Source: Caenimonas soli (GTDB taxonomy: Bacteria > Pseudomonadota > Gammaproteobacteria > Burkholderiales > Burkholderiaceae_C). Taken from it: a DNA stretch of 64,000 nucleotides. Position 1 is the first letter of the stretch, and each line of letters begins with the position of its first letter. The translations under genes and the position numbers were made by a program. The stretch spans positions 1 to 64,000 of the forward strand of contig NZ_JABJVV010000001.1 in NCBI RefSeq assembly GCF_013155545.1. Reading direction: 5' to 3'. Of this stretch, positions 1 through 64,000 are shown piece after piece. The notes below the pieces were generated by a model. That model made no database searches, had not been told where the DNA came from, and saw nothing but the letters and a program-made list of their open reading frames with translations.

Positions 1-298
1 GGACAACGGCAGCGCCTACCGCTCCAGGCTGTTTGCCAAGACCTGCCAGGCCCTGGGCATCAAGCACACCTTCACCAGGCCGTATAGACCGCAGACCAAC
101 GGCAAGGCCGAACGGTTCATCCAGACCTGCCTTCGTGAATGGGCCTACGGGCGCACCTGGAGCAACAGCGCTGAACGCACTGGCTGGTTGCCCGCGTTCC
201 TGGCCTACTACAACGCCCGCAGGCCCCACTCGGCCCTGGGCTATAAGCCTCCAGCTTCCCGTCTCGGCGGGAACAACCTATTGCAACTCAACAACTAG
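1..298 (+). CDS. IS481-type transposase, 3' end only (cut by window edge)
   Basis: This is the last 99 codons of a DDE transposase read in the frame beginning at base 2; the 5' part lies outside the window. The DNG motif at the very start carries the second acidic residue of the DDE triad. The segment RPYRPQTNGKAERF contains the third (Glu), followed by the YNxxRPHSALGY signature of the integrase core. This wording is typical of IS481 transposases, which cut and join the element ends. It ends at TAG 296-298. Whether the element is complete cannot be judged. I could not identify a terminal inverted repeat in the 110 bases before the next gene. Confidence 0.85.
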   Translation, partial: DNGSAYRSRLFAKTCQALGIKHTFTRPYRPQTNGKAERFIQTCLREWAYGRTWSNSAERTGWLPAFLAYYNARRPHSALGYKPPASRLGGNNLLQLNN

Positions 299-349
299 CG
301 CGCCGCCGCTAGGTCGGGTAGCGCCGGGCACAACCGGTTTCCTGGCAGA

Positions 350-374
350 CCAGCCGCGTGGCCTCCGCGGCTGG
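350..374. other. Perfect 9-bp inverted repeat (hairpin) between transposase and hydrolase gene
   Basis: CCAGCCGCG at 350-358 pairs exactly with CGCGGCTGG at 366-374 across a 7-base loop. No U-tract follows, so it is not a classical intrinsic terminator. It could weaken read-through from the insertion element into the hydrolase gene. The rest of the 299-407 gap shows no clear promoter. Confidence 0.5.
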
Positions 375-407
375 AATAATCGGGCGCATCAAGTTAGAAA
401 GCTCTAC

Positions 408-1013
408 ATGCTGCTCGATGCCGAAGATTCCCAACTGGTGCTGGTGGACTACCAGGACCGCCTGATGCCCGTCATCCATGAAAGCGAGGCCGTCCTGCGC
501 AACGCGCTGCGCCTGGGCCGGCTGGCGCAACTGCTGGAGGTGCCGGCGTGGGGCACGGAGCAGAACCCGGACAAGCTGGGCCAGAACCCGGCCGAATTGC
601 GCGCCCTGTGCCGCAAGACGCTGGCCAAGATGCATTTCAGCGGGGTGGCGGACGGCCTCACGGATCTGCTGCGGGCTCCGGCCCGGCCGCAGCAGGGCGG
701 CAATGCGCGCAGCCTGCCCAAGCACCTGCAAAAAGCCCCCCAGCCCCAGGAGCAGCGCAACACCATCGTGGTGGCGGGCTGCGAGGCGCACGTCTGCCTG
801 CTGCAGACGGCCCTGGACCTGCTGGAAGAGGAGTTCGACGTCTGGGTGGTGACCGATGCCTGCAGCTCGCGCACCGAGCGCAATCGCGACGCCGCCTTCG
901 ACCGCCTGGCGGGGGCGGGTGCCGAATTGGTGACCACTGAAATGGTGGCCTTCGAGTGGTTGCGCACCGCCGAGCACGAGGCCTTCCGCGACGTGCAGGC
1001 GCTCATCAAATAA
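408..1013 (+). CDS. Isochorismatase-family cysteine hydrolase
   Basis: A 201-residue protein of the isochorismatase-like fold, which hydrolyses C-N or ether bonds using an Asp-Lys-Cys triad. All three residues are visible: Asp14 in VLVDYQ, Lys74 in LAKMHF and Cys130 in HVCLLQTA. The substrate cannot be read from sequence. ATG 408 is chosen because it places the family's first strand (QLVLVDYQ) at the expected distance; an open frame continues upstream into insertion-element DNA. No good ribosome site precedes it, which may reflect the nearby insertion end. Its TAA stop overlaps the ribosome site of the next gene, so the two are probably co-transcribed. Confidence 0.8.
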   Translation: MLLDAEDSQLVLVDYQDRLMPVIHESEAVLRNALRLGRLAQLLEVPAWGTEQNPDKLGQNPAELRALCRKTLAKMHFSGVADGLTDLLRAPARPQQGGNARSLPKHLQKAPQPQEQRNTIVVAGCEAHVCLLQTALDLLEEEFDVWVVTDACSSRTERNRDAAFDRLAGAGAELVTTEMVAFEWLRTAEHEAFRDVQALIK

Positions 1014-1023
1014 GGAGAGGAAC

Positions 1024-2925
1024 ATGGGCTACGCAGAGTTCTACCGCCGCTCCATCGACGACCGCGATGCCTTCTGGGCCGAGCAGGCGCGGCTGATCGA
1101 CTGGAAAGAGCCGCCCCGGACCATCTGCGACCACAGCCATCCTCCTTTCACGCGCTGGTTCGCCGGCGGCACCACCAATCTCTGCCACAACGCGGTGGAC
1201 CGGCACCTGAAGGACCGTGCCGACCAGCCCGCCCTGATCTACGTCTCCACGGAAACCGGGGCCGAGCGAACCTATACCTTTCGCGAGCTGCATGGCGAGG
1301 TGCAGCGCGCTGCCGCGGCGCTCAAGGACCTGGGCGTCCAGAAGGGCGACCGGGTACTGATCTACATGCCGATGATCGCGGAAGCTGCGTTCGCGATGCT
1401 GGCGTGTGCGCGCATAGGCGCGATCCATTCGGTGGTGTTCGGGGGCTTTGCCTCGGTGTCGCTGGCCTCGCGCATCGAGGACGCTACGCCCAAGGTCATC
1501 ATCAGCGCCGACGCCGGCTCGCGCGGCGGCAAGGTGCTGGCGTACAAGCCCTTGCTGGATGAAGCCATCCGCTTGTCCAGCCACAAGCCCGAATCGGTCT
1601 TGCTGGTCGATCGCGGCCTGGCGCCGATGGAGCGCGTGGCCGGGCGTGACCACGACTGGGCCGAGCTCACTGGGCGCCACAGCCCAGCCGCGGTGCCGTG
1701 CGAATGGCTGGACTCCACCGCCATCAGCTACACCATCTATACCAGCGGTACAACGGGCAGGCCCAAGGGCGTCCAGCGCGACGTCGGCGGCTACGCCGTA
1801 GCGCTCGCGGCGAGCATGAAGCACATCTTTTTGGGCGAGCCGGGCGAAACCTACTTCTCCACCAGCGACATCGGCTGGGTGGTCGGCCACAGCTACATCG
1901 TCTATGGGCCACTGATCGCCGGCATGGCCACCATCATGTACGAAGGGCTGCCGATTCGCCCGGATGCGGGCATCTGGTGGAGCCTGGTGGAAAAATACAA
2001 GGTCAGTGCCATGTTCAGCGCCCCCACGGCGGTGCGCGTGCTCAAGAAGCAGGACCCGGCGTTCCTGAAGAAGTACGACCTGTCCAGCCTCAAGGCCCTG
2101 TTCCTCGCCGGCGAGCCGCTGGACGAGCCCACGGCGCGCTGGATCAGCGACGGCCTGGGCGTCCCCATCATCGACAACTACTGGCAGACCGAGAGCGGCT
2201 GGCCCATTCTGACCATCGCCAACGGCGTCGAGAAGAAGTCCAGCAAGTTCGGCAGCCCGGGCGTGCCCATGTACGGATACGACGTCAAGCTGGTGCATGA
2301 GAGCACCGGCGAGGAACTGACCCGCCCCGACGAAAAGGGCGTGGTGGTGATCGAAGGACCCACGCCTCCCGGTTTCATGCAAACCGTGTGGGGCGACGAC
2401 GAACGCTTCGTGAAGACCTACTGGCAGACCGTGCCGGGCCGGATGGTCTACAGCACCTTCGACTGGGGCATCCGGGACGAGGACGGCTATTTCTACATCC
2501 TGGGCCGTACCGACGACGTGATCAACGTCGCCGGCCACCGCCTGGGCACCCGGGAGATCGAGGAGAGCATTTCCAGCCACCCGAACGTCGCCGAGGTCGC
2601 CGTGGTCGGCGTCGCCGATCCGCTCAAGGGCCAGGCCGCCATGGCTTTCGTGGTCGCGCGCGATGCCTCGGCCCTGACCGACGACAAGGCCAAGCTCAAG
2701 CTGGAGGGTGACATCATGAAGTTGGTGGACGAGCAGTTGGGCGCTGTAGCCCGGCCGTCGCGCGTCCATTTCGTCAACCTGCTGCCCAAGACCCGCAGTG
2801 GCAAGCTGTTACGCCGGGCCATCCAGGCCGTGGCGGAAGGCCGGGACGCCGGCGACCTGACGACGATCGAGGACCCGTCGGCCCTGCAGCAAATCCGCGA
2901 TCTCATGGGTCCCATCCAGAAATAG
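1024..2925 (+). CDS. prpE: Propionate--CoA ligase (propionyl-CoA synthetase)
   Basis: A 633-residue AMP-forming acyl-CoA synthetase that activates a short-chain acid, most likely propionate, by way of an acyl-adenylate. Visible features are the N-terminal ACAS segment, the phosphate-binding loop YTSGTTGRPKG at about 239-249, the adenylate motif around DNYWQTESGWP, the hinge GRTDDVINVAGHRLGT, and the C-terminal PKTRSGK motif with catalytic Lys594, the usual site of regulatory acylation. Length fits PrpE (about 630). A strong AGGAGAGG ribosome site ends three bases before the ATG. PrpE and acetyl-CoA synthetase share this fold; the VQRDVGGYAVAL segment after the P-loop favours PrpE. No prpBCD genes are nearby. 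Confidence 0.88.
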   Translation: MGYAEFYRRSIDDRDAFWAEQARLIDWKEPPRTICDHSHPPFTRWFAGGTTNLCHNAVDRHLKDRADQPALIYVSTETGAERTYTFRELHGEVQRAAAALKDLGVQKGDRVLIYMPMIAEAAFAMLACARIGAIHSVVFGGFASVSLASRIEDATPKVIISADAGSRGGKVLAYKPLLDEAIRLSSHKPESVLLVDRGLAPMERVAGRDHDWAELTGRHSPAAVPCEWLDSTAISYTIYTSGTTGRPKGVQRDVGGYAVALAASMKHIFLGEPGETYFSTSDIGWVVGHSYIVYGPLIAGMATIMYEGLPIRPDAGIWWSLVEKYKVSAMFSAPTAVRVLKKQDPAFLKKYDLSSLKALFLAGEPLDEPTARWISDGLGVPIIDNYWQTESGWPILTIANGVEKKSSKFGSPGVPMYGYDVKLVHESTGEELTRPDEKGVVVIEGPTPPGFMQTVWGDDERFVKTYWQTVPGRMVYSTFDWGIRDEDGYFYILGRTDDVINVAGHRLGTREIEESISSHPNVAEVAVVGVADPLKGQAAMAFVVARDASALTDDKAKLKLEGDIMKLVDEQLGAVARPSRVHFVNLLPKTRSGKLLRRAIQAVAEGRDAGDLTTIEDPSALQQIRDLMGPIQK

Positions 2926-3080
2926 GCAGACAGCCGTCAGGATTAGGTGGCACAATCCGGGTCGCAACCAAGGCCCCTTCCAGCCCCACAGTCGCATCCG
3001 CCATCCGGTTCAGCCGTGTCGCGGAAGGTTTCCTAAACCAGCTAAATGTCTCCTGCAGGGGGACGGAAAGTAGCGCAAGC

Positions 3081-5951
3081 ATGAGTGAGACCAGCACCGT
3101 CTACACGGCCTATCACGGCAATTCCTATCTCTTCGGCGGCAACGCGCCCTATGTCGAGGAGATGTACGAAAACTACCTCGCCAACCCCGGCAGCGTCCCC
3201 GATAACTGGCGCGATTACTTCGACGCGCTCCAGCACGTACCCGCCGCCGACGGCAGTTCCGCCAAGGATGTGCCGCACTTGCCGGTCATCAATGCCTTCG
3301 CCGAGCGTGCCAAGCAGGGCGGCACCCGGGTTGTCGTGGCAACCGGCGCTGATTCCGAACTGGGCCGCAAGCGCACCGCCGTGCAGCAGCTCATCGCGGC
3401 GTACCGCAACGTCGGCGCCCGTTGGGCCGACCTCGATCCGCTCAAGCGCGCCGAACGCGAGCACATTCCCGAGCTCGATCCTTCCTTCTACGGCTTCAGC
3501 GACGCCGACCAGGAAACCGTCTTCAATATCAGCAACACGTTCTACGGCAAGGAGACGATGTCCCTGCGCGAGCTGATCAACGCGTTGCGCGAAACCTACT
3601 GCGGCAGCATCGGCGCCGAGTACATGTACATCAGCGACCAGCACAAGAAGCGCTGGTGGCAGCAAAAGCTCGAATCGATCCGCAGCAAGCCGAATTTTCC
3701 CCCCGAGAAGAAGAAGCACATCCTCGACCGCGTCACCGCGGCGGAGGGGCTGGAGCGCTTCCTGCACACCAAGTACGTGGGCCAGAAACGCTTCTCGCTG
3801 GAGGGCGGCGAGAGCTTCATCGCCTCGATGGACGAACTGATCCAGGAAGCCGGTGTCAAGGGCGTGCAGGAGATCGTGATCGGCATGGCCCACCGTGGCC
3901 GCCTGAACGTGCTGGTCAATTCGCTGGGCAAGATGCCGGCCGACCTGTTCGCCGAGTTCGACCACACGGCCAAGGAAGACCTTCCCGCCGGTGACGTCAA
4001 GTACCACCAGGGATTCAGCTCGGACGTGACCACTCGCGGTGGCCCGGTCCACCTGAGCCTGGCTTTCAACCCGTCGCACCTGGAAATCGTGAACCCGGTG
4101 GTCGAAGGCTCGGTGCGCGCCCGCATGGACCGCCGCGCCGATCCCCAGGGCAAGCAGGTGCTTCCCGTGCAGGTGCACGGCGATGCGGCGTTCGCGGGGC
4201 AGGGCGTCGTCATGGAAACGCTGGCGCTGGCCGAGACCCGCGGCTATTTCACCGGCGGCACGGTTCACATCGTCATCAACAACCAGATCGGCTTCACCAC
4301 CAGCGATCCGCGCGACAGCCGCTCCACGCTGTATTGCACCGACGTGGTCAAGATGATCGAGGCGCCGGTGCTGCACGTGAACGGCGACGACCCGGAGGCG
4401 GTGGTGCTGGCGACGCAGCTGGCGCTCGAGTACCGCATGGAATTCGCCAAGGACGTCGTGGTGGACATCGTCTGCTTCCGCAAGCTCGGCCACAACGAGC
4501 AGGACACGCCTGCGCTCACCCAGCCGCTGATGTACAAGAAGATCGCGGCGCACCCCGGCACGCGCAAGCTGTACGCCGACAAGCTGGCCGCGCAGGGCCT
4601 GGGCGAAACGCTGGGCGACGACATGGTCAAGGCATATCGCGCCGCCATGGACGCCGGCAAGCACACGGTCGATCCGGTGCTGACCAATTTCAAGAGCAAG
4701 TACGCGGTCGACTGGAGCCCGTTCCTGGGCAAGAAGTGGACCGATGCCGCTGACACCGCCATCCCCATGGCCGAATGGAAGCGCCTGGCGGACAAGATCA
4801 CCACGGTGCCGCAGAACTTCACGCCGCACCCCCTGGTGAAGAAGGTGCTGGACGACCGCGCAGCCATGGGCCGCGGCGACGTCAACGTGGACTGGGGCAT
4901 GGGCGAGCACATGGCTTTCGCCTCGCTGGTGGCCAGCGGCTACCCGGTGCGGCTCTCGGGCGAGGACTGCGGCCGCGGCACGTTCACGCACCGGCACTCG
5001 GTGCTGCACGACCAGAACCGCGAAAAGTGGGACACCGGCACCTATCTGCCGCTATCGAACGTCGCCGAGAACCAGGCTCCGTTCGTCGTGATCGACTCAA
5101 TCCTGTCCGAAGAAGCGGTGCTAGGTTTCGAATACGGCTACGCCTCCAACGATCCCAACACCCTGGTGATCTGGGAAGCGCAGTTCGGCGATTTCGCCAA
5201 CGGTGCCCAGGTCGTGATCGACCAGTTCATCGCTTCGGGCGAAGTGAAGTGGGGCCGCGTCAACGGCATCACCTTGATGCTGCCCCACGGCTATGAAGGC
5301 CAGGGCCCCGAGCACAGCTCGGCGCGCCTGGAGCGCTTCATGCAGCTGTCGGCCGACACCAACATGCAGGTGGTGCAGCCCACCACCGCCAGCCAGATCT
5401 TCCACGTGCTGCGCAGGCAGATGGTTCGCAGCCTGCGCAAGCCCTTGGTGATCATGACGCCCAAATCGCTGCTGCGCAACAAGGACGCCACGTCGCCGCT
5501 GTCCGAGTTCACGAAGGGCACCTTCCAGACCGTGATCCCGGAGAACAAGGAGCTGAAGGCCGACAAGGTCAAGCGCATCGTCGTCTGCTCGGGCAAGGTG
5601 TACTACGACCTGGCCAAGAAGCGCGAGGAAAAGGGCATCGACGACACGGTCATCCTGCGGGTGGAGCAGCTCTATCCGTTCCCGCACAAGGTCTTCGCGG
5701 CCGAGCTGCGGAAGTACCCCAACGTCACGGATATCGTCTGGAGCCAGGACGAGCCCCAGAACCAGGGCGCCTGGTTCTTCGTGCAGCACTACATCCACGA
5801 GAACATGGTCGAGGGGCAGAAGCTCGGTTACTCCGGACGGGCCGCTTCGGCTTCGCCGGCCGTGGGGTACTCGCACCTGCACCAGGAACAGCAAAAGGCA
5901 CTGGTCGACGGCGCTTTCGGCAAGCTCAAGGGCTTCGTTCTCACGAAATAA
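3081..5951 (+). CDS. sucA: 2-oxoglutarate dehydrogenase E1 component
   Basis: The thiamine-diphosphate-dependent E1 subunit of the 2-oxoglutarate dehydrogenase complex of the TCA cycle. It decarboxylates 2-oxoglutarate and succinylates the lipoyl group on SucB. The 956 residues match the family length. The N-terminal segment (NSYLFGGNAPYVEEMYENYL) is the E1o-specific arm, the first catalytic half contains GMAHRGRLNVLVN, and the transketolase-like C-terminal half contains RLSGEDCGRGTFTHRH and LPHGYEGQGPEHSSARLERF. A 155-base gap separates it from prpE and should contain the operon promoter, though I see no convincing -35/-10 pair. sucB follows after 70 bases that include a strong hairpin. Confidence 0.97.
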   Translation: MSETSTVYTAYHGNSYLFGGNAPYVEEMYENYLANPGSVPDNWRDYFDALQHVPAADGSSAKDVPHLPVINAFAERAKQGGTRVVVATGADSELGRKRTAVQQLIAAYRNVGARWADLDPLKRAEREHIPELDPSFYGFSDADQETVFNISNTFYGKETMSLRELINALRETYCGSIGAEYMYISDQHKKRWWQQKLESIRSKPNFPPEKKKHILDRVTAAEGLERFLHTKYVGQKRFSLEGGESFIASMDELIQEAGVKGVQEIVIGMAHRGRLNVLVNSLGKMPADLFAEFDHTAKEDLPAGDVKYHQGFSSDVTTRGGPVHLSLAFNPSHLEIVNPVVEGSVRARMDRRADPQGKQVLPVQVHGDAAFAGQGVVMETLALAETRGYFTGGTVHIVINNQIGFTTSDPRDSRSTLYCTDVVKMIEAPVLHVNGDDPEAVVLATQLALEYRMEFAKDVVVDIVCFRKLGHNEQDTPALTQPLMYKKIAAHPGTRKLYADKLAAQGLGETLGDDMVKAYRAAMDAGKHTVDPVLTNFKSKYAVDWSPFLGKKWTDAADTAIPMAEWKRLADKITTVPQNFTPHPLVKKVLDDRAAMGRGDVNVDWGMGEHMAFASLVASGYPVRLSGEDCGRGTFTHRHSVLHDQNREKWDTGTYLPLSNVAENQAPFVVIDSILSEEAVLGFEYGYASNDPNTLVIWEAQFGDFANGAQVVIDQFIASGEVKWGRVNGITLMLPHGYEGQGPEHSSARLERFMQLSADTNMQVVQPTTASQIFHVLRRQMVRSLRKPLVIMTPKSLLRNKDATSPLSEFTKGTFQTVIPENKELKADKVKRIVVCSGKVYYDLAKKREEKGIDDTVILRVEQLYPFPHKVFAAELRKYPNVTDIVWSQDEPQNQGAWFFVQHYIHENMVEGQKLGYSGRAASASPAVGYSHLHQEQQKALVDGAFGKLKGFVLTK

Positions 5952-5962
5952 CGACGGGTCGG

Positions 5963-5987
5963 CAAGGCCGGGCTGCGCCCGGCCTTG
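5963..5987 (+). other. 10-bp stem hairpin between sucA and sucB
   Basis: CAAGGCCGGG (5963-5972) pairs perfectly with CCCGGCCTTG (5978-5987) across the 5-base loop CTGCG, starting 11 bases after the sucA stop. It is followed by TCCTTGC rather than a U-run, so full termination is unlikely. A role in partial attenuation or in protecting the sucA 3' end after RNA processing is an inference. Confidence 0.7.
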
Positions 5988-6021
5988 TCCTTGCGCGTCA
6001 AAAGAACTTTAGGAAATACAA

Positions 6022-7281
6022 ATGTCTATCGTAGAAGTGAAGGTCCCCCAGCTGTCCGAATCAGTTGCCGAAGCGACCCTGTTGCAGTGGAAGAAGAAGC
6101 CCGGCGAGGCCGTGGCGCTCGACGAGATCCTGATCGAGATCGAAACCGACAAGGTGGTGCTGGAAGTGCCGGCGCCCGCAGCCGGTGTGCTGGCTGAGAT
6201 CGTGCAGGCTGACGGCGCCACTGTGATGGCCGAGCAGGTCATCGCGAAGATCGACACCGAAGGCAAGGCTGGTGCGGCAGCGCCCGCGGCAGCGGCAGCC
6301 CCTGCTGCGGCACCCGCCGCCCCGGCTGCGGCTGCGGCAGTCGCTGGATCGAAAGCCGGCATCGCGATGCCGGCCGCCGCCAAGATCATGGCCGACAGCA
6401 ACCTGGCCTCGGGTTCCGTGCCGGGCACCGGAAAAGACGGCCGCGTGACCAAGGGCGATGTGCTGGGTGCCATCGCCGGTGGCGCCAAGCCGGTCACCGC
6501 ACCGGTCGCCGCGCCCACCGGCGCACCCAAGGCAGCGTTGCCTCAGGTCAGCGCGCCCGTGTCGGCCCCCGACCTGGGCGATCGCCCGGAGCAGCGCGTG
6601 CCCATGAGCCGCCTGCGCGCCCGTGTCGCCGAGCGCCTGCTGCAGTCGCAATCCACCAACGCTATCCTCACCACGTTCAACGAAGTGAACATGGCGCCGG
6701 TGATGGAGATGCGCAAGCGCTTCCAGGAGAAGTTCGAGAAGGAGCACGGCGTCAAGATCGGCTTCATGAGCTTCTTCGTGAAGGCCGCGGTGCACGCCCT
6801 CAAGAAGTACCCGGTGCTGAACGCCTCGGTGGACGGCAACGACGTCGTCTACCACGGCTATTTCGACATCGGCATCGCCGTCGGATCGCCGCGCGGCCTG
6901 GTGGTGCCCATCCTGCGCAATGCCGACCAGATGGGTTTTGCCGACATCGAAAAGAAGATCGCCGAGTACGGCGCCAAGGCACGCGACGGCAAGCTGGGCA
7001 TCGAAGAGATGACCGGCGGCACCTTCTCGATCTCCAACGGCGGTGTGTTCGGCTCCATGCTGTCCACCCCGATCATCAACCCGCCGCAGTCGGCCATCCT
7101 GGGCGTGCACGCCACCAAGGACCGTCCGGTGGTGGAAAACGGGCAGGTCGTGATCCGTCCGATCAACTACCTGGCCATGTCCTATGACCACCGCATCATC
7201 GACGGCCGCGAAGCCGTGCTGGGGCTGGTGGCGATGAAGGAAGCGCTGGAAGATCCGGCCCGCCTCCTGTTCGATATCTAA
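6022..7281 (+). CDS. sucB: Dihydrolipoyl succinyltransferase (E2 of 2-oxoglutarate dehydrogenase)
   Basis: The E2 core that moves the succinyl group from its lipoyl arm to CoA. It has one lipoyl domain (residues 1-77) with lipoylated Lys44 in ETDKVVLEV, an Ala/Pro-rich linker, the peripheral E3-binding segment (about 110-150, with [14 protein letters not shown]), a second flexible linker, and the catalytic domain ending in [11 protein letters not shown] with His390 and Asp394. At 419 residues it is normal for SucB. A single lipoyl domain and the TCA gene neighbours distinguish it from pyruvate dehydrogenase E2. lpdA follows 10 bases downstream behind AAGGAGA, so the two are clearly co-transcribed. 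Confidence 0.96.
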
Positions 7282-7291
7282 GGAGACTCAG

Positions 7292-8710
<1,419 letters not shown>

Positions 8711-8723
8711 TCGGCACCACAAA

Positions 8724-9824
8724 GTGCCCTCGGTCCGTGAAGTCTACGAAGCCGAGCTGAAGGCGCGCGGCTACGCCAGCGACCCGGCGCAGCTGCGTGC
8801 CGTCGCTGCGCTGGACCGCTGCGCCCGCGAGTGGGCGGAGTTCAAGGAGCAGCGCTCCAATGTGTTCAAGAAGCTGATCAACCGGCCCGAGATTCCGCGC
8901 GGCGTCTACATGTACGGCGGCGTGGGCCGCGGCAAGAGCTTCCTGATGGACTGCTTCTACACGGCGGTCCCGCTGGTGCGCAAGACACGCCTGCACTTCC
9001 ACGAGTTCATGCGCGAAGTGCACCGCGAGTTGGCCGACTTGCAGGGAACGGTCAATCCCCTGGACGAACTCGGTGAGCGCATGGCGAAGCGCTATCGCCT
9101 GATCTGCTTCGACGAGTTCCACGTGGCCGACATCACCGACGCGATGATCCTGCACCGCCTGCTGGACGCCTTGTTCGAAAACGGTGTGGGCTTCGTCACC
9201 ACGTCCAATTTCAAGCCCAATGATCTCTACCCCGACGGCTTGCACCGCGACCGCATCCTGCCGGCCATCGCATTGCTGAACGACAAGCTCGAGGTGATCA
9301 GCGTGGACAACGGGGTGGACTACCGGCGCCGCACCATGGAGCAGGTCAAGCTGTACCACACGCCGCTGGGGCCGGAAGCCGACGCCCAGATGTACGAGGC
9401 GTTCACCCGCTTGGCCGAAACCCACGACGAAAACGCTATCCTGCACATCGAGGCGCGCGAAATCCGGGCCCGGCGCAAGGCTGGAGGCGTGGTCTGGTTC
9501 GACTTCAAGACGCTGTGCGGCGGGCCCCGGTCGCAGAACGACTACCTGGAGATCGCCACCCAGTTCCACACCGTCCTGCTCAGCGACGTGCCCTACATGC
9601 CGGTGCGCATGGCTTCCGAGGCCCGGCGCTTCACCTGGCTGGTGGATGTGCTGTACGACCGCAGGGTGAAGCTGATCATGTCGGCCGAGGCACCGCCCGA
9701 GGCGTTGTACACCGAAGGGCCGCTGGCCCATGAATTTCCGCGGACGGTTTCGCGGCTCAATGAAATGCAGTCAGCCGAATTCCTGGGGCTGCAACACCGC
9801 ATGGTCGACACCCGCCTCACATGA
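8724..9824 (+). CDS. zapE: ZapE-like AFG1-family ATPase (cell division)
   Basis: A 366-residue AFG1/ZapE P-loop ATPase. Walker A is GGVGRGKS (Lys71) and Walker B is RLICFDEFHV; the downstream TSNFKPNDLYPDGLHRDRILPAI is the family signature. In E. coli, ZapE associates with the Z-ring and destabilises FtsZ polymers, and the mitochondrial relative AFG1/LACE1 handles respiratory-chain proteins. Linkage to sucAB-lpdA is common in Burkholderiales. It starts at GTG 8724, only 13 bases after lpdA and with no strong ribosome site, so translation may depend on coupling. Its TGA overlaps the ATG of the next gene (ATGA at 9821). Confidence 0.9.
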   Translation: MPSVREVYEAELKARGYASDPAQLRAVAALDRCAREWAEFKEQRSNVFKKLINRPEIPRGVYMYGGVGRGKSFLMDCFYTAVPLVRKTRLHFHEFMREVHRELADLQGTVNPLDELGERMAKRYRLICFDEFHVADITDAMILHRLLDALFENGVGFVTTSNFKPNDLYPDGLHRDRILPAIALLNDKLEVISVDNGVDYRRRTMEQVKLYHTPLGPEADAQMYEAFTRLAETHDENAILHIEAREIRARRKAGGVVWFDFKTLCGGPRSQNDYLEIATQFHTVLLSDVPYMPVRMASEARRFTWLVDVLYDRRVKLIMSAEAPPEALYTEGPLAHEFPRTVSRLNEMQSAEFLGLQHRMVDTRLT

Positions 9825-10429
9825 AAAAGCTGCTTGTCATCCTCGCCCTGCTGGGGCCCGCCTGGGGCTGGCCCGCGCAAGAAGCCGACGGAGTGGCCGC
9901 CGAGAAGGCGCGGATCAGCGCCGAGCGCGCCCAGGCGGAGGCCGTCTTTCAGGCCGAGGAAAAGGCCTGCTACCGCAAATTCGCCGTCAACGATTGCATC
10001 GACAAGGCCCGGGCCAAGCGGCGCGAAGTGATGGCGGAACTGCGGCGACACGAGATCGCGCTCAACGATGCCGAGCGCAGGCGCAAGGCCGAGGAGCGCG
10101 TGCGCGAAATCGAGGAACGCAACGCAGGCGACGCGCAGAGCGGCCAAGCCGAACAGCGAGCCAAGGCCCTGGCCCAGCAGCAGGGCCGAGAGGACCGCGC
10201 CGCCGCGAAAGCGGCCGAGCGCGCCGCCCGCGAAGAGCGTGCGGCACCCGTCGCGCTGCAAAAGACCAAGCAGGGCAAGGGCCAGGCGCAAAAAGACAGC
10301 GAGGCAGAGCGCAATCGCATGCAGCAGGAACAGCGGATGGCGCAAGCACAGGAGCGCAAGGCCAAGTTCGAGAAGCGGCTGGCCGAGCGCAAGAAGCCGG
10401 CCGCCGCGCCGCTGCCCGTGCCGCGCTAG
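9821..10429 (+). CDS. Secreted Ala/Arg/Glu-rich coiled-coil protein, function unknown
   Basis: I do not recognise a named family. The 202-residue product begins with a short signal peptide (MKKLLVILALLGPAWGWPAQ, cleavage probably near residue 17-20). It continues with a small segment containing two cysteines nine residues apart (ACYRKFAVNDCIDKAR), which could form a periplasmic disulfide. The remainder is a long charged helix of Ala, Arg, Glu and Gln with heptad-like spacing, predicted coiled coil, ending in a Pro/Ala tail. It overlaps zapE by ATGA and converges with the phosphatase gene, the two stop codons sharing CTAG at 10426-10429. A structural or scaffolding role in the envelope is only a guess. 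Confidence 0.75.
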   Translation: MKKLLVILALLGPAWGWPAQEADGVAAEKARISAERAQAEAVFQAEEKACYRKFAVNDCIDKARAKRREVMAELRRHEIALNDAERRRKAEERVREIEERNAGDAQSGQAEQRAKALAQQQGREDRAAAKAAERAAREERAAPVALQKTKQGKGQAQKDSEAERNRMQQEQRMAQAQERKAKFEKRLAERKKPAAAPLPVPR

Positions 10430-11190
10430 CTGTCGAGCGGGTCGAGCTTGACGATCACCAGCGACAGGTTGTCGCCGCCCCCACGGCCGCGCGAGCGAGC
10501 CTTTTCGATAAGGAACTCAGTGGCTTCGCGCGGGGACAACGAAGACAGCACCGAGCCCAGCTCGCTGGGGCTGAAGTAGTGCCAGACGCCATCGCTGCAG
10601 GCCAACAGCACGTCGCCCGGCTTCAGCTGGGGAATGAAATGCAGGTCGGCAGGCGGATCGTCTTCGGCGCCGAGGCAGCCCATCAGGATGTTCGACTGCG
10701 GATGGACGTTGGCTTCCTCTTCGGTCAGCTCGCCCCTGTCCACCAGCGTCTGGACATACGAATGGTCCATGGTGCGCTTGACCAGCTGGCCGCCATGGAA
10801 ATGGTAGATGCGCGAGTCGCCGGCATGCACCCAGTGGCAATCGCCCGCCGGGTTGATGAGGAAGGCGGCGAAGGTGCTGTGCGGCTCCTGCTCGGAGGAG
10901 ATGGCGGTGAGCTTGATGACGATGTGGGCTTCGTGCACCATCTGCTTGAGCAGCGAGGAGGCGTCGTCGTGATCGGGCGAATAGCGCTCGAACAGCTGTT
11001 TGGCCGTCATCATGACCTGGTCGGAGGCCTTGCGGCCCCCGCTGCGGCCGCCCATGCCATCGGCGACGATCCCCAGCACACAGCCGGTCAGGCGTGGGTG
11101 GCTGATCAGGGCGATCTGGTCCTGTTGGTATTCGCGGTCACCCTTGTGGATGCCCGTGGCTGCGGTGAGTCGATAACCCTTGCTGACCAT
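10426..11190 (-). CDS. PP2C-family Ser/Thr protein phosphatase
   Basis: A 254-residue stand-alone metal-dependent phosphatase domain of the PP2C/Stp type, cytoplasmic, with no membrane segment. Metal-binding acidic residues are visible in GDREYQQDQ, GIVADGMGG, the GDSRIYHFHGGQL strand pair, LLACSDGVW and GGDNLSLVIV. These enzymes reverse phosphorylation by Hanks-type kinases. The only such kinase in this window is 27 kb away (37931-40036); pairing them is conjecture. The start ATG at 11190 is divergent from the DUF465 gene, leaving a 72-base gap for promoters. Confidence 0.88.
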   Translation of the reverse strand: MVSKGYRLTAATGIHKGDREYQQDQIALISHPRLTGCVLGIVADGMGGRSGGRKASDQVMMTAKQLFERYSPDHDDASSLLKQMVHEAHIVIKLTAISSEQEPHSTFAAFLINPAGDCHWVHAGDSRIYHFHGGQLVKRTMDHSYVQTLVDRGELTEEEANVHPQSNILMGCLGAEDDPPADLHFIPQLKPGDVLLACSDGVWHYFSPSELGSVLSSLSPREATEFLIEKARSRGRGGGDNLSLVIVKLDPLDS

Positions 11191-11262
11191 GCTCGATTAT
11201 TGCCTGCGAAACACGTATTATTGAACGAACCCGACCGTGGGCGCGCCAGCGCCCCAGATTAC

Positions 11263-11466
11263 TTGGATTCCAACCTTCATTCCCCCGAGCGCCGCCTGAT
11301 CGAATTGCGAATGGAGCATGCCGATCTGGACGCCCTGATCGACCGTGCCGCCGAAGAGACTCCGGTCGACGAGCTCATGATGCGCCGGCTCAAGAAGCGC
11401 CGGTTGGCGCTGCGCGACCAGATCGCCCGCCTGGAGCTGGCGCTAGACCCCAAAGAACCCGCGTGA
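11263..11466 (+). CDS. YdcH-like DUF465 small protein
   Basis: A 67-residue helical-hairpin protein of the DUF465/YdcH family, recognised from HSPERRLIELRMEHADLDALID and LKKRRLALRDQI. Function is unknown; members are small cytoplasmic all-helical proteins. The chosen start is TTG 11263 (giving MDSNLHSPERRL) because family members begin a few residues before this conserved block. TTG 11221 is in the same frame and would add 14 residues. No Shine-Dalgarno is obvious for either. Its stop overlaps the GTG of the downstream helicase (GTGA at 11463), so the two are translationally coupled. Confidence 0.72.
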   Translation: MDSNLHSPERRLIELRMEHADLDALIDRAAEETPVDELMMRRLKKRRLALRDQIARLELALDPKEPA

Positions 11467-13508
11467 CGAGTCTCGAAACGCCGGTGGCGGCGGCTTTCGC
11501 GCCCGAAGGGGTGCTGTCGCGAGCCGCCGACCACTTCCGCCCCCGCAGCGGCCAGACCGACATGGCCATGGCGGTGGCACGCACCATTACCGACGGCGGC
11601 GCTCTCGTCGTGGAGGCGGGTACGGGTGTGGGCAAGACCTTCTCGTACCTGGTGCCCGCGCTGCTGAGCGGCGAGCGTGTGCTGCTGTCCACCGCCACCA
11701 AGACGCTGCAGGACCAGTTGTTCGGCCGCGACTTGCCGCGGCTGGTCGAAGCCCTGGGCTTACCGGTGCGCACGGCCCTGCTCAAGGGCCGCGGCAGCTA
11801 CCTGTGCCTGCATCGCATGGAACTGGCTCGACAGGAGATGGCCCCCACGGTCGGCCCATGGGCCTCTCCGGACCGCGCCTCGGTGCGGGCTCTGGCGAAG
11901 ATCGAGGAATGGTCGATCGTGACGCGCACCGGCGACCTGGCCGAACTGCCCGGCCTCGACGAGCGCTCGCCCCTGATTCCGCTGGTGACGTCGACACGCG
12001 AGAACTGCCTCGGTGCTCAATGCCCGAAGTTCCGCAGCTGCCACGTCAACCAGGCGCGCCGCGAAGCATTGGCAGCCGATGTGGTGGTCATCAACCACCA
12101 CCTCTTCTTCGCTGACCTGGCGGTGCGCGAATCCGGCATGGCCGAATTGCTGCCCACCGTCCGCGTGGCGATCTTCGACGAAGCCCACCAGCTCAACGAA
12201 ACAGGCGTCCAGTTCCTGGGCGTGCACCTGTCCACGGGCCAGTTGCTCGATTTCGGGCGCGACATGCTGGCCGCCGGCCTGCAGCTGGCGCGCGGGCTCG
12301 TGGATTGGCAGCAGGTGGTTTCAACGGTGGAGCGCGCAACGCGCGACCTGCGTCTCGTCGTCGGCAAGAACGCGCCCGGTGCCCGGTTGCGCTGGGTCGA
12401 TGAGGCTCCTGGCCAAGTGTCCCCGCAGGACTGGCGGCAGGGATTGGATGATTTGCATGTTGCCTGTTCGCAAGCCGTGGCGGCGCTGTCTACCGTGAGC
12501 GAGATCGCACCGGATTTCGTTCGGCTGTTCGAGCGTGCCGAAGAGCTTGTCTCGCGTGTGCAGCGCTTTGCCGGACCCTGCGAGCCGGGCGCCGTGCGCT
12601 GGGTGGACGTGGGCACGCAATTGCGCCTGGTGGAGTCTCCGCTGGACATCGCGCAGGCCGTGCAGGACAAGCTGTTGCGCACGGGCCAGGAAGAAGCCTC
12701 GACCCGGGCCTGGATCTTCACCTCGGCCACCCTCGGCGACGACGCGCGCTTGTCGTGGTTCACCGAGCCATGCGGCCTCTCGCAGGCCGAGATACTCAAG
12801 GTAGGCAGTCCCTTCGACTACGCGACCCAGGCGGCCGTGTATGTGCCGCGCGACTTGCCCAAGCCGAATGATCCGGCCCACAGCACCCAGGTCGCGTTGC
12901 TTGCGGCCGAAGGCGCGCGCCGGCTCGGAGGCCGGACGATGGTGCTGACGACTACCTTGCGTGCCTTGCGCGCCATCGGCGAGGAACTGCAGCGCAAGTT
13001 CGAGGGTTCAGGCGAAGTGGAGGTCCTGGTGCAGGGCCAATGGCCCAAGCGCCGCCTCATCGAACGCTTTCGCGAGGGCAGCTCCCAGGGGCGGCCGGGT
13101 TGCATGCTGGTAGCCTCGGCTTCATTCTGGGAAGGCGTCGATGTGCCGGGCGACGCCTTGCAATTGGTGGTCATCGACAAGCTGCCGTTCCCGCCGCCCG
13201 GCGATCCGCTGGTGGAAGCGCGGGCGCAACGCCTGGAATCGCAGGGCCGAAGCGCTTTCAACGACTATTTCGTACCCGAAGCCGCGGTGGCGCTCAAGCA
13301 GGGCGCGGGCCGCCTGATACGGCGCGAATCGGATCAAGGCGTGCTGGTGGTCTGCGACACGCGCCTGGCGACGATGGGCTATGGCCGGCGCCTGCTGGCC
13401 GCGCTGCCGCCCATGCGCAAGCTGGGCTCGAAAGAGGAATTCCTGGAAACGCTGGACGGCTTTGCAGCCGTTACCAGAACTTCCACCACGGATCCTGCGT
13501 GGACTTGA
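11463..13508 (+). CDS. DinG/YoaA-type ATP-dependent DNA helicase (Fe-S, XPD-like)
   Basis: A 681-residue superfamily 2 helicase of the XPD/DinG group, expected to unwind DNA 5'-3' and help resolve D-loops, R-loops or damaged forks. Walker A is EAGTGVGKT (Lys58) and the Walker B DEAH box is at 239-242. Four cysteines that could ligate a 4Fe-4S cluster are Cys115, Cys182, Cys187 and Cys193, with the spacing seen in this family. The C-terminal helicase half shows SFWEGVDVPGD and QGAGRLIRR (motif VI). Length and layout fit YoaA as well as DinG. It starts at GTG 11463 and runs 38 bases into the 3' end of convergent bamD. Confidence 0.9.
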   Translation: MTSLETPVAAAFAPEGVLSRAADHFRPRSGQTDMAMAVARTITDGGALVVEAGTGVGKTFSYLVPALLSGERVLLSTATKTLQDQLFGRDLPRLVEALGLPVRTALLKGRGSYLCLHRMELARQEMAPTVGPWASPDRASVRALAKIEEWSIVTRTGDLAELPGLDERSPLIPLVTSTRENCLGAQCPKFRSCHVNQARREALAADVVVINHHLFFADLAVRESGMAELLPTVRVAIFDEAHQLNETGVQFLGVHLSTGQLLDFGRDMLAAGLQLARGLVDWQQVVSTVERATRDLRLVVGKNAPGARLRWVDEAPGQVSPQDWRQGLDDLHVACSQAVAALSTVSEIAPDFVRLFERAEELVSRVQRFAGPCEPGAVRWVDVGTQLRLVESPLDIAQAVQDKLLRTGQEEASTRAWIFTSATLGDDARLSWFTEPCGLSQAEILKVGSPFDYATQAAVYVPRDLPKPNDPAHSTQVALLAAEGARRLGGRTMVLTTTLRALRAIGEELQRKFEGSGEVEVLVQGQWPKRRLIERFREGSSQGRPGCMLVASASFWEGVDVPGDALQLVVIDKLPFPPPGDPLVEARAQRLESQGRSAFNDYFVPEAAVALKQGAGRLIRRESDQGVLVVCDTRLATMGYGRRLLAALPPMRKLGSKEEFLETLDGFAAVTRTSTTDPAWT

Positions 13509-14274
13509 CGCCGCGGGTCAGGTACTCGCTCTGCGGATAGGTCTTCTCCATGACCCGGCGGGTGTCGTCGCGCAGCTGGGTCATGCCCAGGGCGTCATAG
13601 GAGCGCATCAGGATGAATAGCGCCTCTTCCAGCGCGGGCACGTCCTGGTAGTCGGTCACGGCATGCTGCGCCCGGTTGATCGCTGCCACGTAGGCACCGC
13701 GGCTGTAGTAGTAGCGCGCCACGTGCACTTCGTACTGGGCCAGCGAATTGACGATATAGGTCATGCGCGCCCGCGCGTCCGGTGTGTAGCGCGACTCCGG
13801 GAAACGCGTCACCAGTTCCTTGAACGACTCGAAAGATTCCTTGGCGGCTTTCTGGTCGCGCTCGGACAGGTCCTGGCGCGTCAGGAACGAGAACATGCCC
13901 AGGTTGTCGTTGAAGTTGACGATGCCCTTGAGGTACAGCGCGTAATCGAGCGCTGGGCTGGCCGGGTGCAGCTTGATGAAGCGGTCGAGCGTCGCGTGCG
14001 CGGACGCCTGGTCGTTGGCCTTGTACTGGGCATAGGCTTTTTCCAGCTGCGCCTGCTGCGCCAGCGGCGTGCCGGCGGCGCGCCCTTCCAGTTTTTCGAA
14101 CAACGGGATCGCCTTGTCGTAGCCGCCCGAGTTGAGTTCGTCCTTGGCTTCGGCGTAGATCTTGTTGGGGCTCCAGGTCGCGGTTTTGTCTTCCGGCGTC
14201 GAAGAGCAGGCCGACAGCACGGCGGCAGCGGCCAGCGCCATCGCAGGGACCACCGATAATTTGGCTCGGAACAT
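13471..14274 (-). CDS. bamD: Outer membrane protein assembly factor BamD (ComL-like lipoprotein)
   Basis: An essential lipoprotein of the BAM complex, which inserts beta-barrel proteins into the outer membrane. It has a lipoprotein signal peptide with lipobox LSAC (Cys23) and then five TPR-like helical pairs, including the conserved stretch ALDYALYLKGIVNFN and the FxxLVxRFPxSxYxxDA signature. The 267 residues fit the family. It is convergent with the helicase gene, overlapping by 38 bases. Its ATG lies only 15 bases from the proposed rluD start on the other strand, and a perfect TATAAT for this gene sits just inside rluD. Confidence 0.95.
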   Translation of the reverse strand: MFRAKLSVVPAMALAAAAVLSACSSTPEDKTATWSPNKIYAEAKDELNSGGYDKAIPLFEKLEGRAAGTPLAQQAQLEKAYAQYKANDQASAHATLDRFIKLHPASPALDYALYLKGIVNFNDNLGMFSFLTRQDLSERDQKAAKESFESFKELVTRFPESRYTPDARARMTYIVNSLAQYEVHVARYYYSRGAYVAAINRAQHAVTDYQDVPALEEALFILMRSYDALGMTQLRDDTRRVMEKTYPQSEYLTRGVKSTQDPWWKFW

Positions 14275-14289
14275 TACTACGCAACTTTC

Positions 14290-15324
14290 TTGAAACAGGG
14301 CAAATTCATTATATCGGCCGACCCCCAGCCCCCAGAGGCGCCAGGCGGGCTCGAGGACGCTGCGGACGCGGGCCCTGATGCGGAACTGCGGCCCTTCGTG
14401 ATCGAGGCAGCGCATCACGGCGACAGGCTCGACCGCGCCCTGGCCGCCTTGGCGCCGGAGTTCTCGCGCAGCTACCTGCAGCAGCTGATCGAATCCGGGG
14501 CCGTCACGCTCAACGGTGCGCCGGCCACCCGTTCGGCCGGCAAGGTGAAGGCCGGCGACGAAGGCGAGATCGAGCTGCGGCCCACGCCGCAAAGCCAGGC
14601 CTTTCGCCCCGAGCCCATGGCGCTGGACGTGGTGTTCGAAGACGAGCACCTGCTGGTGGTCAACAAGCCCGCGGGGCTGGTGGTTCATCCGGCGCCGGGC
14701 AATTGGAGCGGCACGCTGCTCAACGGGTTGCTCGCTCGCGATGCCCAGGCCGCGCTGATGCCGCGGGCCGGGATCGTGCATCGGCTGGACAAGGACACCA
14801 GCGGCCTGATGGTGGTGGCCCGCACTCGCGCCACCATGGACGCATTGGTGCAGCTGATTGCCGCGCGGGACGTGGCACGGCAGTACGTGGCACTGGCTAA
14901 TCGCGCCTGGGGTGGGGCCAGGATTCGCCATGTCGAGGCGCCGATCGGCCGGGATCCGCGCAACCGCCTGCGCATGGGTGTGGTCGAGAACGGCAAGGCG
15001 GCTTCCACGGCGTTCGAGCTGCTCCAGGACGCGCCCGCCGGCTGCTGGGTACGCGCCACCCTGCAAACCGGCCGCACGCACCAGATCCGGGTCCACATGG
15101 CCCATATCGGCCATCCCCTGGTGGCCGATGAGCTCTACGGGGGCGCTCCGGCGGCGGGAATGGCCCGGCAGGCGCTTCATGCCTACCGTCTGGCCTTCCA
15201 ACATCCCGCCACTGGGGAAATGCTCGAGTTTCACGCTCCGCTGCCGCCGGATTTACGGCAGGCCCTGGGGTCGTGGGGCCTGCGTTACAATGAACTTGAA
15301 TGGCTCACGAGCCAGGCCCCCTAG
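14290..15324 (+). CDS. rluD: 23S rRNA pseudouridine synthase RluD
   Basis: Converts uridines of helix 69 of 23S rRNA (1911, 1915, 1917 in E. coli numbering) to pseudouridine. It has an S4 RNA-binding domain (about 37-97) followed by the RluA-type catalytic domain with nucleophile Asp167 in HRLDKDTSGL; TGRTHQIRVH and HPLVADELYG are family motifs. The TTG at 14290 gives 344 residues, of which about the first 36 are acidic, low-complexity and poorly conserved. A later start, for example GTG 14398, cannot be excluded, particularly as the bamD promoter occupies this stretch. This pairing of bamD and rluD back to back is common in proteobacteria. Confidence 0.92.
   Translation: MKQGKFIISADPQPPEAPGGLEDAADAGPDAELRPFVIEAAHHGDRLDRALAALAPEFSRSYLQQLIESGAVTLNGAPATRSAGKVKAGDEGEIELRPTPQSQAFRPEPMALDVVFEDEHLLVVNKPAGLVVHPAPGNWSGTLLNGLLARDAQAALMPRAGIVHRLDKDTSGLMVVARTRATMDALVQLIAARDVARQYVALANRAWGGARIRHVEAPIGRDPRNRLRMGVVENGKAASTAFELLQDAPAGCWVRATLQTGRTHQIRVHMAHIGHPLVADELYGGAPAAGMARQALHAYRLAFQHPATGEMLEFHAPLPPDLRQALGSWGLRYNELEWLTSQAP
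14308..14313 (-). promoter_or_regulatory. Probable -10 element of the bamD promoter
   Basis: On the minus strand this reads TATAAT, a perfect sigma-70 -10 hexamer. It would start RNA about 26 bases before the bamD ATG. The matching -35 region is G-rich and weak. The element lies inside the first codons assigned to rluD. Confidence 0.5.
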
Positions 15325-15394
15325 CCAGCGGGGCGTGTGCTGCGCAACTCCGGTTGCCCGCGGCGCCGCGAAAAAGAAAATCGCCCCTGTTTAG

Positions 15395-15416
15395 CCCTTT
15401 GATTTCCCTTTGATTT
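15395..15416. repeat. Tandem 11-base direct repeat upstream of scpB
   Basis: CCCTTTGATTT occurs twice in a row (15395-15405 and 15406-15416) in the 130-base gap between rluD and scpB. The gap is otherwise without a clear promoter or terminator. It may be a simple slippage duplication or a paired protein-binding site. Confidence 0.5.
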
Positions 15417-15454
15417 GTGCGCCCGGTGGCGCCTTTTCCCGGAACGGCCAGACC

Positions 15455-16087
15455 ATGAATACGACGGATGCGAAGCGCGTCCTCGAAACAGCCTTGATTT
15501 GCTCGCAGCAGCCTTTGCCGGTGCGCGAGCTGCGTGTCCTGTTCAATGACGAACTGGGCGCGGACACGATCAAGGCGCTGCTCGCGGACCTACAAAACGA
15601 CTGGACCCAGCGTGGGGTCGAACTGGTGCATGTCGCCAGCGGCTGGCGCTTCCAGAGCCGGCCCCAGATGCGGGAATACCTGGACCGCCTGCATCCCGAG
15701 AAGCCGCCCAAGTACACGCGCGCCGTGCTCGAGACGCTGGCGATCATTGCCTATCGCCAGCCGGTCACGCGCGGCGACATGGAAGATATCCGCGGCGTCA
15801 CGATCAACGCGTTGATCTTGAAGCAGCTGGAGGATCGCGGCTGGGTCGAAGTCATTGGCCACCGCGAGGCACCGGGCCGCCCGGCCCTCTTCGCCACCAC
15901 GCGCCAGTTCCTCGACGACCTGGGCATTGAATCGCTGGACCAGCTGCCCCTGCTGGACAGCCCTGGCCAGCAGGCGGCCCTGGCCGCGTCGCTGGGGCCT
16001 GTAGCCGATGAGGCTCAGCCCGGCCTTGCGATCGAGGGCAACCCGGAACCGGAAAGCAACGATGCGGCGCAAGCCGTCGAGACATAA
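15455..16087 (+). CDS. scpB: Segregation and condensation protein B
   Basis: ScpB, the winged-helix dimer that binds ScpA (kleisin) and SMC to form the bacterial condensin that organises and segregates chromosomes. The tandem winged-helix core covers about residues 5-165. Recognisable stretches are [44 protein letters not shown] and [29 protein letters not shown] variable acidic tail follows. ATG 15455 is chosen over an upstream in-frame start because homologues begin just before this core; the ribosome site is weak. scpA is not in the window. rluB follows after three bases, a typical pairing. Confidence 0.92.
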
Positions 16088-16090
16088 AGC

Positions 16091-17578
16091 ATGAACGAAC
16101 CCCTGCCTGACACCGTGCGCGTACCCGCGGACGATGAGATCGAAGAGAAGCCGAGGGCGGCTGTGGGCGCGCCTGCCCCCGAGCCAGCCGTTCGCCTGCG
16201 CACCGAAGAGGAGCAGGACGCCGACTACGACGAGGACCGCGACGACGACGATTACGACGACGAGCGCCGGGAGCGAGAGGCCGGAATCACCCAGGCGGCA
16301 GAGCCGCCCGCGCCGCCGATCAGCTTCGCCGACGTGGTCTCCGGCCAGTTCGATGCCGAAGTCGAAAGCCCCGAGGTCGCGCTGCCCAAGCGCGTGCTCT
16401 TGCCCCAGGCCGAGACGCCCAAGCTGCACAAGGTGCTGGCCCAGGCCGGGCTGGGATCGCGGTTGGAGATGGAGCAGCTCATCATGGAAGGGCGCATCTC
16501 GGTCAACAACGAGCCCGCCCACATCGGCCAGCGCATCCAGTTCGGCGACCAGATCAAGGTCAACGGCAAGCCCATCCGTTTTCGCATTGCGCCGCCCCCG
16601 GCGCGCGTCATCGCCTATCACAAGCCGGTCGGCGAGGTCGTGACCAACGACGACCCGCAAAACCGCCCCACAGTGTTTCGCAAGCTGCCCAAGCTGCCGC
16701 AGGGCAAGTGGCAATCGGTCGGACGGCTCGATCTCAACACCGAAGGCCTGTTGCTGTTTACCAGCTCGGGCGAGTTGGCCAACCGGCTCATGCATCCGCG
16801 CTTCGGCCTGGAGCGCGAGTACGCCGTCCGGGTGCTGGGCGCGCTCAGCAATGAGGAAAAGCAGCGCCTGCTTGACGGCATCGACCTGGAAGACGGCCGC
16901 GCGCAGTTCGGTTCGATCGAGGACGGTGGCGGCGAGGGTGCCAACACCTGGTACCGCGTCACCATTTCCGAAGGCCGCAACCGCGAGGTGCGCCGCCTTT
17001 TCGAAGCGCTGGGCCACGCCGTCAGCCGCCTGATCCGCATCCGCTACGGCGCCATGATGTTGCCGCGCGGCCTCAAGCGCGGTGCGTGGATGGAGCTGGA
17101 CGAGCGCGATATCCGCGCGCTGATGCAGGCGGCCGGTGATAACGGCGGGCCCAGGATGCCGCGTGAAGGCGCGGGCGAGGGCGACGCAGGGCAGGGCCCG
17201 GGCCGCAACCGCCGCCGCGGCAACCGCAATGGCGGCCGTGGCCCCGGCAAGGAAGGCCAGCCGCGCAACCAGGGCCAGCCAGGGCAGGGCGCCAATGGCG
17301 GCGGCCAGGGCCAGCAACGGCGCAAGGACCGCGGGGGCGACCGCGGCGACCGCCAAGGCGGCGCCGGCGCCCAGCCCGATCCGATGAAGACCTCGCTGGG
17401 ATACATCGGCGCGGACAGTTTCACCCGCCAGCGCCAGGGGCAAGGCCAGGGCCAGCGACGGGGTGGCGGCGGTGGCGGTGGAGGTTTCGGCGGCGGTGGA
17501 GGTGGCGGGCGCGGCGGTGGCGGTGGCTCGGCGGGCGGCTCAGGTGGCGGCCAGCGTCGCGGCGGCCGGAGCCGTTAG
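16091..17578 (+). CDS. rluB: 23S rRNA pseudouridine synthase RluB-type with RGG/Gly-rich tail
   Basis: Isomerises U2605 (E. coli numbering) of 23S rRNA. Residues 1-95 are acidic and low-complexity. The S4 domain spans about 109-160 ([14 protein letters not shown]), and the RsuA-type catalytic domain about 170-345 carries nucleophile Asp214 in [11 protein letters not shown] and the [13 protein letters not shown] motif. Residues from about 355 to 495 form a disordered tail rich in Arg, Gly, Gln and Asn, ending in long glycine runs with RGG repeats. The E. coli enzyme is only about 290 residues, so both extensions are lineage-specific. Such RGG tails usually bind RNA. Slippage-prone glycine codons (17460-17560) could vary in length between strains. 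Confidence 0.93.
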
Positions 17579-17693
17579 AGCAGCTGCCTCAGCCCCCCGT
17601 CACGACAAGGTCACCCTCGCGGGTTAAAATTCGAGGCTTTGCCGAACTTTTGCATTCTGGCGAAACCTATAACTTCAAGTTCAGGAAAATCTA

Positions 17694-18119
17694 ATGGCTA
17701 TCGAACGCACCCTCTCCATCATCAAGCCCGACGCCGTGGCCAAGAACGTGATCGGCCAGATCTACGCCCGCTTCGAGGCCGCCGGCCTGAAGGTCATCGC
17801 CGCCCGCATGGCCCACCTGTCGCGCGGCGAGGCCGAGCAGTTCTACGCCGTGCACAAGGAGCGTCCCTTCTTCAAGGACCTGGTTGAGTTCATGATCTCC
17901 GGCCCGGTGATGATCCAGGCCCTGGAAGGCGAGAACGCGATCATGAAGAACCGCGACCTGATGGGTGCCACCGATCCCAAGAAGGCCGCTCCCGGCACCA
18001 TCCGCGCCGATTTCGCCGACAGCATCGACGCCAATGCGGTGCACGGTTCCGACGCCCCCGAAACCGCCAAGGTCGAAGTCAGCTTCTTCTTCCCGGGCAT
18101 GAACATCTATTCCCGTTAA
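17694..18119 (+). CDS. ndk: Nucleoside diphosphate kinase
   Basis: Transfers the gamma phosphate of ATP to nucleoside diphosphates through a phosphohistidine, maintaining NTP and dNTP pools. The active-site His117 lies in the family signature NAVHGSD, and the N-terminal strand [12 protein letters not shown] and the [14 protein letters not shown] segment are typical. 141 residues is standard. The 115-base upstream gap contains TTAAAAT near 17623 as a possible -10 without a good -35. rlmN follows 19 bases later, a pairing widespread in proteobacteria. Confidence 0.97.
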
Positions 18120-18138
18120 CACGGGAATCTCCCATGCG

Positions 18139-19287
18139 ATGACGGCCAACCTTCTCGATTTCGACCTGGAGGGTCTGGCCGCGTTCTGCGAGCGCCTGGG
18201 CGAAAAGCGCTTTCGCGCGACGCAGCTGTTTCGCTGGATCCACCAGCGCGGTGCGCGCGATTTCGACCAGATGAGCGACCTGGCGAAGTCGCTGCGCGAA
18301 AAACTCAAGACCAGCGCCCGCATCGAGGGCCTGTCCGTCCTCACCCAGCACGAATCCACCGACGGCACCATCAAGTGGCTGTTCGACGTCGGCAACGGCG
18401 ATGCCGTGGAAGCGGTGTTCATCCCCGAGGACGACCGAGGCACGCTTTGCGTCTCGTCTCAGGCTGGCTGCGCCGTGGGCTGCCGTTTCTGCTCCACCGG
18501 CCACCAGGGTTTTTCACGCAACCTCACCACCGGCGAGATCGTCGCCCAGCTGTGGTTTGCCGAGCATTTCCTGCGCGGCCACCTCAAGAAGGACGAGCGC
18601 GTCATTTCCAACGTGGTGATGATGGGCATGGGCGAGCCGCTGCAGAATTATTCGGCGCTGGTTCCCGCCTTGCGCGTGATGCTCGATGACCATGGCTATG
18701 GCCTGTCCAGGCGCCGTGTCACGGTCTCCACTTCCGGCGTGGTGCCCATGATCGACCGGCTCGGCGAGGATTGCCCGGTGGCCCTCGCGGTATCGCTGCA
18801 CGCGCCGAACGACGAACTGCGCGACAACCTGGTTCCGCTGAATCGCAAGTACCCGCTGGCCGAACTGTTGGATGCGTGCAACCGTTATCTCGCCCACGCG
18901 CCGCGCGATTTCATCACCTTCGAATACTGCATGCTCGATGGCGTCAACGATCAGCCGGAACATGCGCGCCAGCTGGTGGAATTGGTGCGCCACCACGCCG
19001 GCAATGGTGTGTCGTGCAAGCTCAATCTCATTCCCTTCAACCCGTTCCCGCAGTCGGGCCTGACGCGTTCGCCCCACAAACAGGTGCTCTCCTTCGCAAA
19101 AATCCTGAGTGATGCTGGTATCGTCACCACTGTGCGCAAGACCAGAGGGGACGACATAGACGCCGCCTGCGGCCAGCTGGCCGGCGACGTCAAGGACCGC
19201 ACCCGGGTGGGCGAGCGAATCGCCCAGCAGCGCACCGTGATGCTGAAACAGGTGCCGGCGCTGGCGACCGGCGCGAAGGAGACATGA
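18139..19287 (+). CDS. rlmN: Dual-specificity rRNA/tRNA adenine-C2 methyltransferase RlmN
   Basis: A radical-SAM enzyme that adds a methyl group to C2 of A2503 in 23S rRNA and A37 in some tRNAs, affecting decoding fidelity. The 4Fe-4S cysteines are Cys111, Cys115 and Cys118 in CAVGCRFC. The methyl-carrying cysteine is probably Cys344 in [21 protein letters not shown] and the SLHAPND segment complete the family pattern. The 382 residues are normal. The proposed ATG at 18139 has little ribosome-binding sequence, and an ATG at 18134 is out of frame. The gene is followed after four bases by pilW. Confidence 0.95.
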
Positions 19288-19291
19288 ACTC

Positions 19292-20119
19292 ATGACAACG
19301 ACCGCCCCGGGATCCCGGGATTCCAGGAGACGCCTGGCTTGGGCGGCTATCGGCGCAACGCTGCTGGCCCTGGCCGGCTGCGCCTCCACACAGTCCGGCG
19401 ATACCGGCGGCTCGCGTGACATCGTCACCGAGTCCGACGAACCCGAGGCCCGCAGGCGCGCCCGCATCCGCATGGAACTGGCGGTGGGCTATTTCGAGCA
19501 GGGCCAGACCAACGTGGCGCTCGACGAACTCAAGCAGGTGATCGCCTCCGATCCCAGCTTTCCCGATGCGTACAACCTGCGCGGCCTGATCTACATGCGC
19601 CTGAACGACGTGCGGCAGGCGGAGGAAAGTTTTCGCCGGGCCGTCGCGCTCAACCCGCGCGATTCCAATGTGCAGCACAACTACGGCTGGCTGTTGTGCC
19701 AGCAGGGCCGCTACCCCGAGTCCCAGCGCGCCTTCGACATCGCCATGTCCAACGGTCTTTACGGCGGCCGCGCCAAGACGCTGATGGCCCAGGGCCTGTG
19801 CCAGGCACGCGCCGGCAACGTGGCGGACGCCGAGCGCAGCCTCTCGCGCTCTTACGAGCTGGATGCCGGCAATCCCATCACCGGCTACAACCTGGCCGGC
19901 CTTTTGTACAAGCGCGGCGATTTTGTCCGCGCCCAGTTCTATACGCGGCGCCTGAACAATAGCGAATTCGCCAATGCGGAGACTCTGTGGCTTGGCATCA
20001 AGGTCGAACGCCGCATGAACGACCAGGTCGCGATGAACCAGCTGGGCGAACAGCTGCGCAAGCGTTTCTCCCAATCGCGCGAGGCTACCGCCTATGAGCG
20101 GAGGGCGTTCGATGAGTGA
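19292..20119 (+). CDS. pilW: Type IV pilus biogenesis lipoprotein PilW/PilF (TPR)
   Basis: An outer-membrane lipoprotein pilotin needed to assemble the PilQ secretin of type IV pili. The lipobox LALAGC gives acylated Cys30. At least five tetratricopeptide repeats follow (about 60-250), e.g. PDAYNLRGLIYMRLNDVRQA. An AAGGAG ribosome site precedes ATG 19292. The rlmN-pilW-(rodZ-like)-ispG-hisS order is a conserved cluster of beta- and gammaproteobacteria, although no other pilus gene occurs in the window. The stop overlaps the start region of the downstream HTH gene. Confidence 0.9.
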   Translation: MTTTAPGSRDSRRRLAWAAIGATLLALAGCASTQSGDTGGSRDIVTESDEPEARRRARIRMELAVGYFEQGQTNVALDELKQVIASDPSFPDAYNLRGLIYMRLNDVRQAEESFRRAVALNPRDSNVQHNYGWLLCQQGRYPESQRAFDIAMSNGLYGGRAKTLMAQGLCQARAGNVADAERSLSRSYELDAGNPITGYNLAGLLYKRGDFVRAQFYTRRLNNSEFANAETLWLGIKVERRMNDQVAMNQLGEQLRKRFSQSREATAYERRAFDE

Positions 20120-20954
20120 AGACGGCGTGACCGCGGGCGTATTGCTGCGCCGCGCGCGCGAAGCGGCGGGCTTGCACGTGGCGGCCCTGGCGGTTTCGCT
20201 CAAGGTGCCGGTGCGCAAGCTCGAGGCTTTGGAAGAGGACCGGTACGACTTGCTGACCGATGCCGTGTTCGTGCGCGCGTTGGCTTCGAGCATATGCCGC
20301 ACACTCAAGGTCGACCCCCAGCCGGTGCTGGACCGCCTGCCGCAAACCACCGTGCCCCGGCTCGCACGCGACGTCGACGGCATCAACGCACCGTTCCGCG
20401 CCCCCAACGATAGCGGGCCGCCCGGGTGGCTGCACCAGCTGACTCGGCCGGTATTCCTGGCGGTGTTTGGCTTGTTGCTCGCCGCACTGGTGGTCGTGCT
20501 GTTGCCCGCTCGCCAGCAAGAGAGCAGCGCGGCAGACGTGACCCAGCCGCCAACGCCAGGCTTGCCTTCGCCGGTGGTGAGCACGGTGGCGCCGGCTGAA
20601 CCGGCGGTTTCGCTGCCGCCCGCCGGCCAAGCGGTTACCACCGTGGTGTCACCCGTCGTCACGGCGCCGCAGCCGGTGGATGCGGTCGCCGCCGCGTCCG
20701 CCCCCGCAACCGCAGCTTCCGGGACCGTGGTCTTGAAGGCCAAGGCGCCCTCATGGGTTGAAGTAACCGATGCCAAGGGCGTCGTGGCTGTCCGCAAGCT
20801 CCTGGCCGCCGGCGAAGCCGCGGGCGCTTCCGGCGCGCTGCCCTTGCAGGTAACCATCGGCAGGGTCGATGCCACCGAGGTGGAGGTGCGCGGCAAACCG
20901 TTCGACCTGCGGCCGGTCTCGCGCGACAACGTCGCCCGCTTCGAGGTGAAATGA
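20112..20954 (+). CDS. RodZ-like membrane HTH protein
   Basis: A 280-residue single-pass protein with the RodZ plan: a cytoplasmic HTH domain (about 8-75), one membrane span (about 113-132), a periplasmic Pro/Ala/Val linker and a C-terminal beta domain (about 205-280; [20 protein letters not shown]). E. coli RodZ links MreB to the elongasome for rod shape. In betaproteobacteria members at this position may be shorter and less certain in role. ATG 20112 is selected because GGAGG lies six bases upstream; an ATG at 20094 would give six extra residues. It overlaps pilW by 8 bases and ispG by 4. Confidence 0.85.
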
Positions 20955-22222
20955 TGCAATTCTGCTTGCCAATAGAACCTGCGTCGCCCAAGCCGCGCCG
21001 TTCGCGGCAAGCGAACGCGGTCTGGGGGTCGCGCGTAGTCACGCTGGGTGGCGACGCGCCGGTGCGCATCCAGTCCATGACCAACACCGACACCGTGGAC
21101 GCCATCGGTACGGCGATCCAGGTGAAAGAGCTGGCTGTCGCCGGCTCAGAGCTGGTGCGCATCACCGTCAACACCCCCGAAGCGGCGGCTCAGGTTCCGT
21201 ACATCCGCGAGCAACTCGACCGCATGGGCATCGACGTGCCCCTGATCGGCGACTTCCACTACAACGGCCACCGCCTGCTCACCGACTACCCCGACTGCGC
21301 CCAGGCCCTGTCGAAGTACCGCATCAACCCGGGCAACGTGGGCAAGGGTGACAAGCGCGACAAGCAGTTCGGCCAGATGATCGAGGCCGCCATGCGCTGG
21401 GGCAAGCCCGTGCGCATCGGCGTGAACTGGGGCAGCCTGGACCAGGAACTGCTGGCGCACCTCATGGACATCAACAGCGCCCGGCCGGATCCCTGGGACG
21501 CCAAGTCGGTCATGTACGAGGCGCTGATCACGTCGGCCATCGAATCCGCGCATCGTGCGCAGGAAATGGGCATGGATGGCAACCAGATCATCCTGTCGTG
21601 CAAGGTCAGCGGCGTGCAGGACCTGATTTCCGTTTACCGCGAACTGGCCAAGCGCTGCGACTATGCGCTGCACCTGGGCCTCACCGAGGCCGGCATGGGC
21701 ACCAAGGGCACGGTCGCGTCCAGCGTGGCGCTGGGCATCCTGCTGCAGGAGGGCATCGGCGACACGATCCGCGTTTCGCTGACACCGCAACCGGGCGAGT
21801 CGCGCACCCAGGAAGTCGTGATCGCATCGGAGATCATCCAGTCGCTGGGCCTGCGCAGCTTCGTGCCCAGCGTCACGGCCTGTCCCGGCTGCGGGCGCAC
21901 CACCAGCACCACTTTCCAGGAACTGGCCAAGCAGATCGATGACTACCTGCGCGCGCAGATGCCTGTCTGGCGCGCCAAATACCCCGGCGTCGAGAAGATG
22001 AAGGTGGCCGTGATGGGCTGCATCGTCAACGGCCCCGGCGAGAGCAAGCATGCCGATATCGGCATCAGCCTGCCCGGCACCGGCGAGGCGCCCGCAGCGC
22101 CGGTGTTCATCGACGGCCAGAAGGCGCTGACCCTGCGCGGCGACAACATCGCCAACGAGTTCCACCAGATCGTCGAAAACTACATTGAGAAGCGCTTCGG
22201 CCAGATCGCCGAACACGCCTGA
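20951..22222 (+). CDS. ispG: 4-hydroxy-3-methylbut-2-enyl-diphosphate synthase
   Basis: Penultimate enzyme of the MEP isoprenoid pathway, reducing MEcPP to HMBPP with a 4Fe-4S cluster. The cluster ligands are Cys311 and Cys314 (CPGCGRT) and Cys357 (GCIVNGPGE), the latter with the following conserved glutamate. The N-terminal TIM barrel shows RVTVNT-like [19 protein letters not shown] and YRINPGN. The 423 residues include the insert found in the longer betaproteobacterial forms. ATG 20951 overlaps the rodZ-like stop (ATGA), suggesting coupling. Confidence 0.96.
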
Positions 22223-22230
22223 AGAACAAC

Positions 22231-23514
22231 ATGGCTGAGAAACTGAGTGCCGTCAAGGGCATGAACGACATATTGCCGCCCGACTCGGCGCGTTGGGAAT
22301 GGCTGGAGGACAAGGTTCGCGCGCTGATGGCGCGCTACGCCTACCGCAATGTGCGCACACCGATCGTCGAGCCCACGGCGTTGTTCGTGCGCGGGCTGGG
22401 CGAAGTGACCGACATCGTCGAGAAGGAGATGTATTCCTTCGAGGACCGCCTCAATGGCGAGCAGCTGACATTGCGCCCCGAAAACACCGCCGGCCTGGTG
22501 CGGGCCGTGGCCGAACACTCCATGCTCTACGACGGCGGCAAGCGCCTCTACTACATGGGCCCCATGTTCCGGCACGAGCGTCCGCAGCGTGGCCGCTATC
22601 GCCAGTTCCACCAGATCGGCGCCGAAGCCCTGGGTTTCGCCGGGCCCGACGTGGACGCCGAAATCATCCTGCTGGCCGACGCGCTCTGGAAGGAACTGGG
22701 CATCTCGGACGTGCGCCTGGAAATCAACAGCCTGGGCCAGCCCGAAGAGCGCCGGCAGCACCGCACCGAGTTGATATCCTATCTTGAGAAGCATTCCGAC
22801 ACGCTCGACGAAGACGCCCGCCGGCGCCTGCACAGCAACCCGCTGCGCATCCTGGACACCAAGAATCCGGCCATGCAGGCCCTGGTGGAGGGTGCTCCCA
22901 AGCTGATCGACTTCCTGGGTGAGGCGTCGCTCGCCCACTTCAATGGCCTCAAGGCCATGCTCGAGGCCAATGGCATTGCCTACAAGGTCAATCCGCGCCT
23001 GGTGCGCGGCATGGACTACTACAACCTCAGCGTCTTCGAATTCATCACCGACAGCCTGGGCGCCCAGGGCACGATCTGCGCAGGCGGCCGCTACGACTAC
23101 CTCATAGAGCAGATCGGCGGCAAGCCCGCTCCCGCCGTGGGCTGGGCTTTGGGCGTGGAGCGCGTGCTGGAACTGGTCAAGGAACGCGGAACGCCGGTTC
23201 CCGTGCCGACGCCCGATGCCTATGCGGTCGTTCCCGACGCGGCGGCGATGCCGCTGGTGCTGCGCAGCCTGCAGGCCTTGCGCGCCGCCGGTGCCAGCGT
23301 CCAGATGCACGCCAGCTCGGGCGAAGGCATGGGCAGCATGAAGTCGCAGTTCAAGAAGGCCGACGCCAGCGGCGCGCGCTATGCGCTGATTTTCGGCGCC
23401 GACGAACTGGCGCAGGGCCAGGTAACAGTCAAATCGCTGCGCGATGGCTCCGGTGGCCAGGTACAGCGGCCCTTGGCCGATCCGGGCGCCTGGGCCGCCT
23501 CCTTGCTCACCTAA
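22231..23514 (+). CDS. hisS: Histidine--tRNA ligase
   Basis: Class II aminoacyl-tRNA synthetase that charges tRNA-His. Motif 1 ([13 protein letters not shown]), motif 2 ([24 protein letters not shown]) and motif 3 ([16 protein letters not shown]) are all present, together with the histidine-specific LVRGMDYY and GGRYDYL. A C-terminal anticodon-binding domain follows at about 335-425. The 427 residues are standard. It starts eight bases after ispG. A TACAAT at 23516-23521 just after its stop could be a -10 for the next gene, but no -35 matches. Confidence 0.97.
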
Positions 23515-23550
23515 CTACAATCGCAGGCTCCCGGCAGGACAACGAACACA

Positions 23551-24240
23551 ATGGCAAAACATCTCGACCTCGAAGAACAGGAACAGCTTGACGAGATCAA
23601 GCACTTCTGGAGGGAATACGGCAACCTCATCACCTGGGCGCTGATCGCCGTCTTCGGCTCCATCGCCGCCTGGAACGGCTGGCAATACTGGCAGCGCACC
23701 CAGGCCGCGCAGGCCGCGACGATGTACGACGAGGTCGAACGGGCGGCGCAGGCCGGCGATACGGCCAGGGTCGAGCGCGCGTTTTCCGACATGAAGGACA
23801 AGTTCGGCGGCACGACCTACGCGCAGCAGGCCGGCATGCTGGCGGCCAAAGTGCTCATCGAAAAGGGCAACACCGACGCAGCCAAGTCCGCACTGGCCTG
23901 GGTCGCCGACAAGTCGTCGGACGAGGGCTACCAGGCGGTGGCGCGGCTGCGGCTGGCCGGCGTGCTGGTGCAGGCCAAAGCCTATGACGACGCGCTCAAG
24001 CAGCTGTCGGGCCCATTCCCCAAGTCCTTCGAGGCGTTGGCGGCAGACCGGCGCGGTGACGTGTACAACCTGCAAGGCAAGAAGGCCGAGGCCAAGGCCG
24101 AATACATCAAGGCCTACAAGATTTCCGACGAGCGCGCGGAGTACCGCCGCCTGATCGAGGTCAAGCTCAGCGCTCTTGGCGTGGACGCGAAAGGGCTGGT
24201 GGCGGCACCCGCGCCTGCGGCGTCCGGAGCCAAACCATGA
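23551..24240 (+). CDS. YfgM-like membrane-anchored TPR protein
   Basis: A 229-residue inner-membrane protein with a short cytoplasmic N-terminus (LDLEEQEQLDEIKHFWREYG), one membrane span (about 25-46) and a periplasmic TPR domain. E. coli YfgM associates with the SecYEG translocon and the PpiD chaperone and affects the Rcs response. The N-terminal EEQEQ...WxxYG pattern and the position between hisS and bamB match that family. The protein ends in a Pro/Ala tail, and its stop overlaps the bamB start by ATGA. Confidence 0.88.
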   Translation: MAKHLDLEEQEQLDEIKHFWREYGNLITWALIAVFGSIAAWNGWQYWQRTQAAQAATMYDEVERAAQAGDTARVERAFSDMKDKFGGTTYAQQAGMLAAKVLIEKGNTDAAKSALAWVADKSSDEGYQAVARLRLAGVLVQAKAYDDALKQLSGPFPKSFEALAADRRGDVYNLQGKKAEAKAEYIKAYKISDERAEYRRLIEVKLSALGVDAKGLVAAPAPAASGAKP

Positions 24241-25397
24241 TGCGATTGCGCCTAGGGCATTTCACTCGCGCGGCTTGCGTGACCGCACTCGCCGTCGGGC
24301 TGGCCGGCTGTTCGATGCTGCCCAACCTGCCGTTCTTCGGCGGGGCGGAAAAGCCCAAGCCCGCCGAATTGCCGCCCAACGCGGCCCTGATCGCCGTGCG
24401 GCCAGCCTGGAACGCCCGTGTGGGCGAAGTGAACCTGCCGCTCACCGTGAACGTCAACGGCAGCACGGTCGCCGTTGCCAGCAGCGACGGCACCATCGCC
24501 GCCATCGACGGAGCGACGGGCCGCGATATCTGGCGCACCAACATCAAAGCGCCGCTGGCAGCCGGGGTCGGCAGCGATGGCAAGCTCACTGCGGTGGTGA
24601 CCCGCGCCAATGAACTGGTCGCGATATCGGGCGGCACGGAAGCCTGGCGCCAGAAGCTCGGAGCCGTGTCCTACGCCCCGCCGCTCGTGGCCGGAGGCCG
24701 GGTCTTCGTGCTCACCGCCGACCGCGCCGTCAGCGCTTTCGATGGCCAGACGGGCCGCAAGCTCTGGACCCAGCAACGCCCTGGCGAGCCCCTGGTGCTG
24801 CGCCATGCGGGCGTGATCACGGCGGTGGGCGATACCCTCGTGGTGGGCCTGTCCGGCCGCATGGCGGGACTGAATCCCCTGAACGGCAGTGTGCGCTGGG
24901 AAGCCCCGTTGGCGTCTCCGCGCGGCATCAACGACGTGGAACGCCTGGTGGATCTGGTGGGCAGTGTCTCCCGGGTCGGCGATGTGGTCTGCGCGCGGGC
25001 CTTCCAGGCCAACGTCGGCTGCGTCGACGCGGGCCGCGGCAATCTGCTCTGGACCAAGCCGGCCAATGGCGCAGAAGGCGTGCACGGTGACGACAAGCTG
25101 GTGTTCGGCAGCGAAGCCGACGGCAAGGTCGTGGCCTGGCGCCGCGAAAGCGGCGAGCGCGCCTGGGTGACTGACAAGCTCCAGTACCGCGGGCTTAGCG
25201 CGCCGCTGGCCCTGGGTCGCTCCGTCGTCGTGGGTGACAACACCGGATTGGTCCACATGCTGTCGCGCGAAGACGGCTCAATGCTCAATCGCCTGCCCAC
25301 GGACGGCTCGCCGATCGTGGCCGCGCCCGTCGTCGCCGGCAATACCCTCGTGGTTGTAACCCGCAACGGCGGCATCTACGGCTTCGTGCCCCAGTAA
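24237..25397 (+). CDS. bamB: Outer membrane protein assembly factor BamB
   Basis: A lipoprotein beta-propeller of the BAM complex. The signal peptide ends in the lipobox VGLAGC (Cys near residue 22), and the mature part has repeated PQQ-like blades: [62 protein letters not shown]. It starts with two consecutive Met codons at 24237/24240. With bamD at 13.5-14.3 kb, two of the BAM lipoproteins lie in this window. der follows after seven bases, a widely conserved neighbour. Confidence 0.95.
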
Positions 25398-25404
25398 AGA
25401 TATC

Positions 25405-26748
25405 TTGAAACCAGTCATGGCCCTCGTGGGCCGTCCCAATGTCGGCAAGTCGACGCTCTTCAATCGCCTGACCAAGTCGCGCGATGCGATCGTGGCCGAC
25501 TTCGCGGGGCTCACGCGCGACCGCCACTACGGCAATGCCAGGCAGGGCAAGCTCGAATTCATCGTCATCGACACGGGTGGCTTCGAGCCGACGGCCGAGA
25601 GCGGCATCTACATGGAGATGGCCAAGCAGACGCGGCAGGCCGTGGCCGAAGCGGATGTCGTGGTCTTCGTGGTCGATGCGCGCGGCGGCTTGTCGGCGCA
25701 GGACTATGACATCGCCAAGTACCTGCGCAAGCTGGGCAAGCCGACGTTGCTGGCGGCCAACAAGGCCGAGGGCATGACCGAGGGCGTGCAGCTGCCCGAG
25801 TTCTACGAACTGGGCCTGGGCGAAGTGCACCCCGTTTCCGCCGCGCACGGCCAGGGCATCCGCAGCCTGGTCGACAACGCCTTCGAGCCGCTGAATCTTC
25901 CGGACGAGGACGAAGAGGGCGAAGCCGAGGAGCCCGGCGTCATCAAGCTGGCGGTCGCCGGGCGTCCGAACGTCGGCAAGTCCACCCTGATCAATACCTG
26001 GCTGGGTGAAGAGCGCCTGGTCGCCTTCGACCAGGCGGGCACCACGCGCGACGCCATCTCCGTGCCCTTCGAGCGGGGCGGGCAGAAGTTCGAGCTCATC
26101 GATACCGCGGGACTGCGGCGCAAGGGCAGGGTGTTCGAAGCGATCGAGAAGTTCTCGGTCGTCAAGACGCTGCAAGCCATCGAGTCGGCCAACGTCGTGC
26201 TGCTGTTGCTGGATGCGACGCAGGGGATCACCGATCAGGACGCGCACATCGCCGGCTACATCCTGGAAAGCGGCCGCGCCGTGGTGCTGGCCATCAACAA
26301 ATGGGACGCGGTGGACGAATACCAGCGCGAGCAGCTGCAGCGCCAGATCGAAACCCGCCTGGCCTTCCTGAAGTTCGCGCCGCTGCATTTCATTTCGGCC
26401 AAGAAACGCCAGGGCCTGGGCCCGGTCTGGACGGCGATCGGCCTGGCCCACAAATCGGCGATGGTGAAGATGCCCACGCCGGTGCTGACCCGCCTGCTGC
26501 TGGAAGCCGTCCAGTTCCAGCAACCGCAGCGCTCGGGCATGTACCGCCCCAAGATGCGTTACGCGCACCAAGGTGGGATGAACCCGCCGGTCATCATCGT
26601 GCACGGCAATTCGCTGGAGCACGTCACCGAAGCTTACAAGCGCTTCCTGGAGGGCCGGTTCCGCAAGGAATTCAACCTGGTCGGCACGCCCCTGCGCATC
26701 GAGATGAAGACCTCGAAAAACCCATACTCAGGCAAAGAGAACTCCTGA
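25405..26748 (+). CDS. der: Ribosome-biogenesis GTPase Der (EngA)
   Basis: A double-GTPase needed for 50S subunit maturation. G domain 1 has P-loop GRPNVGKST at residues 9-17 and DTGGFE; G domain 2 repeats GRPNVGKST near residue 187, with [11 protein letters not shown] and NKWD. A C-terminal KH-like domain closes at about 360-440. It starts at TTG 25405 (giving [12 protein letters not shown]), since any later start would cut into the first P-loop strand. 447 residues fits the family. It probably belongs to the hisS-yfgM-bamB transcript. Confidence 0.96.
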
Positions 26749-26805
26749 GCTCTTGAAGCCGCCGGGACTGTCACCAAATAGTGAGCTCTGCAGGCACCTG
26801 CCTAC

Positions 26806-26833
26806 TTGCATGGCCCTGTTGCTGTGGTAAGGT
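26806..26833 (+). promoter_or_regulatory. Possible sigma-70 promoter of hfq
   Basis: TTGCAT (26806-26811) and TAAGGT (26828-26833) are separated by 16 bases, about 45 bases before the hfq start, in the 130-base der-hfq gap. Each hexamer departs from consensus by two positions. Nothing else recognisable is in this gap. Confidence 0.35.
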
Positions 26834-26878
26834 GCAGTTTCCAACAACACATTCCGAATGCGGAACACGGAGAATATC

Positions 26879-27127
26879 GTGAGCAACAAAGGGCAGCTTC
26901 TACAAGACCCATTTCTAAACACCTTGCGTCGTGAGCACGTGCCAGTGTCGATTTACCTCGTCAACGGCATCAAGCTGCAAGGCCAGATCGAGTCTTTCGA
27001 CCAGTACGTTGTGTTGCTGCGCAACACCGTGACCCAGATGGTCTACAAGCACGCCATCTCCACCATCGTGCCCGGACGCGCCGTGAACTTCTCGACGGCC
27101 GAAGGTCCCGAAGCCGGCGCGGCTTGA
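26879..27127 (+). CDS. hfq: RNA chaperone Hfq
   Basis: Hexameric Sm-like protein that pairs small RNAs with target mRNAs and affects RNA decay. The start is GTG 26879, giving the canonical N-terminus (M)[21 protein letters not shown]; a GGAG lies nearby upstream. Sm1 is [25 protein letters not shown] and Sm2 ends in the YKHAIST motif. 82 residues, with a short tail unlike the longer gammaproteobacterial one. It is followed by hflX and hflKC, the same order as in E. coli. Confidence 0.97.
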
Positions 27128-27170
27128 CCTTCACGCGCCAGGCGCCCGGCGCCTACCTGATCTCCTGGAC

Positions 27171-28364
27171 TTGAGTTCCGAATCGCCCGACCGCCCAACC
27201 GCTCCCACCATCCTGGTGGGTGTTGACCTGGGCTTGCCCCATTTCGACGCCGAGCTGGAAGAGCTCGGCCTGCTCGCGCAAACCGCGGGCCTGCAGCCGG
27301 TTGCGCGCGTGGCCTGCAAACGCAAGGCGCCGGATGCCGCGCTGTTCATCGGCAAGGGCAAGGCCGACGAGATCAAGGCCCTGGCCGAGGAGCTGGGCGC
27401 CACCGAGATCCTTTTCGACCAGGCGCTGAGCCCGGCGCAGCAGCGCAACCTTGAACGCCACATGGACCTTCCGGTCAACGACCGGACACTGCTGATCCTT
27501 GAAATCTTCGGCCAGCGCGCGCGCAGCCATGAGGGCAAGCTGCAAGTGGAATTGGCCCGGCTGCAATACGTCAGCACCCGGCTGGTACGCCGCTGGTCCC
27601 ACTTGGAACGCCAGACCGGCGGCGCAGGCGTACGCGGCGGTCCGGGTGAAAAGCAGATCGAACTGGACCGCCGGATGATCGGCGACGCGATCAAGCGCAC
27701 CCGCGAGCGGCTGGAAAAGGTCAAGAAGCAGCGCAACACCCAGCGCCGGCAGCGCGAGCGCCGCGGCGCCTTCAACATTTCACTGGTCGGCTATACCAAC
27801 GCCGGCAAGTCCACGCTGTTCAATGCGCTGGTCAAGGCCAGGGCGTACACCGCCGACCAGCTGTTCGCCACGCTCGACACCACGACGCGCCAGCTCTACC
27901 TGGCCGATGCCGAAAGCACCTCGGGGGCCGGGCGATCCGTTTCGCTCTCCGATACGGTCGGCTTCATCCGCGACCTGCCGCACGGCCTGATCGACGCCTT
28001 CCAGGCCACCCTGCAGGAGGCGGCCGATGCCGATTTGCTGCTGCATGTGGTGGACGCCGCCAATCCCAATCACCCCGAGCAGATTGTCGAAGTCCAGCGC
28101 GTGCTGCACGAAATCGGCGCTGCGCAGGTGCCCCAGGTGCTGGTGTTCAACAAGATGGATGCGCTGGCGCCGGGCCAGCAGCCGCGCCAGGCCAGCGATT
28201 TGTTCGAGCTCGAGGGCATTGCCGTGCCCCGCCTGTTCGTGAGCGGGCGCACATCCGCCGGGGTGCCGGAGCTGCGGCGCCAGTTGGCGCAAGAGGTGAA
28301 CCAGCGCAATGGCGATGCGGCCCAAGCCCCCCAAAATCCCGAAACTCACGAAACCACCGCCTGA
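27171..28364 (+). CDS. hflX: GTPase HflX
   Basis: A ribosome-associated GTPase that splits stalled or heat-damaged 70S ribosomes. The N-terminal HflX domain (residues about 12-170) carries FIGKGKADEI and NDRTLLILEIFGQRARSHEGKLQVELA. It is followed by the Gly-rich VRGGPGEKQIE segment, a basic helix, and the G domain with P-loop GYTNAGKST, DTVGFIRDLP and NKMD. It is 397 residues with a TTG start at 27171 and no evident Shine-Dalgarno. This start is kept because the conserved domain begins soon after it. Confidence 0.94.
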   Translation: MSSESPDRPTAPTILVGVDLGLPHFDAELEELGLLAQTAGLQPVARVACKRKAPDAALFIGKGKADEIKALAEELGATEILFDQALSPAQQRNLERHMDLPVNDRTLLILEIFGQRARSHEGKLQVELARLQYVSTRLVRRWSHLERQTGGAGVRGGPGEKQIELDRRMIGDAIKRTRERLEKVKKQRNTQRRQRERRGAFNISLVGYTNAGKSTLFNALVKARAYTADQLFATLDTTTRQLYLADAESTSGAGRSVSLSDTVGFIRDLPHGLIDAFQATLQEAADADLLLHVVDAANPNHPEQIVEVQRVLHEIGAAQVPQVLVFNKMDALAPGQQPRQASDLFELEGIAVPRLFVSGRTSAGVPELRRQLAQEVNQRNGDAAQAPQNPETHETTA

Positions 28365-28414
28365 TTGGGCACAATGCGGCTGAGAATGAAATCCCCCCAA
28401 GAGACCAACAACAA

Positions 28415-29746
28415 ATGAACCTTCATTTACCCAGCCTTGCAGGGCTGAAAGGCCGGATCAGGGGCATGTTCAACCTGAACGATCCGCGCTGGGGGCGAGG
28501 CGGGGACGACAAGCAGGAAAACAACCGGCCCGATCCGCAGAAACCCGAGAACGGCCGAGGCCAGGGACCCAACCAGGGCCCGCCGGACCTGGACGAGCTG
28601 TGGCGCGACTTCAACCGCAAGCTCGGGGGCCTGTTCGGCGGCAAAGGCAAGCGCCCCGACAACGGCGGCGGCTTTGGCGGCGGCGGTGGCTTCCAGCCCG
28701 ACATGAAAAGCGCCGGCATCGGCGCCGGCCTGGTGGCCGCTGTGGTCGTGCTGATCTGGCTGGGCACCGGTTTCTTCATCGTCCAGGAAGGCCAGCAGGC
28801 CGTGATCACGCAGTTCGGCCGCTACAAGTCGTCGGTCGGCGCGGGCTTCAACTGGCGCCTTCCGTACCCTATCCAGCGCCATGAGCTGGTGTTCGTCACC
28901 CAGATCCGCTCCGTGGACGTGGGCCGCGACACCGTGGTCAAGGCCACCGGCCTGCGCGATTCGGCCATGCTCACCGAGGACGAGAACATCGTCGAGATCA
29001 AGTTCGCCGTGCAGTACCGCCTGAACGATGCCCGCGCCTTCCTGTTCGAGAGCAAGAACCCGGCGGACGCCGTGGTTCAGGCCGCCGAAACGGCCGTGCG
29101 CGAAGTGGTCGGCAAGATGCGCATGGACTCGGCCCTGGCCGAGGAGCGCGACCAGATCGCACCGCGCGTGCGCAACCTGATGCAGGCCATCCTCGATCGC
29201 TACAAGGTGGGCGTCGAAGTCGTGGGCATCAACCTCCAGCAAGGCGGCGTGCGTCCGCCCGAGCAGGTGCAGGCCGCTTTCGACGACGTGCTCAAGGCCG
29301 GCCAGGAGCGCGAGCGCGCCAAGAACGAGGCGCAGGCCTATGCCAACGACGTGATTCCCCGGGCCGTCGGTTCGGCAGCTCGCCTGAAGGAAGAAGCCGA
29401 CGCCTACAAGGCCCGCATCGTGGCCCAGGCCCAGGGTGATGCGCAGCGCTTCAAGTCCGTGCTGGCCGAGTACCAGCGCGCTCCCCAGGTCACTCGCGAC
29501 CGTATGTACCTGGACACGATGCAGCAGATCTACAGCAGCGTGACCAAGGTCCTGGTCGAGTCGCGCCAGGGCTCGAACCTGCTGTACCTGCCGCTGGACA
29601 AGATCATGCAGCAGGTAGCAGGAGGCGGCGTGGTCGCTCCTGAATCGCCCGCCGCCGCTCCCACGGCGCCCAGCGCTCCCGCCGGCAGCCCCGCCGACTC
29701 ACGCACCCGCGACAACTCGCGCACCCGCGAGCGCGAAACGCGCTAA
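28415..29746 (+). CDS. hflK: FtsH protease modulator HflK
   Basis: Inner-membrane band-7/SPFH protein that with HflC forms the large HflKC cage around FtsH and restrains its degradation of membrane proteins. The N-terminus is Gly/Pro/Asn-rich (about 18-95), the membrane span is at about 100-122, and the SPFH domain follows (FIVQEGQQAVITQFGRY, LPYPIQRHELV) with a long helix and an Ala/Pro C-terminal tail. ATG 28415 gives 443 residues. ATG 28466 (MFNLNDPRWGRG) is nearer the usual HflK N-terminus and is a real alternative. hflC follows after 18 bases. Confidence 0.94.
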   Translation: MNLHLPSLAGLKGRIRGMFNLNDPRWGRGGDDKQENNRPDPQKPENGRGQGPNQGPPDLDELWRDFNRKLGGLFGGKGKRPDNGGGFGGGGGFQPDMKSAGIGAGLVAAVVVLIWLGTGFFIVQEGQQAVITQFGRYKSSVGAGFNWRLPYPIQRHELVFVTQIRSVDVGRDTVVKATGLRDSAMLTEDENIVEIKFAVQYRLNDARAFLFESKNPADAVVQAAETAVREVVGKMRMDSALAEERDQIAPRVRNLMQAILDRYKVGVEVVGINLQQGGVRPPEQVQAAFDDVLKAGQERERAKNEAQAYANDVIPRAVGSAARLKEEADAYKARIVAQAQGDAQRFKSVLAEYQRAPQVTRDRMYLDTMQQIYSSVTKVLVESRQGSNLLYLPLDKIMQQVAGGGVVAPESPAAAPTAPSAPAGSPADSRTRDNSRTRERETR

Positions 29747-29764
29747 GCACCGGGAGAAAAACAC

Positions 29765-30676
29765 ATGAACAGAATCGGATTCATCGTCTCCACGGCCCTG
29801 GTGAGCTTGGCGTTGCTCAGCTCCATGCTCTTCGTCGTGGACCAGCGCCAGTTCGGCGTGGTCTATGCGCTGGGCCAGATCAAGGAAGTGATCACCGAGC
29901 CGGGCCTGAACTTCAAGCTGCCGCCGCCGTTCCAGAACGTGTCGTATATCGACAAGCGCCTGCTCACGCTCGACAGCCCCGACCAGGAACCCATGCTGAC
30001 GGCCGAGAAGCAGCGCGTGGTGATCGACTGGTACGTTCGCTGGCGCATCACCGATCCGCTCCAGTACATCCGCAACGTGGGCCTGGACGAGGCGGCGGGC
30101 GCCAACCAGCTCAACCGGGTGGTGCGCAATGCCTTCCAGGAAGAGATCAACCGGCGCACGGTGCGCGAGCTATTGTCGGTCAAGCGCGAACAGCTCATGA
30201 ACGACGTCAAGCGCGAGGTGCTCGAGGTCGTCAAGGGCGCCAAGCCTTGGGGCGTGGACGTGGTGGACGTGCGCATCACCCGCGCCGACTACGTCGATGC
30301 CATCACCGAATCGGTGTACCGCCGTATGGAGGCCGAGCGCAAGCGCGTGGCCAACGAGTTGCGCTCCACCGGCGCGGCGGAAGGCGAAAAGATCCGTGCC
30401 GATGCCGACCGCCAGCGCGAAGTGGCGATCGCCAATGCCTACCGCGATGCACAGAAGATCAAGGGTGAAGGCGATGCGCAGGCGGCTTCCATTTATGCCG
30501 AAGCCTTCGGGCGCGACCCGCAATTCGCCCAGTTCTATCGCAGCCTGGACGCCTACAAGGCCAGCTTCAACAAGAAGGGCGACGTGGTGATTCTCGACCC
30601 GTCCGGGTCCGATTTCTTCAAGGCGTTCCGCAGCAGTGGCAGCGGTGCGGCAGCTGCCGCTCCCGCAAAGAAATAA
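29765..30676 (+). CDS. hflC: FtsH protease modulator HflC
   Basis: Partner of HflK in the FtsH-associated complex. An N-terminal signal anchor (about 5-25) leads into the SPFH domain (VVDQRQFGVVYALGQIKEVITEPGLNFKLPPPFQNV), followed by the helical stalk (RMEAERKRVANELRSTGAAEGEKIRADADRQ) and the FxxFYRSLDAYKASF motif. The 303 residues fit. A ribosome site GGGAGAA precedes the ATG. The downstream DUF2065 gene begins one base after its stop. Confidence 0.95.
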   Translation: MNRIGFIVSTALVSLALLSSMLFVVDQRQFGVVYALGQIKEVITEPGLNFKLPPPFQNVSYIDKRLLTLDSPDQEPMLTAEKQRVVIDWYVRWRITDPLQYIRNVGLDEAAGANQLNRVVRNAFQEEINRRTVRELLSVKREQLMNDVKREVLEVVKGAKPWGVDVVDVRITRADYVDAITESVYRRMEAERKRVANELRSTGAAEGEKIRADADRQREVAIANAYRDAQKIKGEGDAQAASIYAEAFGRDPQFAQFYRSLDAYKASFNKKGDVVILDPSGSDFFKAFRSSGSGAAAAAPAKK

Positions 30677-30677
30677 C

Positions 30678-30866
30678 TTGGACAGCGACACGTTCTGGGC
30701 GGCGCTGGCCCTGGTGTTGGTGCTCGAAGGGCTGTTCCCGTTCATTTCCCCGGGCGGCTGGCGCAACACCTTCCAGCGGCTGCTTGCCATGCAGGACGGG
30801 CAGCTGCGCTTCTTCGGGCTGTGCAGCATCCTGCTGGGCTTGCTGCTGCTCTGGGTGGTCTCCTAA
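30678..30866 (+). CDS. DUF2065 small inner-membrane protein
   Basis: A 62-residue protein with two membrane spans (about 5-22 and 42-60) joined by the conserved loop FPFISPGGWRNTFQRLLAMQDGQLRFFG, diagnostic of DUF2065 (YjeT-like in E. coli, also next to hflKC). Function is unknown; a link to the HflKC-FtsH complex is suggested only by context. It starts at TTG 30678, directly after the hflC stop, so translation is probably coupled. Confidence 0.88.
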   Translation: MDSDTFWAALALVLVLEGLFPFISPGGWRNTFQRLLAMQDGQLRFFGLCSILLGLLLLWVVS

Positions 30867-30886
30867 AAGGGGCTGTCTCGCGGGGC

Positions 30887-30904
30887 CGGTAAAATACCGT
30901 TTTT
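30887..30904 (+). terminator. Weak intrinsic-terminator-like hairpin before hisZ
   Basis: CGGTA (30887-30891) and TACCG (30895-30899) form a 5-bp stem with a 3-base loop, followed by five T residues (30900-30904). It may end the hflKC transcript. Alternatively, the embedded TAAAAT may serve as the hisZ -10. Confidence 0.35.
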
Positions 30905-30924
30905 AACAGCCTCCCCCTTTTCAC

Positions 30925-32085
30925 ATGTCCGCCTGGGTCCTTCCGGATCACATCGCCGATGTATTGCCCTCCGAGGCCCGGCACATCGAAGAACTCCGAC
31001 GCGAATTGCTAGACACGGCGCGCGGCTACGGTTACGAATTGGTCATGCCACCGTTGCTGGAGCACCTGGAGTCGCTGCTCTCCGGCACCGGCGAAGCGCT
31101 GGACCTGCAGACCTTCAAGCTGGTGGACCAGCTGTCGGGCCGCATGATGGGCCTGCGGGCCGACACCACGCCGCAGGTCGCCCGCATCGACGCCCATCTG
31201 CTCAATCGTCAGGGCGTGGCGCGCCTGTGCTACTGCGGCCCGGTGCTGCACACCCGCCCGGATCGCCCCCATGCCACGCGCGAACCTTTGCAGTTCGGCG
31301 CCGAAATCTATGGCCACGCCGGCCTGGAAGCCGACCTGGAAGCGCTGCTGCTGGCCCTGGACTGCCTCAAGGCCACGCAAGTCACCGACCTGACCGTCGA
31401 TATGGCCGATGCCCGCATCGTCGTGTCGCTGCTGGCCGGGGTGGCGGTGGACGCAGCGACGCTGGCCCGGCTGCATGCCGCACTTGCCGCCAAGGACTCC
31501 AGCGAGCTGGCTGCGCTGACGAAGAATTTTCCGGCGGCGGCGCGCGAGGGCCTGCGGGCGCTGGTGTCGCTGTACGGCGATGAGAAGGTCCTGCTCGAAG
31601 CCAACAAATGCCTGCCGCCCGGGCCCGCCCTGCACGAGGCCCTGGCCAACCTGAAATGGCTGGCGGGCCACCTGCAGGGAGCCAAGGTCAGCTTCGACCT
31701 GGCCGACATGCGCGGCTACGCCTACTACAGCGGCGCCCGTTTCGCGGTCTATACGCCGGGTGCCAGCGACGCGCTGGTGCGGGGCGGCCGCTACGACGAG
31801 GTGGGCGCCGTGTTTGGCCGCAACCGGCCCGCCGTGGGCTTCAGCCTCGACGTGAAGGAACTGGTGGCCGTCGTCGCCAAGCGGCCGCTCAAGGCGGTGA
31901 TCCGCGCCCCCTGGCTGGACGGCACGAAGGACGCGGCCGAACTGCGCACCGCCATCGCGGCATTGCGCGGGCAGGGCGAAACCGTGGTCTGCGTGCTGCC
32001 GGGCCATGAGAGCGAAATCGACGAATTCCAATACGACCGCGAGCTGACCAAGAACGGCAGCGCGTGGATCGTCAGGCCCCTTTGA
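30925..32085 (+). CDS. hisZ: ATP phosphoribosyltransferase regulatory subunit
   Basis: A HisRS-like paralogue without tRNA-charging activity. It combines with the short form of HisG to make the octameric first enzyme of histidine synthesis. The N-terminal class II core carries [42 protein letters not shown], the motif-2 region is degenerate ([30 protein letters not shown]), and [22 protein letters not shown] resembles the HisS glycine motif. The anticodon-binding domain of true HisRS is missing. It is 386 residues. The hflC-hisZ-purA order is conserved in Burkholderiales; hisG is not in the window. Confidence 0.93.
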
Positions 32086-33522
<1,437 letters not shown>

Positions 33523-33546
33523 GCCCTTGAGCAGGAGCAGTTGCGT

Positions 33547-34071
33547 ATGTTGACGGAAGACGGCAAGCACCTTTACGTAAGCTATGACGAGTACCACAAC
33601 CTGACTGAAAAGCTCGCCATCAAGGTGCATCAGTCGGGTTGGCGGTTCGACACCATCCTGTGCCTGGCACGCGGCGGCATGCGGCCCGGCGACATCCTCT
33701 CGCGCATCTTCGACAAGCCGCTGGCCATCATGTCCACCAGCTCGTACCGGGCCGAAGCCGGCACGGTGCAGGGCCACCTGGACATCGCGCACTACATCAC
33801 CACCCCCAAGGGCGAGATCGCCGGACGTGTGCTGCTGGTGGATGACCTGGCCGACTCGGGCCACACGCTGCACGCCGTGATCGAGATGCTGAAGAAAAAC
33901 TACAAGCTGATCACCGAGCTGCGCAGCGCCGTGATCTGGACCAAGGGCTTGTCGAAGTTCACCCCGGACTATTCGGTCGAATACCTGCCGACCAACCCCT
34001 GGATCCACCAGCCCTTCGAGGCCTACGACAGCATGGGCCCCGAGAAGCTCCTCGAAAAGTGGAAAGTCTGA
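33547..34071 (+). CDS. Phosphoribosyltransferase (type I, PRPP-binding)
   Basis: A 174-residue type I phosphoribosyltransferase. The PRPP-binding motif is VLLVDDLADSGHTL, with the flexible-loop and base-recognition segments around LCLARGGMRPGDILSRIF and IMSTSSYRAEAGT. The position after purA suggests purine salvage (hypoxanthine/xanthine/guanine), but the base specificity cannot be read. ATG 33547 is chosen since AGGAG lies nine bases upstream. A TTG at 33541 is the alternative. Confidence 0.85.
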   Translation: MLTEDGKHLYVSYDEYHNLTEKLAIKVHQSGWRFDTILCLARGGMRPGDILSRIFDKPLAIMSTSSYRAEAGTVQGHLDIAHYITTPKGEIAGRVLLVDDLADSGHTLHAVIEMLKKNYKLITELRSAVIWTKGLSKFTPDYSVEYLPTNPWIHQPFEAYDSMGPEKLLEKWKV

Positions 34072-34091
34072 GGCCGCGCTAACATGGCTGG

Positions 34092-35303
34092 ATGAGCAAG
34101 CCGATCACTGACCTCATCCACCATCCCTACGTTCCGCCGGGCAGCTTCGGGGCGCCGCAGCCGGGCGTCTACAAAGCCTCCACCGTCTTCTTCGCCAACG
34201 TCGCAGCCATGCGGGCGCGCGACTGGAAGCACAAGCAGGGCTACACCTACGGCCTGCACGGCACGCCCACCACCTTCACGCTGGAAGAGCGCATCGCGAC
34301 GCTCGAGGGCGGCACGCACTGCATCCTGGTGCCCAGCGGGCTGGCGGCCATCGCCAACGTCAGCATGGCGCTGCTCAAGACCGGTGACGAGGTCCTGATC
34401 CCCGACAACGCCTACGGGCCCAACAAGGCGTTTGCCGACGGCGAATTGAAGAATTGGGGAATCACCTACCAGTTCTACGACGCCATGAACCCGGCCGATC
34501 TGCAGGCGCGTATCGGCCCGCAGACCAAGCTGGTCTGGCTGGAGGCGCCCGGCTCGGTGACCATGGAGTTCGTGCCGCTGGCGCACCTGGCCCATATCTG
34601 CCGCGAACGAGGCGTGCTCACGGCGCTGGACAACACCTGGGCGGGCGGCATCGCCTTCAATGGTTTCGACCTGGGCCATGGCGAGCGCCGCGTGGCCGGC
34701 AGCGGCGCCGACGTGGTCGTGCATGCCTTGACCAAGTATCCCAGCGGGGGCGGCGATGTGTTGATGGGCGCAATCGTCACCCGTGACGAAGAACTTCACC
34801 AGCGGCTCAAGCTGACCCATATGCGCGTCGGCTGGGGCGTCGGGCTCAACGACGTCGAAGCCATCCTGCGTTCGTTGCCCAGCCTGCCGCTGCGGTACCG
34901 TGCGCACGATGCTGCTGCGCGCGAGCTGGCAGCCTGGCTGCAACATCGTCCGGAAATCGCGCAATTGCTCCATCCCGCATTCGAAGGCTCGCCGGGCCAC
35001 GAGCATTGGCGCGCGCTGTGCGGCGACGATGGCTTGGCCGCCGGCCTGTTTTCGGTGGTCTTCCAGGAGCGCTACAGCACGGCCCAGGTCGATGCGTTCT
35101 GCGATGCCCTCAAGCTCTTCAAACTCGGCTATTCCTGGGGCGGCCCGGTGAGCCTGGTGGTGCCTTACGACGTTCCGTCGATGCGCAGCGCCAGGTTGGG
35201 CTGCTGGACGCACAAGGGCATTCTGGTGCGGTTTTCCGTGGGCCTGGAGGCGGTCGAGGACCTGCGCGCCGATGTCGAGCAGGCGCTGGGTGCCTTGGCT
35301 TAG
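34092..35303 (+). CDS. metC: Cystathionine beta-lyase-like PLP enzyme
   Basis: A Cys/Met-metabolism PLP-dependent lyase that would cleave cystathionine to homocysteine, pyruvate and ammonia. The PLP lysine is Lys215 in HALTKYPSGGGDV; YTYGLHGTPTTFTLEERIATLEGGTHCILVPSGLAAI and the LDNTWAGGIAFNGFDLG segment are family signatures. At 403 residues it fits the MetC group that has Trp-Ala-Gly at the active-site edge. The closely related gamma-lyases and synthases are harder to exclude by eye. It starts 20 bases after the phosphoribosyltransferase. Confidence 0.82.
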   Translation: MSKPITDLIHHPYVPPGSFGAPQPGVYKASTVFFANVAAMRARDWKHKQGYTYGLHGTPTTFTLEERIATLEGGTHCILVPSGLAAIANVSMALLKTGDEVLIPDNAYGPNKAFADGELKNWGITYQFYDAMNPADLQARIGPQTKLVWLEAPGSVTMEFVPLAHLAHICRERGVLTALDNTWAGGIAFNGFDLGHGERRVAGSGADVVVHALTKYPSGGGDVLMGAIVTRDEELHQRLKLTHMRVGWGVGLNDVEAILRSLPSLPLRYRAHDAAARELAAWLQHRPEIAQLLHPAFEGSPGHEHWRALCGDDGLAAGLFSVVFQERYSTAQVDAFCDALKLFKLGYSWGGPVSLVVPYDVPSMRSARLGCWTHKGILVRFSVGLEAVEDLRADVEQALGALA

Positions 35304-35372
35304 CTGTCGGCTATCCGGGACGCCTTTTATCGCTTACATTGGCCCCATCGACAGATAGAAACGGAAGGCCCT

Positions 35373-35558
35373 GTGGCTACACCCAATTACGGATACGAGA
35401 AGCGGCAGAAAGAGCTGGCCAAGAAGCGCAAGAAGGAAGACAAGCTGAAGGCCAAGGCCGACCGCAAGACTGGCCCCGGCGAGAGTGATGCTTCGTCCGA
35501 CGAACCCGGCGGGGCCGGGCCTGGCAACCAGCCACCGAACACCCCGCCGCAGACCTAG
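35373..35558 (+). CDS. Small Lys-rich conserved protein, function unknown
   Basis: A 61-residue hydrophilic protein starting at GTG 35373 behind GGAAGG. The first half (ATPNYGYEKRQKELAKKRKKEDKLKAK) is a strongly basic helix, and the second half is Gly/Pro/Asp-rich and likely disordered. I recall near-identical N-termini in other Burkholderiales small proteins, so it is likely real, but no function is known to me. Its TAG shares bases with the mnmH stop on the opposite strand (35555-35558). Confidence 0.75.
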   Translation: MATPNYGYEKRQKELAKKRKKEDKLKAKADRKTGPGESDASSDEPGGAGPGNQPPNTPPQT

Positions 35559-36613
35559 CCCATTCGCAGGATTTCCCGGGCCAACTCAGCCATAGCTTCC
35601 GCCGACCGGTCCGCCGGTGCAATGGATTTCGCATCGGTGTACTGCGTGAAGTTGCGGGCTATCGACGATGCATAACCCGGGTCGTAGTGTTTGAGCAGCA
35701 ACTCGCGCACCACCGCCTCGATCTCGCCCGCCGCCACCTGCGCCTGCCAGCCTTCGACCACGGCCTTGCCGCGCAGTTGGATCAGTGCATCCAGCCGTTC
35801 GCAAAAGAGCTTCTGGTCCTTCACGAAGAAGTCGTAGTCCTCCAGAAGCAATGACACCCGCTCGTCGTCGGGCAGTTCCAGCCGCAGGCAGGCGCTGGCC
35901 CGCATGCGCTCGATCAGGGCGTCGGGCACTGCCAGGTTGCCGACTTTCCGGCTTTCGCTTTCCACGAACACGGGCCGCGCCGGATCGAACCGGCGCAGCT
36001 GGTCCCAGACCAGTGTGTCGAAGCGCTTTTGCGTGGGCTGCGGCTGGCCGGGAATCATGCCGAGCACTGAACTGCGATGGCTGGCCAGGGCTTCGAGATC
36101 CAGCACCTGGGCGCCGGCTTGCGCCAACGCCTGCAACAGGCGTGTCTTGCCGGAACCGGTGGGCCCGCAGATGACGCGGTACTCGAATCGCGCCGCCAGC
36201 TCGGGCAGCGCGGCCAGCACCGCCGTGCGGAAAGCCTTGTAGCCGCCCTCGATGACGCTGACCTTGAAGCCGATCTGCCCCAGTATTAGCGCCAGGGAGC
36301 CGCTGCGCTTGCCGCCGCGCCAGCAATAAGCCAGTGGCTGCCAGGTGCGCGGCTTGTCGATCACCTCGCGCTCGATGTGGCGCGCGATGTTGGCTGCCAC
36401 CAGGGCGGCGCCGCGCTTCTGCGCCTCGAAGGGGCTGACCTGCTTGTAGATCGTGCCTATGAGCTTGCGCTCCTCGTCGTTGAGCGACGGCCAGTTCAGC
36501 GCGCCGGGCAGGTGGTCCTCGGCGTATTCACCCTCGCTGCGCACGTCGATGATGGCGCCGAAATCGTCCAGGCGCTCGATCGCCTCCGCCGCGGGAACCT
36601 TGTGCACGCTCAC
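35555..36613 (-). CDS. mnmH: tRNA 2-selenouridine synthase
   Basis: Replaces sulfur by selenium in wobble 2-thiouridine of certain tRNAs, by way of a geranylated intermediate, using selenophosphate. An N-terminal rhodanese domain (about 5-130) carries catalytic Cys97 in YCWRGGKRSGS. A P-loop domain with Walker A GPTGSGKT (150-157) follows, with the conserved VFVESESRKVGNL. At 352 residues it matches the family. It starts at GTG 36613, overlapping the stop of the upstream esterase gene (GTGA). selD is not in the window, so the selenium donor must come from elsewhere. Confidence 0.93.
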   Translation of the reverse strand: MSVHKVPAAEAIERLDDFGAIIDVRSEGEYAEDHLPGALNWPSLNDEERKLIGTIYKQVSPFEAQKRGAALVAANIARHIEREVIDKPRTWQPLAYCWRGGKRSGSLALILGQIGFKVSVIEGGYKAFRTAVLAALPELAARFEYRVICGPTGSGKTRLLQALAQAGAQVLDLEALASHRSSVLGMIPGQPQPTQKRFDTLVWDQLRRFDPARPVFVESESRKVGNLAVPDALIERMRASACLRLELPDDERVSLLLEDYDFFVKDQKLFCERLDALIQLRGKAVVEGWQAQVAAGEIEAVVRELLLKHYDPGYASSIARNFTQYTDAKSIAPADRSAEAMAELAREILRMG

Positions 36614-37251
36614 TTGACCAACTTTTTCAGCTCAGGCCACACGGTGTCGAGGATCAGCGGCTGCGCGGCCTCGGTGGGGTGGATGCGGTCGGGCTGGAAC
36701 ATGCGCATGGGCTCCGGGCCATCGAACACGCCCTTGAGCATGAAGGGCACGACCGCCGCCTTGTGCTTCCTGGCGACCTTGTCGTAGAGGCCGGCGAAGC
36801 GGCTCGAGTAGTCGGCGCCGTAGTTCGGCGGCACCTGGATGCCGACCAGCAGCACCCTGGCGCCCGCTTTCTGCGCGGCCTGGGTCATGTGCGACAGGTT
36901 GTCCTCGGTCATCGCCAGCGGCAGGCCGCGCAAGCCATCGTTGCCACCTAGCTCCAGCACCAGGATGTCGGGCTTGTGCTTGTCGAGCAGGGCCGGAAGG
37001 CGCGAGCGGCCGCCGGACGTCGTTTCGCCGCTGATGCTGGCATTGACGACCCGGGCGCCCGATGTCTCGGCCACCAGCCTCTTTTCCAGCAGCGGCACCC
37101 AGCCCGTGCCCCGCTTCAGGCCATACTCGGCGCTGATGGAGTCGCCAAGAACCAGAATCGTCTTGCCCGCCGCGGCCACGGCCGGCAAGGCATAACAGCC
37201 AGCTAACCCAGCCGCGATAAAGTGGCGGCGGTTCCAATTTCCAGCAAACAT
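36610..37251 (-). CDS. TesA-like multifunctional SGNH esterase/thioesterase
   Basis: A 213-residue exported GDSL/SGNH hydrolase related to E. coli TesA (acyl-CoA thioesterase I/protease I/lysophospholipase L1) and arylesterases. A signal peptide (RRHFIAAGLAGCYALPAVAAAG; the RR pair may be Tat-like) leads to block I GDSISAEYG (Ser38), block III GGNDGLRG, and the catalytic DRIHP (Asp188, His191). ATG 37251 overlaps the start codon of the divergent ABC gene (CATG). An ATG four codons upstream is possible. The tesA/ybbA divergent pair is also found in E. coli. Confidence 0.9.
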   Translation of the reverse strand: MFAGNWNRRHFIAAGLAGCYALPAVAAAGKTILVLGDSISAEYGLKRGTGWVPLLEKRLVAETSGARVVNASISGETTSGGRSRLPALLDKHKPDILVLELGGNDGLRGLPLAMTEDNLSHMTQAAQKAGARVLLVGIQVPPNYGADYSSRFAGLYDKVARKHKAAVVPFMLKGVFDGPEPMRMFQPDRIHPTEAAQPLILDTVWPELKKLVK

Positions 37252-37921
37252 GTCTGATCCCATTATTTCCGTCGAGCACGTCCACAAATCGGTCACAGAC
37301 TCGACGGGTACGCTCGACATTTTGCGCGATATCGACTTCACCCTGGCACCCAAGGAAACCGCCGCCATCGTCGGCGCCTCGGGCTCTGGCAAAAGCACCT
37401 TGCTGTCCATCATCGCCGGCCTGGATACGCCCAGCCGCGGCACGGTGCGCCTGGCCGGCAACGACCTGTTCAGCATCGACGAGGACGAGCGGGCCGCGCT
37501 GCGCGCCCGGCAGGTGGGTTTCGTCTTCCAGAGCTTTCAGCTGCTGGGCAACCTCACGGCCCTGGAGAACGTGATGCTGCCGCTGGAACTGGCAGGGCGC
37601 AAAGACTCGCGCAAGGCCGCGTCCGAGATGATGGCCCGCGTCGGGCTGTCATCGCGCCTTGGCCACTATCCCAAGGTACTGTCGGGCGGCGAACAGCAGC
37701 GTGTGGCGCTGGCGCGGGCCTTCGTGGTGCAGCCGGCCGTGCTGCTGGCCGACGAGCCCACCGGCAGCCTGGACTTCGCGACCGGCGAGACCGTGATGGA
37801 ACTGATGTTCGATCTGAACCGGGAACAGGGCACGACCCTGGTGCTGGTTACTCACGACCGCGCGATCGCGGCGCGTTGCGAGCGCCGCATCACCATCGAA
37901 GCCGGCCGCATCGCCGACTAG
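37250..37921 (+). CDS. YbbA/LolD-like ABC transporter ATP-binding protein
   Basis: A 223-residue ABC ATPase of the MacB/LolD type. Walker A is GASGSGKST, the Q-loop QSFQLL, the signature LSGGEQQR, Walker [13 protein letters not shown], and the switch His lies in VTHD. In E. coli the equivalent ybbA sits beside its permease ybbP. Here no permease follows; a convergent kinase gene begins its 3' end ten bases later. The permease partner must be elsewhere or absent. ATG 37250 has no visible ribosome site, and its promoter must lie inside the esterase coding region. Confidence 0.9.
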
Positions 37922-37930
37922 GGCCGGCGC

Positions 37931-40036
37931 CTACTGCTGGCGCCGGGGCAGGGCGCGTTTGAGGGCTTGGAGGAACAGCTTGCGCTGCTGGGGGTGATCG
38001 ACGTTGCCCGCGATCGCCTCGATGAAATCCTTGAAGGTGCCGGCGCGGCCCGTTTCCTTGCGGATCAGCATCTTGGCCATGGGGCCGATGAACTTGCTGA
38101 GCGTCTGCTCGATGACGGTCAATTCGTCCGCGGCGACCTCGAGGAGGCGGCCCCCGGTACGGCTGGAAATCGACGGCTTGTTCAAGCTGCCGGAAGATTT
38201 GCTCACGGGCAGGCTTTGGCTGGATTGGCTTTGCGTGCCGAGGACGAAAGCTTCGCGGGCCTTCGGCTCCTGGATCGACGGCGCCAGCGCTTCGCGCAGG
38301 GCCTGAATGGTCGGCGCCAGGGGCTGTGCCTTGCGCACCAGCACCCGCGCCAGTGGGCCGATGTTGCGGGCGAGATCCATCTCGACCTCGTGCACTTCGT
38401 CCGGCTCCAGCGCCCTGATGCTCTTGACCGGCAGCGTCTGCGTGTAGCCGGTGGACGGGCCTTCGCGACGCGTGTTGCCACCCCGCTGGTTGGCCACGGC
38501 GTACACCTCGTGCAGGCGGCCGTGCTTGTCTTCGTATTGGCCCAGGTACTGGAACAGGTCGGCGGTGTCGTCGGTGATGCGCGAGATCACGTCGTAGTAC
38601 GAGCGAGAGACCAGCACCTGGTTGCCCTGGGCGAAGTCCATCACGCGCTGCGCCACATTGATGCCGTCGCCCACCACGTTCACGCGGTCGTTGATGTCGG
38701 AAATGACGCGCACAGGCCCCATGTGCAGGCCGATACGCGCGGACAGCAACCTGCCATAGCGCTGGCCCAACAGATCGCGCAGCAGCATGGCGGAGTGCAG
38801 GGCCTCTTCCGGGTCGCCCATGAAGCAGATGGCCGCGCCGTCGCCGGTGTCTATGGAAATCCGCGTGTCCTCGGGGACGCTTTTGAGCGCCTTGGCGATC
38901 AACTCGTTGAACAACTTCTTGAGCGTCACCTGGTCATCGACGGAGCGCACCGAGTAGCCCACCAGGTCCAGGAACATGATGGTGCACAGCAGGTTGCGAC
39001 GTTGTGAGCTGGTGGGCCCGGATGTGGCGGTGCCGGTGCTAGGCACGGAAGCGGCCTGGCCCGCAGCGGTGATGGCGGGCCGGTCGGGCTGCTGCTGGGG
39101 CTGCGACTGCGCGGCGTCGGACTTTTCCGAGCCCTGGATCGCGGCCCTGAACAGGGCCAGGGTCTGCGGCCGGCGGCTTTCGTCCGGGTGCATCGCCCAT
39201 TCGATCGCATCGAGCAAGGTGGCGCCGTACACGCTGACCTCGGCCAGGCTGGAAGCCGGCAGCATGGTGTCGTTCTTCACGCGGGCCGCCGATTCGACCG
39301 GCTTCTTGCCCGTGGTCATCCAGTACATCACCGCGCCGAGCGAGTAGATATCGGTCCACGGGCCCTGGTTGCCCTGCGAATGGTATTGCTCGAAAGGGGC
39401 GAAGCCGGGGCTGACGATGTTGGTCATGTCCCGGTCGACCGTGACGCGGCGGGCCGCGCCGAAATCGAGCAGCACCGGCGTGCCGTCGGCGCGCACGTAG
39501 ATGTTGTCTGGCTTGATGTCGCGATGCAGGAAACCCGTCTTGTGGACGGCCTCCAGGCCATCGAGCACCGGATAGACGATGGACAGCAGGGCGCGCCGCG
39601 ACAGCGGTGCGTTCTGCGGCACCCAGCGCTTGAGCGACAGGCCCGACTCGTACTCCATCACGATGTAGGCGGTGCCGTTCTCGCGGAAGTAGCGCAGCAC
39701 CCGCACGATGTTGGGGTGGCGGAAGGTGGCCAGCGCCCGCGCTTCGTCGAGGAAGCGCTCCAGGCCCCAGTCGTACTGTTCCTGGTGCTCGGGCTTGGCG
39801 CCGCGCACCTGCACTTCCTGGTTGGGGCCGCGCGTGACCAGGTCGCTGGGGAAGTATTCCTTGATGGCGACGGGCAGCTGCAGGTTGCTGTCGCGGGCGA
39901 GGTAGGTGATGCCGAAGCCGCCGCCGCCCAGCGGCCGCTCGATGTTGTATTCGTTGATACGGTAGCCGGCAGGCAAGCAAGCGGCGTCCGCCGGCGGCGC
40001 CGTCGGTGCTTTGGGCGTGACTGCTGCGTCAGCCAC
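37931..40036 (-). CDS. Hanks-type Ser/Thr kinase fused to class III cyclase domain and duplicated C-terminal motif
   Basis: A 701-residue cytoplasmic signalling protein. The kinase domain (about 25-300) is complete: G-loop LGGGGFGITYLARD, Lys59 in VAIKE, HRDIKPDN at 171-178, DFG at 191-193, and the PGFAPFEQY activation segment. A Gln/Pro linker leads to a class III nucleotidyl cyclase homology domain (346-515). It has metal ligands Asp357 and Asp399 and transition-state residues Asn460 and Arg464, but Ile395 and Asn453 occupy the positions that normally choose the base. Two 49-residue copies of a motif around IGPLARVLVRK/IGPMAKMLIRK follow (550-598, 641-689). It lies four bases after a heme-c HAMP sensor gene and is surely co-transcribed. 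No membrane span is visible. Confidence 0.9.
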   Translation of the reverse strand: MADAAVTPKAPTAPPADAACLPAGYRINEYNIERPLGGGGFGITYLARDSNLQLPVAIKEYFPSDLVTRGPNQEVQVRGAKPEHQEQYDWGLERFLDEARALATFRHPNIVRVLRYFRENGTAYIVMEYESGLSLKRWVPQNAPLSRRALLSIVYPVLDGLEAVHKTGFLHRDIKPDNIYVRADGTPVLLDFGAARRVTVDRDMTNIVSPGFAPFEQYHSQGNQGPWTDIYSLGAVMYWMTTGKKPVESAARVKNDTMLPASSLAEVSVYGATLLDAIEWAMHPDESRRPQTLALFRAAIQGSEKSDAAQSQPQQQPDRPAITAAGQAASVPSTGTATSGPTSSQRRNLLCTIMFLDLVGYSVRSVDDQVTLKKLFNELIAKALKSVPEDTRISIDTGDGAAICFMGDPEEALHSAMLLRDLLGQRYGRLLSARIGLHMGPVRVISDINDRVNVVGDGINVAQRVMDFAQGNQVLVSRSYYDVISRITDDTADLFQYLGQYEDKHGRLHEVYAVANQRGGNTRREGPSTGYTQTLPVKSIRALEPDEVHEVEMDLARNIGPLARVLVRKAQPLAPTIQALREALAPSIQEPKAREAFVLGTQSQSSQSLPVSKSSGSLNKPSISSRTGGRLLEVAADELTVIEQTLSKFIGPMAKMLIRKETGRAGTFKDFIEAIAGNVDHPQQRKLFLQALKRALPRRQQ

Positions 40037-40040
40037 AGGC

Positions 40041-40916
40041 CTACTGGTCGCCGATCATCTGCATGGCCTTCTCGAGGCTGCGGCGCATGCGATTGAACGA
40101 GCTGCCCAGGACGGCGACCTCGTCACCGCCTTTTTCGTTGAACTCGGGCTCGCCGAATTCGCCGGTGCTGATCTTGTCGGCCGACTCCGACATCTTGCGG
40201 ATGGGACGCACGATCAGCCACGACAGCATGATGTTCAGCACGATGAAGACCGCGACGAATACCGCAGCCAGCGAAGCCATGAAGGTGGTGAAGGCGCGGT
40301 CGGCGTTGCGTAGCGGCACTTCCATCGGCACCGTGACCACTTGGGCGCCAACGATCTCGTTGTGCTTCCAGCCGAAGCCATTGGCCTCGCCGTAGATCTT
40401 GAGCATGCTGGGCGGCGCGGCTGCGGGGGTGCTGTGGCACTGCAGGCAGGCCGGGTTGCTGATCTGGATCGGGTGGGCGATGAAAAGGCTGCGGCCGGTG
40501 GACGAGGCGCGCTCTGCCACCACTTCCTTCACGTCCGCGTAGTTGCGGAACCGGTTGACCACGTCGGCCTCCCAGTCCAGGGTGCGGTTGCGCGGGTTGG
40601 TGGGGTTGAGCGTGGCCTCTTTGTAGCTGTATTCCTTGTACTTCTTGCGCAGGTGGTTGGTGGCCTCGGTGGCGGCGAAGGCCGGCACCGTTTGCGGCAG
40701 GAACACTTCGTCCATCATCTGGATCAGGTGCGGGCGGACTTGTTCGACGGTGTAGGTGCGCACCGAAATGGCGGCTTCCATCATCAGGCGGGCATCGCGA
40801 ATCACTTCTTCGCGGGCGTTTTCTTGCAAAAGTTGGCGCGAAACCAGGCCGGCCGCGGCAAAGCCGGCCAAGAAGACGACAATCAACACAAGATTGAACT
40901 TAAGCCTGAGCCCCAT
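40041..40916 (-). CDS. Membrane sensor with DUF3365-like periplasmic domain (CxxCH) and HAMP
   Basis: A 291-residue two-span membrane protein: span 1 at about 7-27, a periplasmic domain of about 180 residues, span 2 at about 210-236, then a HAMP domain (VRPIRKMSESADKISTGEFGEPEF...GDEVAVLGSSFNRM). The periplasmic part resembles the DUF3365/Tll0287 fold and contains Cys157-Leu-Gln-Cys160-His161, a c-type heme attachment site. No kinase or cyclase domain is attached, so output probably passes to the kinase-cyclase encoded four bases downstream. ATG 40916 is chosen because AGGAGAG lies just upstream; an in-frame start at 40961 is less likely. Confidence 0.88.
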   Translation of the reverse strand: MGLRLKFNLVLIVVFLAGFAAAGLVSRQLLQENAREEVIRDARLMMEAAISVRTYTVEQVRPHLIQMMDEVFLPQTVPAFAATEATNHLRKKYKEYSYKEATLNPTNPRNRTLDWEADVVNRFRNYADVKEVVAERASSTGRSLFIAHPIQISNPACLQCHSTPAAAPPSMLKIYGEANGFGWKHNEIVGAQVVTVPMEVPLRNADRAFTTFMASLAAVFVAVFIVLNIMLSWLIVRPIRKMSESADKISTGEFGEPEFNEKGGDEVAVLGSSFNRMRRSLEKAMQMIGDQ

Positions 40917-40985
40917 ACCCTCTCTCCTAATAATGAACACCATTTTATACAGGGGTAGCACTCAAGACCACGGGATAATTCTGTG

Positions 40986-41720
40986 ATGTCCTCACCAAAA
41001 GTGCTATTCGGATTCCACGCAGTCGGCGTTCGGCTCAAAACCTTCCCGCGTTCCGTCATCGAGATTTACGTCGATCCCACCAGAAAAGATGCGCGGATGC
41101 GGCAGTTTCTGGATCGCGCCAACGAGGCTGGCGCCCGCGTGATCGAGGCCGACGGCATGCGCCTGGCCAAGCTGGCCGGCAGCCACGGCCACCAGGGCGT
41201 AGCCGCCCGGGTGGAGGTGCTGAAGGCGGCCAACTCGCTGGACGACCTGCTGGACGGAATCAAGGAGCCGCCGTTGCTGCTGGTCCTGGACGGCGTGACC
41301 GATCCCCACAACCTGGGCGCTTGTCTGCGCGTGGCAGACGGCGCGGGCGCGCACGCCGTGATCGCCCCCAAGGACCACGCCGTAGGTGTGAACGCCACTG
41401 TCGCCAAGGTGGCAAGCGGCGCGGCCGAAACCGTGCCGTATTTCATGGTCACCAACCTGGCGCGAACCCTGGGCGAGCTCAAGGAACGCAGCATCTGGTG
41501 CATAGGAACCAGCGACGACGCCCCCAGAACCGTTTACCAGGCCGACCTGAAGGCCCCGGTGGCCCTGGTGCTGGGTGCCGAAGGGGCGGGCATGCGCCAG
41601 CTGACCCGCAAGACCTGCGACGAACTGGTGAGCATCCCGATGCGGGGCTCCGTGGAAAGCCTGAACGTCTCGGTGGCCAGCGGCGTCTGCCTGTACGAGG
41701 CGCTGCGGCAACGAACATGA
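40986..41720 (+). CDS. rlmB: 23S rRNA (guanosine-2'-O)-methyltransferase RlmB
   Basis: A SPOUT-class methyltransferase that modifies G2251 of 23S rRNA. The small N-terminal substrate-binding domain ([34 protein letters not shown]) is followed by the knotted SAM domain with [52 protein letters not shown] and [19 protein letters not shown]. 244 residues. The ATG at 40986 follows a GATAAT by only six bases, so the mRNA might be leaderless; a GTG lies one codon earlier. Its stop overlaps the sirtuin start (ATGA). Confidence 0.95.
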
Positions 41721-42433
41721 TCGAGCAGGCCCGCGGTTGGCTGGGTGCGGCCAGGCGTGTCGCCGTGTTGACGGGCGCCGGCATGAGCGCGGAATCGGGC
41801 GTGCCCACTTTCCGCGATGCCCAGACCGGGCTGTGGGCCCAGTTCGATCCGCAGCAACTGGCGACCGAAGAAGCCTTCCGCGCCAACCCGACGATGGTGT
41901 GGGACTGGTATGCCATGCGCCGCGAGATGGTCGCCAAGGTCGAGCCCAATGCCGGCCATCGCGTCTTGGCCACCTTCGCGAAGCGCCATCCGCAGCGCCT
42001 GACACTGATCACGCAGAACGTGGATGGCCTGCATCAGCGGGCCGGAAGCGTCGGCGTGCTGGCCTTGCACGGCAACATCTCCGAAGACAAATGGCTGGAC
42101 GAGCCCAAGGCCTGCTGCAACGCAAGCCAGCCCGCTGCGGCCCGGCCGCCGTATTGCAAGGTCTGCGGCAACCTGCGGCGGCCGGCCGTGGTGTGGTTCG
42201 GCGAAATGCTGCCGCTGGAAACTTTGGCTGCCGCCGAAGCCGCCGCACAAGAATGCGACCTGATGCTGGTGGTGGGCACCTCGGGCGTGGTCTATCCGGC
42301 GGCCGGCCTTGCGCGCATGGCCGCGGGCAAAGTAGTGATCGTCAACCCCGAGCCCACCGAACTCGACGACGCAGCCGACGCCGTGCTGCGTGGCAAGGCG
42401 GCGCAATTGCTGCCGCAACTCCTGGAGGATTAG
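41717..42433 (+). CDS. cobB: NAD-dependent protein deacylase (sirtuin, CobB-like)
   Basis: A 238-residue Sir2-family enzyme that removes acyl groups from lysines using NAD+. The NAD motif [23 protein letters not shown], catalytic His118 in LALHGN, and GTSGVVYPA are visible. Tyr65 and Arg68 (WYAMRR) form the YxxR pair associated with desuccinylase activity. The zinc site looks unusual: the second pair Cys147/Cys150 is normal (CKVC), but the first is two adjacent cysteines (Cys133-Cys134) rather than CxxC. It is translationally coupled to rlmB and followed two bases later by a small lipoprotein gene. Confidence 0.9.
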
Positions 42434-42435
42434 TC

Positions 42436-42771
42436 ATGCGCTACACCATCATCACCGCCCTGGCGGCCACGCTGCTGCTGGCCTCTTGCACGCAGGAGCA
42501 GCAAAACAAGCTGGGCCGCGACATCCAGAACTGGACCGGCACCAACGGCGTGCTGGAGGTTTACGCCGGCGACAAGGTCGTGCGGCGCTGGCTGAAGGTG
42601 GACAAGCTGAGCACCGCACTAGGCACCGACGATAACAAGCCGCGCGCCTATCGTTTTGGCTATGGCGTGCTGGACGAGAACCTGAACTTCGTAGCCGAGC
42701 CGACGGAGAAGAAGGTGTACTTCGAAGTCAGCGATTTCAGCCACTACGTGTTCTTCGAGAACCCGCACTAG
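42436..42771 (+). CDS. Small lipoprotein, function unknown
   Basis: A 111-residue predicted lipoprotein with signal peptide MRYTIITALAATLLLASC (Cys18). The mature region has alternating beta-strand character with conserved-looking stretches GVLEVYAGDKVVRRWLKVDKLSTALGT and KKVYFEVSDFSHYVFFE. I do not recognise the family. It probably faces the periplasm, anchored to a membrane. It lies two bases after the sirtuin gene in the same direction, so it is the last gene of the rlmB operon. Confidence 0.75.
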   Translation: MRYTIITALAATLLLASCTQEQQNKLGRDIQNWTGTNGVLEVYAGDKVVRRWLKVDKLSTALGTDDNKPRAYRFGYGVLDENLNFVAEPTEKKVYFEVSDFSHYVFFENPH

Positions 42772-42796
42772 TTGTCATGCCCCCGGGGAGGTTGTC

Positions 42797-42817
42797 ATGC
42801 CGGACTAGATCCGGCAT
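42797..42817. repeat. 8-bp palindrome, REP-like, between convergent genes
   Basis: ATGCCGGA (42797-42804) and TCCGGCAT (42810-42817) form a perfect stem over five bases. GTTGTCATGC occurs twice, at 42771-42780 and 42791-42800. Similar GTCATGCCGGA...TCCGGCATCC elements are scattered in many proteobacteria. Lying between convergent genes, it could also serve as a bidirectional terminator. Confidence 0.55.
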
Positions 42818-42826
42818 CCATGCCTT

Positions 42827-43291
42827 TCACCCCAACTCGAAAAACGTCATCACCACCTTATCCGGGTACCGCGCCCCGGTCCCCACAAACATCCGCTCAT
42901 TGATCCACCCCAGCGACGCTGACACAGTCTCAAAGCTAGGGCTGCAGCGAAAGTAGATCAACGCCGGATCCACCGGCTCGCCCCCCACCAGCCGCGCCAT
43001 CAAATCAGGAGAGCCCGAACGAATGGCCCGGTTCTGCACATAGATCATGTCGCCGCCATCGGTCTCCAGGACGTACCGCGCATCGAGTTCAGCCAGGGTG
43101 TCGCTCACCACCAACTGAAAGTCCGCCCCGCCCGGCAGCACCCGCGCGTGCCAGCCGTCGCCGATGGCTTCGCCGCCCAGGATGGGAATAAGCCGGCGCA
43201 AACCGCGAGCAGTGCGTCCGATTTCCTGCGGCTTGTCCACCAGCACGGTGAGGTCGGCGAATAGCTTGAGGGGAGGAGGGGGGAGGGTCAT
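42827..43291 (-). CDS. DUF3237-family protein
   Basis: A 154-residue cytoplasmic protein of the DUF3237 (UPF0311) family, a small beta-barrel-like fold of unknown function. Recognisable pieces are LFADLTVLVDKPQEIG...GRRLIP-like GLRRLIPILGGEAIGDGWHARVLPGGADFQLV, LDARYVLETDGGDMIYVQNRAIR and FRCSPSFETVSASLGWINERMFVGTG. ATG 43291 gives the family-like start; a longer open frame extends upstream but lacks conserved sequence. It is convergent with the lipoprotein gene. The 225-base region upstream, shared with the divergent regulator gene, has no promoter I would defend. Confidence 0.85.
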   Translation of the reverse strand: MTLPPPPLKLFADLTVLVDKPQEIGRTARGLRRLIPILGGEAIGDGWHARVLPGGADFQLVVSDTLAELDARYVLETDGGDMIYVQNRAIRSGSPDLMARLVGGEPVDPALIYFRCSPSFETVSASLGWINERMFVGTGARYPDKVVMTFFELG

Positions 43292-43516
43292 GGCGTGATT
43301 ATCGGGATGCGTCTGGCACAGGCCGAGCTGTTGCCCATCGCTTGCCAGGGACCCCCGTGAGGCCGCGGCACACCTGCGCCACGCCAAAGGCCTTGTCCTC
43401 ATTGGGGGAAAATCCCTGTCGAGGTGTCCATTCAGATTGGGCCGTGACACTTGCTATCGCCCCCGGCGGCTCGCAGAATCCATTCTGGTACGGCACACTG
43501 CCTACGATTGCACGTC

Positions 43517-45211
43517 ATGAGCCCCGATCCTGTCCCTCCCCTCGCGCTGGTGGTGGACGACGAGCCTGTGACCCGCCTCCTGGTGAAGCGCGCACTGGAA
43601 AGCTTCGGCTGCGCTCCGGTCCTGGAGGCTGCCGACGGCGTCGCGGCGCAGCAGGTCCTGCGCGAGCGCCCGGACGTCGCCCTGGTGCTCACGGACATCA
43701 TGATGCCGCGGATGGACGGGCTGGAACTGCTGAGCTGGGGACGCGAGGCGGTGCCAGGCGCCACGTGGATCGTCCTCTCCGGGCTGGAAACCTTCGACTC
43801 GGCGGTGGCTGCGATCCGGCTGGGGGCATTCGACTTCCTGCCAAAGTCGCCGCGGAAGGAAGAGATGGAGGTCGCGGTTCGCAACGCGCTCGAGCGGCGG
43901 CGGCTCGTCGCGGAGCGCGAGCGGCTGCACGGGGAACTTCAGCGCAAGGTGCGCGAGCTCGAGGAAACCTCCGAGCTGCTGCGTCGCGACCTGGAGCGAG
44001 CGGAGGTGATCCAGCGCGCGCTGCTGCCGCGCAGTCCACCATCCCTGGAAGGGTACTGCATCCAAGCCGTCTACCGGCCGGGGCAGCATGTGGGCGGCGA
44101 CCTCTATGACGTAATCCGGCTGGGCGAGCGGTACCTGGCCTTCTACCTGGCCGACGCCACGGGCCACGGCGTCACTTCGGCGATGCTTTCGGTGCTGTTC
44201 AAGCAGCGGCTGGTCCTGGTGGATCCCGAGACGGACCTCGTGTTGCCGCCGGCGACGGTGCTGGAGACGGTGAACCGCTCGATCTGCCAGTCGCACGCCG
44301 CGCCCGGATTGTTCCTGACGGCCGTCCTGGGCCTGCTGGACACGGCGGACGCAAGCCTCACGCTGGCATCCGCGGGCCACCCGCCCGTGCTGCACCTGTG
44401 CGAAAACGGGGAAACGCGCCTCATCCGCCGCACGGGGCCCGCGCTCGGGCTCGCGCCGGACGCGCAGTTCCGGCAGGAGCGTCTGCAGATCGCGGCGGGC
44501 GACCGGATCTTCCTCTACACCGACGGGCTGCTTCCCTCGGGTTCGGAGCAGGACCTGCAACGATTGGAGTGGGTGCTCTCGCGACCACTCTCCAGCGCGC
44601 AGGAAGTGATGGCGCAGCTTGACCTTGGCGCGGCGGCCGGCGCAGAGCGTGATGACGTGACCATCCTCCTCATCGACGCGCATGCAGGGATCTCCTGGTT
44701 CGACAACGGCGCCGCGCTTCCCGCTGCTGCCGTGCCAGCCGTGGCGCCACCGGGTGGCGAGGTGGTGTTCTACGGCGAGACGGAGAACGCCGCGTATCTC
44801 GCGCTGCGGCGCCGGGCCACATGGATGCACTGCGATGCCTTCCATGAAACGGCGCAGGCCGTGCTGGACGAGGGGCACGCGCTGGTGCTGGACCTCTCCG
44901 ACTGCGAATATCTGGACAGCACCTTCCTCGGCACCGTGCACGAGCTGGTAGCCCGGGGCGGAGTGGTACTGACGGGGGTGACGCCGGGAGTGCGTGCGCT
45001 GTTCGAGGAACTGAGCATGGAGCAGGTGCTGGCCTGCATCCGCGAGGACGTTCCCGCCCCGCGCCAACTCTATGCGCTGGGCTCCGGGTCCGATCCGGCG
45101 GCGGTGCGTAAGCGGATCCTGCATGCGCACGAAGCGCTTTCGGCGCTGAGCGAGAGCAACCGCGAGGAATTCCGCGGGGTGGTGGAGTCACTTCGCGGCG
45201 ACACGGGTTGA
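43517..45211 (+). CDS. Receiver-PP2C (SpoIIE) phosphatase-STAS fusion
   Basis: A 564-residue regulator with three parts. The receiver (about 8-122) has phosphoacceptor Asp60 in VLTDIMMPRMDG and Lys110. A charged coiled coil (about 125-165) leads to an RsbU/SpoIIE-type PP2C phosphatase (about 170-390; GGDLYDVI, LADATGHG, LYTDGL, ERDDVT). A STAS domain (about 412-515) carries the regulatory serine Ser468 in EYLDSTFLG, the site kinases phosphorylate in anti-sigma antagonists. The plan implies a partner switch controlled by two-component input, with the phosphatase possibly acting on its own STAS domain. The hybrid kinase gene follows directly. Confidence 0.9.
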   Translation: MSPDPVPPLALVVDDEPVTRLLVKRALESFGCAPVLEAADGVAAQQVLRERPDVALVLTDIMMPRMDGLELLSWGREAVPGATWIVLSGLETFDSAVAAIRLGAFDFLPKSPRKEEMEVAVRNALERRRLVAERERLHGELQRKVRELEETSELLRRDLERAEVIQRALLPRSPPSLEGYCIQAVYRPGQHVGGDLYDVIRLGERYLAFYLADATGHGVTSAMLSVLFKQRLVLVDPETDLVLPPATVLETVNRSICQSHAAPGLFLTAVLGLLDTADASLTLASAGHPPVLHLCENGETRLIRRTGPALGLAPDAQFRQERLQIAAGDRIFLYTDGLLPSGSEQDLQRLEWVLSRPLSSAQEVMAQLDLGAAAGAERDDVTILLIDAHAGISWFDNGAALPAAAVPAVAPPGGEVVFYGETENAAYLALRRRATWMHCDAFHETAQAVLDEGHALVLDLSDCEYLDSTFLGTVHELVARGGVVLTGVTPGVRALFEELSMEQVLACIREDVPAPRQLYALGSGSDPAAVRKRILHAHEALSALSESNREEFRGVVESLRGDTG

Positions 45212-45237
45212 TCCGCGCTCGCTCACCAAAGGCCGAC

Positions 45238-47706
45238 ATGAACGCCGCCATTCGACTGCTGCATCTGGAAGACGACCCGCTCGACGCCGAACGCCTGCGG
45301 CTCAGGTTGCAGGCCGACCACCCTGCCTGCGAGATCGTGTGGGTGCGCGGCAAGGGGGATTTCGAATCCAGCCTGCAAGGGCAAGCCTTCGATGTGGTGA
45401 TATGCAACTATGAACTGCCGGGCTACAGCGGCCTGCAGGCGTTGCGCCATGTCCGCGAGCAGCAGCCGGAGCTTCCGGTGATCATCAGTTCCTCAGGCCT
45501 GAGGAGTGAGGAAGACGCGGTGGAGTGCATGAAGGCTGGCGCCACCGATTACGTCCTCAAGCAGCGGCCGTGGCGGCTGGGCGCCCAGGTTCGGCGAGCG
45601 CTGATCGAGAAAGAGGAGCGCGCGGCGCTGCGCCGTGCGGAAGAAGACCTTCGCGCCTTGAACGCCGAGCTGGAGGAGCGCGTGCGATCGCGCACCGCCG
45701 AACTCGAAACGGCCAACAGCTTCCTGAATTCGGTGATCCAGCACATCCCGCACATGGTCATCGTAAAGAACGCCAGCGACCTGACGTTCGTTCGCGTCAA
45801 TCGCGGCTACGAGCAAACGTCGGGGCGCAGCGCGCAGGAGGTGATCGGCAAGACCGCTTACGACATCCACCCCAGGAAGGAAGAGGCCGCCTTCTACACA
45901 GCGAGCGACAAGCAAGCCCTGGCGCTGGGCCGCGAGTTGGACGTCCCGGCGGCGACGCTGCACCCGCCCGGTGGGGGCGAGCGCATCCTGCACATGAAGA
46001 AAATCCCCATCTTCGATGACGCCGGACAGCCGCGGTACGTGCTGACCATCGCGGAGGACGTGACGGAGAAGGTGAAAAAGGAGCGTGAGGTCGAGCGGCT
46101 GAATGCGACCCTGGCGCAGCGCACCGCGGATGTCGAAGCGGCCAATCGCGCCAAGAGCACCTTCCTGGCCACCATGAGCCACGAGATCAGGACACCCATG
46201 AACGGCATGCTCGGCATGCTGGAACTCCTGAGCCTGACCGACCTGGATGCGGAGCAGCGTGAGACCCTCGGGATCGTGCGCGCATCGAGCAAGTCGCTGC
46301 TGCGCATCATCGACGACATCCTCGACTTCTCGAAGATCGAGGCCGGCAAACTGGAGGTCCGCCCCGATGTGGTCTCCATCAGGCAGGTCATCGAGGAGGT
46401 GCAGAGCATCTACCTGGGCAACGCCAGCAGCAAGGGCCTGATCGTCCGGCGGATCGTCGATCCTCGCATCAGCCCGGCGCTTTGGGTCGATCCGGTGCGG
46501 CTGCGCCAGATCCTCAACAACTTCGTCAGCAACGCGATCAAGTTCACCCCTATAGGCTCGATCGAGATCAGTGCGCAATGGGTGGGGCGGGCTGACGGAC
46601 AGGAGAGCCTGCGCTTCGTGGTGAAGGACACCGGCATCGGCATCTCGCAGGAGGACCAGCAGCGGCTGTTCCAGCCTTTCAGCCAGGCGCTCGGTGACCG
46701 GAACTCGGGCGGCGCGGGATTGGGGTTGGTCATCTCCCGCCAGCTGGCGCAGATGATGGGCGGCACCATCTCCCTGGAGAGCGAGCCTGGCAAGGGCACG
46801 ACCCTGATCCTGAGCCTGTCGCTGCCGATCGTCGAGGCGCTGCCAGACAGCGGCGCCCAAAGCGCGCGCGCGCTGCCGGCGGCCATCTCCGCGCGCCGCA
46901 CGGCTCCCAGCATCGCGCAGGCGGAGACGGAAGGGACGCTCGTGCTGCTGGTGGATGACCACCCGGTCAACCGCATGCTGCTCCTGCGCCAGGTGCAAAC
47001 GCTGGGCTATGCCGCCCAGACCGCCGAACACGGCATCGAGGCCCTGGAGAAGTGGAAGTCGGGCCGCTTCGGGCTGGTGATCACCGACTGCCACATGCCG
47101 CAGATGGATGGCTACGAACTGGCGCGCAGCGTCCGCAGCCTCGAATCCGCCAAGGACCTCAAGCGCGTTCCGATCATTGCCTGCACCGCCAACGCGCTGC
47201 AGGGAGAGGCCGAGGCATGCCGGGCCGCCGGCATGGACGACTACCTGGTCAAGCCGGTCGAGTTGTCGCAGCTCACCGAAAAGCTCGATCAGTGGCTGCC
47301 GATTCCGCCGGAGCCCGGCGCGCCTGCCGCGGCCGCCGGTCCAAGCGAGGACGCCGAGCCCTCCGTCACCCCGATCGATCAGGCGTTTCTGATGAAGAAC
47401 TGCGGCGGTTACGCAGCGGTCGTGAACGAGGTCCTGGCAGCCTTCCGGAACACGTGCGAGGAGGACGCGGCCGTCCTCAAAGACGCGCTGGAAGCCGGCG
47501 ACGTTGCCCGGGTGACGCAGTCCGCCCACCGCATGGCGGGCGCCAGCAAGATGATCGGCGCGCTCGGTTTTGCTGCTGCCTGCGAGCACATCGACCGCGC
47601 CAGCCGCGCCGGCGACTGGAAGGCGATCCTGAGCGGCATGCCCGCGTTCGAGCGGGAACGGATGCGCCTGGCTGCCTATTTCAAGTCTCGCGAGGAAACA
47701 GCTTGA
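45238..47706 (+). CDS. Hybrid sensor histidine kinase (degenerate REC-PAS-HisKA-HATPase-REC-HPt)
   Basis: An 822-residue soluble kinase. Residues 5-120 form a receiver in which Asn57 (VVICNYELPG) replaces the phosphoacceptor Asp. A coiled coil (about 125-160) and PAS domain (about 160-285) follow, then HisKA with His315 (MSHEIRTPMNG), an HATPase with NAIKF, DTGIGIS and GGAGLGL, a second receiver with Asp617 (VITDCHMPQMDG), and an HPt domain with His764 (SAHRMAGAS). A full internal phosphorelay is possible through H315-D617-H764. The likely output is the receiver of the preceding protein. ATG 45238 is chosen; a TTG at 45208 overlapping the previous stop would add ten residues. Confidence 0.9.
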   Translation: MNAAIRLLHLEDDPLDAERLRLRLQADHPACEIVWVRGKGDFESSLQGQAFDVVICNYELPGYSGLQALRHVREQQPELPVIISSSGLRSEEDAVECMKAGATDYVLKQRPWRLGAQVRRALIEKEERAALRRAEEDLRALNAELEERVRSRTAELETANSFLNSVIQHIPHMVIVKNASDLTFVRVNRGYEQTSGRSAQEVIGKTAYDIHPRKEEAAFYTASDKQALALGRELDVPAATLHPPGGGERILHMKKIPIFDDAGQPRYVLTIAEDVTEKVKKEREVERLNATLAQRTADVEAANRAKSTFLATMSHEIRTPMNGMLGMLELLSLTDLDAEQRETLGIVRASSKSLLRIIDDILDFSKIEAGKLEVRPDVVSIRQVIEEVQSIYLGNASSKGLIVRRIVDPRISPALWVDPVRLRQILNNFVSNAIKFTPIGSIEISAQWVGRADGQESLRFVVKDTGIGISQEDQQRLFQPFSQALGDRNSGGAGLGLVISRQLAQMMGGTISLESEPGKGTTLILSLSLPIVEALPDSGAQSARALPAAISARRTAPSIAQAETEGTLVLLVDDHPVNRMLLLRQVQTLGYAAQTAEHGIEALEKWKSGRFGLVITDCHMPQMDGYELARSVRSLESAKDLKRVPIIACTANALQGEAEACRAAGMDDYLVKPVELSQLTEKLDQWLPIPPEPGAPAAAAGPSEDAEPSVTPIDQAFLMKNCGGYAAVVNEVLAAFRNTCEEDAAVLKDALEAGDVARVTQSAHRMAGASKMIGALGFAAACEHIDRASRAGDWKAILSGMPAFERERMRLAAYFKSREETA

Positions 47707-47761
47707 CGGACACCCGGTCCCTCGCGCTGGGGGGCGATCGCCATGCCGTGGGCGAGAATGC

Positions 47762-47789
47762 GGTCTAACCCTTCCATTGAGCCGACGCC
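47762..47789 (+). other. Integron attC-like half-site or related intergenic repeat
   Basis: GTCTAAC (47763-47769) fits the RYYYAAC core of an attC recombination site, and the following bases to GCCGACGCC (47781-47789) resemble the left half of attC sites I recall from Comamonadaceae-type gene cassettes. No complementary right half (GTTRRRY) follows before the next gene, so at best this is a remnant. It lies just before a gene of visibly lower G+C. Confidence 0.3.
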
Positions 47790-47838
47790 TCCATTCTTGA
47801 AAGAGGATCATGAAAAAAATATCGGAACGGAGAACGCG

Positions 47839-48648
47839 ATGCGAACGCACTGGTTGATGGCAGGGATACTTGGACTGCTTCTTACGGGCTGCGCGGGCAT
47901 CCACACTGCGCCTGCTCCGGAAGCACGACAAGCCCTGGCCCCAACCGGAAAACTTCGAGTTGGGCTGTATCTGGGAAATCCCTTGTCCGTGGTGCGGGAC
48001 TCCGCATCGGGTGAAATGAAAGGGGTGGGATTTGACCTGGGAAAAGAGTTGGCCCGACGCATGGCAGTTCCGTTTGAGCCGGTCGTGTACCCATCGGTCG
48101 CAGCCCTCGTCGGCAGCGCCAAATCCGGCGGTTGGGACGTCGCCTCTATTGCATTAAGTCCTGCGCGAGCGAAGGACATGGATTTCACCGCGCCGCACCT
48201 GGAAGTCGAATTAGGCTACCTCATCCCTGGCAGTTCTTCCATCGCAACCGCGGCTGATGTGGATCGGCCTGGCATTCGAGTTGCCATGCAGGAGAAGGGC
48301 CTTGCGGACACCTTGCTTTCTCCCACACTGAAAAATGCCGTGGTGGTTCGAGCATCAAGCATCGCTGGCACGTTGGAGATTGTGAGATCCGGGAGAGCAG
48401 ACGTATTTGCCGGCAACAAGCCAAGCTTGTTCGAAATATCGGATCAGATGCCCGGTTTTCGAGTTCTCGACGGTCGGTTTGCTACCGATCCGGTGGCCAT
48501 GGCCATCCCGAAGGGTCGGGAGCTCGCAATGGCCTATGCACGAAAATTCGTTGAGGACGCGAAGTCGGAGGGGCTGGTCAAAGCCGCGCTCGAGAGGGCC
48601 GGAATACGCGGCGCGGTTGTGGCCGCACCGAACCCAGCTCAGCGATGA
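47839..48648 (+). CDS. Solute-binding lipoprotein, amino-acid (family 3) type
   Basis: A 269-residue periplasmic binding protein with lipobox LLLTGC (Cys18). The mature part follows the family 3 solute-binding pattern: KLRVGLYLGNPLSVV, GVGFDLGKELARRMAVPFEPVVYPS, WDVASIALSPARAKDMDFTAPHLEVELGYLIP, and a second lobe ending FVEDAKSEGLVKAALERAG. No permease or ATPase gene is adjacent, so it may be a sensor or orphan receptor. A GGAG lies before ATG 47839. Three 60-base stretches counted by hand (48001, 48301, 48361) total 99/180 G+C (55%) against 39/60 in the next gene, suggesting transfer. Confidence 0.85.
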   Translation: MRTHWLMAGILGLLLTGCAGIHTAPAPEARQALAPTGKLRVGLYLGNPLSVVRDSASGEMKGVGFDLGKELARRMAVPFEPVVYPSVAALVGSAKSGGWDVASIALSPARAKDMDFTAPHLEVELGYLIPGSSSIATAADVDRPGIRVAMQEKGLADTLLSPTLKNAVVVRASSIAGTLEIVRSGRADVFAGNKPSLFEISDQMPGFRVLDGRFATDPVAMAIPKGRELAMAYARKFVEDAKSEGLVKAALERAGIRGAVVAAPNPAQR

Positions 48649-49115
48649 ACCGCGTAGCACTACTCCTGCTCTCCCACGCTGCGGTAGCCCTTGTCGGCTT
48701 CGCGGCGGGCATCTACGTCTTGCCGATCCTGACTGCGCCTTCTTCGCCAGAGGCGTCCGCGTTGCGCTCCACCGCCGAGCGGGCCGCATACAAGGGCGAG
48801 TTCCGGCGCAACCTCAAAGACAGCGACCCGCTGCACTGGGGCGAGGGAGCTGTCAGCATCGGGCGCGAGGCGATTTCGCTTCAAGGGAGAATCGCGCCTG
48901 GGCCCGACTACAAGCTGTACCTCTCGCCCCAGTTCGTCGAGACCGAGGCCGACTTCATGCGCCTCAAGCCCCAGATGGTTCGGGTGGGTGATGTGAAGAC
49001 TTTCGACAACTTCATAGTCCCGGTGCCTGCCAATGTCGACCCGGGCAAGTTCACGACGGTCATCGTCTGGTGTGAGTCGTTCAGCCAGTTCATCACTGCC
49101 GCCCAGTACAAGTAA
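48645..49115 (+). CDS. DM13-domain protein
   Basis: A 156-residue protein with an N-terminal signal anchor (about 5-30) and a DM13 domain (about 65-156), recognised from GEGAVSIGREAISLQGRIAPGPDYKLYLSP, the VGDVKTFDNFIVPVPANVDPGKFTTVIVWCESFSQFITAAQYK pattern and the single conserved Cys in VIVWC. DM13 domains are thought to take part in redox or electron transfer; the evidence is mostly computational. Its start overlaps the stop of the binding-protein gene (ATGA). G+C is higher than in that gene. Confidence 0.85.
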   Translation: MNRVALLLLSHAAVALVGFAAGIYVLPILTAPSSPEASALRSTAERAAYKGEFRRNLKDSDPLHWGEGAVSIGREAISLQGRIAPGPDYKLYLSPQFVETEADFMRLKPQMVRVGDVKTFDNFIVPVPANVDPGKFTTVIVWCESFSQFITAAQYK

Positions 49116-49129
49116 CATGCAGCGGCAAG

Positions 49130-49615
49130 ATGAATGAGTCGCGGATCGTCGTCAGTCTTGGGGATCAAACCCTCTGCCTTTACCGGCAGAACGAAGTCGC
49201 GCGCCGCTATCGCATCTCCACAGCCAAGAACGGCCCCGGCGAGCAGCAGGGCACCGGCTGCACGCCCCGCGGCCTTCACGTCATCCGCGCCAAGATAGGG
49301 GCGGGCCAACCGGAGGGCGCCGTGTTCGTCGGCCGGCGGCCCACGGGGGAGATCTATTCCGACGATCTGGCCCAGGCCAATCCCCAGCGAGACTGGATCC
49401 TGACCCGCATCCTTTGGCTGTGCGGCCGCGAGCCGGGGAAGAACCGGTTCGGCCCTGTCGATACCATGCGCAGATACATCTACATCCACGGCTGCCCGGA
49501 CAATGCGCCCATGGGTGTTGCTCTGTCTCATGGGTGCGTGCGAATGAAGAACCGCGAGATTGTCGATCTGTTCGATCTGGTCGAGACCGGCACCGAGGTT
49601 TTGATCCAGGAATGA
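49130..49615 (+). CDS. L,D-transpeptidase (YkuD domain)
   Basis: A 161-residue protein that consists almost entirely of a YkuD catalytic domain. The active-site motif is complete: His120 in YIYIHGCPDN, and Ser133-His-Gly-Cys136 in SHGCVRMKNREIVDLFD. Such enzymes make 3-3 peptidoglycan cross-links or attach proteins to peptidoglycan. No signal peptide is visible (it starts MNESRIVVSLGDQTLCLYR), which is unusual for an enzyme acting in the periplasm. Either export uses another route or the start is further upstream within the short 14-base gap. DUF2784 follows after three bases. Confidence 0.88.
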   Translation: MNESRIVVSLGDQTLCLYRQNEVARRYRISTAKNGPGEQQGTGCTPRGLHVIRAKIGAGQPEGAVFVGRRPTGEIYSDDLAQANPQRDWILTRILWLCGREPGKNRFGPVDTMRRYIYIHGCPDNAPMGVALSHGCVRMKNREIVDLFDLVETGTEVLIQE

Positions 49616-49618
49616 CCG

Positions 49619-50017
49619 ATGCCATACCAGCAACTCGCCGATGCCGTGCTCGCGCTGCACGTCGCCGTGGTGCTGTTCGTGGTGGCCGGACTGGTGCTGG
49701 TGATTGCGGGCAACTTGCGCGGCTGGCGCTGGGTTAACCAGCTCTGGTTTCGCCTGGCCCACCTGGGCGCCATTGCAGTGGTCGTGGCCGAGACCTGGTT
49801 TGCCATCACGTGCCCGCTCACCACGCTGGAGATGTGGCTGCGCGCCAAAGGCGCCGGGCTCACCTACAGCGGCAGTTTCATCGAGCATTGGCTGCAGCGC
49901 TTGCTCTACTACGACGCGCCGGCCTGGGTCTTCACACTGGTTTATTCGCTGTTCGGCCTGCTCGTGCTGGCCACCTGGTGGTACTTTCCGCCGGGTGCGG
50001 GAAGGTCGCGTCGATGA
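49619..50017 (+). CDS. DUF2784 four-helix membrane protein
   Basis: A 132-residue inner-membrane protein with four predicted spans (about 8-30, 43-62, 82-95 with ITCPLTTLEMWLR loop, and 105-124). The sequence LADAVLALHVAVVLFVVAGLVL, the CPLTTLE motif and the YxGSFIEHWLQRLLYYDAP loop identify DUF2784. Function is unknown. The stop overlaps the start of the hydrolase gene (ATGA at 50014), so these two are translationally coupled. Confidence 0.87.
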   Translation: MPYQQLADAVLALHVAVVLFVVAGLVLVIAGNLRGWRWVNQLWFRLAHLGAIAVVVAETWFAITCPLTTLEMWLRAKGAGLTYSGSFIEHWLQRLLYYDAPAWVFTLVYSLFGLLVLATWWYFPPGAGRSRR

Positions 50018-50775
50018 TGCGAGGCACGGTCGTCGTCGTGGCCCTTGCCGCCTTCGTGTACCTGGCTGCCTGCGCGGCGCTGTTCTTCTTCCAGCGTTCG
50101 CTGATCTACTTTCCGCAGCCAAGCTTGCTCGGCAGTTCCTCGCAAATCCAGCTGCCCGTCCATGGCGCCGAACTGCGGGTTTCGGTGCGGCCCCGCGCGG
50201 GCCCCGACGCCTTGATCTATTTCGGCGGCAATGCGGAGGATGTCTCAGCCAGCCTGCCATCGCTCGCGACCGCGTTTCCCGATCACGCGCTTTTCCTGAT
50301 GCACTACCGAGGCTACGGCGGCAGCTCGGGCGCTCCGTCCGAGCCGGCGCTGCAAGACGATGCCCTGAAACTGTTCGACAAGATTCATGCGGACCACCCC
50401 AATGTCGTGGTGGTGGGCCGCAGCCTGGGGACGGGCATCGCCATCCGGCTGGCGGCCCAGCGGCCGGTGTCACGCCTGGTACTGGTCACGCCGTACGACA
50501 GCCTGCAGGACCTTGCGGCGGCGCAGTTCCCGATCTTCCCGGTGCGCTGGCTGCTCTACGACAAATACGAATCCGGCCGTTACGCGCCGCTGGTCACTGC
50601 GCCCACCACCATCGTTGCGGCCGAGCACGATGAGGTGATCCCGAGGTGGAGCACCAACCAGCTTCACGCCCGGTTCGCGCAGGGCGTTGCGCGGTTCGTC
50701 ATCCTGCCCGGCACCGGACACAACACGATTTCGATGAACCCGGTCTACCTGGACATCGTGCGCGGCGCCCGATGA
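50014..50775 (+). CDS. Membrane-anchored alpha/beta hydrolase
   Basis: A 253-residue alpha/beta hydrolase resembling the BEM46/YfhR group. An N-terminal anchor (about 5-26) precedes the FQRSLIYFPQPS entry motif typical of that group. The oxyanion region is FGGNAEDVS, the nucleophile Ser137 lies in the elbow GRSLG, the acid is probably in AAEHDEVIP, and the catalytic His is in GTGHN. The substrate is unknown. It has two consecutive Met codons (50014/50017). It converges with the chromate transporter genes, 13 bases apart. Confidence 0.87.
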   Translation: MMRGTVVVVALAAFVYLAACAALFFFQRSLIYFPQPSLLGSSSQIQLPVHGAELRVSVRPRAGPDALIYFGGNAEDVSASLPSLATAFPDHALFLMHYRGYGGSSGAPSEPALQDDALKLFDKIHADHPNVVVVGRSLGTGIAIRLAAQRPVSRLVLVTPYDSLQDLAAAQFPIFPVRWLLYDKYESGRYAPLVTAPTTIVAAEHDEVIPRWSTNQLHARFAQGVARFVILPGTGHNTISMNPVYLDIVRGAR

Positions 50776-50788
50776 ACCCGGGGGCGCC

Positions 50789-51361
50789 TCACACCCAGCC
50801 CATCCACCCCAACACGGCGCCGGCGCCCAGCAGCCAGAGCAAATGCACCTTGGTGCGCCAGACCACGATGGCCGTGACGATGGCCACCGCCCAGATCGGC
50901 CAGTCGCGCACCGCGTAGTTGCTGCCGGTGGCGAGAATCCAGCCGGTGGCGATCAGCAGCGCGATGACGATGGGCGCCATGCCTTGCTTGAAGGCCCGCA
51001 CCGCGCGCAACTCGCGGTTCTCGTGGCCCCAGCGGGCGGCCAGGTAGGTGAGGGTGGTGCTGGGGATCATGATGCCGACCATCGTGACGGCCAGGCCGAG
51101 AAACGCCGTGGGCAGGCCGCCGGCATTCAGGCCCACGTTCCAGCCCAGCAGGCCGACAAACAGCACGTTGGGGCCGGGGGCAGCCTGGGCGATCGCGATC
51201 GAGGCGCTGAACTGCGGATCTGTCAGCCAGCCTTGGCGATCCACCAGGTAGCGATGCATGTCGGGCGCCGTGGTGATGGCGCCGCCCACCGACAACAGCG
51301 ACAGCGAAAGATAGTGAACGAAGAGGGACAGCCAGTCGGCGCCGGTCATGGTGATCGTCAT
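50789..51361 (-). CDS. Chromate transporter, second half-size subunit
   Basis: A 190-residue CHR-family membrane protein with about five or six spans. The family signature QAAPGPNVLFVGLLGWNVG follows FVHYLSLSLLSVGGAITTAPDMHRYLVDRQGWLT. Half-size CHR proteins work as pairs, and the partner is the overlapping upstream gene. The transported ion is chromate or sulfate-like by family; specificity cannot be read. ATG 51361 overlaps the upstream stop by four bases. Confidence 0.88.
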   Translation of the reverse strand: MTITMTGADWLSLFVHYLSLSLLSVGGAITTAPDMHRYLVDRQGWLTDPQFSASIAIAQAAPGPNVLFVGLLGWNVGLNAGGLPTAFLGLAVTMVGIMIPSTTLTYLAARWGHENRELRAVRAFKQGMAPIVIALLIATGWILATGSNYAVRDWPIWAVAIVTAIVVWRTKVHLLWLLGAGAVLGWMGWV

Positions 51362-51963
51362 GCGCCGGTCTTTCCCATCTTGCGGTAGGTCATGGCGCAG
51401 GCCAGGCCACCCAGGCCGAGCAGCACATACACCAACGGCCATCGCAGCAGCGCGATGGCCACGAACGAGGCGATGCCGAACACGATGCACACCGGCACGC
51501 CCATCGGATGTTTTTTGATCGCGGTGGACAGTTTGAGGCCGGTCGCCGTGATGAGGCCGGCAGCCACCGCGCCCATGCCGCGCAGCGCGCCGGCGACTTC
51601 AGGCTTGTCCGCAAACTGGCCATAGACCAGCGCCAGGCCCAGCACCACGATTAGGGGAACGGTCAGCATGCCGGCCAGTGCCGTCATGGCGCCGCGCAGC
51701 CCGAAGTAGCGGTCGCCGATCATCAGCGACAGGTTGACCACATTGGGGCCCGGCATGATCTGGGCCACGGCCCAGTCCTCCACGAACTCCTCGCGCGTCA
51801 TCCAGCGCTTCTTTTCCACCAGTTCGCGCTGCACGACGGCGAGCACGCCGCCAAAGCCTTGCAGGGCCAGGATGGTGAACGAAAAAAACAGGTCGGAAAG
51901 GGAATTGGGCTGAGGCCGCTTCTCGATTGACGCATCGGCGGGCGCCTCGGGCGATAAACTCAT
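51358..51963 (-). CDS. Chromate transporter, first half-size subunit
   Basis: A 201-residue CHR-family membrane protein with the motifs FFSFTILALQGFGGVLAVVQRELVEKKRWMTREEFVE and AQIMPGPNVVNLSLMIGDRYFGLRGA. Together with the overlapping downstream gene it corresponds to one full-length ChrA divided in two, a standard short-chain CHR arrangement rather than a broken gene. The N-terminal 20 residues are hydrophilic. It starts eight bases beyond the stop of the DMT transporter gene, which lies upstream in the same direction. Confidence 0.88.
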   Translation of the reverse strand: MSLSPEAPADASIEKRPQPNSLSDLFFSFTILALQGFGGVLAVVQRELVEKKRWMTREEFVEDWAVAQIMPGPNVVNLSLMIGDRYFGLRGAMTALAGMLTVPLIVVLGLALVYGQFADKPEVAGALRGMGAVAAGLITATGLKLSTAIKKHPMGVPVCIVFGIASFVAIALLRWPLVYVLLGLGGLACAMTYRKMGKTGA

Positions 51964-51970
51964 GAGCCCA

Positions 51971-52837
51971 TTATCGCGCCGGTGTCGGCCGAGTTGCCAG
52001 CCATAGCCCGGCTGCGACCAGTGCCAGCGCGCCGAGGTCAGCGGAATGCAAGCCTTCTCCGAGCAGCGCCCATCCCAGCAGCGCTGCCGTCACGGGGTTG
52101 AGAGCCAGGAACACCGTCACCCGCGTCGGGGACTCGTGCTTGAGCGCGAAGAGCCACCAAAAATAGCCGACGCCGCTGGAAACGCCGATGAAAACAATCG
52201 CCGCCCAGGCCTGGCCGCTGAACGTGGGCACACGGGCGGGCCATTGCTCGCCCAGCGCCACCACCGCCAGGAACAGCACCGAGGACAGCATGGCGAATGC
52301 CGACACGGGCACGGTGGGGTAGCGCTGCAGGTAGGGGCGATACAGCACGGTGCACAGCGCGCCAATGGCGGCCGAGGCCGCCACTGCCAACTCTCCCCAC
52401 CAATGCCCGGCATGGCTCGCACCCACCTTGGAGGCGAGCGCCATGGCCACGCCCGCGATCGAGATCAGGACGCCCAGCGCAAGCATCCAGCTGATGCGTT
52501 CCCGGCCCAATGCGGCAGAGAGCAGCAGTGTCAGCAAGGGGAACAGGCTGAAAATCAGCGCCGCCTGGGCTGCGCCAACGTGTTGCAGGCCGAAGTTCAA
52601 GAGGGCGATGAGCACGCCGAACTGCCCAATGCCCAGCGCCGCCATGGCCCACAGGTCGCGGCCACGCATGCGCGGCAAGCCGCTCCAGGCGAACGGCAGC
52701 AGGCAGCAAAAACCGATGGCGTAGCGCAGCATCGCCAGCGTCAGCGGTGGCACTTCCGCCACTGCGAAACGCGAAGCTACGATGCCCGCGCCCACCAGCA
52801 CGCTGGCGCCGGCAGCGGCGACGAGGGCGCGGTTTAT
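51971..52837 (-). CDS. DMT-family (EamA) exporter, apparent ATA start
   Basis: A ten-span drug/metabolite transporter with two EamA repeats (about 1-130 and 145-285). The best homology-based start reads INRALVAAAGASVLVGAGIVASRF, where family members begin MNRAL. Here the codon is ATA (52835-52837), overlapping the upstream TAA as ATAA, with GGGAG eight bases before it. The first conventional start is GTG at 52801, which removes 12 residues of the first membrane span and has no ribosome site. I annotate the ATA start, with the reservation that a sequencing error (ATG) or the GTG start would also explain it. Length is 288 residues from ATA. Confidence 0.8.
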   Translation of the reverse strand: MNRALVAAAGASVLVGAGIVASRFAVAEVPPLTLAMLRYAIGFCCLLPFAWSGLPRMRGRDLWAMAALGIGQFGVLIALLNFGLQHVGAAQAALIFSLFPLLTLLLSAALGRERISWMLALGVLISIAGVAMALASKVGASHAGHWWGELAVAASAAIGALCTVLYRPYLQRYPTVPVSAFAMLSSVLFLAVVALGEQWPARVPTFSGQAWAAIVFIGVSSGVGYFWWLFALKHESPTRVTVFLALNPVTAALLGWALLGEGLHSADLGALALVAAGLWLATRPTPAR

Positions 52838-53793
52838 AGCTTCAACTCCCAGATCTCGCTGATCAGGTCCTGAGCGTAGGCATGGAAAGGTTCGCTCTGG
52901 ACGAGCTTGAAGCCACGCGACTTGTAGATGGCGCGCGCCGCCTCCAGGTGCCCGTTGGTCCACAGCGTCATCTTGCGATAGCCCTTGCTGCGCGCAAAGG
53001 CGATGCATTCGTCGGTGAGCCGCCCGCCCAGCCCGTGGCCGCGTGCGCCGGGCGTGAGGATCAACAGACGCAGTTGCGCGACGGTGGCGGACTTACGTAC
53101 CACGAAGACCGAGCCGACCCGCTCGCCATCGATCTCCGCGATCCAGCCCTTTTCCCAGGCGGGGTCGAAGTTCCTGATGAACTTGGCGGCGACATCGGCC
53201 ACCAGCGCCTCGAATTCGTTAGTGAACCGATATTCGCGCGAGTAGATCTCGCCGTGCTGCATCACCACCCAGCCCATGTCGCCCGGGCGCGGATCGCGCA
53301 GCACCACGGTGCGGGTTGCGGTGGCGGGTTTGTGCGAGGCGTCAAGCAGCTGCTGGACCGTGTCCATCGCGGCGATCAGTTTGTCGCGTTCGGGGGCGGA
53401 CAACTCGGCCAACAGAGCTGCCGCTTCGTCGCGCGACTTTTGCTGCAAGGGCGCAAAGGCTTCATGGCCGGCCTCGGTGAGCTTGAGCAGGCTCTGCCGC
53501 GCATCGGCCGGGGAGGGCGCGCGGGCGAGCCAGCCGCGGGTCTCGAAGCGGCGCAGGATGCGGCTGAGGTAGCCGGCGTCCAGCGCCAGGTCACGGCCCA
53601 GTTCCGTCGCCGTGGGCTGGTCGCGGTGCGCCAGTTCGTACAGCACGCGAACCTCGGTCAGCGACAGTTCGCTGCCGAGATAGGGGTCGAGCACGCCAAT
53701 GCGCTGGGTGTAGAAGCGGTTGAAGCCGCGCACGGCCTTGACCTGGGCCGGCTCGACCACGGAAGCGGTGGGGGGCATACCTGACATCGTCAT
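52834..53793 (-). CDS. MarR-type regulator fused to GNAT acetyltransferase
   Basis: A 319-residue two-domain protein. Residues about 18-150 are a MarR winged helix (FNRFYTQRIGVLDPYLGSELSLTEVRVLYELAHR, LGRDLALDAGYLSRILRRFETRGWLAR). Residues about 165-318 are a GNAT acetyltransferase with the acetyl-CoA loop LTPGARGHGLGGRLTDECIAFARSKGYRKMTLWTN. This fusion is common in proteobacteria, but the small molecule acetylated is usually unknown. Three in-frame Met codons (53793, 53787, 53778) compete as start, and none has a strong ribosome site. It is divergent from the sulfite dehydrogenase pair, with an inverted repeat in between that it may bind. Confidence 0.88.
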   Translation of the reverse strand: MTMSGMPPTASVVEPAQVKAVRGFNRFYTQRIGVLDPYLGSELSLTEVRVLYELAHRDQPTATELGRDLALDAGYLSRILRRFETRGWLARAPSPADARQSLLKLTEAGHEAFAPLQQKSRDEAAALLAELSAPERDKLIAAMDTVQQLLDASHKPATATRTVVLRDPRPGDMGWVVMQHGEIYSREYRFTNEFEALVADVAAKFIRNFDPAWEKGWIAEIDGERVGSVFVVRKSATVAQLRLLILTPGARGHGLGGRLTDECIAFARSKGYRKMTLWTNGHLEAARAIYKSRGFKLVQSEPFHAYAQDLISEIWELKL

Positions 53794-53800
53794 GCAATTG

Positions 53801-53815
53801 CTTGCCGTCGTCAAG
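53801..53815. promoter_or_regulatory. Candidate operator (quasi-palindrome) between MarR-GNAT and sorA-like genes
   Basis: CTTGCCGTCGTCAAG is an imperfect 15-base palindrome (reverse complement CTTGACGACGGCAAG), and the neighbouring GCAATTGC at 53794-53801 is a perfect 8-base palindrome. They sit 8 bases or less from the MarR-GNAT start, the usual position of an autoregulatory MarR operator. Confidence 0.4.
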
Positions 53816-53889
53816 TAATTAGCATTCCCCCCAATGACAACGCACTTCGATTGGCTTATGCTGGATTTGCAAACATAGCTGGAGGCAAC

Positions 53890-55113
53890 ATGAGCACTTC
53901 GCCCATCAATCTCACCCGCCGCCACCTCCTGGCCACCGGCGCCGGCGCTCTGGCCACTGCCGGCCTGGCACCAGTGACGACTCAAGCGCAAGCGCAAACA
54001 CCGGCGGCGACACCGCCTGGCGCCAAGCCGCTTCCGGCCTACGTGAGCTGGAAGAATGCCGAGCTCCTCATCCAGCACACCGCCACGACCATAGAAACCA
54101 AGCGCAGTGCGTTCGGCACCAGCGTGATCACGCCCAACGATCGGCTGTACATTCGCAACAACCTGCCGGCTCCGGACGTGGCCATCGTCGCCGACCGCGA
54201 TGCCTGGGCGCTCGCCGTCGAGGGAGTGCGCGGGCCGCGCATACTCACCGTCGCCGAGCTCAAGGCAATGGGCATCGAAACCATGGCCACGGTGCTTCAA
54301 TGCTCGGGCAATGGGCGCGGCTACTTCGCCGGCAAGCCCAGCGGCACCAAATGGCAGGTGGGCGCGGCCGGCTGTGTCATCTGGAGCGGCGTGCCGGTGC
54401 GCACCGTCGTGGCCGCGCTCGGCGGTCTTGCCGACGGCGCGCGCTTCATGACGGGAACCGGCGGCGAGAAGCTGCCCGATGGGCTGGACCCCAAGAGCGT
54501 GATGGTGGAGCGTTCGGTTCCGCTGAAGACGATGGAAGATGCCTTGCTCGCCTGGGAAATGAACGGCGAGCCACTGCCCCACGCGCACGGCGGGCCGTTG
54601 CGCCTGATCGTGCCGGGCTACAGCGGCGTCAACAACATCAAGTATGTCAAGCGGCTTGCGTTCACGGCCCAGGAAACCGACGCGGCCATCCAGAAGACTG
54701 GCTATCGCATGTCGCCGCCGGGGCAGAAGGGCGAACCGAGCCATCCCGCGGTTTGGGAGATGGATGCCAAGTCGTGGATCAACGGGCCTGCGCCCGAAGC
54801 GGGCCCGCTCAAGGCCGGCTGGGTACAGATCCACGGCGTGGCCATGGGCGGCATGCAGGCCGTGCGCCGCGTGGACGTTTCCACTGATGGTGGTCAGACC
54901 TGGCGCGAGGCGCGGCTGGTCGGCCCCGACCTGGGCCGCTTCGCCTGGCGCCAATTCGTGCTGCCGGTGAAGCTGGAGCCTGGCAACTACGTGCTGGCTT
55001 CGCGCGTGCAGGACGTCAAGTTCAGCTGGCAGGCCGAGACCACGCCGGAAAACGCAGGTGGCTATCTCAATAGCGGCTGGCGCGCCCACGCATTGCCCGT
55101 CACAGTGGCCTGA
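53890..55113 (+). CDS. Sulfite dehydrogenase molybdenum subunit (SorA/SoxC-like)
   Basis: A 407-residue sulfite-oxidase-family protein. A Tat signal (TRRHLLATGAGALATAGLAP, Arg10-Arg11) exports it folded with its molybdopterin. The molybdenum-ligating Cys138 lies in LQCSGNGRG, followed by PVRTVVAALGG and a C-terminal Mo-co dimerisation domain (about 290-405; WVQIHGVAMGGMQAVRRVDVSTDGGQTWREA). It should oxidise sulfite to sulfate and pass electrons to the cytochrome encoded two bases downstream. GGAGG lies just before ATG 53890. Its first spacer is longer than in chicken-type enzymes, as in SorA/SoxC. Confidence 0.88.
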   Translation: MSTSPINLTRRHLLATGAGALATAGLAPVTTQAQAQTPAATPPGAKPLPAYVSWKNAELLIQHTATTIETKRSAFGTSVITPNDRLYIRNNLPAPDVAIVADRDAWALAVEGVRGPRILTVAELKAMGIETMATVLQCSGNGRGYFAGKPSGTKWQVGAAGCVIWSGVPVRTVVAALGGLADGARFMTGTGGEKLPDGLDPKSVMVERSVPLKTMEDALLAWEMNGEPLPHAHGGPLRLIVPGYSGVNNIKYVKRLAFTAQETDAAIQKTGYRMSPPGQKGEPSHPAVWEMDAKSWINGPAPEAGPLKAGWVQIHGVAMGGMQAVRRVDVSTDGGQTWREARLVGPDLGRFAWRQFVLPVKLEPGNYVLASRVQDVKFSWQAETTPENAGGYLNSGWRAHALPVTVA

Positions 55114-55115
55114 CG

Positions 55116-55427
55116 ATGCGGATGTTTTGGCGCGCAGCCCTGCTGCTGTCGCTGGTTGCGGCCGCTTCGGCCAGCATGGCTGCCGAGGAAGAGGGCAAGC
55201 GCCTGTTCATGGGCGGCGCCTCGCCCGCCTGCATGCTGTGCCACGCGCTCAAGGATGCGGGGGCGGAGGGCGCGGTGGGCCCTTCGCTGGACGAACTCAA
55301 ACCCGATGCGGCGCGCGTGGTGAAGGCACTGAAGAACGGCATCGGACAGATGCCCGCCTATCCGCAGCTCACGGAAGCGCAGATCCAGGCGCTGGCGCGC
55401 TACGTCGAGCAGGCAACCAGGAAGTAG
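55116..55427 (+). CDS. Monohaem c-type cytochrome (SorB-like)
   Basis: A 103-residue periplasmic cytochrome. The signal peptide covers about residues 1-22 (ending ASASMAA). The haem site is Cys39-Met-Leu-Cys42-His43, and a distal Met ligand is likely in GIGQMPAYPQLT. Position immediately after the molybdenum subunit argues that it is the electron acceptor of a SorAB-type sulfite dehydrogenase. It is convergent with the fatty-acid oxidation gene 28 bases downstream, with no clear terminator between. Confidence 0.9.
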   Translation: MRMFWRAALLLSLVAAASASMAAEEEGKRLFMGGASPACMLCHALKDAGAEGAVGPSLDELKPDAARVVKALKNGIGQMPAYPQLTEAQIQALARYVEQATRK

Positions 55428-55455
55428 CCGCCGCTAGGCGTCGTTTGTAAACTGG

Positions 55456-57603
55456 TTAGTACGTCGGTTGGTGGTTCCGGATGGCTTCCTTGACGTTGGC
55501 CGTGACTGAGAATCCGGGGCCGTACTTGTCCGCCAGTTCAGCCGCGCGTGCGCAGAACGCGTCGATGCCGGTGCCGTAGATGAATTGCATGGCGCCGCCC
55601 GTCCAGCCGGGAAAGCCGATACCGAAGATCGAGCCGATGTTGGCGTCGTGCACGGTAGTCAGCACATTCTCCGAAAGGCAGCGCGCGGTTTCGACGGCCT
55701 GCCGATAGAGCAGCCGGTCTTTCAGGTCCTGCATGTCCCAGCGGATGCCCGGCTGCTCGAACAGGTTCTTGAGTTCCGGCCAGAGGTACTTCTTGGCGCC
55801 CTTTTCCTCCGGGTACTCGTAGAAGCCGGCACCGGCCGCGCGGCCATTGCGATCGAACTCCTTGACCATGCGCTCGACCAGCAACTCGCCGGCCGACGGG
55901 ATGTAGGTGCCGCCCTCGGCCCGAATGTCAGCGCGGGTCTGGTCCAGCACGTGCACCGACAGAGACAGCGCCGTCTCGTCCAGCACGGCCAAAGGTCCCA
56001 CCGGCATTCCGGCCTGGATGCCCGCCTGTTCGACGACCGCAGCGGGGATGCCCTCGCCGACCATGGCCGAACCTTCCATCACGAAGGTGCCGAACACGCG
56101 AGAAGTGAAGAAGCCACGCGAGTCGTTGACCACGATGGGGATCTTGCCGATGGACTGGACATAGTCGAAGGCGCGGGCCACCGTTTCATCGTCGGTCTGT
56201 TTGCCGCGGATGATTTCCACCAGCTTCATCTTGTCCACCGGACTGAAGAAGTGGATGCCGACGAATTTTTCCGGGCGCCGGCTGGCCTTGGCCAGGCCGG
56301 TGATCGGCAGGGTCGAGGTGTTGCTCGCGAAAAATCCTCCGGGCGCCAGCATGGGCTCGGCTTCCTGGGTCACGCGTGCTTTGAGTTCGCGGTTCTCGAA
56401 CACGGCTTCGATGATGAGATCACAGCCCTTCAAATCTTCGATCGAATCGCTGGCCGTGATGCGCGAGAGCAGGGCGTTCTGGTCCTGCGGGCTCATGCGG
56501 CCCTTCTCCACCCGCGGCTGGGTCACCTTGACGCTGTAGTTGCGGCCGGCCTCGGCCTTCTCCGCGGTCACGTCCCTCAGCACGGTAGGAACGCCGCGGC
56601 TGGCCTGCACGTAGGCGATGCCCCCGCCCATCATGCCGGCGCCCAGGATGCCCACCTTCTGCGGCTTGTAGCGCGGCACGTCCTTGGGCCGCGACTGCCC
56701 CGACTTGATCGCGTTCATGTTGAAGAAGAACGTGTTGATCATGTTCTTCGCGACCGGGCTGGCGATCAGCTTGGCCAGGTAGCGCGACTCGATGCGCAGG
56801 GCCGTATCGAAATCGACCTGCGCGCCTTCGACCATCGCGGCCAGCGCGTATTCCGGCGCCGGGTACAAGCCGCGCGTCTTCTGCTTGAGCACGGCGGGGG
56901 CCACGCTCAGCATGCCGGCGATCTTGGGATTGCTGGGTGTGCCGCCTGGCATCTTGTAGTTCTTGTCGTCCCAGGGTTGTTGCGATTGCGGGTGCGCGTC
57001 GATCCAGGCCAGGGCTGCCGGCCGGAGGGCCGCAGCGCCAGGCACCAGTTCATGCACCACGCCCATCTCCAGCGCTTCGCGCGGCGTGAACAGCTTGCTC
57101 TCCAGGATGTAGGGCTGCGCGCCCATCAAGCCCAAGAGGCGGGTCATCTTGGTGATGCCGGAGGCGCCGGGGATAAGGCCCAGCGTGATCTCGGGCAGGC
57201 CGAACTGGATCTTGGGGTTGTCCACGGCCACGCGGTAGTGGCCCACTAGCGCGACCTCCCAGCCTCCGCCCAGGGCTGTGCCGTTGAGGCAGCTGACGAC
57301 GGGCTTGCCCAGCGTTTCCAAGGTGCGGAAATTCTTCTTGGTCTGCTGGATCTCCTGGAACACCTTCGGCGCGTCAGTGGACTGCAGGCGCATCGTGCCC
57401 TTCAGGTCCGCGCCGGCGAAGAAGGTGCTTTTGTTCGAGGCCAGCACGATGCCCTTGATGGCCTCCTTGTCGCGGACGACCTGGCCGGTGACTTCGGTCA
57501 GGTCGTTCTGCCACTGCGCACACATGGTGTTGACGGGCGATCCCTCCTCGTCGAAGGTGATGGTGGCGATGCCCTCGACGAGTTCGTACTTGATGGTTTT
57601 CAT
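55456..57603 (-). CDS. Fused enoyl-CoA hydratase/3-hydroxyacyl-CoA dehydrogenase (FadB/FadJ type)
   Basis: A 715-residue multifunctional beta-oxidation protein. The N-terminal crotonase domain has the oxyanion-hole NKSTFFAGADL and catalytic Glu116 (GGGWEVAL) and Glu138 (GLPEITLG). The dehydrogenase half begins at about 315 with the NAD fold VGILGAGMMGGGIAYV and carries HFFSPVDKMKLVEII and the C-terminal domain (GPGFSV-ending). It performs hydration and NAD-dependent oxidation of acyl-CoA, with the thiolase encoded four bases upstream completing the cycle. ATG 57603 is chosen over a longer frame that overlaps the thiolase gene. Confidence 0.92.
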   Translation of the reverse strand: MKTIKYELVEGIATITFDEEGSPVNTMCAQWQNDLTEVTGQVVRDKEAIKGIVLASNKSTFFAGADLKGTMRLQSTDAPKVFQEIQQTKKNFRTLETLGKPVVSCLNGTALGGGWEVALVGHYRVAVDNPKIQFGLPEITLGLIPGASGITKMTRLLGLMGAQPYILESKLFTPREALEMGVVHELVPGAAALRPAALAWIDAHPQSQQPWDDKNYKMPGGTPSNPKIAGMLSVAPAVLKQKTRGLYPAPEYALAAMVEGAQVDFDTALRIESRYLAKLIASPVAKNMINTFFFNMNAIKSGQSRPKDVPRYKPQKVGILGAGMMGGGIAYVQASRGVPTVLRDVTAEKAEAGRNYSVKVTQPRVEKGRMSPQDQNALLSRITASDSIEDLKGCDLIIEAVFENRELKARVTQEAEPMLAPGGFFASNTSTLPITGLAKASRRPEKFVGIHFFSPVDKMKLVEIIRGKQTDDETVARAFDYVQSIGKIPIVVNDSRGFFTSRVFGTFVMEGSAMVGEGIPAAVVEQAGIQAGMPVGPLAVLDETALSLSVHVLDQTRADIRAEGGTYIPSAGELLVERMVKEFDRNGRAAGAGFYEYPEEKGAKKYLWPELKNLFEQPGIRWDMQDLKDRLLYRQAVETARCLSENVLTTVHDANIGSIFGIGFPGWTGGAMQFIYGTGIDAFCARAAELADKYGPGFSVTANVKEAIRNHQPTY

Positions 57604-57607
57604 GAGA

Positions 57608-58813
<1,206 letters not shown>

Positions 58814-58906
58814 GATCTTTCTCCTGGCAGGGCGGCAAAAAGCCAGTATATTCATTTCACCAAGCGGGTGCTCTGTAAAAATAGCGACACTTGAGGGGAT
58901 CAACGA

Positions 58907-60001
58907 ATGAAAAAGCACGAAATCAACCGGCGCCAGCTGGGCGCACTGGGCGCGGCGCTGGCGGCGGGTCTGGCCTTGCCTGCCCGGAGCCAGGCACCTG
59001 CGCCGGTGCGCAAGCCCTACATCGCCGACATGCACTCGCACTACGGCATGTTCCTGCCTCGCCTGTTCGGTATGGACCTGGACAAGCACATGCGCGAGAA
59101 CGGCATCGTGCTGCTTTCCTGGGCGGTGGTGGACGACAGGCGCTGGATCTCGTCCACTGCCGCCGGCTTACGCCAGGTCGCTGAGCCGCAGCCCGGCCAG
59201 ATCTGGGCCTATTTCCAGGAATTGATGGCCGATTACGAGGGGCGGCTTGCACAGTGGAAGGTGGCCAAGGCGCTCACCGCGGGTGACGTCGATCTGGCGC
59301 TAGCGGGCGAACCGCGCGTGCTGCTGGCCTGTGAATCGGCCAACTTCCTGGAAGGCCAGCCCGAGCGCCTGGCGCAGGCCCACGCGATGGGAGTTCGCCA
59401 CCTGCAACTGGTGCATTACATTCGCACGCCGCTGGGCGACCACCAGACCGCCGAGCCTGTCCACGGCGGCTTGACGCCCGTGGGGGCGAAGGTCGTGGCC
59501 GAGTGCAAGCGGCTGGGCATGGTCGTGGATCTCGCGCACGGCACGCCGGCGCTGGTGGACGGAGCCCTGGACGCCTCCGATGCGCCCATGGTCTGGTCGC
59601 ACTCCTGGATTTCCCCGCAAGGCGGCACGCACAAGGACGTGGGTTATATCGCCCGTTCACTCTCTCTTGCTTCCGCCAAAAAGATCGCGGCCCGCGGCGG
59701 CGCCGTGGGCCTGTGGTGCCTTCGCTTGGGCAATGACCCCGCGTATCCCGTGAACAGCAAGGGCACGTTCGCGGACGAAATGATGCGCATGTGCGACCTG
59801 ATCGGGCCGCAGCACGTCGCCTTCGGCACCGACATGGAGGGCGTCTGGCCCAACCGGGTATTGAACGACTACAGCGATTTGCGGGACGTCATCGACAACC
59901 TGCTCAAGCGTGGCATCGACGAGACGACATTGCACAACATCTTCATCGGCAACTACGCGCGCATCGTCAAGGCGGCCATGAACGGCGCCGCCAAAACCTG
60001 A
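58907..60001 (+). CDS. Membrane dipeptidase-like hydrolase (peptidase M19 family)
   Basis: A 364-residue metallo-hydrolase of the renal dipeptidase (M19) family with a Tat-like signal ([24 protein letters not shown]). Metal ligands start at Asp41-Met-His43-Ser-His45 in [10 protein letters not shown]. Further family points are [26 protein letters not shown] and GTDMEGVWP. It probably acts in the periplasm on a dipeptide or related amide or lactone. Its place between a thiolase and an acyl-CoA dehydrogenase gives no clear substrate. The 93-base divergent gap upstream should hold promoters for both sides; none is convincing. Confidence 0.85.
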
Positions 60002-60019
60002 TTCCCAAGGAGCAGTCCC

Positions 60020-61183
60020 ATGATCCCTCGCACGCTATTCACGGCCGACCACGAGGCCTTCCGCGACGCCTTCCGCAAATTCTGCGAGAAAGAGATCGCC
60101 CCGCACCACGAAGCCTGGGAAGAGCAGGGCTACGTGGACCGCGCCGTCTGGAACAAGGCGGGCGACAACGGCTATCTGTGCGCGACCATGCCGGAAGAGT
60201 ACGGCGGCTCGGGCGTGGACAAGCTCTATTCGGTGGTCCAGATGGAGGAACTGGCGCGCGGCGGCTGGAGCGGCATCGGCTACAGCCTGCACAGCGAGAT
60301 CGTCGCGCCGTACATCCTGCACTACGGCACCGAGGAGCAGAAGAAGAAATACCTGCCCAAGCTGGCCAGCGGCGAGATGGTGGGCGCCATCGCCATGAGC
60401 GAGCCGGCCGCGGGCAGCGACCTGCAAGGCATCAAGAGCACCGCCATCAAGCAGCCCGACGGCAGCTACCTGCTGAATGGCAGCAAGACCTTCATCACCA
60501 ACGGCTGGCACGCCGACCTGGTGGTGGTCGTTGCCAAGACCCAGCCCGACGCCGGCGCCAAGGGCACCAGCCTGCTGCTGGTCGAGCGCGGCATGAAGGG
60601 CTTCGAGACGGGCAAGCGGCTCAAGAAACTGGGCTTGAAGGCGCAGGACACCAGCGAACTGTTCTTCGACAACGTGCGCGTGCCGGCCGAGAACTTGCTG
60701 GGTGGCGCGGCTTTCGAGAACAAGGGCTTCATCTGCCTGATGGAGCAGCTGCCCTGGGAGCGCATGCAGATTTCCGTGACGGCCGTGGCCTCGGCCCAGG
60801 CCGCGATCGACTGGACCGTGCAGTACGTGAAAGAGCGCAAGGTGTTCGGCCAGCCGGTGGCCAGCTACCAGAACACCCGCTACACCCTGGCCGAACTGCA
60901 GACCGAAGTGCAGATCGCGCAGGTGTTCGTCGACAAGTGCAACGAGCTGGTGGTGCAGGACAAGCTGGACACCGCCACCGCCAGCATGGCCAAGTACTGG
61001 ACGACCGACCTGCAGTGCAAGGTGATGGACGAGTGCCTGCAACTGCACGGTGGCTACGGCTACATGTGGGAATACCCGATCACCCGTGCCTATGCGGATG
61101 CGCGGGTTCAGCGCATTTACGGCGGCACCAATGAGATCATGAAAGAGGTGATTACGCGCGCTATGGGGCTGGGCGCAAAGTAG
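60020..61183 (+). CDS. Acyl-CoA dehydrogenase
   Basis: A 387-residue FAD enzyme that introduces the alpha-beta double bond in acyl-CoA. Recognisable segments are the N-terminal helical domain (FRDAFRKFCEKEIAPHHEAWE), the flavin-binding AIAMSEPAAGSDLQGI and KTFITNGWHADLVVVV, and the C-terminal four-helix domain with VFGQPVASYQNTRYTLAEL, QLHGGYGYMWEYPITRAYADARVQRIYGGTNEIMKEVI. A ribosome site AAGGAG precedes ATG 60020. It complements the thiolase and hydratase/dehydrogenase genes to make a full beta-oxidation set. Chain-length preference cannot be read. Confidence 0.94.
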   Translation: MIPRTLFTADHEAFRDAFRKFCEKEIAPHHEAWEEQGYVDRAVWNKAGDNGYLCATMPEEYGGSGVDKLYSVVQMEELARGGWSGIGYSLHSEIVAPYILHYGTEEQKKKYLPKLASGEMVGAIAMSEPAAGSDLQGIKSTAIKQPDGSYLLNGSKTFITNGWHADLVVVVAKTQPDAGAKGTSLLLVERGMKGFETGKRLKKLGLKAQDTSELFFDNVRVPAENLLGGAAFENKGFICLMEQLPWERMQISVTAVASAQAAIDWTVQYVKERKVFGQPVASYQNTRYTLAELQTEVQIAQVFVDKCNELVVQDKLDTATASMAKYWTTDLQCKVMDECLQLHGGYGYMWEYPITRAYADARVQRIYGGTNEIMKEVITRAMGLGAK

Positions 61184-61201
61184 CGCCGCAGCCCCGACGC
61201 A

Positions 61202-61474
61202 TCACTCGGCCGTGGCTCCGTCGATCACGGCGCTTACCTTGGAAATCTTGTTGGCCGGAAAGCCGCCTTTCTCGGCGTGCTCGCGCACCTCTTTCTCGCT
61301 GTCGGCGATGTAGACGCAGTAGATCTTGTCGTCGGTCACATAGCTCTGCTGCCAGGTGACCTTGGGGCCCATCTCGCGCAGCACGTCGCACGACTTCTGC
61401 GCCACTCCCTTGAGTTCCATGCCCGACAGCTTGCCGGCGCCGGGGAACTCGCGCTCGATGACGAATTTGGGCAT
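61202..61474 (-). CDS. DUF4242-family small protein
   Basis: A 90-residue cytoplasmic protein starting MPKFVIEREFPGAGKLSG, with SYVTDDKIYCVYIADSEKEVREHAEKGGFPANKIS, the pattern of DUF4242 (small ferredoxin-fold proteins, some described as nickel-binding). Function is not established. GAGGAG lies a few bases before ATG 61474. It is divergent from the AraC regulator, with 64 bases between start codons, so it may be a target of that regulator. Confidence 0.85.
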   Translation of the reverse strand: MPKFVIEREFPGAGKLSGMELKGVAQKSCDVLREMGPKVTWQQSYVTDDKIYCVYIADSEKEVREHAEKGGFPANKISKVSAVIDGATAE

Positions 61475-61538
61475 ATCGATCTCCTCACGTTGCGGTGGTT
61501 GGGGGAACAGACTATGGTGCGAGATTCGCGCAAATACC

Positions 61539-62564
61539 ATGACGACGACTCCGAAATTCATGCTCGAAACTCCGGGATCGAAGACGTCGTCGTTTGCAGG
61601 CGGCGCCGAGGTGCTGGCCGACGTGCTCGGCCGCATCCACCTTTCCAGCGCGGTATTCCTGCGCGGCGAGTTCTCCGAACCCTGGGCCTTTGCCTCCACC
61701 GATGCGGCGACGCTGTGCCAAATCGTGCAGCCCGGCGCCCGTCGCCTTGTCCTGTTCCACGTGGCCGTGGAGGGCATGTTCACCATCCGGCTTGACAGCG
61801 GCGAGCAGGCGACAGCCCGGGCCGGCGATGCGGTGGTGCTGCCGTATTGCGACCGGCACTCGATGGGATGCCCGGACGGCGTGCCACCGGTGCCGATCGC
61901 CTCGCTACTGCCGATGCCGCCCTGGCATGAGATGCCGGTGGTGCGGCATGGGGGTGGTGGCCCACGCACAAGAATCCTGTGCGGCTATCTGCATTGCGAT
62001 GATCTGCTGTTCAATCCGGTGCTGCAGGCGCTGCCGCGGCTGATCCACGTCCGCCCGACTTCGGACCAGGCCGTGCAGTGGCGCGAGGCAAGTCTGCGCT
62101 ACGTGGTGGAGCAAGCGGACCGTCCTGGCAGCCGCGGGGAAACCTTGTTGGCCAGGCTGCCGGAGCTGGTGCTGGTGGACTGCCTGCGCCAGTACGTCGA
62201 AGGGCTGCCGGCGCAACAGACCGGATGGCTGGGCGCGCTGAAGGACCCGATGCTCGGCCGCGCGATCATGCTCTTGCATGCACAGCCCGCAACCGCCTGG
62301 ACGGTGGACCGGCTGGCGAGCAGCGTTGCCGTGTCGCGATCCGTCCTGGCCGCCCGGTTCGTCGAGGCGCTGGGTGTCTCGCCCATGCGCTACCTGGCGC
62401 AATGGCGTTTGCAGCTGGCGGCCAATCTCCTGCGCGACCAGCCGCAACTGGGCATGGCCGCCATTGCCGAGCGTGTCGGCTACGATTCCGAGGCCGCATT
62501 CAGCCGCGCGTTCAAGCGTCACCTCGGCGTTTCGCCGGCTGCGTGGCGCAAAGGAGCACCCTGA
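61539..62564 (+). CDS. AraC-family transcriptional regulator with cupin sensor
   Basis: A 341-residue regulator. The N-terminal half (about 20-200) matches the cupin-type sensor of the AraC_binding/cupin_6 group (SSAVFLRGEFSEPWAFAS, VEGMFTIRLDSGEQATARAGDAVVLPYCDRHSM). The C-terminal HTH pair (about 240-338) shows WTVDRLASSVAVSRSVLAARFVEALGVSPMRYLAQWRLQLAANLL and IAERVGYDSEAAFSRAFKRHLGVSPAAWRK. The inducer is unknown. It is divergent from the DUF4242 gene, its likeliest target, and its TGA overlaps the ATG of the TerB-like gene by one base. Confidence 0.92.
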   Translation: MTTTPKFMLETPGSKTSSFAGGAEVLADVLGRIHLSSAVFLRGEFSEPWAFASTDAATLCQIVQPGARRLVLFHVAVEGMFTIRLDSGEQATARAGDAVVLPYCDRHSMGCPDGVPPVPIASLLPMPPWHEMPVVRHGGGGPRTRILCGYLHCDDLLFNPVLQALPRLIHVRPTSDQAVQWREASLRYVVEQADRPGSRGETLLARLPELVLVDCLRQYVEGLPAQQTGWLGALKDPMLGRAIMLLHAQPATAWTVDRLASSVAVSRSVLAARFVEALGVSPMRYLAQWRLQLAANLLRDQPQLGMAAIAERVGYDSEAAFSRAFKRHLGVSPAAWRKGAP

Positions 62565-63022
62565 TGCTGCGAACGCTGAAAGACCTCTTCAACTCCGTCT
62601 CGGCCTCGCCGGGCGCCGGCGGCGCGCGCAACGAACATTCTCTCCAGCTGGCCACCGCGGTTTTGCTGGTCGAAGTCATGCGTGCCGATCCGGAACTCGG
62701 GCCGCAGGAACGGCTCGCGGTGGTCTCGGCGCTGCGGCAGAAATTTTTGCTGGCGGACGACGAGCTGTCACGAATGGTGGAATTGGCCGAGCAGACCGCA
62801 CGCACGGCATCGGACTTCCATCAGTTCACGTCGGTCATCAATGATGGCTTCAGCCATGAGCAAAAGATCCGCATCGTCGAGTACATGTGGCAGGTGGCGT
62901 ATGCCGACGGGCATCTGGACGCGCACGAGAACCACCTGATCTCCAAAGTGGCCGGGCTGCTGCACGTAACGCACGGCGAGTACATCGCGGCAAAGTTGCA
63001 TGCCAAAGAATCACAGGCGTAG
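62564..63022 (+). CDS. TerB-like (TerB/DjlA fold) protein
   Basis: A 152-residue all-helical protein of the TerB superfamily. Acidic metal-binding positions of the fold are visible in LLVEVMRADPELGPQERLAVVSALRQKF and, in the second helical repeat, MWQVAYADGHLDAHENHLISKVAGLL. TerB relatives are linked to tellurite resistance and phage defence clusters, but single-gene copies like this have no known role. AAGGAG precedes the ATG, and the gene overlaps the AraC stop (TGATG), so both are expressed together. Confidence 0.87.
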   Translation: MLRTLKDLFNSVSASPGAGGARNEHSLQLATAVLLVEVMRADPELGPQERLAVVSALRQKFLLADDELSRMVELAEQTARTASDFHQFTSVINDGFSHEQKIRIVEYMWQVAYADGHLDAHENHLISKVAGLLHVTHGEYIAAKLHAKESQA

Positions 63023-63028
63023 TTACCT

Positions 63029-63045
63029 CGGTTAACGAGGAACCG
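63029..63045. promoter_or_regulatory. Inverted repeat upstream of the VOC promoter (candidate operator 1)
   Basis: CGGTT (63029-63033) and AACCG (63041-63045) form a 5-bp inverted repeat with 7 bases between. It contains GGTTAAC, which recurs in the second repeat at 63085-63091. It ends two bases before the -35 hexamer. Confidence 0.4.
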
Positions 63046-63047
63046 GC

Positions 63048-63075
63048 TTGACACGTCCCCTCTCGCCGATATACT
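63048..63075 (+). promoter_or_regulatory. Strong sigma-70 promoter of the VOC gene pair
   Basis: A consensus -35 TTGACA (63048-63053) and a -10 TATACT (63070-63075) are separated by 16 bases. This is the best-matching promoter I found in the window. It starts RNA about 20 bases before the ATG at 63105. Confidence 0.75.
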
Positions 63076-63076
63076 A

Positions 63077-63091
63077 AACCGACTGGTTAAC
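63077..63091. promoter_or_regulatory. Inverted repeat over the transcription start (candidate operator 2)
   Basis: AACC (63077-63080) and GGTT (63085-63088) flank GACT, one base after the -10 hexamer, and GGTTAAC here repeats that of the upstream site. A TetR- or ArsR-type repressor bound here would block initiation. Confidence 0.5.
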
Positions 63092-63104
63092 TATAGGAGC
63101 GCCC

Positions 63105-63605
63105 ATGAAAATCAGTTCGAAGATTGCACCGTGCCTCTGGTTCGACAACCAGGGCGAGGAGGCCGCCAAGTTCTACACCGGCATCTTCAAGGATTCGAAG
63201 ATCGTTGCCGTCAGCCGGTATGGCGAGGCCGGGCAGGAAATCCACGGACAAAAGCCCGGCACGGTGATGACAGTGGCATTCGAGCTCGAGGGGCAGTCGT
63301 TCACTGCGCTCAACGGGGGCCCGGTGTTCAAGTTCAACGAGGCCATCTCGCTGCAGATTTCCTGCGAAAGCCAGGAAGAAGTCGATCACTACTGGAACAA
63401 GCTTTCGGCGGGTGGTGACGAGAAGGCGCAGCAGTGCGGCTGGCTCAAGGACCGGTTCGGCGTGTCGTGGCAGGTGGTGCCCCGTGCGCTGGTCGAAATG
63501 CTGCTCGACACTGATGCAGGCAAGTCGCAGCGCGCCATGACGGCGATGCTAAAGATGAAAAAACTCGACATCGCGGAGCTGAAGCGCGCGTATGAAGGCC
63601 GCTGA
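63105..63605 (+). CDS. VOC-superfamily protein, PhnB/3-demethylubiquinone methyltransferase-like fold
   Basis: A 166-residue VOC-fold protein of the PhnB/YcgJ-like group: MKISSKIAPCLWFDNQGEEAAKFYTGIFKDSKI, TVAFELEGQSFTALNGGPVFKFNEAISLQISCESQEEVDHYWNKLSAGG and CGWLKDRFGVSWQVVP are characteristic. Databases sometimes call these 3-demethylubiquinone-9 3-methyltransferases, but they lack a methyltransferase domain and the biochemical role is unclear. The gene has the window's best promoter and a good TAGGAG ribosome site, so it is likely well expressed when derepressed. A second VOC gene follows nine bases later. Confidence 0.9.
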   Translation: MKISSKIAPCLWFDNQGEEAAKFYTGIFKDSKIVAVSRYGEAGQEIHGQKPGTVMTVAFELEGQSFTALNGGPVFKFNEAISLQISCESQEEVDHYWNKLSAGGDEKAQQCGWLKDRFGVSWQVVPRALVEMLLDTDAGKSQRAMTAMLKMKKLDIAELKRAYEGR

Positions 63606-63614
63606 GGAGCAGTC

Positions 63615-64000
63615 ATGAATCCAGTCGTCCACTTCGAAATTCCCTATGAGAATCGCGACCGAATCGCCAAGTTCTACCAGTCGGCTTTCGGCTGGCAACT
63701 CCAGATGCTGGGCGAGGACATGGGCAACTATGTGCTCGCCACCACCGCGCAGGCGGACGCCAAGCCCGGTGCACCGGCGGGCGCCATCAATGGCGGCTTT
63801 TATCCGCGCAATCCCGACTGGCCTGCCCAGTACCCATCGATCGTGATCGCCGTGCCCGATATCGCGGCCGCCATGAAGACCGTGGCATCCGCCGGCGGCG
63901 AGGTGCTGGGCGAGCCGATGGACATCCCCGGGGTCGGCAAGTACGTGTCGTTCTTCGACACCGAGAAGAACCGTCTGAGCATGCTGCAACCCTTGCCGAT
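63615..64000 (+). CDS. VOC-family (glyoxalase-like) protein, 3' end beyond window
   Basis: The first 128 codons of a glyoxalase/bleomycin-resistance (VOC) protein: VVHFEIPYENRDRIAKFYQSAFGWQLQMLG, GAINGGFYPRN and IVIAVPDIAAAMKTVASAGGEVLGEPMDIPGVGKYVSFFDTEKNRLSML. A family member of about 130-140 residues would end shortly after the window edge. GAGGAG precedes ATG 63615, nine bases after the first VOC gene, so they form an operon. The substrate is unknown. Confidence 0.87.
   Translation, partial: MNPVVHFEIPYENRDRIAKFYQSAFGWQLQMLGEDMGNYVLATTAQADAKPGAPAGAINGGFYPRNPDWPAQYPSIVIAVPDIAAAMKTVASAGGEVLGEPMDIPGVGKYVSFFDTEKNRLSMLQPLP

Follow-up and report, generated by a model that had tools for sequence, protein, structure and literature searches.

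The receptor and kinase-cyclase genes

The window, a stretch of 64,000 nucleotides from Caenimonas soli (contig NZ_JABJVV010000001.1, positions 1 to 64,000), carries two reverse-strand genes separated by four bases. The first encodes a membrane receptor that ends in a HAMP domain, and the second encodes a soluble kinase-cyclase protein with a duplicated C-terminal motif, which we call CR. Their features are:

40041-40916 (-), receptor gene, 291 aa, reading TM1, periplasmic Tll0287-like (sCache_heme) domain, TM2, HAMP, stop; the first base of its ATG is 40916
40326-40826 (-), Tll0287-like domain, residues 31-197 (PF11845, E=4.9e-40; model matches 5b82)
40434-40448 (-), CLQCH, c-haem attachment motif, residues 157-161 (sequence motif)
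40071-40226 (-), HAMP domain, residues 231-282 (PF00672, E=4.7e-13)
40062-40091 (-), conserved tail RMRRSLEKAM, residues 276-285 (motif conservation), proposed as a CR docking site by inference
40037-40040, four-base gap between the two genes
37931-40036 (-), effector gene, 701 aa, GTG start: kinase, cyclase-like domain, CR1, CR2
39161-39949 (-), Hanks-type Ser/Thr kinase domain, residues 30-292 (PF00069, Pkinase, E=1e-36)
38462-39007 (-), Class III cyclase-like domain, residues 344-525 (PF00211; phmmer to solved cyclases, E=7.9e-6)
38225-38413 (-), CR1, first STAC-like repeat (profile matches, AF2 model, Foldseek)
37946-38137 (-), CR2, second STAC-like repeat (VIA: model residues 101-162 align to 5a1q, Z 5.5)

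This arrangement confirms a first-pass annotation, which had described a haem-site receptor ending in HAMP beside a kinase-cyclase with repeats. Pfam matches and two hydrophobic stretches bear out its two-span receptor with CxxCH at 157-161, a HAMP domain and no output; Pfam, hydropathy and the CR1 and CR2 assignments do the same for the soluble Hanks kinase, cyclase homology and duplicated motif that follow four bases on. At the gene pair, Rfam gave no match, there were no promoter-like sites, and terminator-like sites (4, compared with 3.1 in shuffles) were not above expectation.

In the receptor, the hydropathy scan places the two hydrophobic stretches in windows starting at 1-12 and 207-222. 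The PF11845 match covers the whole Pfam profile (1-144 of 144), and the receptor model finds Tll0287 itself (5b82) at Foldseek rank 2, with E=3.9e-7 and a TM score of 0.75 by target. Cys157 and Cys160, both in the attachment motif, are the only cysteines in the protein; together with His161 they are invariant across 55 aligned receptors. Because PF11845 and CxxCH coincide, and because a 2026 preprint describes relatives of this kind (PMC12889525), the receptor is probably a c-haem sensor, as had been proposed. HAMP is its sole cytosolic part: Pfam finds no family past it, and 9 residues remain after the match.

In the partner protein, the hydropathy scan shows no hydrophobic stretch as strong as the receptor's two, consistent with a soluble protein. 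Its kinase domain, whose best solved relative is PpkA (5hnv, E=4.8e-61), has the catalytic Lys59, the HRD Asp173 and the DFG Asp191; among 66 partner kinases, Lys59 is retained in 64 (the other two have gaps) and both Asp residues in all 66. We rejected a role in anti-phage defence, as the PADLOC and NCBIfam matches of this protein are to the kinase domain only and fall under the NCBIfam cut-offs.

The Guanylate_cyc (PF00211) match is weak (residues 419-485, E=6.6e-6, 26.3 bits with a cut-off of 21.9). Assigning catalytic and base-contact positions from class III cyclase motifs, we find that the domain keeps the metal-binding Asp pair (D357, D399) and the transition-state Asn and Arg (N460, R464), which are partly eroded in relatives (31, 27, 25 and 33 of 38, respectively). 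Ile395 occupies the position of the base-specifying Lys, where 34 of 38 sequences have L, V or I, and Asn453 sits where solved cyclases have Asp. By these motifs, the base-specifying residues of adenylyl or guanylyl cyclases are absent from the window protein. Since the base-contact residues are unusual, we withhold either label, and neither cAMP nor cGMP should be assumed as a product.

Conservation of the pair

The check proposed with the first-pass annotation, co-occurrence of the two genes in relatives, was run on the named loci, which are the best 80 of 565 confirmed relatives and therefore the closer ones, and on genome samples. A CR gene adjoins the receptor in 76 of the 78 that could be assessed; L105 and L107 are the exceptions. 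The adjacency script itself returned 73 of 80 with an adjacent CR and seven without; three of the seven (L061, L072, L084) were counted as adjacent after a check of coordinates, and two (L066, L073) were excluded as lying at contig ends.

Co-occurrence across genomes exceeds chance at three taxonomic depths, by Fisher tests uncorrected for kinship. At genus level 16 genomes have both genes, none the receptor only, one CR only and 20 neither (1.3e-9); at order level the counts are 14, 2, 1 and 103 (2.6e-15), and at phylum level 6, 1, 1 and 389 (9.3e-12). For these tables, the receptor and CR searches were each taken to cover one and the same sample at phylum level (397 genomes) and at order level (120 genomes), as they match in settings, size and genomes listed. 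The E-value cut-off varied between searches (1e-5, 1e-20 or 1e-30 for the receptor, 1e-4 for CR). Three entries should be read with care. In the order table, G046, counted as having both, carries receptor and CR gene on separate contigs, each at a contig end, and G454, also counted as both, has its receptor's kinase cut by a contig end, the CR match belonging to another receptor. In the genus table, the match in G031 spans receptor residues 200-290 only.

In the order sample, 15 of 18 CR genes adjoin a receptor or HAMP gene; the others are G046:C54, at a contig start, G046:C48 and G492:C35. Five CR genes (L166, L169, L203, L207, L275) have no HAMP match in the fetched flanks, and the cyanobacterial HAMP-only receptor L282 has no CR in the fetched stretch. 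Nine plasmid records gave a match, of which eight were examined (H5 was left out): five proteobacterial records carry a receptor with kinase-CR-CR, and three cyanobacterial records have no CR match. Co-conservation of two separate genes thus holds up. The genome that contains the window has a second pair as well.

CR, not the kinase, is the constant partner

The constant feature of the partner is CR rather than the Ser/Thr kinase. In the named loci, the CR beside these receptors is fused to a kinase, a cyclase or a kinase-cyclase, and in 8 of the 80 (best 80 of 565) the partner is a cyclase-CR protein that has no kinase. Other partners found beside receptors are TIR-CR, MscS-like-CR and CR alone, the last adjoining the receptor in L168. 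In L098 and L113, a single receptor is flanked by kinase-CR on one side and cyclase-CR on the other. The proposal that the receptor signals in trans to a Ser/Thr kinase is therefore upheld in part: the trans arrangement is supported, but what stays constant in the partner is CR and not the kinase.

The sensor also changes. HAMP-only receptors paired with CR include Cache/dCache receptors, a relative with CxxCY in place of CxxCH (L167), receptors with a haem-less sensor (L168, L276), and some from which the sensor is deleted. Conversely, CR is absent from the loci of five receptors that carry their output in cis.

The receptor tail follows the same division. We defined the motif R[LM]..S...A[MLIFV] after the tails had been seen; with this post hoc definition, it occurs in 79 of 80 named receptors (best 80 of 565), in all eight other HAMP receptors that adjoin CR, and in none of 13 receptors with an output in cis. 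The sole named receptor that lacks it is L107, and its genome is the only one of 21 with no CR match.

A possible resemblance of CR to the STAC domain

No Pfam or NCBIfam family spans CR in any partner protein that was scanned. Among 194 instances, an LGPx(x)A-type motif is conserved (G in 194, P in 179, A in 181), and the AF2 model is all-helical, with three helices per repeat where STAC has four. When the model was compared with 350,542 PDB chains by Foldseek, the two chains of 5a1q, the STAC protein Af1502, ranked first and second, with probabilities of 0.99 and 0.97 but E-values of 0.61 and 0.91. In VIA, the Z score of 5.5 for 5a1q ties with those of unrelated bundles (5.7 and 5.1). We rejected a link between CR and STAC on sequence alone as not significant: a profile search with alignment A2 did not match 5a1q, and the profile of alignment A5 matched it at E=1.4, also not significant. 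That sub-threshold match is in register, pairing profile positions 11-32 with residues 10-31. A search for STAC regions through SLC5 (PF00474) gave no frame longer than 818 aa among the matches listed.

The closest known arrangement is that of Archaeoglobus fulgidus, where the receptor Af1503 ends in HAMP and the neighbouring gene encodes the STAC protein Af1502, so that in both systems a HAMP-ended receptor stands next to a small helical domain of the GPxxA type (PMC4834066, PDB 5A1Q). The HAMP and tail of Af1503 are the best solved match of the window receptor. Af1503 serves as a structural model for HAMP signalling and is described as having no recognizable effector module (PMC4834066). The first-pass annotation had held that HAMP normally feeds an output within one chain; the output is indeed separate here, but Af1503 provides a precedent. 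The two pairs differ in that CR comes in two copies joined to kinase and cyclase-like domains, whereas Af1502 appears there as a stand-alone STAC, and in that the window pair is bacterial and its sensor a probable c-haem Cache domain.

STAC is also found in the SLC5-STAC histidine kinases CbrA and CrbS, which are described as single chains with a transporter as membrane part, a histidine kinase as output and STAC between the two (PMC5715377, PMC13022988). In the window pair, by contrast, the receptor is encoded apart from the effector, and CR lies C-terminal to the enzyme. Growth of Pseudomonas fluorescens is reported not to differ obviously when STAC is deleted from CbrA or CrbS (PMC5715377), which counts against the adaptor role proposed below, and three papers call the role of STAC unknown, elusive or unclear (PMC5715377, 2017; PMC7918813, 2021; PMC13022988, 2026).

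Searches of the open-licence PMC literature found no paper joining the STAC domain with Ser/Thr and HAMP, none on 'orphan HAMP', and none that brings together HAMP, Ser/Thr kinases, c-type haem and action in trans. The primary paper on STAC is reportedly Korycinski 2015, and HAMP-only receptors in bacteria or further fusions of STAC may already be reported in it.

Discussion

We think it probable that the pair is a split one-component module working in trans, in which signals pass from a haem or NO receptor through the HAMP tail to the STAC-like repeats and on to the kinase and cyclase-like domains. The receptor, probably a homodimer as HAMP suggests, would hold a covalent c-type haem in its periplasmic Cache-type domain, judging from the PF11845 match, the CxxCH motif and what the preprint says of relatives. 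Binding of a ligand to the haem, with NO the likeliest candidate, or a shift in redox state would alter the periplasmic domain and then the HAMP bundle. The genomic co-variation suggests that the conserved C-terminal tail of HAMP docks CR1 and CR2 of the effector; docking, or altered docking, may then switch Ser/Thr phosphorylation and perhaps cyclase output. The CR repeats would be the adaptor, to which various effectors are fused and with which various sensors on HAMP-only receptors are paired.

Bearing on the input is the sCache_heme protein WP_033902098 of Pseudomonas azotoformans, which shares with the window receptor the order TM, Tll0287-like, TM, HAMP and the lack of an axial Cys (PMC12889525). 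Measurements on this 2-TM and HAMP family member are reported to show that it carries haem c, binds NO and forms no stable O2 complex (PMC12889525). The words serine, STAC and operon are absent from the preprint's text. Because of this relative, NO or haem redox state is more likely than oxygen as the input, which narrows the redox or gas sensing first proposed. The receptor could instead be a haem redox sensor or an electron carrier and not an NO sensor, with the trans wiring unchanged, and we take this as a real though lesser possibility: a stand-alone family member is described as redox-like and the HAMP-bearing member autoxidises rapidly, but an axial Cys is present in the stand-alone member and missing from the HAMP-bearing one that binds NO (PMC12889525), and every Cys of the window receptor lies within CxxCH.

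The wiring itself can be read in other ways. CR might be an unrelated helical domain whose likeness to STAC is convergent, a reading under which its role as a HAMP adaptor could still hold; the lack of a significant sequence link and the equal VIA scores of unrelated bundles favour it, but CR and STAC have in common a GPxxA-type motif, the same type of genomic partner and the top Foldseek rank, and even the sub-threshold profile match is in register, so that we consider convergence unlikely. It is also unlikely that CR serves the effector solely for dimerisation or autoregulation, with the receptor acting in the same pathway and controlling the effector via a third component. Helical repeats of this size often mediate self-association, and the five CR genes with no nearby HAMP gene would fit; however, CR accompanies HAMP-only receptors whatever the output or sensor, and a role internal to the enzyme leaves unexplained the CR-only proteins that adjoin receptors.

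The resemblance of the kinase to PpkA of type VI secretion, its closest solved relative, raises the idea of a PpkA-like regulator of that system under a haem receptor. Type VI genes adjoin four of the five proteobacterial plasmid relatives examined, so that some relatives of the pair are located in such clusters; in G547, G548, G264 and G193 the CR gene and VipB are some 1.4 to 21 kb apart. The window kinase differs from PpkA in sharing its chain with a cyclase-like domain and the CR repeats, we noticed no type VI genes around the pair, and VipB (PF05943) has no match in the window genome, nor in 11 others of the 24 genomes searched. For the window pair this role is extremely improbable, and with no VipB match in the genome we do not support it; the lead is kept for the relatives, some of which hint at haem control of type VI secretion.

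Returning to the split module with CR as its adaptor, we put at about even the chance of a broader reading, in which STAC-like repeats serve generally as a plug-in adaptor through which tail-bearing HAMP-only receptors drive kinase, cyclase, TIR, PP2C phosphatase, MscS-like and other effectors in trans. If true, transmembrane signalling of this kind would be modular in bacteria and probably in archaea, with receptor and soluble effector separate and interchangeable; STAC would gain a function, and Af1503 its missing route to an output. The 2-TM-HAMP sCache_heme proteins recently reported to bind NO would likewise gain a candidate output. In these bacterial loci, HAMP-only receptors whose haem input probably responds to NO adjoin STAC-like repeats on enzymes whose outputs can be assayed. 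They unite two questions, the absent effector of Af1503 and the role of STAC, so that a single gene pair could serve to test the function of STAC.

A putative haem receptor and a soluble kinase encoded side by side

The first-pass annotation had described a haem sensor and a separate kinase-cyclase protein, and this two-gene observation was right: a receptor and a soluble kinase protein are encoded four bases apart, and both domain sets were matched.

Window 40041-40916, minus strand: receptor gene, 291 aa, Tll0287-like domain and HAMP (Pfam)
Window 37931-40036, minus strand: gene for a soluble protein of 701 aa, kinase and cyclase-like domains (Pfam) and two C-terminal repeats (CR1 and CR2)

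The receptor has two hydrophobic spans in a hydropathy scan, a PF11845 (Tll0287-like) match (E=4.9e-40), CLQCH at residues 157-161, and HAMP at residues 231-282, followed by nine residues and the end of the protein. Its AlphaFold2 model (mean pLDDT 90.3) matches the Tll0287 structure 5b82 (E=3.9e-7), with a weaker match to the Af1503 HAMP. Among the best 80 of its 565 confirmed relatives (the named receptors and loci below), the closest is a Ramlibacter record at 94% identity. A second pair lies on another contig of the window genome: its receptor is at C49:176932-177792, and its kinase-CR-CR gene lacks the cyclase domain. Of the 10 HAMP frames examined (11 seen), only these two CR-paired receptors end in HAMP. 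The same genome has two very long frames with many tandem HAMP copies (G000:C4:157764-161507 and G000:C1:143319-145685; 2380 and 2058 aa).

A February 2026 preprint (PMC12889525) describes the haem Cache family and reports that a P. azotoformans protein combining two TM helices with HAMP has haem c and binds NO (koff 6.25e-4 per s); this protein forms no stable O2 complex and is missing the axial Cys of a redox-type family member. The window receptor likewise has no Cys beyond its CxxCH. Our leading guess for its input is NO, with redox state second. The text of PMC12889525 uses none of the words serine, STAC, and operon, so the partner protein seems to be undescribed there.

The 701-residue protein contains a Hanks kinase domain with its catalytic residues present (Pfam, alignment), whose best solved relative is PpkA, and a class III cyclase match that is weak, though above the Pfam threshold. 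Of 66 partner kinases, 64 to 66 retain the catalytic residues. In relatives, the cyclase domain is eroded: the metal Asp residues are retained in 31/38 and 27/38, and L, V, or I occupies what we take to be the base-contact Lys position in 34/38. Kinase activity is the safer prediction for the output. At one locus, a cyclase-FHA protein (L087:8309-9205) directly follows a receptor and kinase-CR-CR pair.

PpkA is a kinase reported to act in type VI secretion (PMC3953482). Relatives of the pair adjoin type VI secretion genes on plasmids of Caballeronia, Skermanella, and Paraburkholderia (L278, L279, L281, L284) and lie near them on two further contigs (G547:C14, G548:C12); the genes seen include tagF, tssM, tssH, tssB/C/E/F, and VipB. 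These neighborhoods suggest that a haem sensor may control type VI secretion in those bacteria. VipB has no match in the window genome, so substrates of its kinase would lie elsewhere. Other features of the window are a SucA RNA motif (2992-3075, plus strand; RF01070, 66.2 bits), its only Rfam match, and two plus-strand frames that look by eye like a response regulator bearing a phosphatase-like domain (43451-45211) and a hybrid histidine kinase (45208-47706).

The repeat is the constant part of the partner proteins

Receptor and CR are co-conserved in relatives. Within the genus (37 genomes), all 16 genomes with a receptor match also have CR, one has CR alone (G002), and 20 have neither (Fisher p 1.3e-9). 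The corresponding counts for both, receptor only, CR only, and neither are 14, 2, 1, and 103 among 120 genomes sampled from the order (2.6e-15) and 6, 1, 1, and 389 among 397 sampled from the phylum (9.3e-12); all three tests ignore kinship. Four off-diagonal genomes fit the pairing rule because the receptor carries a GGDEF fused in cis and there is no CR (G049, G461), or because CR lies beside a different, Cache-type HAMP-only receptor (G473, G423). G002 breaks the rule, having a cyclase-like CR-CR gene and no receptor within 11.5 kb.

Among the named loci (best 80 of 565), a CR gene adjoins the receptor in 76 of 78 that could be assessed; most of these genes encode a kinase, eight loci have cyclase-CR without a kinase in the partner, and the CR protein of L112 matches neither. 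Single receptors at L098 and L113 are flanked by kinase-CR upstream and cyclase-CR downstream. Other partners are TIR-CR (L041; PF13676, E=4.1e-20), a membrane protein that combines an MscS beta domain with a CR repeat and is encoded downstream of a HAMP-only receptor (L028:1340-2824, G010), and CR-CR without a named domain (L168). As at L041, a protein that has a TIR domain and a single CR repeat (L170:6067-7617, G439) follows a HAMP-only, putative haem receptor. At L203:623-4548 (G535), a HEAT-like repeat/kinase gene is followed by one for a PP2C phosphatase that bears a CR repeat, with no HAMP match nearby; the genome is that of L105, one of the two receptors without an adjacent CR.

The sensor varies as well. 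CR genes adjoin HAMP-only receptors whose sensor is a Cache domain (L163, L164, L165), further receptors that lack the haem domain (L204, L205, L206; a scan for CR and HAMP), and relatives whose periplasmic domain is truncated or absent (L168, L276); a Tll0287-like receptor in which CATCY replaces CxxCH (L167:5650-6747, G347) is paired with kinase-CR. The CR proteins of the first six loci are short, with a DUF4388-like N-terminus (a weak Pfam match in L164, by eye in the others). Five receptors carry their output in cis (by Pfam, GGDEF in three and a cNMP-binding domain in one; by eye, a histidine kinase in L291), and no CR match was found in their loci. Since CR is kept across swaps of sensor and output and is absent where output is in cis, the pairing tracks the HAMP-only end, not haem or kinase; the constant feature of the partner is CR. 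Two observations go against this rule: the fetched flanks of CR genes L166, L169, L203, L207, and L275 have no HAMP match, and the cyanobacterial HAMP-only receptor L282 has no CR match beside it in the fetched stretch. The earlier idea that the signal may pass in trans is supported.

The receptor tail and a STAC-like repeat

The motif R[LM]..S...A[MLIFV], defined after the tails had been inspected, occurs 4 to 13 residues before the C-terminus in 79 of the 80 named receptors (best 80 of 565). The sole exception, L107, comes from the only one of 21 genomes searched that lacks a CR match. The motif is present in 8/8 other HAMP receptors beside CR and in 0/13 receptors with output in cis, a control set that includes three GGDEF fusions without a Pfam HAMP match. 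In alignments, the Af1503 HAMP has this tail too. The motif is a candidate docking site for CR.

According to PMC4834066, HAMP is the sole cytosolic part of the receptor Af1503, and this receptor is coupled to the 68-residue protein Af1502, which belongs to the STAC kind and has its shared LGPx(x)A motif. In the partner proteins scanned, the two C-terminal repeats are assigned to no Pfam or NCBIfam family; their GPxA core has G in 194/194 instances, P in 179/194, and A in 181/194. The STAC idea was on record before the Foldseek search, in which the CR1-CR2 AlphaFold2 model (mean pLDDT 83.9, pTM 0.43) ranked the two chains of 5a1q (Af1502) first and second among 350,542 PDB chains. These matches have probabilities of 0.99 and 0.97, TM scores by target of 0.64 and 0.60, rmsd values of 2.4 and 2.5, and E-values of 0.61 and 0.91. 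VIA gives Z 5.5 over 62 residues, a score that unrelated bundles equal; of two profile searches for a link between CR and 5a1q, one gave no match and the other E=1.4, neither significant; and each modeled repeat has three helices, not four. We consider true homology to STAC probable, and given the non-significant E-values and profiles, the VIA tie, and the helix count, we label the repeat STAC-like.

The STAC-like repeat thus labeled appears to act as an adaptor through which HAMP-only receptors could be combined with soluble effectors that are interchangeable. This role adds to the original in-trans proposal and would extend what is seen with Af1503/Af1502 and the SLC5-STAC kinases.
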